Below, in pieces: positions 1-36,892 of a stretch of 36,892 bases of DNA. A program made the translations under genes and the position numbers. A model generated the notes under the pieces. That model was not told the DNA's origin. It saw nothing but the letters and a program-made list of their open reading frames with translations, and ran no database searches. How positions within the stretch are numbered: position 1 is the stretch's first letter; every line of letters begins with the position of its first letter. Where the stretch lies: contig SSEF01000009.1 of assembly GCA_008012175.1 (NCBI GenBank), positions 1 to 36,892 of the forward strand. Reading direction: 5' to 3'. This stretch comes from Candidatus Moraniibacteriota bacterium. GTDB lineage: Bacteria > Patescibacteriota > Minisyncoccia > Moranbacterales > UBA1568.

Positions 1-310
1 CCCGGCCGCGAGAGATCGAGACGCCTTCGCGCCTGAGCCGAGCGGTTTTCGCTACAGCCCCGCCAAAAGCATAGTCCCCGTCTGATCCGTCCGAACGCAC
101 GACTCGATGGCAGGGTACGTCGCGATAGCAGTTTTGCGCCATCGCCGTCCCGACCGCTCGCGCCGCGCTAGGGACGCCAGCCCGCGCCGCGACTTCCCCA
201 TATGTCAAAACGCTGCCTTCAGGAATGCTCGCGACAACCCGGTAGACGGCCTGACGAAAGGGAGAGAGGTCCTTTCCTTCTCTATAGCTCGTTTCAGTCG
301 GGACGCGCAT
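1..310 (-). CDS. O6-alkylguanine-DNA alkyltransferase (MGMT/Ogt family), C-terminus cut by window edge
   Basis: Suicidal repair protein that moves the alkyl group of O6-alkylguanine to its own cysteine. The ORF is missing from the track because it runs off the left edge without a stop. Reading from ATG at 310 it gives the DNA-binding helix-turn-helix core (VLTYGEVAARAG, then ARAVGTAM) and the active-site motif PCHRV with the acceptor Cys at about residue 67, followed by the usual GG and EGV segments. Having Cys rather than Trp in this motif argues for a catalytic enzyme, not an alkyltransferase-like (ATL) protein. Only about 15 residues precede the core, so it is the short form without the N-terminal domain of Ogt. 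It lies 42 nt downstream of the coiled-coil gene on the same strand. No Shine-Dalgarno is visible, and an in-frame CTG upstream is a less likely start. Confidence 0.88.
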   Translation of the reverse strand, partial: MRVPTETSYREGKDLSPFRQAVYRVVASIPEGSVLTYGEVAARAGVPSAARAVGTAMAQNCYRDVPCHRVVRSDGSDGDYAFGGAVAKTARLRREGVSISRGR

Positions 311-352
311 AATCGAACAAGAGTAGCGTTCGGAAGCCAGGTTCCGTCTGTA

Positions 353-1162
353 TTAGTCTTCCTCGAACGCCTGTTTCAGTTCGGCATTGGCGAGCGCGAG
401 GTCGGTCTGACACGTCTTCAGAGCGGTCGCGACACGCGACTTCCGGACCTCGACGCGCTTCTTCGCCTCTTCTTGTAGCCCTTCGGCAGCCTTCTTGTCA
501 TTGGCCAGCTTGGTCCGAGCGGCGGCGAGATCTCCCTTGAAATTCGAGAGAAGGGTCGCCGTGGACAATCCGTCAGCACAGCCCGTCTCGAGCCTGGCGA
601 CTGCTGCCGCAACTGACGACCGGAACGCGTCACGAGCTGATTGCATCGCCGCCTTTCGCTTCGTAACAAGCGCATCAGTCTCTGTCCGGAAGTCGAGGAT
701 AGCCGCATCAATAGCCGCACGACGATCGTCGACCGCCTCCTCTACTCGTTCTTGATAGTCTTCGACCGCATCTTCTTCGTTATCGCCATCGGCACGGAGC
801 GCGAGACGCGTATACCATTCGCCGCGCAGCTGATCGGCCTCTGAACGCGCTTCCTCCAGCTTTGCGTCGCGCTCGTTACGTCCATTCTCGAGGTCCTCAG
901 GAAGCGCATCGAGATATGCCGCGACGGCTGACTCTTTTTCAGCGAGCCTCGACTCAATTTGCGATTTCGTTTCAGCGAACGCCGAACAAAAGGCTTCAGT
1001 GTTCGGAAGTTTCACCGGGTATTTCAGTTTGAGCTCAGAAACTTTCGGCTGAACGGATTGAACTACGCTCGTGACGAGGTCGAGCGGCGCAGCCGAAGCC
1101 GCTGCCGGGAAAACAGCGAGGGCAATCGACGGTACTAAAAGACTAATAACTCGCTTCATCAT
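353..1162 (-). CDS. Secreted coiled-coil protein, second copy of a tandem module
   Basis: Function unknown. A signal peptide (MMKR, hydrophobic stretch, AASAAP cleavage region) is followed by about 240 residues rich in Glu, Arg, Lys and Ala that should form long helices or coiled coils. It is a paralogue of the protein at 1591-2460. Both share an AFC..F segment after the signal peptide, a central block (VEEAVDDRRAAIDAAILDF here, VDAAVETRRVAVDKAIEDF there) and a second cysteine in a G/D-C-A/E-D context. This copy has a third Cys near its end (KTCQTD). The start overlaps the stop region of the upstream small membrane-protein gene by 20 nt, so the two are translationally coupled. ATG at 1159 is an equally possible start. 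Export across the membrane is inferred from the signal peptide. Confidence 0.8.
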   Translation of the reverse strand: MMKRVISLLVPSIALAVFPAAASAAPLDLVTSVVQSVQPKVSELKLKYPVKLPNTEAFCSAFAETKSQIESRLAEKESAVAAYLDALPEDLENGRNERDAKLEEARSEADQLRGEWYTRLALRADGDNEEDAVEDYQERVEEAVDDRRAAIDAAILDFRTETDALVTKRKAAMQSARDAFRSSVAAAVARLETGCADGLSTATLLSNFKGDLAAARTKLANDKKAAEGLQEEAKKRVEVRKSRVATALKTCQTDLALANAELKQAFEED

Positions 1163-1505
1163 AGCTCGTTCCTAATTGCTCCATCACGACGGCCCCATCC
1201 ATGAAACTCTCGCTCTCGCCAGCGTACTCAGCCTCGAGCGCGCCCTCATCGCCCGTGGCTGTCGCTTCGATTTCAGCCATGAGGTTGGCGATCGCCTCAG
1301 CGTCCGACCCGAGATCGGCATCATCTGTTTTGTCAGGAGATGAGAGATTTGTCTCGTCAGCCGTTTCGCCTTGACTCGCCGGCATCGATTGGACCGATGC
1401 CGGTACAACTGACGCGGACCGTTTCAGGCTCCATCCATAATACGCGGCCACGCCAAAGACGCAGACGGCAACGACAGCGATAAGCGCGATCCAGGAACGT
1501 TTCAT
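1143..1505 (-). CDS. Small membrane-anchored acidic protein, second module copy
   Basis: About 120 residues and of unknown function. One N-terminal membrane segment (WIALIAVVAVCVFGVAAYYG) is followed by a Ser/Thr-rich linker and a strongly acidic tail with many Glu, Asp and Ala. The tail is predicted to lie outside the membrane. The track begins at GTG 1520, but ATG 1505 is preferred: a TATACT -10 box ends 6 nt upstream of it, so the mRNA would start at or next to the ATG. Its layout mirrors the 100-residue protein at 2479-2781, and each precedes a secreted coiled-coil gene. The opposite charge character suggests, but does not prove, that the two partners interact. Confidence 0.72.
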   Translation of the reverse strand: MKRSWIALIAVVAVCVFGVAAYYGWSLKRSASVVPASVQSMPASQGETADETNLSSPDKTDDADLGSDAEAIANLMAEIEATATGDEGALEAEYAGESESFMDGAVVMEQLGTSYDEASY

Positions 1506-1511
1506 AGGGTT

Positions 1512-1541
1512 AGTATACACTCTCCTCGGAAGAGATGAAAA
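1512..1541 (-). promoter_or_regulatory. Promoter of the second envelope module, leaderless type
   Basis: On the minus strand a perfect TATACT (1517-1512) lies 6 nt before ATG 1505, with a weak TTTTCA -35 candidate 18 bp upstream that overlaps the terminator U-tract. The expected transcription start coincides with the start codon. Confidence 0.5.
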
Positions 1542-1573
1542 AGCCCGCGGCTCTACGGGCCAATCGGGCTTTT
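1538..1573. terminator. Bidirectional rho-independent terminator
   Basis: AAAAAGCCCG and CGGGCTTTT form a stem around a 17-nt loop, giving a U-tract on either strand. It lies just after the stop of the minus-strand gene ending at 1591 and separates the two tandem modules transcriptionally. Confidence 0.8.
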
Positions 1574-1590
1574 CTTGAAATGACAGCGGG

Positions 1591-2460
1591 CTATTTGCTG
1601 TCGCTTCCCATGGCAGCCCGGAGCTTTTCCGCAGCCGCTTTCACGGTCGACTTGAACGTATCGATCGCTGATTCAATCGCCTTCTTGCGGGTCTCGGCGA
1701 GTGCCTTCACATCGTCACGGATCTTGTCGATCGAGGAGCGATCCTCCTTGAGGGCCTCGCGAGCCGTCTTCATCGCCGCCTGATACTCGGACATGACCGT
1801 CTTCGGATCGACATCGGCCTCGCAGTCGCTCTTGGCCTTGGCCGCGGCCGCATCAGCAGCTGACTTGAACTTCGAGTATGCATCCGCTCCGCCGCTCTTC
1901 CTCGAGGCAACGAGCGCATCGACAGCCGAACGGAAATCTTCGATCGCCTTGTCGACGGCCACGCGACGCGTCTCTACAGCAGCATCGACAGTTTTCTTGA
2001 ACTCGGCAACAGCAGCCTTTTCGGCATCAGTATCAGCCTTTTCATCGAGCTTGGCATAGAGCGCGGTGCGGCGCTCATCCTGAGTGTCGCGCTTCCCGTC
2101 GAGCCACTCGTCGCGATCATCACGACGGTCGGTCCGGCGGCTCGTACGGTTTTCGATCCGCTCCTTCGCATTGTCGGCACGATCGCCCATGCGCTCGTCC
2201 TTGTTGTCGAGCCGCTCAGTGAAGCGAGCGCAGAAAGCGTCCTGGCGTTCATCTTTCCGCTCTTCTTTCTTCTCTTCCCAATTCGCCTTCCGCTCTTCCA
2301 TGGCGGCATTGCGCTCCTCCATCCGCGCCTTGGCTTGTTCGGCACGCTGGGTAAATCGGGTGTTGGCATTCCCCGTCTCGGCCGAGGCCATGAGCGGCGA
2401 CCCGAGGACGGCCGCGAGCGAGAGCGCTGACAAAATGCGTTTCGAGACGATTGTATTCAT
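1591..2460 (-). CDS. Secreted coiled-coil protein, first copy of a tandem module
   Basis: Function unknown. ATG 2460 is preferred to the track start at 2475 because it begins a normal signal peptide (basic start, LSALSLAAVLGSPLMASAE). The mature part has a very highly charged segment rich in Glu, Arg, Lys and Asp (EERKANWEEKKEERKDERQD), then alanine-rich helices. Two cysteines (AFCARF and SDCEAD) match the paralogue at 353-1162, so a disulfide or metal-binding pair is possible after export. The last third repeats a pattern of a basic pair followed by AI..AI.TFKS. It starts 18 nt after the stop of the upstream small membrane-protein gene, so the two are likely one operon, and a strong terminator follows. 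Confidence 0.82.
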   Translation of the reverse strand: MNTIVSKRILSALSLAAVLGSPLMASAETGNANTRFTQRAEQAKARMEERNAAMEERKANWEEKKEERKDERQDAFCARFTERLDNKDERMGDRADNAKERIENRTSRRTDRRDDRDEWLDGKRDTQDERRTALYAKLDEKADTDAEKAAVAEFKKTVDAAVETRRVAVDKAIEDFRSAVDALVASRKSGGADAYSKFKSAADAAAAKAKSDCEADVDPKTVMSEYQAAMKTAREALKEDRSSIDKIRDDVKALAETRKKAIESAIDTFKSTVKAAAEKLRAAMGSDSK

Positions 2461-2478
2461 ACGTAAAGCAATCAATGG

Positions 2479-2781
2479 TTAGTTCCCCTCTTCGATATCG
2501 GACAGCTCATCCTCAGTAAAGGCTGAGAGATCATCGCGATCGGCGATCGCTTCATCGATGAGATCGTCGGCCGCTGTATCCGGATTCACCGCTGTCGGCA
2601 AAGGAGCAGTCACGGTCGACGGTGCGGTCGTCTTTTCTGTGCCCATGGATGGCTTGGATCGGACCATATCATCGCCAGTGTTCGGCTCCCGTCGCATCGC
2701 GAACTGGGAGTAAATGACTGCGAGAATCACCATGATGAGAAACAGGGCGAATCCGAAGCCGAGTATTCTTCTCGGTATCAT
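2479..2781 (-). CDS. Small membrane-anchored acidic protein, first module copy
   Basis: About 100 residues and of unknown function. It begins with two arginines and a hydrophobic segment (ILGFGFALFLIMVILAVIYS), consistent with a single N-terminal membrane anchor. A Pro/Thr/Ala-rich linker follows, then an acidic tail (DDLIDEAIADRDDLSAF). The order and composition match the small protein at 1143-1505. It is the first gene of an apparent operon with the secreted coiled-coil protein. No Shine-Dalgarno is visible before ATG 2781. A TATACT sequence on the minus strand (2856-2851) could be its -10 box, giving a leader of about 65 nt. Confidence 0.72.
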   Translation of the reverse strand: MIPRRILGFGFALFLIMVILAVIYSQFAMRREPNTGDDMVRSKPSMGTEKTTAPSTVTAPLPTAVNPDTAADDLIDEAIADRDDLSAFTEDELSDIEEGN

Positions 2782-2850
2782 ATGTTTTTGTTAGGTAAGC
2801 TTACGTTGGTTACTACGCGCGACCCGGCTGCCCGGACGCGTTTCATCCTC

Positions 2851-2856
2851 AGTATA
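2851..2856 (-). promoter_or_regulatory. Possible -10 box of the first envelope module
   Basis: TATACT on the minus strand within the divergent spacer at 2782-2949. No convincing -35 lies at the right distance. The box sits inside an imperfect inverted repeat (CCTCAG...CTGAGG) that could be an operator. Confidence 0.3.
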
Positions 2857-2949
2857 GCACCTCACTGAGGGGTAGCGGCTTGCAAACGATAGGAGGAGGG
2901 AGTATGTTCGAAGCATTCGCGTGGTCCCTTACCATCCATGGAGGTCGCC

Positions 2950-3360
2950 ATGAGCAAGGCCATGACACTCTTCAGTCGTCCCCTCGCGGCAAGCGCTGTC
3001 GCCCCGGACGAAACCTATGAAGTTTCGCTCCTGAAGAAGCTCCCCCGTTATCAGCCCGACACGGGGACGGTATCCGTCATCGAACACGAGTGGGTGTACA
3101 GCACGATCGTCTCAGCTGTGGCACCCGGGCTTGCAGTCTACGAAGCGCTCCACGAGTACTTCGCCTGGCGGCTCGCGAAAAAGTGGCAGACGCGAAGGCG
3201 CCTCCTCACCCGACGCGATCTGACCCTCGTCGATCTCTTCGCCAGGGATTTGGCCGAGTCAGCGATGCGCCGAGCCGGGACACCGAGCCAGATGATCCAT
3301 GCGATCGTCACCCCTTGGGAACCGGGCTGCATCACGCTCCACTTCCTGGCGCGCCCATGA
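2950..3360 (+). CDS. Hypothetical protein, orphan ORF with strong Shine-Dalgarno
   Basis: About 136 residues, not recognised. ATG 2950 is chosen over the track start at 2938 because GGAGG sits 5 nt before it. The protein has no signal peptide or clear membrane segment. It has a mixed N-terminal half and a basic stretch (KKWQTRRRLLTRRD) in the middle. It is the only plus-strand gene here, divergent from the envelope modules and convergent with uvrB, whose stop lies about 30 nt away. A second strong ribosome-binding site upstream (AGGAGG before ATG 2904) opens a 38-codon overlapping frame ending at 3020, which could act as a leader peptide. Composition resembles the neighbourhood, so it is probably a real gene. 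Confidence 0.62.
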   Translation: MSKAMTLFSRPLAASAVAPDETYEVSLLKKLPRYQPDTGTVSVIEHEWVYSTIVSAVAPGLAVYEALHEYFAWRLAKKWQTRRRLLTRRDLTLVDLFARDLAESAMRRAGTPSQMIHAIVTPWEPGCITLHFLARP

Positions 3361-3383
3361 GGTGCCGAGTCAGGACCAGTTTC

Positions 3384-3418
3384 CCCGACCGCGCTATGCT
3401 GGCCGGGTTTTCTTTTTT
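3384..3418 (+). terminator. Terminator of the orphan ORF, overlapping the 3' end of uvrB
   Basis: CCCGACC and GGCCGGG form a hairpin with one mismatch, followed by TTTTCTTTTTT on the plus strand. It overlaps the last codons of the convergent uvrB. Confidence 0.6.
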
Positions 3419-5445
3419 CCTTTTCCGCCGTCGAGCTGCGCTTCGAGCGCGCGGATCTCGTCGCGGAGGATGGCGGCCGTCTCGAAATCGAGAAGTTTTA
3501 CCGCCGCCTTCATCTCACGCTCCTTGGCGCGGATGATTCTAGCCGGATCCTTGGCAAATCCCTTCGCGTCGAGCGCGAGCGATACCGCGACCGCCTTGTC
3601 ATGCTCGCTCTGCAGCTTTTCAGTGATGTCATGGATGTTCTTGCGAATCGTCTGTGGGGTGATGCCGTGCTCGGCATTGTAGGCGATCTGGAGCGCTCGG
3701 CGCCGCGCCGTCTCGGACAGCGCATAGTCGATCGACCCTGTCACCTGGTCAGCATAGAGCGTCACGCGGCCGAGGACATTGCGCGCCGCGCGGCCGATAA
3801 TCTGGATGAGCGATGTCTCGGAGCGGAGAAATCCTTCTTTGTCCGCATCGAGAATACCGATGAAGGTCACTTCGGGGAGATCCAGCCCTTCACGCAGGAG
3901 ATTCACGCCGACCAGTACGTCGAACTCGCCCTTGCGGAACCGGGTGAGCACCTTGATGCGATCGATCGTCTTCACGTCGCTATGGAGGTACTCGGCTTTC
4001 ACCTCTTTTTCTTTCAGATACTGCGCGAGATCTTCAGCCATCTTTTTCGTCAGAGTCGTAGCAATGACGCGACCGCCCTGCTTCACCTCTTTCTCCGCTT
4101 CCGCGATGAAGTCTCCGATCTGTCCGGGATAGTCCCCATCCGCCCGAATACCGCGGACCGTGACCTCGGGATCAAGGAGCCCAGTCGGACGGATCACCTG
4201 CTCGACGATTTCCGTACTCACCTCGCGCTCATAATCGGCAGGCGTAGCTGAAGTAAAGATGACCGATCCGACGCGTTCCTGAAATTCTTCGTACCGGAGC
4301 GGACGGTTGTCGAGCGCCGACGGCAATCGGAAACCGAACTCGACGAGCGTTTTCTTCCGGGCCTGATCGCCGTTGTACATGCCCCGGAGCTGGGGCAGGG
4401 TCACGTGCGACTCGTCGATAATGGTCAGAAAATCCGGCGTCCCGTCGGGAAGATGCGGAAAATAGGAAAGGAGCGTCTCAGGTGGCTCACCTGCTGCCTT
4501 GCCCGAGAGATGCCGCGAGTAGTTCTCGATCCCCGAGCAGTAGCCGATCTCGTCGATCATCGCGAGGTCGTAGTGAGTGCGCCGTTTCAGCCGCTCCGCT
4601 TCGAGGAGCTTCCCTTCCTGCTGAAACTTCGCGAGCTGCTCCCCGAGCTCCTCGCGGATGGTGACGAGCGCGCGTTCCTTCTTGTCGTCGTCGGTGATGA
4701 AATGCTTGGTCGGAAACAGAATGATCGCTTCCTCCTCGCGGAGAATCGCCTGCGAGACCGGATCGATTTTGGTGATAGCCACGATCCGATTGCCACCGAG
4801 CTCGATGGAATAGATGAATTTCTCAGAAATCGGCATCACCTCGATCCGGTTGCCAATCGAGCGAAAGTGTCCCGGCAGAATATCGGCATTCGTCCGCTCG
4901 AAGAAAATCGCGATGAGGCGGCGCATGAGCGCCTCGCGCGTGACTTCCTCCCCAACTGCCAGTCGGATATTTTCACGGAGGTACTCCTCGGGACTGCCGA
5001 GGCCATAGATGCACGAAACGCTCGCGACGATGATCACATCTTTCCGAGTCAGGAGCGATTGGGTCGAGGCATGACGGAGCCGATCGATCTCTTCGTTGAT
5101 GGACGCGTCTTTCTCGATATAGGTATCCGTCACCGGCATATACGCCTCAGGCTGATAGAAGTCATAGTATGAGACGAAATAATGCACGGCTGCATCTGGG
5201 AGGAACTCCTCGAATTCTTGGGCGAGCTGGGCGGCGAGCGTCTTGTTATGAGCGATGACGAGCGCGGGCTTGCCGATATTCGCGATCGTGTTCGCCATCG
5301 TGAACGTCTTGCCGGACCCCGTCACGCCGAGGAGCGTCTGGAACCGGCTCCCCCGCCCGAGACCGGCCGTGAGCGCAGCAATGGCCTTCGGCTGATCGCC
5401 AGCTGGCGGCCAATCGGATTTGAGCTGAAAGGGAGACTGATGCAT
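3394..5445 (-). CDS. uvrB: Excinuclease ABC subunit B
   Basis: Helicase-like damage-verification subunit of nucleotide excision repair. It is loaded onto lesions by UvrA and recruits UvrC for incision. The 683 residues match the usual full length. Visible are the Walker A motif GVTGSGKT near residue 40, the beta-hairpin region with SYYDFYQPEAY, the helicase motifs (DESH; SATPADYE; GLDLPEV; IGRAARN) and the C-terminal UVR motif (DFETAAILRDEIRALE) that binds UvrC. ATG 5445 starts the conserved N-terminus F.L.S...P.GDQPKAI. A TTCTCA-17-TATACT promoter ends 14 nt upstream, so the mRNA leader is only about 7 nt and no Shine-Dalgarno is present. The gene appears complete. Confidence 0.97.
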   Translation of the reverse strand: MHQSPFQLKSDWPPAGDQPKAIAALTAGLGRGSRFQTLLGVTGSGKTFTMANTIANIGKPALVIAHNKTLAAQLAQEFEEFLPDAAVHYFVSYYDFYQPEAYMPVTDTYIEKDASINEEIDRLRHASTQSLLTRKDVIIVASVSCIYGLGSPEEYLRENIRLAVGEEVTREALMRRLIAIFFERTNADILPGHFRSIGNRIEVMPISEKFIYSIELGGNRIVAITKIDPVSQAILREEEAIILFPTKHFITDDDKKERALVTIREELGEQLAKFQQEGKLLEAERLKRRTHYDLAMIDEIGYCSGIENYSRHLSGKAAGEPPETLLSYFPHLPDGTPDFLTIIDESHVTLPQLRGMYNGDQARKKTLVEFGFRLPSALDNRPLRYEEFQERVGSVIFTSATPADYEREVSTEIVEQVIRPTGLLDPEVTVRGIRADGDYPGQIGDFIAEAEKEVKQGGRVIATTLTKKMAEDLAQYLKEKEVKAEYLHSDVKTIDRIKVLTRFRKGEFDVLVGVNLLREGLDLPEVTFIGILDADKEGFLRSETSLIQIIGRAARNVLGRVTLYADQVTGSIDYALSETARRRALQIAYNAEHGITPQTIRKNIHDITEKLQSEHDKAVAVSLALDAKGFAKDPARIIRAKEREMKAAVKLLDFETAAILRDEIRALEAQLDGGKGKKKTRPA

Positions 5446-5459
5446 AGAGGTAGGCCGAA

Positions 5460-5488
5460 AGTATATCCGAGGACGCTATTTCTGAGAA
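5460..5488 (-). promoter_or_regulatory. uvrB promoter
   Basis: On the minus strand TTCTCA (5488-5483), a 17-bp spacer and TATACT (5465-5460). The predicted start is about 7 nt before ATG 5445. No SOS box was recognised. Confidence 0.55.
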
Positions 5489-6171
5489 GTCAGGCCGGAT
5501 AGCCAGGCCGCCAGCCGACGATAGAGATGAAGGCCGCGTCGACGATGCACATAGAGAAAGACGAGGCCGCCGAGGATGAGCATCGTGAGGAGCGCACCGA
5601 CACCGAAACGGATGCGCTCGACATCCATGAAGAAGGCACGGAGCGCGCGAACGCCGTAGTACCCAGCAAAGGCGTAGAAGAGATCTTTGCAGAAATTGCC
5701 CGCATACGAGGCGATAAGAAAGACGCGGGTCCGGATCCGGACGACACCAGCCGCGATCGAAACGAGAATGGTCGGAACGAATGGAATGACGCGAAGCATA
5801 AAGAGGAGTGCACCGTCACGCCAGGGGCTGCCATTGAATTTTTGCCCGATACGCTCGACATCAGCATGAGCGAGCCCGAGGTAGCGACCGAACCGACCGA
5901 CGACGACATCTTCAAGCTTGTCACCAAGCGTGTAATAGATGAAAGATCCGATGAGCTTGCCGATGTTGCCGAGGATCACGAGCCAGACAAGAAAGAAGGT
6001 TGTCCGCCCCTCGAGCTGAGCAAAAAAGCCTGCCGTCGTCATCACGAGCATCGACGGAATCGGCGCGACTATTTCCTCGGCCAGCGCTCCAAAGAACGCA
6101 AACAACTCGAGCGGGACGATCGCCGCCAATTCTCGGATACCCGTCTCAATCTCGCGAAGCCAGAGATGCAT
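5476..6171 (-). CDS. VTT/DedA-like (SNARE-associated) membrane protein
   Basis: Integral membrane protein of 231 residues from the VTT (DedA/TMEM41-like) family. Bacterial members are linked to undecaprenyl-phosphate or phospholipid recycling and membrane potential. Family signatures are EEIVAPIPSMLVMTTAGF early on, then G...G..I.Y..G (LGNIGKLIGSFIYYTLG), and F..R.IPF.....S..AG (FMLRVIPFVPTILVSIAAG). A last hydrophobic helix ends in a basic tail (LYVHRRRG). The two Arg and the EE/PIP segment are the conserved polar re-entrant-loop residues of the family. It starts 14 nt after the stop of the upstream 107-residue gene, suggesting one transcript. Confidence 0.88.
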   Translation of the reverse strand: MHLWLREIETGIRELAAIVPLELFAFFGALAEEIVAPIPSMLVMTTAGFFAQLEGRTTFFLVWLVILGNIGKLIGSFIYYTLGDKLEDVVVGRFGRYLGLAHADVERIGQKFNGSPWRDGALLFMLRVIPFVPTILVSIAAGVVRIRTRVFLIASYAGNFCKDLFYAFAGYYGVRALRAFFMDVERIRFGVGALLTMLILGGLVFLYVHRRRGLHLYRRLAAWLSGLTSQK

Positions 6172-6185
6172 GCCGAAAGAAGATG

Positions 6186-6509
6186 CTAGAGCGCCCGATT
6201 GAACGCATCGTCAATGCGGTCGAGGTCTTTGTGCTCGAGACCGAGCTTGGCCGCATCCTCGCGAAGCTCGCCCATGAATTCCTCCTTTTCACGGAGATTC
6301 ATGCCGCGAGACAGTCCCTGCTGATCCATATGGCCCTCGGCCGCCGCTTCGACAATGGCGCGCTCACGCTCATTGAGTCCTTCGCGGCGGAGACGACCGA
6401 GGACGTCTTTTTCGAGCTCACGCTTGGTCACATGGCCATAGGCGCGCGGGGTTACGCCAGATGAAGAGACAGATGGCTTTGGCTTGGAACTCGGGAAAAA
6501 AAGAGACAT
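6186..6509 (-). CDS. Hypothetical small charged protein
   Basis: About 107 residues from ATG 6509. The track start at 6602 adds 31 residues with no coding character that overlap the divergent promoter. A short Ser/Pro-rich head (MSLFFPSSKPKPSVSSSG) is followed by an entirely helical, charged region (TKRELEKDVLGRLRREGLNERERAIVE and on). No membrane segment or known domain was recognised. It is cytosolic by inference. It precedes the VTT protein with a 14-nt gap. Confidence 0.66.
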   Translation of the reverse strand: MSLFFPSSKPKPSVSSSGVTPRAYGHVTKRELEKDVLGRLRREGLNERERAIVEAAAEGHMDQQGLSRGMNLREKEEFMGELREDAAKLGLEHKDLDRIDDAFNRAL

Positions 6510-6567
6510 ATTGTTTAGACGCATTAATGTGACTGACGATTCTATTCTACACCCTTTTGGCTTTCCA

Positions 6568-6596
6568 TAGACATTTCCCTGGCTTTTCCGTATAAT
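6568..6596 (+). promoter_or_regulatory. Promoter of the tRNA cluster
   Basis: TAGACA (6568-6573), a 17-bp spacer and a perfect TATAAT (6591-6596), 19 nt before the 5' end of tRNA-Ala. Confidence 0.78.
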
Positions 6597-6615
6597 CGCC
6601 ATTGACGTTACATCT

Positions 6616-6688
6616 GGGCCGTTAGCTTAGTTGGTAGAGCGCCGCGTTTGCAACGCGGAGGTCGCCGGTTCGAATCCGGCACGGTCCA
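6616..6688 (+). tRNA. tRNA-Ala (TGC)
   Basis: Full cloverleaf. The anticodon loop TTTGCAA reads TGC. The acceptor stem has the G3:U70 pair that defines alanine tRNAs, and the discriminator is A. The genome does not encode the CCA (CC then G follows). Confidence 0.97.
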
Positions 6689-6776
6689 CCGGGGAAAAGA
6701 AACGATAGATCCCTTGAAAGAGGGCTGGGGCTTGATTGTTTCCGCCAGCTATTGTAGGATTCAGGGGCTTTTCAGC

Positions 6777-6850
6777 GGGTGATTAGCTCAGGTGGTTAGA
6801 GCGCGACACTGATAATGTCGAGGTCCCAAGTTCGAGTCTTGGATCACCCA
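6777..6850 (+). tRNA. tRNA-Ile (GAT)
   Basis: Full cloverleaf with acceptor GGGTGAT paired to ATCACCC, anticodon loop CTGATAA reading GAT, and discriminator A. No encoded CCA. Confidence 0.97.
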
Positions 6851-6875
6851 CAGGAGCCAGTCTCCACCAAAATAC

Positions 6876-6949
6876 AGCGGGGTAGAGCAGTCTGGCAGCT
6901 CGCTTGGCTCATAACCAAGAGGTCGGTGGTTCAAATCCACCCCCCGCAA
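6876..6949 (+). tRNA. Initiator tRNA-fMet (CAT)
   Basis: Anticodon loop CTCATAA reads CAT. Initiator marks are an unpaired 1:72 position (A1, A72) beside the GCGGGG/CCCCGC acceptor stem, and an A11:U24 pair in a D-arm (GAGCAGTCTGGCAGCTC) very like that of E. coli fMet. The anticodon stem is CTTGG/CCAAG, so the first of the three usual G:C pairs (29:41) is T:A. No CCA is encoded. Confidence 0.9.
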
Positions 6950-7051
6950 CAAATAACAGCCATCAGCAGGTGACAGATACTGTGGCATCTCTCCCCTTGC
7001 TCTTCGCGTTATTTCCGCGCTATGCGCCGCGGCACAGCAGGTCGCATCCCC

Positions 7052-7128
7052 GCCAGGGTAGCTCAGTTGGTTAGAGCACGGGACTCATAAGCCCGGGGTC
7101 GAGAGTTCGAATCTCTCCCCTGGTACCA
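7052..7128 (+). tRNA. tRNA with CAT anticodon (elongator Met or Ile2)
   Basis: Cloverleaf with GCCAGGG/CCCTGGT acceptor stem, a G1:U72 wobble, anticodon loop CTCATAA, discriminator A and an encoded CCA, the only one in this cluster. The anticodon stem CGGGA/GCCCG has an A31-G39 mismatch next to the loop. Sequence alone does not separate elongator Met from the AUA-reading, lysidine-modified Ile2. Confidence 0.9.
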
Positions 7129-7162
7129 GGCGTTCTGAATAAAATAGTGAACGAAACAGTGT

Positions 7163-7585
7163 ATGACATTCGAAATGCCGACTGCGATACAGCCGAAACG
7201 CGAAAGACCGGCTTCGGAAACTCTCAGGAAAGGATTGCTTGAGGCGGGAGAGGTCACGTTTCGGGATATACCGGCCGATCGCTCTGGATCACCCTTCCGA
7301 GATACTCACGAATCCCCCGTAGCCCGGAAATCGTGGGGTGAAATCGTAGGAGCTAACGAAAGAGACCCGAATCTAGAGGCGGCATTTGAAAGCCTGGTGA
7401 AAGAAAGTGGGGTTTCTCGTGAGGCATTGGATCAAATGAGTTCCGATACTGACACAAAAGCCCTTATGAAAAATTTGGCGAGAGAATACCTGGAAACATG
7501 GAGAAGTACCGCAAGTGACACTCCGAGAAGGGCTGAAACGGTACGGGAAAAGTTCCGAAATGCAGTGAAAAGTCGTTTACAATAG
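7163..7585 (+). CDS. Hypothetical protein inserted between tRNA genes
   Basis: 140 residues, not recognised. The protein is hydrophilic and mostly helical, with many Glu, Arg and Lys, no membrane segment and no signal peptide. The C-terminal half (EYLETWRST.. EKFRNAVKSRLQ) looks like a small helical bundle. Codon choice differs from the neighbours: AGA, AGG, ATA and CTA are used freely, where nearby genes prefer CGC, ATC and CTC. This suggests recent acquisition next to a tRNA. No clear Shine-Dalgarno or promoter precedes ATG 7163, and it lies 26 nt before tRNA-Asp. It could be a chance ORF, but its length and protein-like composition favour a gene. Confidence 0.5.
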   Translation: MTFEMPTAIQPKRERPASETLRKGLLEAGEVTFRDIPADRSGSPFRDTHESPVARKSWGEIVGANERDPNLEAAFESLVKESGVSREALDQMSSDTDTKALMKNLAREYLETWRSTASDTPRRAETVREKFRNAVKSRLQ

Positions 7586-7611
7586 GCAATAGAAGTGGAG
7601 AAGCAAAACAC

Positions 7612-7685
7612 GGGGGCGTAGCTCAGCTGGTTAGAGCGTCTGCCTGTCACGCAGAAGGTCACGGGTTCGAGTCCCGCCGTCCCCG
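7612..7685 (+). tRNA. tRNA-Asp (GTC)
   Basis: Full cloverleaf with anticodon loop CTGTCAC reading GTC and the G73 discriminator expected for Asp. The acceptor stem GGGGGCG/CGTCCCC has a G5:U68 pair. No CCA is encoded. Confidence 0.96.
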
Positions 7686-7707
7686 CTCAAATAGAGATCG
7701 TATCAAT

Positions 7708-7851
7708 ATGTTCACTGTGAGGGATTTCTTCCGCTCCGTCGTCCTCGGTGTCCTCGTCGGCTGGCTTCTCGTATCCATTCACGATCCGACACACAAGCGC
7801 TTCGACTTCAAGGTGACTGACGCTATCTTTATAGAACGGACTATAGGATAG
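7708..7851 (+). CDS. Possible 47-residue single-pass membrane protein
   Basis: Too short for the ORF track. ATG 7708 opens 47 codons ending at TAG 7849-7851. The product has a basic amphipathic head, one hydrophobic segment (VVLGVLVGWLLVSI) and a polar tail. Codons (GTC, CTC, CGC, TTC) fit the local GC-rich bias. A strong terminator begins 18 nt after the stop. There is no Shine-Dalgarno. The competing minus-strand ORF (7687-7923) would have to read through that terminator. Function unknown. Confidence 0.38.
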   Translation: MFTVRDFFRSVVLGVLVGWLLVSIHDPTHKRFDFKVTDAIFIERTIG

Positions 7852-7868
7852 GCGCGGTTGCGAAGAAT

Positions 7869-7899
7869 AAAAAAAAAACGGCCGGCCGGCCGCTTTTTT
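7869..7899. terminator. Bidirectional terminator
   Basis: The perfect 14-bp palindrome CGGCCGGCCGGCCG is flanked by a run of A on the left and TTTTTT on the right, so it can terminate from both sides. It ends the tRNA-Asp side and the ferric-reductase-like gene on the minus strand. Confidence 0.85.
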
Positions 7900-7919
7900 A
7901 TCGGAGAGCCGCTCGCCCC

Positions 7920-8732
7920 TCACCAGACCCAGCGCAGCGTGACAAAAAAATATCCGGCTGCGAGAAGCGCAAAAGATGCAAGGAAAAATCTTCGGCCACG
8001 GGTTCGAAGGACCAGATCGGTTGAGATTTCTTTAGAGACGATTCCGATATTCTTGAAGAGAAAGAGCGTTTCATACAGCCGAACAAGCACCACCCATCCG
8101 AGGAACAGGCCGACATAGAGGCCCAGCCCGGGCATCCATGGATTGGCAAGCTCGAGTGTCGGGGCAGCCGGCGCCTTGGTCAGCCACTTCACCCAGCCAG
8201 CCCACTTCATGTCGAAAACGTGGATCACAGCGAGGAGAATAACGAGGCGCATCCCCCAGCGTTGCAGGAACCACCAGCGCGCTGGACCAAGCAGGCCGAT
8301 GATCTTTTGAAACGATATGACGAAGAGAAATACGAGGAGGACGATCCCGACCAGGCCAGCAGCAAATTCCGCCTCAGCGAATGAATACCATTCGGCTGGA
8401 AATTTCTTCGGGAGAGCAGCATACGAGATGATCGCGTGCGCCGCGATGAAAAACGCGCCGACGATGCCGAGCTCTTTCCGGAGCCCGAGCCATTTATCGA
8501 ATCGGTCGAAGTAACGCGTGATCGGCCCGACGAGGAACGTCAGCGCGAGCATCACCATACCGACGCCAGCGAGCGCCTTGTTCGGGACGTAGAGCATGTC
8601 GGCAGTCGGTGGCGCATCGAAATAGTAGCCGCGCCGCACCAAGAGGTATGAACTGAAGAGCACGAAGAGAATGAGCGCTACGAACAGGGTGATGAAATAA
8701 TCCCGTCCACTGAATGGCTTATGCCCTTCCAT
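7920..8732 (-). CDS. Ferric-reductase-like / MsrQ-like haem membrane protein
   Basis: 270 residues with about seven or eight hydrophobic helices. It resembles the ferric reductase-like transmembrane domain that also occurs in MsrQ (YedZ), which carries electrons on haem b through the membrane. The signature is NKALAGVG, then LTFLVGPI.R, then RKELGIVGAFFIAAHA, whose His and a second His in the helix LAVIHVF are candidate haem ligands. No NAD- or FAD-binding domain is fused, so electrons must come from another carrier. MsrP is not in the window, so a sulfoxide-reductase partnership is unproven. A TATAAT box 8 nt before ATG 8732 implies a nearly leaderless mRNA. Confidence 0.75.
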   Translation of the reverse strand: MEGHKPFSGRDYFITLFVALILFVLFSSYLLVRRGYYFDAPPTADMLYVPNKALAGVGMVMLALTFLVGPITRYFDRFDKWLGLRKELGIVGAFFIAAHAIISYAALPKKFPAEWYSFAEAEFAAGLVGIVLLVFLFVISFQKIIGLLGPARWWFLQRWGMRLVILLAVIHVFDMKWAGWVKWLTKAPAAPTLELANPWMPGLGLYVGLFLGWVVLVRLYETLFLFKNIGIVSKEISTDLVLRTRGRRFFLASFALLAAGYFFVTLRWVW

Positions 8733-8740
8733 ACGCTTGT

Positions 8741-8746
8741 ATTATA
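8741..8746 (-). promoter_or_regulatory. -10 box of the haem membrane protein gene
   Basis: TATAAT on the minus strand (8746-8741), 8 nt upstream of ATG 8732. The -35 is weak. Confidence 0.5.
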
Positions 8747-8782
8747 TATCTCATTGAATACTGACAGTATACCAGACCTAAC

Positions 8783-9487
8783 TCATCCGCGGACATTAAC
8801 CTGCCGTTCCGGCGTCTGGAACCGTTTCGCCAATCCGGCCATCTCATCCATGCTGAACCCATGGCATTGTGCGAAAGCCGGATCGAGCGTCTGAGCCGGA
8901 CGGAAAGCTTGAAAGTACAGTCGGCAAACGCCCTCAAGCAGTCGCGAAAGCTCAGCGAGTACCGGTTCAGTATGATGTTCGCGGATGAGCGTCGTCCGGA
9001 ATTCATGTTCGATGTTGCTTCCGCTGATGAGGCTGATGCTCCGCTTGATATGCTCCGGCCTCACTCCCGGACCAGCGAGCTCTCGGTACCGTTCCAGCGA
9101 GGTCTTCACGTCCATAGCGATATAATCGACAAGTCGCCCGGCGATGAGCTGTTCGATCATGTCCGGATTATTGCCATTCGTATCGAGCTTCACCGAAAAC
9201 CCGAGCATCCTTATCTGATCGAGGAAATCCGGCAAGTCCCGCCAGGCCGTTGGTTCACCGCCTGAGACCACGACCCCGTCGAGGAGCCCCTGGCGCTTCT
9301 CGAGGAACCGGAAAAAATGCTCGGCCGAAATGAAGCTTTCCGAGATGGCGCATAGCCGCTCCGGCAGGACGAACTCCGGATTATGGCAGAACCCGCAGCG
9401 AAGGTCACAGCCTGGCGTGAACGCGATGCAGGCGACTTTTCCAGGAAAGTCGAGTAGGGTAAAGCGCTGGATCGCCGAGAGCTTCAT
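8783..9487 (-). CDS. nrdG: Anaerobic ribonucleotide reductase activating protein (radical SAM)
   Basis: Radical S-adenosylmethionine enzyme that uses a 4Fe-4S cluster to form the glycyl radical on class III ribonucleotide reductase. The cluster motif CDLRCGFCHNP (CX3CX2C) is near residue 27, the SAM-binding GGEPTA follows, and VKLDTNG and YIAMDVKT are typical later motifs. With 234 residues it resembles the longer NrdG/PflA-like activases. It is last in an operon: its ATG overlaps the TGA of the 72-residue glycyl-radical gene by 4 nt (ATGA), so the two are coupled. This pairing of activase with the detached radical domain fits their expected direct contact. Confidence 0.93.
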   Translation of the reverse strand: MKLSAIQRFTLLDFPGKVACIAFTPGCDLRCGFCHNPEFVLPERLCAISESFISAEHFFRFLEKRQGLLDGVVVSGGEPTAWRDLPDFLDQIRMLGFSVKLDTNGNNPDMIEQLIAGRLVDYIAMDVKTSLERYRELAGPGVRPEHIKRSISLISGSNIEHEFRTTLIREHHTEPVLAELSRLLEGVCRLYFQAFRPAQTLDPAFAQCHGFSMDEMAGLAKRFQTPERQVNVRG

Positions 9488-9702
9488 GCCTGTGCAACTA
9501 CCGGATTGTCAGCCATGAAGCGATGATTGTCCGCAACGCACTCTTCGAAATGCTTCCTCGAATAATGCTCGGCCTTTTTCCCGATATTGAAATGTGAAAC
9601 CGGACGATGATACCCCATGACGCGGGTCCAGACTTCGCAACGGGTGCGCTGCCCGTTTACTCTCGATTCTACAACCTCCGCCCCAACCAGCTTCTTGTTC
9701 AT
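9484..9702 (-). CDS. Detached glycyl-radical domain of anaerobic ribonucleotide reductase
   Basis: 72 residues that match the C-terminal end of class III ribonucleotide reductases rather than a separate known enzyme. The motif TRVMGYHRP carries the expected radical glycine (about residue 30) in the RVxGY context. RPVSHFNIGKKAEHYSRKHF matches the usual sequence after it. The large NrdD just upstream ends after its zinc ribbon and lacks this motif. This is not a simple read-through: after the NrdD TAG there is a further in-frame TAA, and this gene has its own ATG. The product should dock into NrdD, be activated by NrdG and complete the active site, much as GrcA (YfiD) replaces the radical domain of damaged pyruvate formate-lyase. 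Confidence 0.85.
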   Translation of the reverse strand: MNKKLVGAEVVESRVNGQRTRCEVWTRVMGYHRPVSHFNIGKKAEHYSRKHFEECVADNHRFMADNPVVAQA

Positions 9703-9730
9703 AGCTTTTTCTTTACTGAGTTACTTTTGG

Positions 9731-11848
9731 CTATTTAACCGCATCTTGACTCATATAGGCTTGGCGTAGCGCCGCATCGTATCGCGACCCCTCCTCTATC
9801 CCGAGTGCTGCATCGCATTTCGGACAGAAGTCATGCTCCCCGTTGAGATAGCCATGCATCGGACAGATAGAAAATGTCGGCGTGATAGTGATGTACGGCA
9901 GGCGGAACCGGGAAAGGATGTTCCGGACCAGGCTGCGGCAGGCTTCTCCCGAGCTCACCCGCTCGTTCATATAGCAATGGAGTACCGTGCCACCGGTGTA
10001 CTTCGTCTGAAGCGTATCCTGGAGCTCGAGTGCCTCGAAGACGTCGTCCGTGTAGCCGACAGGGAGCTGGGACGAATTCGTATAGTACGGTGCCTCGGCG
10101 GTACCGGCTTGGAGAATATCAGGAAACCGCTTGCGATCTTCCTTTGCGAAGCGATATGTCGTCCCCTCGGCCGGAGTTGCCTCGAGATTGTAATAATTCC
10201 CCGTTTCCTCCTGATAGTCTTTGATCTTCTCGCGCATGAAGTCGAGCACCTCGATCGCAAAGGCCTGCCCCACTGGCGTCGTGATATTCTCGGCATCCCG
10301 GGTGAAGTTGCGGATCGCCTCATTCAGGCCGTTGATGCCGATCGTTGAGAAGTGATTCTTCAGATATCCGAGGTAGCGCTTCGTGTAGGGAAACAGCCCC
10401 CTGTCGATCCACTTCTGGATTTCGGCGCGCTTGATCTCGAGCGACTCTCTCGCGAGCTCCATCAGATGCGCGATGCGTCCCAGGAACGCCTCTTTGTCCC
10501 CAGCCGAAAGATAGCCGATGCGCGCTGCATTGATAGTCACCACCCCGATCGATCCCGTCATCTCGGCCGAACCAAAGAGACCACCGCCACGCTTCCGGAG
10601 CTCGCGGAGGTCGAGTTGAAGCCGGCAGCACATCGAACGCACGTCGCCGGGGTTGAGATCAGAATTCACGAAGTTCTGGAAATACGGCGTGCCGTACTTG
10701 GCCGTCATCTCGAAGAGCGGCAGGTTCTTTTCATCGCGCCAGTCGAAATCCTTGGTGATATTGTAGGTCGGAATGGGAAAGGTGAATGTCCGACCCTTAG
10801 CATCCCCTTTCGACATGACAGCGATGAACGCCCGATTGATGACATCCATCTCCGACTGGAGCTCGCCGAAAGTATACGCGAACGGTGCACCGCCAAGCCG
10901 GAGCCGCTTCTCGCGCATGTCAGCCGGACAGTCCCAGTCAAGCGTGATGTTCGTAAACGGCGTTTGTGTCCCCCAGCGCGACGGAATATTCAAGTTGAAG
11001 ACGAAGGACTGGATGTTCTGATAGACGTACTCATAGACCTTATCTGCGATGTACCGTTCACTGTCCTCATCGGAAGCAAAACTCATGCCATATCCTTCAA
11101 GATCCGCCCTGAGCTCCAGCTCGTATTTCTTCACGAACGGGGCAAGGTACGTATCGAAACTTGAAAAGGCCTGAGCGCCCGCCCACTCATTCTGGAGCGT
11201 CCCGAGAAAATTCACCATCTGCGCGACCGCGGATGAGAGATGCTTGGGCGGCCCAGACTCGATCTTGTTCGGTACCCCATTGAAACCTTCTTCGAGGAGC
11301 ACGCGCAGGCTCCAGCCAGCGCAGTAGCCGGAAAACATGTCGAGGTCGTGGATATGGTAATCGCCGTTCCGATGCGCATCGCCGACCGCCTTCGGATAGA
11401 TATGTGAGAGCCAGTAGTTTGCGATGACACTCCCTGCTGTATTCAGGATCATGCCGCCAAGCGAATAGCCCTGATTCGAGTTGGCATTCACCCGCCAGTC
11501 GAGCTTTTCGAGGTACTCTGAGACGGTCTTCTCGACCTGAACGACGACATTCCTCTCCTCACGCACCTCCCGCCGGCGTTCGCGGTACAAGATATATGCT
11601 TTGGCAACATCGGCATAATCATAGCGGATCAGGATCTCCTCAACGATATCCTGGATATCCTCAACGCCCGGTATCCGTTCGCCGAAACGCTCCTCGGAAA
11701 GCGCGACTACATCTAGGGCGAGCACCCGTGCACGTTCGAGATCATCGGTCCGGGTCGCGGCGAGCGCCTTCCGGATCGCTTCCTCGATCTTTTTCGCTTC
11801 GAAATCGACGATTGCCCCATTCCGCTTTTGGATCTTGTAGAGTGGCAT
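9731..11848 (-). CDS. nrdD: Anaerobic ribonucleoside-triphosphate reductase, large part without radical domain
   Basis: Class III reductase converting ribonucleotides to deoxyribonucleotides without oxygen. ATG 11848 (about 705 residues) is preferred; the track start at 11962 adds 38 residues unlike the family. The N-terminal ATP-cone (KIQKRNGAIVDFEAKKIEEAI) provides allosteric control. The barrel has Cys in HDLDMFSGYCAGW and RSMCCRLQLDL, the places where the thiyl and partner cysteines are expected. Near the end a zinc ribbon (SICPMHGY, FCPKC) is followed by only about 25 residues and a TAG. The RVxGY glycyl-radical segment that should follow is encoded by the next gene. A terminator separates it from the upstream sigma-factor gene. 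No Shine-Dalgarno or NrdR box was recognised. Confidence 0.93.
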   Translation of the reverse strand: MPLYKIQKRNGAIVDFEAKKIEEAIRKALAATRTDDLERARVLALDVVALSEERFGERIPGVEDIQDIVEEILIRYDYADVAKAYILYRERRREVREERNVVVQVEKTVSEYLEKLDWRVNANSNQGYSLGGMILNTAGSVIANYWLSHIYPKAVGDAHRNGDYHIHDLDMFSGYCAGWSLRVLLEEGFNGVPNKIESGPPKHLSSAVAQMVNFLGTLQNEWAGAQAFSSFDTYLAPFVKKYELELRADLEGYGMSFASDEDSERYIADKVYEYVYQNIQSFVFNLNIPSRWGTQTPFTNITLDWDCPADMREKRLRLGGAPFAYTFGELQSEMDVINRAFIAVMSKGDAKGRTFTFPIPTYNITKDFDWRDEKNLPLFEMTAKYGTPYFQNFVNSDLNPGDVRSMCCRLQLDLRELRKRGGGLFGSAEMTGSIGVVTINAARIGYLSAGDKEAFLGRIAHLMELARESLEIKRAEIQKWIDRGLFPYTKRYLGYLKNHFSTIGINGLNEAIRNFTRDAENITTPVGQAFAIEVLDFMREKIKDYQEETGNYYNLEATPAEGTTYRFAKEDRKRFPDILQAGTAEAPYYTNSSQLPVGYTDDVFEALELQDTLQTKYTGGTVLHCYMNERVSSGEACRSLVRNILSRFRLPYITITPTFSICPMHGYLNGEHDFCPKCDAALGIEEGSRYDAALRQAYMSQDAVK

Positions 11849-11929
11849 ATATTTTATGCTCGAAGTAGCTTTGAATGAGACAAAGCTTTTGCAATTTAGT
11901 GGCCCACATACCTCTAAACACTCTGGTAC

Positions 11930-11952
11930 GAAAAAAGGTGTCATCCGACACC
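11930..11952 (-). terminator. Terminator after the PAS-sigma gene
   Basis: On the minus strand GGTGTC-GGAT-GACACC followed by TTTTTT. It lies 34 nt after the sigma-factor stop and insulates the nrd operon. Confidence 0.82.
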
Positions 11953-11985
11953 AAATGCTCAACCAGTTGTAGTTTTGGTTTCCCC

Positions 11986-13041
11986 CTAGCTACCAGAGAG
12001 GAGTGGGCGGAGTTTTTTCCGGGCGCGAGAGAGAAGGAGCTTAGCTGCGTTTTCAGAACATTCAAACCGAACGCTCATCTCCCGGACCGAGTAGCCCTCG
12101 CGATAGTAGGCAGAGAGGGCGAGACGCTCGCGTACGGTGAGCTCGGGCATCTCCCAAATCCAGTTACTTAGCTCGGGCGCAGGCATCACTGAAGGCGCTT
12201 CGGTCAAAGAAAGATCGACCATTGGCTGACGACGGAATGAGTTTAGAAGGATGCTGTGAGCGATACGGAGGAGGTATGTACCATAAGCTGCATTGCGCGT
12301 CTCATAGCCGTCCAAACGCTCGAAGGCGCGGATGAAGGTATCCTGTGCGAGATCGAACGCTTGATCACGCTGCCCAGGCAAGTGGCGCATGAAATAGCGT
12401 TCGATGGTTTCAAAATATTTCTCGTAGATCGCCTGATAGGCCTGAGGATCCGCCTTGGCTGCCGCGATGAGCGCCCGATCATCAAAGCGGCGCTGAAACC
12501 GATCGCGAAGCACCCCTGACCAATGCCGCAGGGTCCAGTCAGAAAAAAATCCGCCAGTGTCTCGCTCTGCCCCCTGAGAAAGTTCACCTGGAAACCATTC
12601 CGAGAGCCACGATACGACAGGGGCGGCGGCGATCGACGGGCTTTTGAATACCGCTCGCCACTCTCTCACGAATCGATCAGCATCTTCGATCGCTGCCGGA
12701 CGAAGGGCGAGGTACTGGACCGAGCCATCCGAGCCCTCGAGTGGACAAACCGTCAAGAGTTCGGCGTACTCACGTCCCGCCTTTGAGCGGTTAGTCACCG
12801 ACCCGACAAAGCTAGACCGTTTGTCTCGGATAGTACGCCACATCTCATCATAGAACGAGCGTGGCATCCGCCCACCCCAGAGCCTGCCCGGTTTCGCACC
12901 AAGGATCTCGGCGACAGAAAACCCGGTCCGGAAAGCAATGCCCTCATTGGCATAGGTCGCTACCCCGAGAGCGTTCGTCAGAAGAATATTTCCCAGCAGT
13001 CGGCCTGTCTGGACAGGGCGACCCGATTCCATCTGTGTCAT
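11986..13041 (-). CDS. PAS domain fused to an ECF-like sigma factor
   Basis: 351 residues. An N-terminal PAS sensor (residues about 20-120; GVATYANEGIAFRTGFS, then LWGGRMPRSFYDEMW and a K/R-G-REY segment) joins a linker and a sigma-70 region 2 (YEKYFETIERYF, QAFDLAQDTFIRAFERLDGY, LLRIAHSILLNSFRR). Region 4 at the C-terminus has a helix-turn-helix (LTVRERLALSAYYREGYSVREMS, then AKLLLSRARKKLRPLL). No LOV cysteine motif was seen, so blue-light sensing is not indicated. No anti-sigma gene is adjacent, which suggests the PAS domain itself regulates the sigma factor. The PAS motif is shared with the membrane sensor at 27990-29408. It is divergent from the D-2-hydroxyacid dehydrogenase gene. Confidence 0.87.
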   Translation of the reverse strand: MTQMESGRPVQTGRLLGNILLTNALGVATYANEGIAFRTGFSVAEILGAKPGRLWGGRMPRSFYDEMWRTIRDKRSSFVGSVTNRSKAGREYAELLTVCPLEGSDGSVQYLALRPAAIEDADRFVREWRAVFKSPSIAAAPVVSWLSEWFPGELSQGAERDTGGFFSDWTLRHWSGVLRDRFQRRFDDRALIAAAKADPQAYQAIYEKYFETIERYFMRHLPGQRDQAFDLAQDTFIRAFERLDGYETRNAAYGTYLLRIAHSILLNSFRRQPMVDLSLTEAPSVMPAPELSNWIWEMPELTVRERLALSAYYREGYSVREMSVRFECSENAAKLLLSRARKKLRPLLSGS

Positions 13042-13050
13042 ATCCGGCGA

Positions 13051-13079
13051 TTCGCAATTGCTATTTCAGACTGTATAAT
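13051..13079 (+). promoter_or_regulatory. Promoter of the D-2-hydroxyacid dehydrogenase gene
   Basis: TTCGCA (13051-13056), a 17-bp spacer and TATAAT (13074-13079), leaving a leader of about 22 nt with a weak AGGCG ribosome-binding site. The same AT-rich patch could serve the divergent sigma gene. Confidence 0.6.
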
Positions 13080-13108
13080 AGCATTGTTAATATATCAGGC
13101 GAACTGTT

Positions 13109-14110
13109 ATGCGCATCGCATTTTTTGAAATTCAGGACTGGGAGCGGCCGCTCCTTGAGGAGGCATTCAAGGAGCACGAACTCTTCTTCTCCGACCAGCC
13201 GCTTCAGGATTCCGATCTTTCAGAAATCAAGGACTTTGAAGCGCTCTCTGTCTTCATCTACAGCCGAGTCGGCAAGGAAATTATCGATACCATGCCGAAC
13301 CTCCGGCTCATCGCGACCCGGTCGACCGGCTACGACCATATCGATCTCGTTGCCGCAAAAACGAAGGGCGTCATCGTCTCGAACGTCCCGACTTATGGCG
13401 AGCACACCGTCGCGGAGCATACGTTTGCGCTCATCCTGGCTCTCTCGCGCAATGTCCATAAATCCCATGTCCGGCGGTTGAAGAATGACTTCTCAATCGA
13501 GGGATTGAAAGGCTTCGACCTCAAGGGTAAGACTATCGGCGTTATCGGTGCCGGCAAGATCGGCCTCCACGTCATCCGGATTGCCCGCGGCTTCGGAATG
13601 CACGTCCTCGCCTACGATGCCTTCCAGAACGGCTTCCTCTCGGACGTCCTCGATTTTGACTATGTCCCGCTCGACCGACTCCTTGCTGAATCCGATATCA
13701 TCTCGCTCCATACTCCATACAATGAAAAGACGCATCATCTCATCAACGAGCATTCGATCGCGAAAATCAAGCGAGGGAGTCTACTCGTGAATACGGCCCG
13801 CGGCGAACTTGTCGACAATGACGCGCTCATCCAAGCGCTCGATCAGGGCATCCTCGCTGGCGCCGGACTCGATGTGATCGAAGGCGAACAGCTCATCAAA
13901 GAGGAAAAAGAGCTCCTCTCCGGCACCAAGGTGAGCAGCGATCTCTCAGAACTCGTAAATGATCACAATCTCCTTCGCCGCGACAATGTCGTCTACACTC
14001 CACATATCGCCTTCTACTCCGAAGAAGCACTCCACCGCATCCTCCGAACCACGATCGAGAATATCACCTGCTTCACCGAAGGCGCCTGCCAGAACACTGT
14101 CGGGAACTAG
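13109..14110 (+). CDS. D-2-hydroxyacid dehydrogenase, probably D-lactate dehydrogenase
   Basis: NAD-dependent enzyme interconverting a 2-keto acid and its D-2-hydroxy acid. In a fermenting cell the reduction of pyruvate to D-lactate regenerates NAD. The 333 residues are full length. The Rossmann motif is GVIGAGKIGLHV, with an Asp (LAYDAF) at the end of the second strand that favours NAD over NADP. The catalytic set is Arg in NTARGEL, Glu in GLDVIEGE and His in YTPHIAFYS. TGYDHIDL and NVPTYGEHTVAEHTFALIL are family signatures. The precise substrate cannot be read from sequence. The stop overlaps the convergent EVE gene by 4 nt. Confidence 0.92.
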   Translation: MRIAFFEIQDWERPLLEEAFKEHELFFSDQPLQDSDLSEIKDFEALSVFIYSRVGKEIIDTMPNLRLIATRSTGYDHIDLVAAKTKGVIVSNVPTYGEHTVAEHTFALILALSRNVHKSHVRRLKNDFSIEGLKGFDLKGKTIGVIGAGKIGLHVIRIARGFGMHVLAYDAFQNGFLSDVLDFDYVPLDRLLAESDIISLHTPYNEKTHHLINEHSIAKIKRGSLLVNTARGELVDNDALIQALDQGILAGAGLDVIEGEQLIKEEKELLSGTKVSSDLSELVNDHNLLRRDNVVYTPHIAFYSEEALHRILRTTIENITCFTEGACQNTVGN

Positions 14111-14574
14111 TCTCCAAGCGTGGCAATCAGCATGAACTCAGCCTCCGTTACCGGCGTGATCGACAGCCGATTCCCTGGACGGAGAATAATGAGGTTCTTC
14201 AGGTCTTTTATCTCCCGCAGCTGAGGCAGAGTGATAGTGTTTCGGAATTTCCTCTTGAATTTCACATCGATGAGCATCCAGCGCGGATTTTCTTTCGTCG
14301 CCCTCGGATCGTAGTACGAGCCCTTTTTCTCGAATTGCGTCGCGTCTGGGTAGGATGTCCCGGCAACTTCAGCAATCCCAGCCACCCCGGGAACGGGACA
14401 GCTGGAATGATAAAAAAGCACGGTGTCCCCGGAGTGCATCTCGTCTCGCATGAAATTCCGCGCCTGGTAATTCCGCACGCCATACCACGGCACCCGTTTG
14501 TCGCGCCGCAAATCATCGATCGAATATTCGCTCGGCTCGCTTTTCATGAGCCAGTAGCGCTTTAACCGCTTCAT
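14107..14574 (-). CDS. EVE domain protein
   Basis: 155 residues and almost entirely an EVE domain, a PUA-like fold that binds modified bases in DNA or RNA. Signatures are WLMKSEPSEYSIDDL at the start, then VPWYGVRNYQARNFMRDEM and GDTVLFYHSSC, and later VAGIAEVAG and FEKKGSYYDP. Stand-alone EVE proteins occur widely in bacteria, and the exact ligand is not known from sequence. A TATACT box ends 6 nt before ATG 14574, so the message is probably leaderless. It is convergent with the dehydrogenase gene. Confidence 0.92.
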   Translation of the reverse strand: MKRLKRYWLMKSEPSEYSIDDLRRDKRVPWYGVRNYQARNFMRDEMHSGDTVLFYHSSCPVPGVAGIAEVAGTSYPDATQFEKKGSYYDPRATKENPRWMLIDVKFKRKFRNTITLPQLREIKDLKNLIILRPGNRLSITPVTEAEFMLIATLGD

Positions 14575-14580
14575 GACTGG

Positions 14581-14586
14581 AGTATA
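14581..14586 (-). promoter_or_regulatory. -10 box of the EVE gene, leaderless type
   Basis: TATACT on the minus strand (14586-14581), 6 nt from the ATG, the same geometry as at 1512-1517. The -35 is poor. It abuts the U-tract of the upstream terminator. Confidence 0.45.
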
Positions 14587-14588
14587 TC

Positions 14589-14626
14589 AAAAAAATCGAG
14601 CCCGGATCTCTTGTGAGTACCCGGGC
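14589..14626 (-). terminator. Terminator of the orphan gene at 14658-15332
   Basis: GCCCGG and CCGGGC form a stem with a 15-nt loop, then TCGA and seven T on the minus strand. A perfect 14-bp palindrome, ATGCGTCGACGCAT (14631-14644), lies between it and the gene. Confidence 0.55.
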
Positions 14627-14657
14627 CCAGATGCGTCGACGCATGAGTCGGCGTGCT

Positions 14658-15332
14658 TCAATAATTGACGAGCTGATCGAAAATTTCCTGACTACGATGC
14701 TCGATAAGCCATTTCTCCACCTCCTCGGTACCGACAGCCAGGCAGGTTTTCGTTGCCCAATCATGCAGCCCTCCTCGGAGTCGAAAAAGGTGATCGCCGA
14801 TGCAGTTGATATTCAGTGGGGCAGAATTTTTGGTGCTGATCGCTTCGGGCTCCGACATCCTCATCCAGCCTAATCGGCTGCTCGGCTCCGTAAAACCGAA
14901 CGAGGGCTGATTGGCGCCATTCGGATAGAACGGATGCAATGCCTGCTGCCACACCACAGGAATGAGATATGCCGTCGATGGGGCAAACCGGATCTTCATG
15001 CGGCCGCAGCCGGTTTCCGATCTCGACAAATGTTCCCTGATGATCTTTGGGGGGCGCGAGATTCGTGCTGCATGCGTCCAATAGACTGTCTCGGATATCA
15101 TTTCAGACCCGTGAGCGAAGCTATGTGCCCCGCTCGGAACCCTGGCGAGGAACTCATGGCACATCAAGACGAGCTCACCTCCAAATGGAACTATTGCCTC
15201 CAGAATCTTATCGGCCAGCCGGTTCTTGAAAACCCTGGACAACTCGCATCGATCATCTTCTTGAGCAGATCGTGCACCTTCCCATTCAGTAACCAACATC
15301 CGTATAGACAGATGATGAGAGTCTATCAACAT
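14658..15332 (-). CDS. Hypothetical protein, orphan ORF with strong Shine-Dalgarno
   Basis: 224 residues, not recognised. GAGGAG lies 5 nt before ATG 15332, which makes this the real frame over the overlapping plus-strand ORF 14934-15407. The protein is soluble-looking, with mixed composition, several Trp and His, and no signal peptide. PSTAYLIPVVWQQALHPFY and EEVEKWLIEHRSQEIFDQL are recognisable only as protein-like segments. Codon use is mixed (ATA, TTG and CGA are common) compared with neighbouring dprA and topA, which may reflect acquisition. A hairpin and U-tract follow the stop. Confidence 0.65.
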   Translation of the reverse strand: MLIDSHHLSIRMLVTEWEGARSAQEDDRCELSRVFKNRLADKILEAIVPFGGELVLMCHEFLARVPSGAHSFAHGSEMISETVYWTHAARISRPPKIIREHLSRSETGCGRMKIRFAPSTAYLIPVVWQQALHPFYPNGANQPSFGFTEPSSRLGWMRMSEPEAISTKNSAPLNINCIGDHLFRLRGGLHDWATKTCLAVGTEEVEKWLIEHRSQEIFDQLVNY

Positions 15333-15440
15333 GTCCGCTCCTCAATTTGTCAATGTTCGTTTCGCCGGACCATCCAGCCAAACCTGGTCCCACCCTATCG
15401 GGAATGAATCCCGTAGTCAAGTTCTGTTACCAATGGAAAT

Positions 15441-15469
15441 TTGCTGGAAATCTTCCCCTCGTCTAGAAT
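15441..15469 (+). promoter_or_regulatory. dprA promoter
   Basis: TTGCTG (15441-15446), a 17-bp spacer and TAGAAT (15464-15469). The start codon is 15 nt further on, so the leader would be about 8 nt, without a Shine-Dalgarno. Confidence 0.6.
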
Positions 15470-15484
15470 AGGCTTCATTTACAT

Positions 15485-16576
15485 ATGGATGAATCTCTCG
15501 CCTTCCATCTCCTGAACCGACTCCCAGGTGTCGGGGCCAAAACCATCCGGTCGCTGACCGGACACTTCGGCAGTGCCTGGGCTGCCTGGGAAGCACCTGA
15601 AAGCGCCTGGGTAGCTCTCGGCCAGCCCCGGCTCAGCGGAATTGCTCGAGAACGAAGAAGCCTCGATCCGGTCGCTGAAGAAGCAAGCCTTGCCGAAAAA
15701 AACATTTCTATCATCCCCTTCTCTGACGCTGCCTTTCCCGCGCTCCTCGCCGAGATTCCTGATGCTCCAGCCCTCCTCTATGTCCGCGGAGCATTCCGAA
15801 CATGGAATGAGCGACCCCTCATCGCTATCGTCGGCTCACGGAAATCCACCCCTTACGGAAAGCAGGTCGCGAGCGAGCTTGCCCGATCGCTCGCCGAAGC
15901 CGGCTATGCGATCGTCTCCGGACTTGCCTTCGGGATAGATGCTATCGCCCATGAAGCGGCACTCGAAGCTCATGGAACGACAGTTGCCGTTCTCGGAAGC
16001 GGGATCGACGATCTATCGATCTCGCCCCAGACGCACCTTGCACTCGCGAACGATATCGCCCGAGAAGGAGTCATCATCTCCGAACTCGCACCGGGGACAT
16101 CAGCTTCCATCGGTACCTTCCCAGCAAGGAACCGCATCATGGCTGGCATGTGCCAAGGCGTGGTCGTCGTTGAGGCAGCCGAGGAATCCGGCAGCCTCAT
16201 CACCGCTCGGCTCGCACTTGATTACAACCGTACCGTGTTCGCTGTCCCTGGCTCCATCTTTTCACCTGCCTCAGTCGGCACTCATGCTCTCTTAAAGGAG
16301 GGGGCGCGGCTCGTCACGAGCATGACAGACGTTCTGGAAGAGCTCGGTGCTGGCTCAGCTACGAAAAACGAGAATGCGATGGGAGGCATGCCGAATGACC
16401 TCGATCCAGACGAGCAATCGGTCTACCAAGTGCTCTCTCGTGAAGGACTTCACGTTGACAAGCTCGCGGCGCTCGTTAGACTGGAGACGACCCATGTGAA
16501 CATGGCTCTGACGAGGCTTGAGCTCCGCGGCCTTGCAAAGAATATTGGGAACATGCATTATATTCGCGGACGCTAA
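15485..16576 (+). CDS. dprA: DNA processing protein A (natural transformation)
   Basis: Binds incoming single-stranded DNA and loads RecA during natural transformation. The 363 residues show an N-terminal helix-hairpin-helix (LPGVGAKTIRSL), then the Rossmann-like core with IAIVGSRKSTPYG, IVSGLAFGIDAIAHEAAL, the GS/PARNR.MAG segment (FPARNRIMAG) and VVEAAEESGSLITA. A C-terminal winged-helix-like domain starts about residue 295 (DEQSVYQVLSREG). topA starts 9 nt after its stop, so the two form the dprA-topA operon common in bacteria. With pilB elsewhere in the window this supports, but does not prove, competence. Confidence 0.96.
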   Translation: MDESLAFHLLNRLPGVGAKTIRSLTGHFGSAWAAWEAPESAWVALGQPRLSGIARERRSLDPVAEEASLAEKNISIIPFSDAAFPALLAEIPDAPALLYVRGAFRTWNERPLIAIVGSRKSTPYGKQVASELARSLAEAGYAIVSGLAFGIDAIAHEAALEAHGTTVAVLGSGIDDLSISPQTHLALANDIAREGVIISELAPGTSASIGTFPARNRIMAGMCQGVVVVEAAEESGSLITARLALDYNRTVFAVPGSIFSPASVGTHALLKEGARLVTSMTDVLEELGAGSATKNENAMGGMPNDLDPDEQSVYQVLSREGLHVDKLAALVRLETTHVNMALTRLELRGLAKNIGNMHYIRGR

Positions 16577-16585
16577 CATCCTTCC

Positions 16586-18796
16586 ATGAAACTCCTCATT
16601 GTAGAATCTCCCTCCAAGGCGAAGACGATTGAAAAGTATCTCGATGGCGAGTACAAGGTCGTCGCCTCGATCGGCCATATCCGCGATCTTCCAAAAAGCA
16701 ACAAGTCTGCCATCGACATCAAGGGCGGTTTCGTGCCGAACTATGTCATCAGCCCTGGCAAGGAGCATGTCGTCGAATCCATACGAGCGCTCGCGAAGAA
16801 AAGTTCGACTGTACTCCTCGCCACAGACCCTGACCGCGAGGGTGAGGCGATCGCCTGGCATGTCGCCGAGACAGCCGGCCTTAAGAAACCAGCGCGCGTC
16901 TTGTTCTACGAGATCACGCCTGCTGCCATAAAGGAGGCAATCGCTCATCCGCGGCCGCTCGATGTCAACCTTCGCAAAGCTCAAGAGGCCCGCCGCGTCC
17001 TCGACCGACTCGTTGGCTACGACCTGTCCGGGCTCATTTGGAAAAAGCTCCGTTACGGACTCTCAGCCGGACGCGTCCAGTCACCTGCGCTCCATATATT
17101 GGTCGAGCGCGAAAAAGAGATTCGCGCCTTTGTCCCGGAAATCTATTTTCAGTTTACGGGCAGTTTTTTGACCGCCGCTCAGAAGCATCTCACGCTCACT
17201 CATACCAGCGAACCTCAGCCAAAAAAGGATGAGGAGGCAGTCCGTAAAGATGCCGAGGCTCTCGTCGCACGGGCGAAACGCTCCACCTGGACTATCGAAG
17301 ATGTGAAGGAGGCGCCCGCCAAGAGAAGCCCCTATGCGCCGTTCACGACCTCGACCTTGCAGCAGGCGGCGAGCTCACGCCTTGGGTTCGCCCCGAGCCG
17401 TACGATGAAGGTGGCCCAGAAGCTCTACGAGCACGGCTACATCACCTATATGCGTACTGATTCGACCAACCTGAACAAAGATGCGGTCGCTGCCATTCAC
17501 GCACATGTCGAAAAAACCTATGGGAAGGCCTCTGTCATGCCGCGAGTGTTTAAGACAAGGTCTAAGAATGCCCAGGAAGCTCACGAAGCGATCCGACCGA
17601 CACATATCGACGGGAAAATCTACGGAAAGAATGAAGATGAGAAAAGGCTCTATGCGCTCATCCGCTCCCGCACCATCGCCTCGCAAATGGCTGATGCGGA
17701 GATCCTCCGAACAAAGATCATTGCCCGGGCAAGCGATTCGACCGTCCCTATTTTTACTGCGACCGGATCCATCGTCGTGACCCCTGGCTGGCTTACCGAG
17801 GATGCAGCTGCTCGCGGCGAAGATACTGAGCTACCAAAAGTCACTGCGGGCGAAACCATAACACTTGCAGAAATCGAGAGTGAAGAAAAATGGACCGAGC
17901 CGCCGAAGCGCTACACCGAAGCCGGCCTCGTGAAAGAACTCGAGAAGCGCGGCATCGGCCGGCCGTCGACCTATGCCTCGATCATCCAGACCATCCAGAC
18001 CCGCGGCTATGTCGAGAAGGATGGCCGTACCCTTATCGCGACCGAAACCGGCGAAGTCGTCGACGATTTTCTTTCACTTCATTTCACCGAAATTCTCTCC
18101 GACGCCTTCACCGCCGAGATGGAGGACCAGCTCGATGAGATCGCTGAGGGAAAGCGCGAATACGAGAAGACGCTTCGCGATTTCTACGGCCCGTTTTCAA
18201 AGGAAGTGAAGAGCAAGGACAAGCTCGAGAAGATGTCGAACTTGGGCGCCGCTCCGAAAGAAATGCGCTGCCCCGCCTGCAAGAGCGACATGATCGTGAA
18301 GCTTGGCCGAAGTGGCAAATTCTACAGCTGCAGCCGTTTTCCTGAATGCACCGGAGCGCTCACCCTCGAGGGAAAAGTCGTCGAGGGACCAAAAGCGACC
18401 GGCGAGAAATGCCCGCAGTGCGAGAAGGGCGAGCTCGTCGAGCGCGAAGGGCGTTTCGGCCGATTCGTCGCCTGCAGCAACTACCCGAAATGCAAGTACG
18501 TGAAGAAAGACGACCCGGCGAACCTGCCGACCACGGGCGTACCGTGTCCGGTCTGCCAGAAGGGCGAGATGGCCGAACGTCGCGGCCGCTTCGGGATTTT
18601 CTACAGCTGCTCGAACTATCCCGACTGCAAGCATGCGATCAAGGCCAAGCCAACTGGCGCGCTCTGCAGTTACAAGCGTGAGGATCGAGGTGGCCAGACC
18701 TGCGGCGCGCTCATGATGGAAGGCACAAAAACCATTCCCGAACGCTGCAGCGACAAGACTTGTCCGAATCACAATCCGCACAAGCTAAAGGCTTAG
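16586..18796 (+). CDS. topA: DNA topoisomerase I (type IA)
   Basis: Relaxes negative supercoils through a transient tyrosyl-DNA bond. The 736 residues contain the TOPRIM domain (LLIVESPSKAKTIEKYL; TDPDREGEAIAWH) and the active-site segment YITYMRTDST with the catalytic Tyr at about residue 288. RGIGRPSTYASII and the FT..MEDQLD segment follow. Three similar zinc ribbons of the form CPxC...YSCSxxPxC and a fourth, divergent Cys-rich unit (CSYK, CGAL, CSDKTC) make up the C-terminus. The end reads PHKLKA and stop. Fifty-two bases of this 3' end are repeated 203 bp downstream, where a variant ending PHKLAGKK follows. Confidence 0.97.
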   Translation: MKLLIVESPSKAKTIEKYLDGEYKVVASIGHIRDLPKSNKSAIDIKGGFVPNYVISPGKEHVVESIRALAKKSSTVLLATDPDREGEAIAWHVAETAGLKKPARVLFYEITPAAIKEAIAHPRPLDVNLRKAQEARRVLDRLVGYDLSGLIWKKLRYGLSAGRVQSPALHILVEREKEIRAFVPEIYFQFTGSFLTAAQKHLTLTHTSEPQPKKDEEAVRKDAEALVARAKRSTWTIEDVKEAPAKRSPYAPFTTSTLQQAASSRLGFAPSRTMKVAQKLYEHGYITYMRTDSTNLNKDAVAAIHAHVEKTYGKASVMPRVFKTRSKNAQEAHEAIRPTHIDGKIYGKNEDEKRLYALIRSRTIASQMADAEILRTKIIARASDSTVPIFTATGSIVVTPGWLTEDAAARGEDTELPKVTAGETITLAEIESEEKWTEPPKRYTEAGLVKELEKRGIGRPSTYASIIQTIQTRGYVEKDGRTLIATETGEVVDDFLSLHFTEILSDAFTAEMEDQLDEIAEGKREYEKTLRDFYGPFSKEVKSKDKLEKMSNLGAAPKEMRCPACKSDMIVKLGRSGKFYSCSRFPECTGALTLEGKVVEGPKATGEKCPQCEKGELVEREGRFGRFVACSNYPKCKYVKKDDPANLPTTGVPCPVCQKGEMAERRGRFGIFYSCSNYPDCKHAIKAKPTGALCSYKREDRGGQTCGALMMEGTKTIPERCSDKTCPNHNPHKLKA
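18726..18777 (+). repeat. Direct repeat copy 1, within the 3' end of topA
   Basis: 52 bp identical to 18929-18980 (offset 203 bp). After this core the two copies diverge, but the next four codons still encode Pro-His-Lys-Leu with four synonymous third-base changes. Confidence 0.95.
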
Positions 18797-18928
18797 GGAG
18801 AAAGTCGACGCAAACTGCTTTGCGTCGACAGTTGTTTTTGTGAGGCGGAGCGATATTTCGAGAGCACGAGAAATCGCGAGCCGGGGTCGCGGAACTATCC
18901 GAGCGGCGGCGAGGAGAGTATCTGTGAC
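18778..18928. other. 151-bp segment between the topA 3'-end repeats
   Basis: It holds the new topA tail and stop, its terminator, and about 90 bp without an ORF (18840-18928). That part can fold into imperfect hairpins, such as GCGATATTTCG with CGAGAAATCGC. No integrase or transposase is present. It may be the remnant or a non-autonomous form of an element that integrated at the 3' end of topA. Confidence 0.6.
18804..18839 (+). terminator. topA terminator
   Basis: GTCGACGCAAA and TTTGCGTCGAC form a perfect 11-bp stem with a CTGC loop, followed by TTG and TTTTT. Confidence 0.87.
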
Positions 18929-19005
18929 CAAAAACCATTCCCGAACGCTGCAGCGACAAGACTTGTCCGAATCACAATCCACATAAACTCGCGGGAAAGA
19001 AATAG
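18929..19005 (+). pseudogene. Displaced topA 3' end (direct repeat copy 2 plus variant tail)
   Basis: A fragment encoding the last 24 or so residues of a TopA, ending PHKLAGKK and TAG. An in-frame TGA comes just before the repeat, so it cannot be translated as part of a longer protein. The first 52 bp (18929-18980) match copy 1 exactly. The synonymous divergence beyond the core suggests this is the original end of topA, with the upstream copy supplied by inserted DNA. A simple slip or assembly duplication would not give the synonymous tail. Confidence 0.85.
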
Positions 19006-19018
19006 CCTTTAAAAAAGA

Positions 19019-19056
19019 AAAGCGGCGGGAGCAATCATTTATTGCTACCGCCGCTT
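19019..19056. terminator. Strong bidirectional terminator-like hairpin
   Basis: AAGCGGCGG pairs with CCGCCGCTT, with an inner AGCAAT/ATTGCT stem. A-rich sequence on the left gives a U-tract for the minus strand. It probably ends the minus-strand gene at 19073 and backs up topA. Confidence 0.75.
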
Positions 19057-19072
19057 AATTTCCAGCTATCTA

Positions 19073-19513
19073 TCAGGCTGCGTTCTGATATGCCGGAACG
19101 ATACAGAACCAATCCGATGGATTGTCCAGACCGTAGAGCTTGAATGTCTGTGGTCCCGCCCCATCAAACTCAATCTGAGCGAGCACTCCGCCTGGTTCCA
19201 ACACTACCTTGACCTTGGTGAAATGCTGAGTGATGGCAATCAATTCGGATCCAGGAAACTCCAGGCGCTCATAGTCTGTTCCGAGCTCCGTCATTGAAAA
19301 GCATCCACCTGTCACAAATTCGACGCTCTGTTTTCCTTCTTGGCGGCGCCTCAGGGAAAGCATGATCACGCGAAGATGTGTTCCGGGATACCGCCGCATT
19401 CCACAGAGGAAATCGACTCCCGGCTGAAGCGAACAGATCCCGCCGCTCCACTCCCATTTCACCCGCGGCAAGCCCAAAATCGAAACTTCCACCACCTCAG
19501 GATTGTCTTTCAT
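19073..19513 (-). CDS. Hypothetical protein, orphan ORF with strong promoter and Shine-Dalgarno
   Basis: 146 residues, not recognised. It is probably a beta-rich soluble protein (alternating hydrophobic segments such as VKVVLEPGGVLAQIEF and QTFKLYGL), with four Cys and no signal peptide. GAGGGGGG precedes ATG 19513. A near-consensus promoter, TTGACA-17-TATGCT, lies about 100 bp upstream, leaving a leader of about 90 nt that contains a GTGA...TCAC inverted repeat. It is followed by a terminator hairpin, so it is a one-gene transcript. Confidence 0.7.
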   Translation of the reverse strand: MKDNPEVVEVSILGLPRVKWEWSGGICSLQPGVDFLCGMRRYPGTHLRVIMLSLRRRQEGKQSVEFVTGGCFSMTELGTDYERLEFPGSELIAITQHFTKVKVVLEPGGVLAQIEFDGAGPQTFKLYGLDNPSDWFCIVPAYQNAA

Positions 19514-19609
19514 TCATTGCACCCCCCTCTTCGTGAAAAGAACGTGACGTATGACAACAGGACGACAGCTTGTGACTTTCATCACATCACCCACATCCTA
19601 TTTCGGTAT

Positions 19610-19638
19610 AGCATACATGAAAACCAATATTTTGTCAA
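19610..19638 (-). promoter_or_regulatory. Promoter of the orphan gene at 19073-19513
   Basis: Minus strand TTGACA (19638-19633), a 17-bp spacer and TATGCT (19615-19610). The stretch 19514-19672 holds this promoter and the 5' leader; nothing else was recognised there. Confidence 0.75.
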
Positions 19639-19672
19639 TAAATAAAATGTTATTTTTTTCCCTCTAATAAGC

Positions 19673-20476
19673 CTAGTTTTTCCTATTTCCCAGGTAAGAA
19701 ACAAGGAATTCGATTAAGCTAAACAGCACGATAGTCGCACCACTCGGAAGGTCTAGTCGATAGCTTACAAAAAAACCGGCAAGCACTGACCCTTCAGCAA
19801 TTACGATACTGAGGAGGAGCGTTGTCAGAAACGATCGTCGCCACTGCATCGCCGCAAGCACTGGGACGATCATGAGTGCACCGATGAGCAGTGCGCCAAC
19901 AATAGTGATCGATCCAGCTACGACCGCAGACGCCAGGAGAATAAAGAGCACATTGTACTTATCGACTGATACCCCACTAACGCGCGCTAAATCCTCATCG
20001 AGCGCAAGCAGAAAGAGTTTTCGATATCCAAGGAAAATGAATATACATGTTACAAAAAGAAGCAATGAAAGAATCATTAAATCAGTGTTTGTGACCGTAG
20101 TAATGCTACCAAAAAGATATGATAAGAGGTTGATACTAACTCCATCGCTTATTGCAAGGAGGACAAGTGCAGACGCGAGACTTCCTGACAAAAACAGGGC
20201 GAGAATTGATTCGCTCATGACCTTTCCTGATCGGCGAAGAAACTCCATGCCGAGTCCGCCTAGAATAGACGACCCGAGAGCTCCAAAAAATATCGGGAGC
20301 TTAAAAAACACCGCGAGTGCAACGCCAAGGAGGGAGACATGTGAAAGCGTATCTGCAAGGAGCGAAAAACGGCGAACGACTAGAAATTGACCAACAACCG
20401 GTGCGAGGATGCCAAGCAATACTCCAGCGATGAGCGCTCGAGTCAAAAATTCGTACTGGAAGAAATCAGTGATCAT
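19673..20476 (-). CDS. znuB: Zinc (metal) ABC transporter permease
   Basis: Membrane subunit of a ZnuABC-type importer (family of ABC-3 permeases for Zn or Mn). The 267 residues form about eight helices. Family features are the LLGILAPVVGQFLVVRRFSLLADTLSHVSLLG segment near residues 20-50 and GALLIGALMIVPVLAA in the last third. Its start overlaps the znuC stop by 4 nt. The ligand is inferred as zinc from the co-encoded Fur-family regulator and the His-rich binding protein, but manganese cannot be excluded. Confidence 0.93.
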   Translation of the reverse strand: MITDFFQYEFLTRALIAGVLLGILAPVVGQFLVVRRFSLLADTLSHVSLLGVALAVFFKLPIFFGALGSSILGGLGMEFLRRSGKVMSESILALFLSGSLASALVLLAISDGVSINLLSYLFGSITTVTNTDLMILSLLLFVTCIFIFLGYRKLFLLALDEDLARVSGVSVDKYNVLFILLASAVVAGSITIVGALLIGALMIVPVLAAMQWRRSFLTTLLLSIVIAEGSVLAGFFVSYRLDLPSGATIVLFSLIEFLVSYLGNRKN

Positions 20477-21228
20477 ACATGGTCAATATGCTGAACACGA
20501 GAACCGAATAGTCGCTTGATCACCTCTTCATCATGAAGCGCCTTTGCCGGACCGGAATAGACAATGCCACGATTGAGACATATGGCCGTCTTCGCTTCAT
20601 GTGCGATGATTTCAAGATCATGAGAGATGAGCAGAATCGTGATGCCATGCTTCTTATTCAGCGTCTCAAGGAGATCGTAGAAAGCCTCTTGAGCTGCCTG
20701 GTCAATACCCGCAGTCGGTTCATCCAAAATCAGAAGTTCTGGACGCGAAACGAGCGCACGGGCGATGAAAACGCGCTGTCGTTCTCCGCCCGAAAGCTCG
20801 CCGATCCGCCGACCGAGGAGATGCTCTATCCCTGCTGTCTGAAGAGCATGAGTGATGGGTTCGCACTTACTCAAGCCAAGCTGACAAAGGATCGAATTTT
20901 CACTCATATGACCGCTCTCCACTACTTCTCGGACGGTGGCCGGGAAAGCTCGGTCGCCTCGAAAGACATGTTGTGGTACGTAGCCGATCCGTTGCCATTC
21001 GGAAAACTGCCTTACCGGCTGGCCAAAAAGCTCAACTGAACCAGATTTGACAGGCAACAATCCAAGTAAGAGCTTTACGAGCGTTGATTTTCCCGAACCA
21101 TTTGGACCAACAAGGCCGATATAGTCACTCTTGGACAAATCCAAACTCACCCTATCGAGAATAGGTTCTGCGGCGTACCAGTAAGAGAGATCTTTGATTT
21201 TGACGATTGGTTGTTCCATCACTTGCAT
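20473..21228 (-). CDS. znuC: Zinc ABC transporter ATP-binding protein
   Basis: ATPase that powers the importer. The 251 residues contain Walker A GPNGSGKST, the signature LSGGERQRV, Walker B LLILDEPTAGID and the H-loop His (LLISHDLE). It overlaps the znuA 3' end by 10 nt and the znuB start by 4 nt, so translation is coupled through the operon. Confidence 0.95.
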   Translation of the reverse strand: MQVMEQPIVKIKDLSYWYAAEPILDRVSLDLSKSDYIGLVGPNGSGKSTLVKLLLGLLPVKSGSVELFGQPVRQFSEWQRIGYVPQHVFRGDRAFPATVREVVESGHMSENSILCQLGLSKCEPITHALQTAGIEHLLGRRIGELSGGERQRVFIARALVSRPELLILDEPTAGIDQAAQEAFYDLLETLNKKHGITILLISHDLEIIAHEAKTAICLNRGIVYSGPAKALHDEEVIKRLFGSRVQHIDHV

Positions 21229-22244
21229 TCTAGCGCCTTCTGAAGGGCCGACAAGTTATCTTGCATGAGCGACCAGTAGCCGATCCCGGCGGCTGACTCC
21301 TCAGCAGTCACCCCCTCGATTGGATTAAACACCAGCGTCCTAGCTCCAGTTTCTCTGGCGAGAGTTTCTGCTATCCTTGGACTGACAAGCGTCTCAAAGA
21401 AGATGAATTTTATCTTTTCTTCTTTCACTTCAGCAGCAAGTTCGGCTAAACGTTTCGGAGAAGGTTCCTCTTCGGGGGAAATTCCGGCCAAAGCATGCGT
21501 TTTAAAGCCATACCGATGAGCTAGGTATCGGAACGCATCATGAGAGGTCACGACTTCATTCTTGGAACAGAGAGCGAGCCCTGTTTGATATTCACTATCA
21601 AGCACCTCGAGTTTCTGAACAGTTCTCTCGGCATTTGCCTGGAACTGGGTGTGATTTTCGGGAAAACGTTGAGACAAAGATTCAGAAATCGCATACACGA
21701 GCGATCTGGCACTAATAGGATCGAGCCAAAAATGAGGGTCCCATTCTCCATGTTCATTCACGTCACCTTGTTCTTCCCTTGCTATCGATCCCATACCGAC
21801 CAGCTCGACACTTTCTTTAACATGCTCGTCCTCATGTCCAGAATTTTCATCAGACTTAAGAAGAATGACCTTATCAGCGAGTCGGAGTGATGGGACGCCC
21901 TTCGACCTGAGGTCTGACGTTAGCTTTTCCGCCCAAGCATCCATACCAGCACCGTTCAGGAGAAAAAGATCTGCATCATAGATTTTCTTGATATCACCAA
22001 TCGAAGGCTCATAGTCATGTGGTTCCATCCCGGCCGGGACGATTGCCTCTACTCCACCAAGATTACCAACGACACCGGCAGCCAATTCACGGATCGGATA
22101 GAATGTTGCAACAACCTGCACTGGCCTTTCGACATTTCCGACTGCCGGAAACGCAACTTCCTCTCCCCTCTCTTTATCCGTATTCCAGAAATATGCTGCA
22201 CATCCAAATACAATAACAAGTGCAATTCCAATTATCTTTTTCAT
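21219..22244 (-). CDS. znuA: Zinc ABC transporter substrate-binding protein
   Basis: Extracytoplasmic cluster 9 (A-I) binding protein that captures Zn2+. ATG 22244 starts a hydrophobic N-terminal anchor or signal (MKKIIGIALVIVFGCAAYF) and is preferred to the track start at 22262. Metal-binding residues are expected in GMEPHDYEPS, DPHFWLDP and the later TSHDAFRYLAHRYG plus the FFETLVSPRIAETLA segment. Between the first two lies a His/Asp/Glu-rich loop (HEDEHVKE..NEHGEW) typical of zinc rather than manganese binders. A TATTCT sequence ends 7 nt before the ATG and could be an additional internal -10. It follows the regulator gene by 47 nt. Confidence 0.92.
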   Translation of the reverse strand: MKKIIGIALVIVFGCAAYFWNTDKERGEEVAFPAVGNVERPVQVVATFYPIRELAAGVVGNLGGVEAIVPAGMEPHDYEPSIGDIKKIYDADLFLLNGAGMDAWAEKLTSDLRSKGVPSLRLADKVILLKSDENSGHEDEHVKESVELVGMGSIAREEQGDVNEHGEWDPHFWLDPISARSLVYAISESLSQRFPENHTQFQANAERTVQKLEVLDSEYQTGLALCSKNEVVTSHDAFRYLAHRYGFKTHALAGISPEEEPSPKRLAELAAEVKEEKIKFIFFETLVSPRIAETLARETGARTLVFNPIEGVTAEESAAGIGYWSLMQDNLSALQKALECK

Positions 22245-22291
22245 AGACGATAGAATATACATAAATTTAGAAGACTGAGGTATTTAAAATA

Positions 22292-22720
22292 TCACTTTGA
22301 ACGAGCGCAGGAATGACACAGGCCATAGAATTCGACAGCATGGGACTGGATGAGAAATCCAAGTTTCTCCCCAAGACGATCAGCTCGCTTCAATACAGCA
22401 GCCTCATCAAGATCGATATCTTTAATCTCTTCGCAGCGCGTACAGATGAGGTGATGATGATGGCCACGCTCAGTCAGCTCAAAATACTGCTTCCGATCAC
22501 TAACGATAACCTTCCGGACGATTCCTGCTTTTACGAGTGCGTCGAGATCGCGGTAGATAGTTGTCTTGTTCGCTGGCCGCCCCGCCTGGTGGCAGAGACC
22601 GAGGATCGCCGAGGGAGTCAGCGGCCTGTCTGCCTCATGAAGAAAAGAGAGTATCAATCCCCGCGTCTTTGTCTGACGTAGTGCATGATCGGCCATCTGT
22701 TTGAGACAGGATTCAAGCAT
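22292..22720 (-). CDS. zur: Fur-family metalloregulator, probably Zur
   Basis: DNA-binding repressor that senses a metal, most likely zinc given the operon. About 142 residues from ATG 22720. The track start at 22756 would overlap the -35 box. The N-terminal winged helix contains LTPSAILGLC and NKTTIYRDLDALV; the dimer part has GHHHHLICTRCEEI, with His ligands and the first structural Cys pair, and LCHSCARSK, with the second pair. It is the first gene of zur-znuA-znuC-znuB. A TTGACA-16-TAATAT promoter lies 8 nt from the ATG, and an inverted repeat (GCAAC-TTA-GTTGC) fills the spacer, which is the expected place for an autoregulatory operator. Confidence 0.9.
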   Translation of the reverse strand: MLESCLKQMADHALRQTKTRGLILSFLHEADRPLTPSAILGLCHQAGRPANKTTIYRDLDALVKAGIVRKVIVSDRKQYFELTERGHHHHLICTRCEEIKDIDLDEAAVLKRADRLGEKLGFLIQSHAVEFYGLCHSCARSK

Positions 22721-22728
22721 ATGTCTAC

Positions 22729-22756
22729 ATATTAGCAACTTAGTTGCATTTGTCAA
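22729..22756 (-). promoter_or_regulatory. zur-znu promoter with candidate zinc operator
   Basis: Minus strand TTGACA (22756-22751), 16-bp spacer, TAATAT (22734-22729), then 8 nt to ATG 22720. The palindrome GCAAC-TTA-GTTGC (22735-22747) sits exactly between the two boxes, so a bound repressor would block RNA polymerase. Confidence 0.8.
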
Positions 22757-22845
22757 GAAGCACGATAGCCTCCTTGAAGAGACTCGGCAGCCGTGGCAGA
22801 ATAACCGAGTCGATCCCCATACCCTACCAGACAGACGTCTCCTCT

Positions 22846-24357
22846 ATGGATGCCCCCATTACTATCGATTCCGTCATAAAGGCGAGCCGCTTCCCTGTGA
22901 AAAGCGATGCCGAAAGACGCATCCGTGAAGCTTTTACCTTTGCAGAAAAAGCCCATGCCGGACAGCTTCGCCGATCCGGAGAGCCCTATATCAGCCACTC
23001 GCTCCATGTCGCCAAGATCCTGGCTGAAATTGGCATGGATACGACGACACTCGTTGCCGGACTCCTTCACGATGTTCCCGAGGACACTTCCATCCCTCTT
23101 TCCGAGATTGAGACACGTTTTGGAGAAGACGTTGCTTACCTTGTCGATGGCATTACCAAGCTCGGCAAGATCAAGTTGCGTGGCTCGCGCGAAGAGTACT
23201 TCCTCGAAAACCTCCGGAAGATGTTCCTTGCCATGGCGAAAGACATCCGCGTTGTGATCATCAAGCTCGCTGACCGACTGCACAACATGCGCACCCTCGA
23301 GCATGTCCCCTCTGAGAAACAGGAACGTATCGCGCGCGAAACGATGGAGATTTATAGTCCAATTGCCAACCGCCTCGGCATCGGAGAAATAAAGGGTGAA
23401 CTCGAAGACCTCTGCTTCAAGTACCTCGATCCTGAGCGCTACGCAGAGACGAAAAAGATCGAGGAGACCTACCTCCACCATGGAAAAACCTACATGGACA
23501 GTACGGTGAAACTTTTCCGCCAGCTTCTTGAAAAAGAAAAGATCAAAGTCCTCGATATCAGCGGCCGGACGAAGTTCCTCTATAGGCTCTGGAAAAAGCT
23601 CGAGCGGCATGACATGGATATCTCGCGGATTTATGACTTGGTAGCAATTCGCATCATCGTCCCCGAAGTCGCCGACTGCTACGAAGCACTCGGTATCATC
23701 CACCGTGAATACCGACCAATGGTCGGGAGAATAAAAGACTACATCTCCCTTCCGAAACCAAATGGCTACCAATCACTCCACACGACAATCTTTGGACCAA
23801 ATGGTCGCATCCTGGAAGTCCAAATCCGAACTGAAAAGATGCATACCGAGGCCGAGTTCGGGATCGCTGCCCATTGGATCTATACCGAACGTGCCGAACG
23901 TGGATGGAAGAGTTTTTTTAGCCGGAAAAGGGAAGCTCAGCCAAAAGAACCGCGGGGGCTTGAGTGGGTACGCCAGCTTCAAGAATGGCAAAAGGAAATC
24001 GGCCGGGATGACGAAGAGTTTCTCAAAGGGCTCAAGATTGATTTCTTCAAGAACCATATCTTTGCTTTTACGCCGAAGGGTGACATCATCGAACTTCCCG
24101 AAGACGCCACACCGATTGACTTCGCCTATTCTATCCATAGCGAGATAGGTGATGCGGCATCTGGCGCCAAGGCTGATGGGAAAATCATTCCGCTCGATCA
24201 GCCAATTATGAACGGCCAGGTTATTGAGATCCTCAGAGAGAAGAATAAAAAAAAGCCTAGCCGAGATTGGCTGGATTTCGTCAAGACAGCAACTGCAAAA
24301 TCACATATTCGTCGGGCATTGCGGAGTACGGACCTCTTCTCAAAAGAAGGCCGCTGA
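22846..24357 (+). CDS. rel: Short bifunctional (p)ppGpp synthetase/hydrolase (RSH family)
   Basis: Makes and degrades (p)ppGpp in the stringent response. From ATG 22846 it has about 503 residues. The hydrolase HD domain is intact (HSLHVAKIL, LLHDVPEDT, LADRLHNMRTL). The synthetase domain has GRIKDYISLPKPNGYQSLHT, with an RxKD motif as in bifunctional Rel/SpoT enzymes, and LEVQIRTEKMHTEAEFGIAAHW. A TGS domain follows (FAFTPKGDIIELP, DFAYSIHSEIGD). The usual zinc-finger and ACT domains are absent, and the protein ends about 35 residues after TGS. This limits ribosome-based control by the known route. It is divergent from zur and convergent with pilB. Confidence 0.94.
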   Translation: MDAPITIDSVIKASRFPVKSDAERRIREAFTFAEKAHAGQLRRSGEPYISHSLHVAKILAEIGMDTTTLVAGLLHDVPEDTSIPLSEIETRFGEDVAYLVDGITKLGKIKLRGSREEYFLENLRKMFLAMAKDIRVVIIKLADRLHNMRTLEHVPSEKQERIARETMEIYSPIANRLGIGEIKGELEDLCFKYLDPERYAETKKIEETYLHHGKTYMDSTVKLFRQLLEKEKIKVLDISGRTKFLYRLWKKLERHDMDISRIYDLVAIRIIVPEVADCYEALGIIHREYRPMVGRIKDYISLPKPNGYQSLHTTIFGPNGRILEVQIRTEKMHTEAEFGIAAHWIYTERAERGWKSFFSRKREAQPKEPRGLEWVRQLQEWQKEIGRDDEEFLKGLKIDFFKNHIFAFTPKGDIIELPEDATPIDFAYSIHSEIGDAASGAKADGKIIPLDQPIMNGQVIEILREKNKKKPSRDWLDFVKTATAKSHIRRALRSTDLFSKEGR

Positions 24358-24393
24358 CGCAGACTGAAAATCAGCACCCTGATTCCCGTCATC

Positions 24394-26139
24394 TCACTCC
24401 TTGGTTGCGCGCATCACCTCCTCAACCGTCGTCATTCCCTGAACAATCTTGATAAAACCGTCTTCTACCATCGTTTCCATACCGCTCACTCGGGCCTGCT
24501 GCTCAATTTCCTCGCTTGTCGCCGATTGGGTCACGAGTTTCCGGATGTCCGTGTCCATCTCAAGCACCTCATAAACCCCGACGCGCCCACGGTACCCTTC
24601 GGTACATTGATCGCAACCGACGGCTTGATAAAGCTCTATGTCTTCCCACGCTTTCGCCTTTTCGACAAACTTTTTCGCCATTGGGTTCTTTCTTAAAACT
24701 GCAAGTATTTCATCAAGCTTATAAAGCTTCCCGAGCGATTCCACCTCCTTTGCGTCAAGCCTGTAGGATTTTCGACATTCGACGCAAAGTCGCCGGACAA
24801 GTCTCTGCGCAATAATCACATTAACTGTTGAGGCGATGAGAAAAGGTTCGGCGCCCATATCAAGCATGCGCGGCAGTGTCGCTGCGGCCGAATTTGTATG
24901 AAGCGTCGAGAGCACAAGGTGACCCGTCATGGCAGCATGGAGAGCAATCTCAAGGGTCTCTTCATCACGGATTTCACCAACCATGATAATATCCGGATCT
25001 TGACGAAGCAGTGATCGCAGCGCCGCAGCAAAAGTCATACCGATTTTCGGATTGACCTGTGTCTGATTGACTCGGATCATCCGGTACTCGACTGGATCTT
25101 CGACCGTAGAGATATTCACATCAGGAGTATTGAGGATATCCATCGCCGTGTAGAGTGTCGTCGTCTTCCCTGAGCCCGTCGGACCAGTCACGAGAATAAT
25201 GCCGTTCGGCTTTCCAATTTCACGACGGACTTTCTCAAGCGGCTCTCCCATAAGTCCCATCTTCTCTAATGTCAAGCCATGCGAAGATTCATCAAGAAGG
25301 CGCATGACTATTTTCTCACCATCAAAAACTGGAAGGATGCTCACTCGAAAAGATATCTTATAGTCTTCTTTCTCGATTTTGAAGCGCCCATCCTGCGGAA
25401 GCCGATGTTCATCAAGTTTCAAATTTGAGAGTACTTTGATGCGCGCAACGATACCAGCCGCAACATCCTTCGGAAGCGTCATCGCATCATGGAGAACGCC
25501 ATCGATGCGATATCGGACGATGACTTCAGTTTCAAGCGGTTCGATATGGATATCGGACGCCGACTGCAGGATAGCGTGCTTCAGGAGCGTATTAACAATC
25601 CGGATAATCGGGAGACCGGCAGCAATTTTTTCCAAATCACCATCTTTTTCTTCTTCCTGACTCTTATTCACCTCATCAGTCAATATATCTCCGAATTCGG
25701 CCTTCAAGCTCTTTTCATACTGCCGGAGCATGATCTGGATGCTCTCACGCGATGTCAGACAGGGAACGATTTTCAACCCGGTCTTCTTCTTGATGAAATC
25801 GATCGTCTGTATGTCCTCCGGGTTCAGCATCGCAACCTTCAGATTCGTTCCCGTCTTTTGGAAGGCGACGATACCGTACTTCTTAGCAATTGGCTCAGGA
25901 ATGATGGAAAGGATATCAAACGGGATCGCATCCTTTGAAAGATCGACAAACGGGATCCCAAGCACGTAGGCATAGACCTTTTGGAGCTCAGCTTCGGTGA
26001 TGTACTGCTTTTCCAACAAGCAAGCTGCGAGATCCTTGCCCTCTGCCCCGCACTCCTTGATCGCCAGTTCAAGCTTGTCCTTTGGAATGAAGTTCGAATC
26101 GAGCAGGAACTCCTGCAATTGTCCCGGTTTGATCTGCAT
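24394..26139 (-). CDS. pilB: Type IV pilus assembly / type II secretion ATPase
   Basis: Hexameric motor ATPase that extends pili or secretion pseudopili. The 581 residues hold an N-terminal MshEN-type domain (about residues 1-140) and the GspE core: SDIHIEP, Walker A GPTGSGKTT at about residue 319, Asp box TVEDPVEY, Walker B DPDIIMVGEIRDEET and the His box TGHLVLSTLHTNSAA. A four-Cys zinc module (CVEC, CDQC) is typical of PilB/GspE and not of PilT. No other pilus gene lies nearby. TATAAT 28 nt upstream of the ATG probably starts the transcript. Confidence 0.95.
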   Translation of the reverse strand: MQIKPGQLQEFLLDSNFIPKDKLELAIKECGAEGKDLAACLLEKQYITEAELQKVYAYVLGIPFVDLSKDAIPFDILSIIPEPIAKKYGIVAFQKTGTNLKVAMLNPEDIQTIDFIKKKTGLKIVPCLTSRESIQIMLRQYEKSLKAEFGDILTDEVNKSQEEEKDGDLEKIAAGLPIIRIVNTLLKHAILQSASDIHIEPLETEVIVRYRIDGVLHDAMTLPKDVAAGIVARIKVLSNLKLDEHRLPQDGRFKIEKEDYKISFRVSILPVFDGEKIVMRLLDESSHGLTLEKMGLMGEPLEKVRREIGKPNGIILVTGPTGSGKTTTLYTAMDILNTPDVNISTVEDPVEYRMIRVNQTQVNPKIGMTFAAALRSLLRQDPDIIMVGEIRDEETLEIALHAAMTGHLVLSTLHTNSAAATLPRMLDMGAEPFLIASTVNVIIAQRLVRRLCVECRKSYRLDAKEVESLGKLYKLDEILAVLRKNPMAKKFVEKAKAWEDIELYQAVGCDQCTEGYRGRVGVYEVLEMDTDIRKLVTQSATSEEIEQQARVSGMETMVEDGFIKIVQGMTTVEEVMRATKE

Positions 26140-26167
26140 GCGTGTTTCTTTGTTTTTATCCCATTAC

Positions 26168-26173
26168 ATTATA
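26168..26173 (-). promoter_or_regulatory. -10 box of pilB
   Basis: TATAAT on the minus strand (26173-26168), giving a leader of about 21 nt. No good -35 is visible. Confidence 0.45.
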
Positions 26174-26200
26174 CAACACCGCCAGGGAGGGCTCGGTATG

Positions 26201-26224
26201 AAAAAAGAGCCTCAGCTCTTTTTT
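26201..26224. terminator. groEL terminator, bidirectional
   Basis: AAAAAAGAGC-CTCA-GCTCTTTTTT is a perfect stem with a U-tract on either strand, 34 nt after the groEL stop. Confidence 0.9.
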
Positions 26225-26258
26225 CACCACTACCAAATTTCTCCACCCATCCAGAGAA

Positions 26259-27917
<1,659 letters not shown>

Positions 27918-27937
27918 TTATGATTTACACAACCAAA

Positions 27938-27964
27938 TTAGCACTCTCTATTATAGACTGCTAA
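27938..27964. promoter_or_regulatory. CIRCE operator (HrcA site) of groEL
   Basis: TTAGCACTC-N9-GACTGCTAA on the plus strand matches the CIRCE consensus TTAGCACTC-N9-GAGTGCTAA with one mismatch. The nine-base spacer contains the groEL -10 box, so binding would occlude the promoter. Confidence 0.93.
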
Positions 27965-27977
27965 AAAAAGCCGTCAA
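27950..27977 (-). promoter_or_regulatory. groEL promoter
   Basis: Minus strand TTGACG (27977-27972), 16-bp spacer and TATAAT (27955-27950). The leader is about 34 nt. Confidence 0.85.
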
Positions 27978-27989
27978 GATCAGGCTACC

Positions 27990-29408
27990 CTAAGCTTTCC
28001 CGATATATCGCTCGACGCCAATGAAATACAAGACTCGACGGTGATCGTCTAGGATGGGCGCAACCCGGATGAGTGCCCGATAGCGGGCGCCCGACTTTCC
28101 CTTATTTACGATTTCACCCTCAAATACTTGCTTATGCAGTCGAATCGTGTCCCAGAACTGGCGATAGAACTCTCCTGGCATCTGGCGCCCCCAAAGCCCC
28201 GGAGTCTCTCCGATTATCTCCTTCCGACTGTATCCGGTCAGCTGTTCTGCAGCCACATTCGCATAGAGGATTTTACCTTCCGGATCGGTGATGATCATAT
28301 GGTCAAAGCTCTGATCAAGCGCTATTTGGAATTTTTCCAATTCATTCCGGCTTCCAATGGCTAAATCATTCGATTCCTGAATTTTCTTGATCGCCTCCAT
28401 CATGACCGTAGCGAGGTAAGAGAAATCATCAATATCCCCTTCAGGCAGGCCGCCCGACTGAAGCACGCTTACCTGGCGGGCGATCCGGCGCATATGCTCG
28501 ATCCGCTGAAGCAGGAAATAATCGATCAGCACAATCAGAACACCAACATAGCTCACCATGGCGACAAAAAGATAGGCAAATCCCTTAAGAAGGAAGTGGT
28601 GCCCTCGGATAAGGATATTCGAGGGATACTCTATCCGAAGTGACACCGATGGATTTCCAAATACGTTCTCTAGGAGACGCCAGCCGATTGTTTGACCAGA
28701 AACATATTCGATCATAGTCCGAGAGTCAGACTGGGACGCTACTGCCAAACTCTCGCTATCTGACGATCCTGCAAACCCATAAGGTGCGATCCGAACGCTG
28801 ATCCCTGCAAGTGTGCTCAGCATATCAGCATACTGCTGGTCGACATATCGAGCGAAAACAAGCGTCCCACGTCGAGGGCCCTTTCCATCACTCATGAGGA
28901 TTGGTTGACTCGAGACGAGAAACATTGAATCCGGCAGAGTTAAAATACCATGCCTCACGGAAATTGAATCATCGAAACGGAGCAGTTCGCTCTCACCTTG
29001 GAAATGCTTCATGAATTGTACGGGGGGCGAATCAGTCTCCGGTGCACCACCATAGACCTGCTTCGCAAAGACGACATCACCAGCATTATCTACGAACGCC
29101 ATGATATGGACACCGATCAGCGCGAGTGATTCGTCATTCAGGTTTGAATCGATATACGCCTCATTCCGATCTGACATAAAGACATACGTATCGTCCCAGT
29201 GCGCCCAATCCGCCTGCGTCCGACTCATATTCTCAATTTCCCTGCCGAGGATTCGCTCTACCAGAGCGAGCTGCTCCTCAGCGCTCTCATATTGGAATAT
29301 CTTCAGACTGCTGTCCGTCGTCTGCCAAATGACTCCGCACACGCACAGGAGAAAAATTCCTGTTGCAAACAATATAATAAGGTATGTCTTTTTTCTGAGC
29401 GACAGCAT
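27990..29408 (-). CDS. CHASE4-like and PAS membrane sensor without output domain
   Basis: 472 residues. An N-terminal membrane helix (YLIILFATGIFLLCVCGVIW) is followed by an extracytoplasmic region with ADWAHWDDTYVFM, the hallmark of CHASE4 sensors. A second hydrophobic block (YLFVAMVSYVGVLIVLIDYFLL), a helical linker and a C-terminal PAS domain follow (MIITDPEGKILYANVAAEQLTGYSR; then LWGRQMPGEFYRQFW; FEGEIVNKGKSGARY). The protein stops right after the PAS domain: there is no kinase, GGDEF or methyl-accepting domain. It may signal by protein contact. Its PAS motif closely resembles that of the PAS-sigma protein at 11986-13041. The CBS gene lies 37 nt upstream, probably in the same transcript. 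Confidence 0.87.
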   Translation of the reverse strand: MLSLRKKTYLIILFATGIFLLCVCGVIWQTTDSSLKIFQYESAEEQLALVERILGREIENMSRTQADWAHWDDTYVFMSDRNEAYIDSNLNDESLALIGVHIMAFVDNAGDVVFAKQVYGGAPETDSPPVQFMKHFQGESELLRFDDSISVRHGILTLPDSMFLVSSQPILMSDGKGPRRGTLVFARYVDQQYADMLSTLAGISVRIAPYGFAGSSDSESLAVASQSDSRTMIEYVSGQTIGWRLLENVFGNPSVSLRIEYPSNILIRGHHFLLKGFAYLFVAMVSYVGVLIVLIDYFLLQRIEHMRRIARQVSVLQSGGLPEGDIDDFSYLATVMMEAIKKIQESNDLAIGSRNELEKFQIALDQSFDHMIITDPEGKILYANVAAEQLTGYSRKEIIGETPGLWGRQMPGEFYRQFWDTIRLHKQVFEGEIVNKGKSGARYRALIRVAPILDDHRRVLYFIGVERYIGKA

Positions 29409-29445
29409 GATTTTTTTTTATTTCTTTACCCTCTTTTTCAGAACC

Positions 29446-29892
29446 TTATTGGTCCACCGGGGAAAGGAGCGCCCGGAGAATGTCGTGAGCCGTCACGATG
29501 CCAATCAGGGTATTGGAATCGTTCACAACTGGAAGCGTGTTGAAGTTCTTCTCCACAAGAAGGCGGCCAGCCGCCTCAACAGTGAGCGTTGGGCCAATCG
29601 AAATACAGGGACTCGCCATGATGTCTCTCACTTTCACATCTGAGAGATTCGCGTTCCCTGGGGCCGATTTCTTCTTCATCAAGCGGCCAACGAGATATGA
29701 TGCCATAGTGGCCGGACCCGAGTGCTGATAGAAAAAATCTCCTTCAGCGACAATCCCCTGGAGCTCGAACAGCTCATTGACGATCGGAACGGCATGAATC
29801 TGATGCTGGACGATGATATCAGCAACTGCCTGAGCCGAACTATCCATCTTCACTGAGATGATATCCGTCGTCATGATCTCTTTCACGAGCAT
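29446..29892 (-). CDS. Two-CBS-domain protein
   Basis: 148 residues made of two CBS motifs, which usually bind adenine nucleotides such as AMP, ATP or SAM. The first is KEIMTTDIISVKMDSSAQAV to VPIVNELFELQGIVAEGDF; the second is VRDIMASPCISIGPTLTVEAA to LPVVNDSNTLIGIVTAHDIL. The insert between them (HSGPATMASYLVGRLMKK) is common in stand-alone CBS proteins. No enzymatic domain is fused, so it is probably a regulatory partner, perhaps of the downstream sensor with which it shares orientation and a 37-nt gap. Its promoter would overlap the end of the permease gene. Confidence 0.9.
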   Translation of the reverse strand: MLVKEIMTTDIISVKMDSSAQAVADIIVQHQIHAVPIVNELFELQGIVAEGDFFYQHSGPATMASYLVGRLMKKKSAPGNANLSDVKVRDIMASPCISIGPTLTVEAAGRLLVEKNFNTLPVVNDSNTLIGIVTAHDILRALLSPVDQ

Positions 29893-29936
29893 ACACGTGC
29901 AATTAACGATATAACGTATTGTATAACATCACTTCC

Positions 29937-32060
29937 TTATTCGTAACGGAGAGCATTCAGTGCAGAGATGCTCGTGGCTCGACGAGCAGGATAGATACCC
30001 GTCACGATGCCAACGATGAGCGAAAAGATAAGGATGGCGATAACGAACGAGGGGGGGATGTATGAGACATCGATCGCGCCAGCCCCTTTAAAGATAGCCA
30101 AGAGCGAGAGTCCTGCACCAAGCGCTTTCCCACCTATGAATCCAACCAAGAGCCCCAGGATACCACCGAAGAACGCCATAACCATCGACTCCGTCAGGAA
30201 GAGTTCTTGAACCTCGACTGACTTCATCCCGATCGCCTTCATCAAGCCAACCTCTCGAGTACGCTCCAGGAGCGATACGGTAAGCGTATTGAACATGCCA
30301 AGTGCCGCGACTCCGAGAGCGACCATGCCGAGCAGTCCAAGAATAATTCGGGCGCTCGCAAAAAAGGAATTTATCTGCGTGACTGTATCAGCAACTGAAT
30401 TTGTCACATATCCCATGCCTTCGACTTGCTTACGAACATCAGCCAACATATCCTGACTCCGCGCTGTCACTTTGGCCTGGGAATAGTATTCGATCCCAAG
30501 ACCACGCAAATCAATAAAGGGCACGTAAAAAATTGGTGTCTTATCCTCAGGGACCACACCGACAATCGTATAGTCCTCAGGAACCGATTCAACTTTCTTC
30601 TGGGAGTCAGACAGGAGGCTGCCGGTCACTACAAAACTTGTGTTGAACGTCTTTCCGATCGCTTCCTCCTCGGGGATAGAGAGGACTCTCAGCATCGCCC
30701 GGCTAACAACGGCTTCACGCAGGGCACTCGTTGCTAGCGCCACACGCTCTAGATTGTCAGCAGCCGCCGCCTCACCCTCGCCATCAACTTCGACCCATCC
30801 ATCACCAGATTCCTTGATATTGAATGTAGGATTCTGAGCTTCCGCCTGGAGAAGAGCCGTCTTCTCTTCCGTGGTTAGGGTGCGAAGCGTAAGCCAATCG
30901 TCTGTAACCGCAAAGTAGGATTGCCGAGTAATAGGGACGTCACTTCCGTCACGCATAAGGAGATATCCTCCGCCCACGCAGTCAGCCTCAGCGACCGAGC
31001 AGGTTGTCTCTTCGAAGACCGGAAGTTCTGCTCGGATCCACTTTCCGACCGGCTGATTATTTACGTCTGTTCCAGCGCGACCGAAGCTCTCCTCATCCGA
31101 ATACGCACCTCCCCACACGATATCCCCCATCCCCTCCACGTCTTCAATCTTTCCATACCCTATAAACCCCGCATCCGTATCAGGACTTTCGCGCAACCGG
31201 ACCCATCTGAGACCCGTCGTTGAAAAGGCGATCTGATCGACCACTTCCCCTCGGCGTTTCGGTTTTTCACGTAGTACCGTTTCTTCCTCGATACCCGTTG
31301 GTAGCACAGTTTCATGGCTTTCAAAAAAAGATCCTTGAACCGGTCGCAGTGCCGACTGAGAGAGGTATTTCGTCGTCACGCCATAGACAGCCATGTCCGA
31401 AACAGAATTCTGATAGTTCACCCGGCCGACAACTGAAATAAGCGGGTCAACTGATGCGATATTCGGAATCTGGGTAAAATCAGCAATCGTCCTGTCCTGA
31501 ATCTTGATCTTGCCGCCCGGCTGGAGAGAAACATCCGCCTGTTGCATTTCTTCAAGCTTTGCTACCTGAGAAATAACGAGACGCTGCAGGCCATAGCCGA
31601 TAGAGACAAGGAAGACGATTGAGCCAATACCTATCGCCATGCCGCCGATCGTAACCGCTGTTCGCGTTTTCTTCCCTTTCATGTTGCGGATTGCGATCTC
31701 AATCAGACTGATCTTATCAATACTTTCCCCGCTCGCTGTGTGAAATATCCGGAACAAACGCTCGGCATAACGTGAAAAGAGGATTTCCGAAGGCATACCC
31801 GCATTGCTACCATCGCCACTCTGGCTCCGCCGCTCCCGCCACAACACACGCCAATACCAGATATGAAACGATATTTTGGCAAGGATGTACGTGAGAATAA
31901 GCAAGATGAAGACGAATATCCGTACCAGGCTGTGTCGGAAAAACTGACCGGTGGATCGGGCCCAGCCGAGCAATCCCCAGTGCTTCGGTATCCGAGCAGG
32001 CGATGCTGGCCGAATAGTCGTCGGCGCATCAGAAACTGGTTTCTTTCTCCAGATCCACAT
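29937..32060 (-). CDS. MacB/FtsX-type ABC transporter permease
   Basis: 707 residues. A cytosolic head and one hydrophobic helix (LVRIFVFILLILTYILAKISF) precede the standard layout: a helix (TRTAVTIGGMAIGIGSIVFLVSIGYGLQ), a large extracytoplasmic MacB-PCD-like region of about 380 residues, and the FtsX domain with three helices and the motif LLERTREVGLMKAIGMKSVEV. Members act as mechanotransmission systems for lipoproteins, peptides or antibiotics rather than as channels. The extra N-terminal segment of about 110 residues is longer than usual. It starts 3 nt after the stop of its ATPase and follows the giant surface-protein gene. Confidence 0.92.
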   Translation of the reverse strand: MWIWRKKPVSDAPTTIRPASPARIPKHWGLLGWARSTGQFFRHSLVRIFVFILLILTYILAKISFHIWYWRVLWRERRSQSGDGSNAGMPSEILFSRYAERLFRIFHTASGESIDKISLIEIAIRNMKGKKTRTAVTIGGMAIGIGSIVFLVSIGYGLQRLVISQVAKLEEMQQADVSLQPGGKIKIQDRTIADFTQIPNIASVDPLISVVGRVNYQNSVSDMAVYGVTTKYLSQSALRPVQGSFFESHETVLPTGIEEETVLREKPKRRGEVVDQIAFSTTGLRWVRLRESPDTDAGFIGYGKIEDVEGMGDIVWGGAYSDEESFGRAGTDVNNQPVGKWIRAELPVFEETTCSVAEADCVGGGYLLMRDGSDVPITRQSYFAVTDDWLTLRTLTTEEKTALLQAEAQNPTFNIKESGDGWVEVDGEGEAAAADNLERVALATSALREAVVSRAMLRVLSIPEEEAIGKTFNTSFVVTGSLLSDSQKKVESVPEDYTIVGVVPEDKTPIFYVPFIDLRGLGIEYYSQAKVTARSQDMLADVRKQVEGMGYVTNSVADTVTQINSFFASARIILGLLGMVALGVAALGMFNTLTVSLLERTREVGLMKAIGMKSVEVQELFLTESMVMAFFGGILGLLVGFIGGKALGAGLSLLAIFKGAGAIDVSYIPPSFVIAILIFSLIVGIVTGIYPARRATSISALNALRYE

Positions 32061-32063
32061 ACG

Positions 32064-32987
32064 CTATTGCTTATGCTCTAGGACACTGAAATCCGCCTTC
32101 TTATACGTAAGCTTTGATTCAAGCGCCTCCTTATCCTGGTCGCGATAGACGCCCTCGATCCGTCCATCCTTCATATTCAAGGCGGTTTTTGAATAGCGGA
32201 TATACTCGAGGTCGTGCGTCACCATGATAATCGTCTTGCCCATATGATTGAGATCATTCAACAGATACATCAGGTTCTGGCCCGCCTCATAATCAAGATT
32301 ACCGGTCGGCTCATCAGCTACGAGCACTTCGGGATCGGTGATGATCGCGCGGGCGACCGCGACGCGCTGCTGCTGTCCGCCTGAAAGCTCCATCGGATGA
32401 TAGTGTGCCCAATTCTCCATCTTCATGACCTTGAGAGTATCATACGCCTTCTCAAGGCTCTTCGTCTTGTCCTCACCAAGAAGCATCATTGGGAAGGCGA
32501 CATTTTCGAGCACCGTGAGCGACTTCACCCAGTTCGACTGTTGGTACACCATGCCGATATGGTGCTTGCGGAACTGGGCGCGATCATCTTCCGACCGGCC
32601 CGCATACATGTCCTCATTTAGAAAGGTTATCGTCCCCTTGGTCGGTGGCTCGAGGCCGAGCAAGATATGCAGTAGTGTCGACTTTCCACAGCCCGAAGCG
32701 CCGAAAAGCACCATGAAGTCCCCTCGCTCGACAGAAAACGTCACCCCTTTCAGCACAAGCACCATCTGCGTACCAATATCAAACGCTTTGAAGACCTCGT
32801 CTGCCCGAATGATTTCATCTCCGGAAGTCGATACTGGCGAGGTAGGTGCTGCGGACATCACCGGAGCAGAGGGCGATTCAACCACAACCGGCTCAGCTGG
32901 AGCATCCGCAGCCGCCTTCGTCGTGCGCGCTCGCCTGACGGCAGGTTGCCTTGGAACAGTCTCAGATTTTGTTTTTCTTGTTGACAT
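32064..32987 (-). CDS. MacB/LolD-type ABC transporter ATPase
   Basis: ATPase partner of the FtsX-type permease, about 307 residues from ATG 32987. The track's GTG start at 33005 is possible; GGTGGAG lies about 13 nt before the ATG. After a low-complexity, Ala/Pro/Ser-rich head of about 75 residues (unusual for this family) come Walker [10 protein letters not shown], the Q-loop (GMVYQQSNW), signature [15 protein letters not shown], Walker [13 protein letters not shown] and the H-loop VTHDLEY. The head may be a flexible tether. It lies just downstream of the giant FN3 protein gene, with which it is probably co-transcribed. Confidence 0.93.
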
Positions 32988-33015
32988 GAAGTTTCTATTC
33001 TCCACCCTTTACTGA

Positions 33016-36000
33016 CTACTGGCCCAGGATAGAACGCAGGCTCGTAATCACGAGATCAAGGGCATTCGCGGTCGCCTTCGGTGTAATGGCAACGGTATCA
33101 ACAGAATTACCGACATTTCCTGCCTTATCACGAGAAATGATACGGAGATGATACACCTTGGAAGGCGTTAGCCCGGAAATGATCACTGTATGATTCGTAA
33201 TGAGGTTGCCGTCCTCTTGCGTCTTTTGCGCGTAGGTACTGCCCGTTCCCTCTCCATATTCTACCTGAGAAGTCGATTGCTCATCCGTCGACCAGGAGAC
33301 GACTAATTGCGCTTCGGCTTGCGCTTCGGCATCATCATTCACCTGCGCCGAAACCGTTCCTTCAATATTCACGTCGATCACCTGGGGCGGGCGCGTATCG
33401 GTTGCAGTCGTGAAGCGCTGAGGATCGGACTCTGCCTCATTCCCTGCTTTATCGCGTCCCCTTACGACGAGCACGTAGGGCGTCTGGGGCAAGAGATTGC
33501 GGACCATCACCCTATGTTCGCCCTTGATAAGCTTTGCGTTCACCTCATCACGGCTCTCTTCCGGACGGCCTTCGGGGTAATAAGTTACGATCGTCGATGT
33601 CTCCGTATTTGTTGACCACGAGACAAGCATCACCGTCTGTGCTGAGCCGCGAACCTGCTGGATTCGAACATTTGATATCTTTGGTCGAGGCAAAGTCTCG
33701 AAGGAAAGCGTGCTGCCGTCATACTCTTCGTCCTCGCTATCAAGCGTATTCACCTTGTAGAAATACTTCGTCCCGTCAAGCAGATTGTCGAGCGTCACAT
33801 TGTACGTTGTCTTTGTTGTCGAGGTAGCGATTTCCTTTACGCTCCCGAAAGAGGCCGTCGTTCCATAGTAGATCTTTACCGAGTTTGCATCTTCTGCCGT
33901 GAACTCGAGAACGACGCTCGAGAGCCCGACAGTCTTCGCCTGAGGATCGGTCACGGTCGGCGCCGGCAAGGTTTCGAACGAGTCCTCGGTTGAGACTCCT
34001 GTGTTTCCATCCTCATCGGTCCATTTCGCCTTAAAGTAATAGCGAGTGCCCGGCGACAAATTCGACAGTTTTATCTCATGATCGGTCAGCTGATCGGAAT
34101 TGCTCGGCTCCTCACTGAAATACGACCGTGCACTCTTCCCATACTGGATCTTGCTGTCTGAGGTTCGGTCCGTTCCCCAGCTGATGGTTGCAGAGCGCGT
34201 TGTGATAAGCGAAACCTTCGGCTCGGTCGAAAGCTCGGCCGCCGAAGTGAAACGACCGGTCGGCATAAGCTCGACTGCCGTCGAGAACGATCCACAGTTA
34301 TGAACATTATCGCAAGCCCGGATCTTATAGTAGTACGTCTGCTGAAGAAGCCCAGTATCAACAAACGCGATGCCCGTCGTCGACGCTGCCTCGGTATAAT
34401 TCGTACCATCGGTCGAACGGTAGATCTCATAATCTTGGACCGATGATGCGCCAGACGATGGCGGTTCCCAGGAAAGCGCAATCTTCCAGGAGTTCGTGCT
34501 CTTCACGGATACATCGGCGATCTCGACATTGAGCGGGATACCTGGTGCACTCGTGTTCGCCGTAAAGGTGACGCTGTCATACGCGCCATAATTGATCGCC
34601 CCGCCGACCGAATCATCGTTTTTCGCCACGACATAGAAAGTGTTCGTACCGACCTGTGTGGCAAAGCTGCCCGCCGCAAGCGATGTCGCGCCAGCTGATG
34701 TGAAGCTGCAGGTGATTTCGGATGGGAGCGTATTGATCGTATAGCAGTAGGTCAAATCATCAACATCACCGGAGTAGCTCGTCGGCGGATCCCATGAAAA
34801 GGCGAATGAGTTAACACTATTAGATGCCGGTGACACATCGGCATTTTCCGGCGCTGTCGGACCGGTGCCAGAGTAGTAGAATGCCACCTGAACATTCACG
34901 CTCGAGACATTCCCCGCATTATCGAGCGTTCGGAGATGGAACAGGTTCTCGCCCGTCTGATACGCCGCGCCTGGGAGATTGACGCTCGTAGTCACGATCG
35001 TCGACGACCAGCTCCCCGGATTGACGCTCGCGCCGACCTGATACTGATAGCCTGCGACACTGGAAGCTGCATCACTCGCCGTATTCGTCCAAAAAAAGGT
35101 GAAGTCGTTGGTCGACGAATAGCCCGTCGGAGCGACTGTCACGCCGGTCGGATTCTGCGGGCCGGTCGAGTCAAGGCGATAGATGAAGGCTGCGTAGATA
35201 GAGCTCACATTCTGCGCATTATCTCGCGCCCGGACTCTCAGATAATATGTCGTCCCGCTCGTCAGGCCTGACGGAACGAAAGTGTTCGCCACCTGGAACG
35301 TACCGGCTGTTTGCGGATCAGCTGTATTGTCCGTCCCGAAATAGACATAGTAGCCGGCGATTCCCGATCCGGCATCGCTCGCGCCCGACCAACTGAAAGA
35401 AGGCGCCGTATACGGATACCAAGTATTGGTTGTCAGGCTTACGAGTCCGCCGGACTGGTCGAGCGCGGTCAGGCTGCTCGGTGCAGTCGGAACAGCTAGA
35501 TCCGAGGTTGACTCCATGATGACTTCGTCGAGCGAGACCAGCTGATCCCCATCCCCAAGAAATACTGCCTGCCAGATAAACCCGTCTTCCGTCACGGGAA
35601 AGGTCTGGATATTTGCATTCACAGTCGCAACATCATTGGCCTGGGTGAATCCAGATGATGTCGTCCATGCCGCACCGTCCCAATACTTCCAATTCGTCCC
35701 GCCATCATCGGACAATCGATAGGTGATTGTCCCGCCATTCGGGACTTCGGTCGCAGAAAATGTCTCCCAGAAATCAACGCCTGAAAGACGGACTGCTGCC
35801 GAGGGCTGGATCGCGACGCGAGTATTCGTATACGGCGTGGTATTGAAACTGGATCGAGCGATACTGCTGATACGCACCTCGTCGAGCATGCCAGCAAAAG
35901 AGGATGGGGCGCGACCGGCTACCGTCGATCCAGCATGAGTCCCGAGGAGAAGCGGGTGGACAGTATCCGACATCGTCGCTGTCGTTGCCACGCTCGCATC

Positions 36001-36892
36001 CTCCGTACCGTCGATGAAGAGCGTGATTTCGGATCCATCGTATGTCACGGCGATATGATGCCAGCTCGTATCCTGGCCGACCGTGGCCGATTCAAGAAGC
36101 GTGTTGCCGCCGTAGGCCCAGATTGTCGCATCGCTATTCGCAGAAAGCCCCGTACCCGCATAGAGTCGGCCGCGGTAAACCGCCATCGTACCGATACGCT
36201 CAACGATATTCGTCCAGCCTGAGTTGGCGCCATCGCCGCCGATACGCGACCACGTACTCGTGTTATAGCGCCAGACCTCGCCCTCGCCCGTGCCGTCGCC
36301 GAGGCTCACGATGAGATCGCCATTGTAGGTCACCATTGACTTGATGCGCTCATAGAGTACGTCCGTCCAGCTTCCATTCAGCCCGTCGCCCGCAACCGCG
36401 GCGCTGCCCCAATTCGTCCCGTTCCATTTCCAGAGCTCGGCATCGCCGGTACTCGCCCCGAGACCGGCATAGAGCTCGCCTCGGTACCAGGTCAGTGCAG
36501 TCACTTCTTCATAGGTCGAATTCGCCCAGCTTGAATTGACCGCATCGCCGCCGAGCTTGGTCCAGCCAACCGTCTGCGTACAGCTTGATCCGGTATCGCA
36601 TGTCCAGACTTCGGCATCGCCTGCGCTCGATCCGAGACCGACATAGAGATTCGCTCCTCGGACCGCCATGCTCCAGACCGCTTCAAAAGTCGTATTATTC
36701 CAGCTCTGCCCGCCTGCGCCGGTCGCATCACCGCCACGAAACGTCCAGCCAGCAGTCGTCGTACACGTAGCGGCCAGATCACAGGCCCACATCTCACCGT
36801 CCCCCGCTGCCGTCCCTTGGAGCCCAGCATAGAGCGTCGATCCGATAACGGCCAAAGAAGGGACGGATCGCTTCGTTCCTGCTGTCCATGAC
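33016..36892 (-). CDS. Giant secreted FN3/LamG surface protein, N-terminus cut by window edge
   Basis: At least 1,290 residues; the reading frame is open to the right edge, so the track's TTG start at 36855 is internal. Order: about five propeller-like repeats of 50-62 residues (LYAGLGASTGDAELW, LYVGLGSSAGDAEVW), a LamG-like jelly roll (SWHHIAVTYDGSEITLFIDG, FAGMLDEVRIS), a sugar- or protein-binding-like module with DDGGTNWKYWDG, then about eight fibronectin type III-like modules (for example SWEPPSSGASSVQDYEIYR, and several W.T....S.V.YG units). The C-terminus has no LPXTG and no membrane helix. An adhesion or surface-layer role is inferred. The MacB-type ABC genes follow directly and may take part in its export or anchoring. 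Confidence 0.9.
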   Translation of the reverse strand, partial: SWTAGTKRSVPSLAVIGSTLYAGLQGTAAGDGEMWACDLAATCTTTAGWTFRGGDATGAGGQSWNNTTFEAVWSMAVRGANLYVGLGSSAGDAEVWTCDTGSSCTQTVGWTKLGGDAVNSSWANSTYEEVTALTWYRGELYAGLGASTGDAELWKWNGTNWGSAAVAGDGLNGSWTDVLYERIKSMVTYNGDLIVSLGDGTGEGEVWRYNTSTWSRIGGDGANSGWTNIVERIGTMAVYRGRLYAGTGLSANSDATIWAYGGNTLLESATVGQDTSWHHIAVTYDGSEITLFIDGTEDASVATTATMSDTVHPLLLGTHAGSTVAGRAPSSFAGMLDEVRISSIARSSFNTTPYTNTRVAIQPSAAVRLSGVDFWETFSATEVPNGGTITYRLSDDGGTNWKYWDGAAWTTSSGFTQANDVATVNANIQTFPVTEDGFIWQAVFLGDGDQLVSLDEVIMESTSDLAVPTAPSSLTALDQSGGLVSLTTNTWYPYTAPSFSWSGASDAGSGIAGYYVYFGTDNTADPQTAGTFQVANTFVPSGLTSGTTYYLRVRARDNAQNVSSIYAAFIYRLDSTGPQNPTGVTVAPTGYSSTNDFTFFWTNTASDAASSVAGYQYQVGASVNPGSWSSTIVTTSVNLPGAAYQTGENLFHLRTLDNAGNVSSVNVQVAFYYSGTGPTAPENADVSPASNSVNSFAFSWDPPTSYSGDVDDLTYCYTINTLPSEITCSFTSAGATSLAAGSFATQVGTNTFYVVAKNDDSVGGAINYGAYDSVTFTANTSAPGIPLNVEIADVSVKSTNSWKIALSWEPPSSGASSVQDYEIYRSTDGTNYTEAASTTGIAFVDTGLLQQTYYYKIRACDNVHNCGSFSTAVELMPTGRFTSAAELSTEPKVSLITTRSATISWGTDRTSDSKIQYGKSARSYFSEEPSNSDQLTDHEIKLSNLSPGTRYYFKAKWTDEDGNTGVSTEDSFETLPAPTVTDPQAKTVGLSSVVLEFTAEDANSVKIYYGTTASFGSVKEIATSTTKTTYNVTLDNLLDGTKYFYKVNTLDSEDEEYDGSTLSFETLPRPKISNVRIQQVRGSAQTVMLVSWSTNTETSTIVTYYPEGRPEESRDEVNAKLIKGEHRVMVRNLLPQTPYVLVVRGRDKAGNEAESDPQRFTTATDTRPPQVIDVNIEGTVSAQVNDDAEAQAEAQLVVSWSTDEQSTSQVEYGEGTGSTYAQKTQEDGNLITNHTVIISGLTPSKVYHLRIISRDKAGNVGNSVDTVAITPKATANALDLVITSLRSILGQ

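Follow-up and report, generated by a model that had tools for sequence, protein, structure and literature searches.

The double module and its surroundings

The window, that is the whole stretch of 36,892 nucleotides analysed here, corresponds to contig C26 of a Candidatus Moraniibacteriota bin (1.02 Mb, reported contamination 3%). It hosts two consecutive gene pairs (Table 1), in each of which a gene for an anchored protein, hereafter the partner, lies upstream of a gene for an exported helical protein, hereafter the coil, carrying two Cys residues about 136 positions apart. The coil 2 gene starts 20 bp inside the partner 2 gene. The four minus-strand genes, and the anchor-then-coil order occurring twice, had been proposed by the original prediction, made from the DNA letters, and all were found.

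Table 1. Features of the double module in the window
Feature	Position	Strand	Description or basis
Partner 1 (P0004)	2479-2781	-	100 aa; N-terminal TM anchor, linker, acidic tail
Coil 1 (P0002)	1591-2460	-	289 aa; signal peptide and helical hairpin
Partner 2 (P0003)	1143-1505	-	120 aa; C-terminal end ...LGTSYDEASY
Coil 2 (P0001), paralogue of coil 1	353-1162	-	269 aa
Codon of invariant Cys77, coil 1	2230-2232	-	alignments
Codon of Cys59, coil 2 (equivalent of Cys77 of coil 1)	986-988	-	alignments
Codon of invariant Cys213, coil 1	1822-1824	-	alignments; spacing 136
Codon of Cys195, coil 2 (equivalent of Cys213 of coil 1)	578-580	-	alignments
Terminator-like hairpin followed by a T run, between the pairs	1542-1561	-	
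Promoter-like -35/-10 of pair 2 (TTTTCA-18-TATACT)	1512-1541	-	
Extended -10-like element of pair 1, TGCTATACT	2851-2859	-	sequence; enrichment of TGnTATA[AC]T in homologous leaders

The double module is flanked upstream by uvrB and a VTT-domain gene, and downstream by an ogt/ATL-like gene. In several Candidatus Moraniibacteriota relatives carrying the locus the order is uvrB, partner, coil, (ogt), (YdjC), uvrA. A 140-aa ORF of opposite orientation (2938-3360, plus strand) lies between uvrB and pair 1. The proximity of uvrA, uvrB and ogt in Moranbacteria, and of dinB, SRAP, recO or ruv genes elsewhere, is suggestive of a DNA-repair link, but at about 8 neighbours per locus such genes are roughly estimated to occur at chance level, and the link was not adopted. 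Judged by eye from the sequence, a DinB-like polymerase gene adjoins the module at loci L106, L114 and L119, and a SRAP/YedK-like gene is also found nearby at L106. At L110 the coil gene is directly followed by a frame of tandem RKLPRSWIWL-like repeats (7656-7934).

Pfam and NCBIfam yielded no family scoring above cut-off for any of the four proteins, and sequence searches of the PDB assigned the module proteins to no family, the matches being generic coiled coils. An identity with apolipoprotein A1/A4/E (PF01442) was discarded, the score (19.9 bits against a cut-off of 90) being below the curated threshold.

The same four genes reside, beside a second uvrB, on contig C18 of the same bin. Positions 1-7069 of C18 dovetail with positions 1-6922 of the window at 75-88% DNA identity, and uvrB is found on both. 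The C18 copy (88%) was rejected as a source of third and fourth module copies, since it dovetails with the window end together with uvrB; C18 and C26 probably derive from two related organisms mixed in one bin. Codon comparison of the two contigs yielded dN/dS values of 0.17 for partner 1, 0.07 for coil 1, 0.19 for partner 2 and 0.11 for coil 2 (0.04 for uvrB), and all four genes are therefore under purifying selection.

Coil 1 and coil 2 are homologous, as had been proposed (BLASTP E 7e-20, 30% identity over 221 aa). In a quick tree, however, coil 2 groups with the coil of L047 (support 97) and coil 1 with that of L042 (support 81), and a recent tandem duplication is thus not supported; by this tree the window coils are old paralogues, and not each other's closest relatives. 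For this reason, and because the terminal motif described below is kept only in partner 2, the two copies have probably diverged in function.

The coil and partner families

At E <= 1e-3 the coil profile detected members in 65 of the order's 131 genomes; coiled-coil composition inflates E-values of this kind. Within a 380-genome sample of the phylum, unevenly drawn, 35 genomes scored at E <= 1e-3, 23 of them at E <= 1e-16. Genome contigs were searched with a narrower coil alignment (A2). Coils occur in further orders as well, a Saccharibacterium among them. Both Cys residues are invariant in an alignment of 24 diverse coils, and at partnered loci their spacing is 136 residues in 65 of 76 cases, and 137 in 8. 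Such near-constant spacing argues that these are true relatives, rather than coiled coils retrieved by chance.

The AlphaFold2 model of coil 1, built on 15 sequences (mean pLDDT 85, pTM of the hairpin only 0.61), features helices at residues 32-141, 145-214, 219-244 and 247-284. Cys77 lies 66 residues before the turn near residue 143, and Cys213 lies 70 residues after it. As the predicted turn falls midway between the two invariant Cys, a disulfide stapling the antiparallel hairpin is likely. The genome encodes two DsbA-like Thioredoxin_4 proteins; enrichment of a thiol-disulfide oxidoreductase family has been described for CPR (PMC6744442). A Foldseek search of the PDB with the coil model returned no significant relative.

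Partner 1 and partner 2 share no BLAST similarity; both fit one partner profile, in whose alignment both were included. The C18 partners, which were outside that alignment, match the profile at 9e-18 and 1e-17. In the partner it is the tail that is conserved, a linker and an amphipathic helix usually ending in Y-D-E-N-x-(F/L/Y). In the prediction for partner 2 a TM helix (2-31) is followed by a disordered linker and a helix at 68-114. The terminal motif, in a related form, is present in partner 2, and has been lost or altered in several lineages. It is absent in partner 1, which is shorter than the partner family by ~15 C-terminal residues, in C26 and C18 alike. The original prediction, in which the two pairs were alike, needs correction on this point. 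Related sequences make the following figures not fully independent: hydrophobic residues recur in 46 partner tails with a periodicity of ~3.5-3.6 residues (peak 3.6; column-shuffle p 0.002 at 3.5), and 58 of the 76 partners have F, L, Y, I, V or M as their last residue, compared with 105 of 370 background proteins.

In contrast to the tail, the anchor varies. Classes were assigned by simple sequence patterns, and a few cases by eye. Moranbacteria partners, both window ones included, and others have a plain N-terminal TM anchor; the window partners begin at the TM segment, leaving only 3-6 cytosolic residues. A lipobox was recognized at L127, L128, L144-146, L148, L152 and L154 (L156 by eye), and a prepilin-like GF...E anchor at 15 loci. 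Pfam N_methyl (PF07963) scores above cut-off at L171 and L184, and below cut-off at others; the class III signal G|F...E of N_methyl is missing in P0003 and P0004. A long cytosolic stretch marks the partners of L049, L168, L172, L173 and L179 (L174 by eye). At L048 and in genome G369 (L117, L122) a longer partner with a cytosolic domain is encoded directly behind an ECF sigma gene, which it overlaps or abuts; at L121 a sigma gene lies just downstream of the module. The sigma genes match Pfam sigma r2/r4. No Pfam anti-sigma domain was found above cut-off in the sigma-linked long partners (RskA_C 11.4 versus 29.4 bits), and their designation as anti-sigma-like rests on operon position and topology.

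Partner and coil travel together, as had been anticipated for an envelope pair. Among 103 non-redundant coil loci the partner is found directly upstream in 82 (77 by script, the second pair of L002, L024, L028, L044 and L174 by eye) and fused in 1; 3 loci are cut by the contig end, and 17 lack a partner. The two genes usually overlap by ~11-60 bp. Conversely, each of the 31 partner-profile hits with E <= 7e-7 in the order abuts a coil gene, weaker hits being matches to the TM stretch. The occurrence of coils deprived of the acidic partner had been indicated as evidence against the pairing. Such coils do exist, but a single diverged clade (support 100) accounts for 15 of the 17; its 17 rows comprise these 15 loci, whose upstream regions are intact, and 2 at contig edges. 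The remaining two partnerless coils are those of L091 and L158. Since 15 of 17 cluster in this way, partner loss in the clade appears in the quick tree to be essentially one event.

Genome G490 (L185) encodes partner and coil in overlapping genes after clpP. In G761 (L186), of the same genus, they are joined, again after clpP, in one 343-aa ORF, residues 3-115 of which match the G490 partner (1e-19) and residues 110-342 the coil (6e-66). The signal peptide of the coil has been lost in the fusion, and no second hydrophobic segment is left at that place. This fusion is the strongest evidence that the two proteins belong together outside the membrane.

Charge is not supported as the basis of the association. 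The original prediction had taken acidic tail and charged coil as the basis of binding. Over 76 pairs, coils are less positive where tails are more acidic (rho +0.47), the opposite of what complementarity requires; shared composition would produce the correlation seen with overall coil charge (-0.61). Strong charge is typical of the coils of Moranbacteria, and is slight or missing elsewhere. The association of partner and coil is thus supported by co-occurrence and fusion, and not by charge complementarity.

A putative membrane-tethered ectodomain

Co-occurrence, gene order, fusion, Cys invariance, predicted hairpin and tail periodicity, all established by computation, can be accommodated in a single scheme, in which each pair forms a two-piece, membrane-tethered helical ectodomain, the hairpin being docked on the helix of the anchor. 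We regard this scheme as fairly probable. The partner would sit in the cytoplasmic membrane with the N-terminus in and the C-terminus out, and display outside a flexible linker and then the amphipathic helix, usually with the Y-D-E-N-x-(F/L/Y) terminus. The coil, exported by its signal peptide, would adopt the form of a long helical hairpin in which a disulfide joins the two invariant Cys as a staple, dock on the helix of the anchor, and so be kept at the outer face of the membrane. According to this scheme the anchor is exchangeable (TM segment, lipobox, prepilin-like signal, sigma-linked long form, direct fusion), docking tail and hairpin making up the conserved unit.

Any role ascribed to such an ectodomain, be it sensing, scaffolding, or contact with a host or with the cell wall, is a guess. 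Because two lineages couple the module to an ECF sigma gene, a sensory or regulatory function is plausible and is the one to which we lean. Units made of an ECF sigma factor, a TM anti-sigma factor and an extracytoplasmic sensor exist, CnrH-CnrY-CnrX being the type. As in these, sigma factor, TM protein and exported helical protein are encoded in one operon in two module lineages; in contrast, the window and most members of the module family lack both the sigma gene and any cytosolic domain, and no match to Pfam anti-sigma or metal-sensor families was found in module proteins. At L117 (2317-4358) and L048 (5808-7648) an ECF sigma gene, a TM protein with a cytosolic domain and a module-like tail, and a coil follow one another, and it is possible that these arrays are sigma/anti-sigma/sensor operons.

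The module might then be the remnant, or the portable half, of an ancestral ECF sigma/TM anti-sigma/extracytoplasmic helical sensor unit, from which the sigma factor and the cytosolic domain have disappeared, or become separate, in most lineages, the window included. The loci L048, L117 and L122, where sigma gene, long partner and coil are adjacent, and L121, with sigma downstream, speak for this hypothesis. Both the descent and the loss it implies are nevertheless unlikely: only 2-3 of ~100 loci are sigma-linked, the RskA_C score of the long partners falls short of its cut-off, and the window partners are nearly devoid of cytosolic residues.

Improbable is also the hypothesis that the module is an accessory of a type IV pilus or pseudopilus, the partner being a minor pilin which brings the coil to the pilus. 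Type IV pili are widespread in CPR (PMC6744442), and the 15 prepilin-like partners, two of them above the N_methyl cut-off, resemble pilins at the N-terminus. Yet, what is conserved in the partner is the C-terminal helix with its motif, and not a pilin head; most partners, those of the window included, use other anchors, plain TM segments in Moranbacteria and lipoboxes in other lineages, and no pilus genes were recognized next to the modules inspected. Least probable of all is a free secreted helical protein (an envelope chaperone or stress protein) with a merely co-transcribed small gene, a reading to which the partnerless clade and the weak apolipoprotein-like amphipathic-helix match lend some credit, but which is at odds with the fusion lacking a signal peptide, the near-obligate pairing, and the periodicity and conserved terminus of the tail.

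A mechanistic analogue of the docked hairpin, and only an analogue, may be seen in SteB-RipA of Mycobacterium/Corynebacterium, in which a single-TM protein binds the helical coiled-coil hairpin of a secreted protein outside the membrane (PMC12977500). The complex (PDB 9hmx) ranked fifth in the Foldseek search with the coil model, with non-significant values (E 0.63, TM 0.26-0.37). The two systems share a TM protein, a coiled-coil hairpin, and genes for envelope proteins. RipA, however, carries an NlpC/P60 hydrolase domain, whereas P0001 and P0002 lack a peptidoglycan hydrolase domain and the hairpin fills the coil protein; SteB is a 33 kDa folded homodimer, while the partner described here is ~100 aa long.

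Among the protein families enriched in Patescibacteria, many lack annotation and are associated with membranes (PMC6744442). The module looks like an undescribed cell-surface device of this very large group of minute symbionts, is marked by a sequence signature (the Cys-136-Cys hairpin and the C-terminal motif of the partner), and spans many orders. More tentatively, it could serve the whole phylum as a hitherto undescribed module of extracytoplasmic signalling or docking, a docking helix and a disulfide hairpin mounted on interchangeable anchors (TM, lipid, pilin-like, anti-sigma), with lineage-specific outputs. Natural variants, either fused, lipoprotein, prepilin-like or sigma-linked, make the hypotheses testable, and the sigma-linked and fused forms in particular offer direct mechanistic clues beyond what the window alone gives. 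The matter bears on how Patescibacteria epibionts meet their hosts.

Putative transcription signals and a leader hairpin

A terminator between the pairs and a promoter for each of them had also been predicted. The former corresponds to the terminator-like hairpin of Table 1. As to the latter, the -35/-10 match upstream of pair 2 is of a kind expected once by chance; of 48 homologous leaders 19 contain TGnTATA[AC]T, where shuffles give 0.5, and this enrichment makes separate promoters for the two pairs credible.

The 5' leader repeatedly contains, downstream of the -10 element, a hairpin whose stem varies and whose apical loop, (A/T/G)GGTCG, is conserved. This hairpin lies ~45-75 nt before the partner start at L007, L008, L009, L016, L018, L034, L074, L077, L079 and L081, and is also present at L044 (5965) and L046 (6600); loop lengths shift the register of the alignment. 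No Rfam family matches it. Intergenic GGTCG hairpins number 12 in 485 kb of loci, 5 of which are upstream of the module. The hairpin may be an unrecognised leader element. In the leader of pair 1 in the window (2811-2845, minus strand) GGGTCG falls inside a possible hairpin, and the minimum-energy fold keeps it out of the loop.
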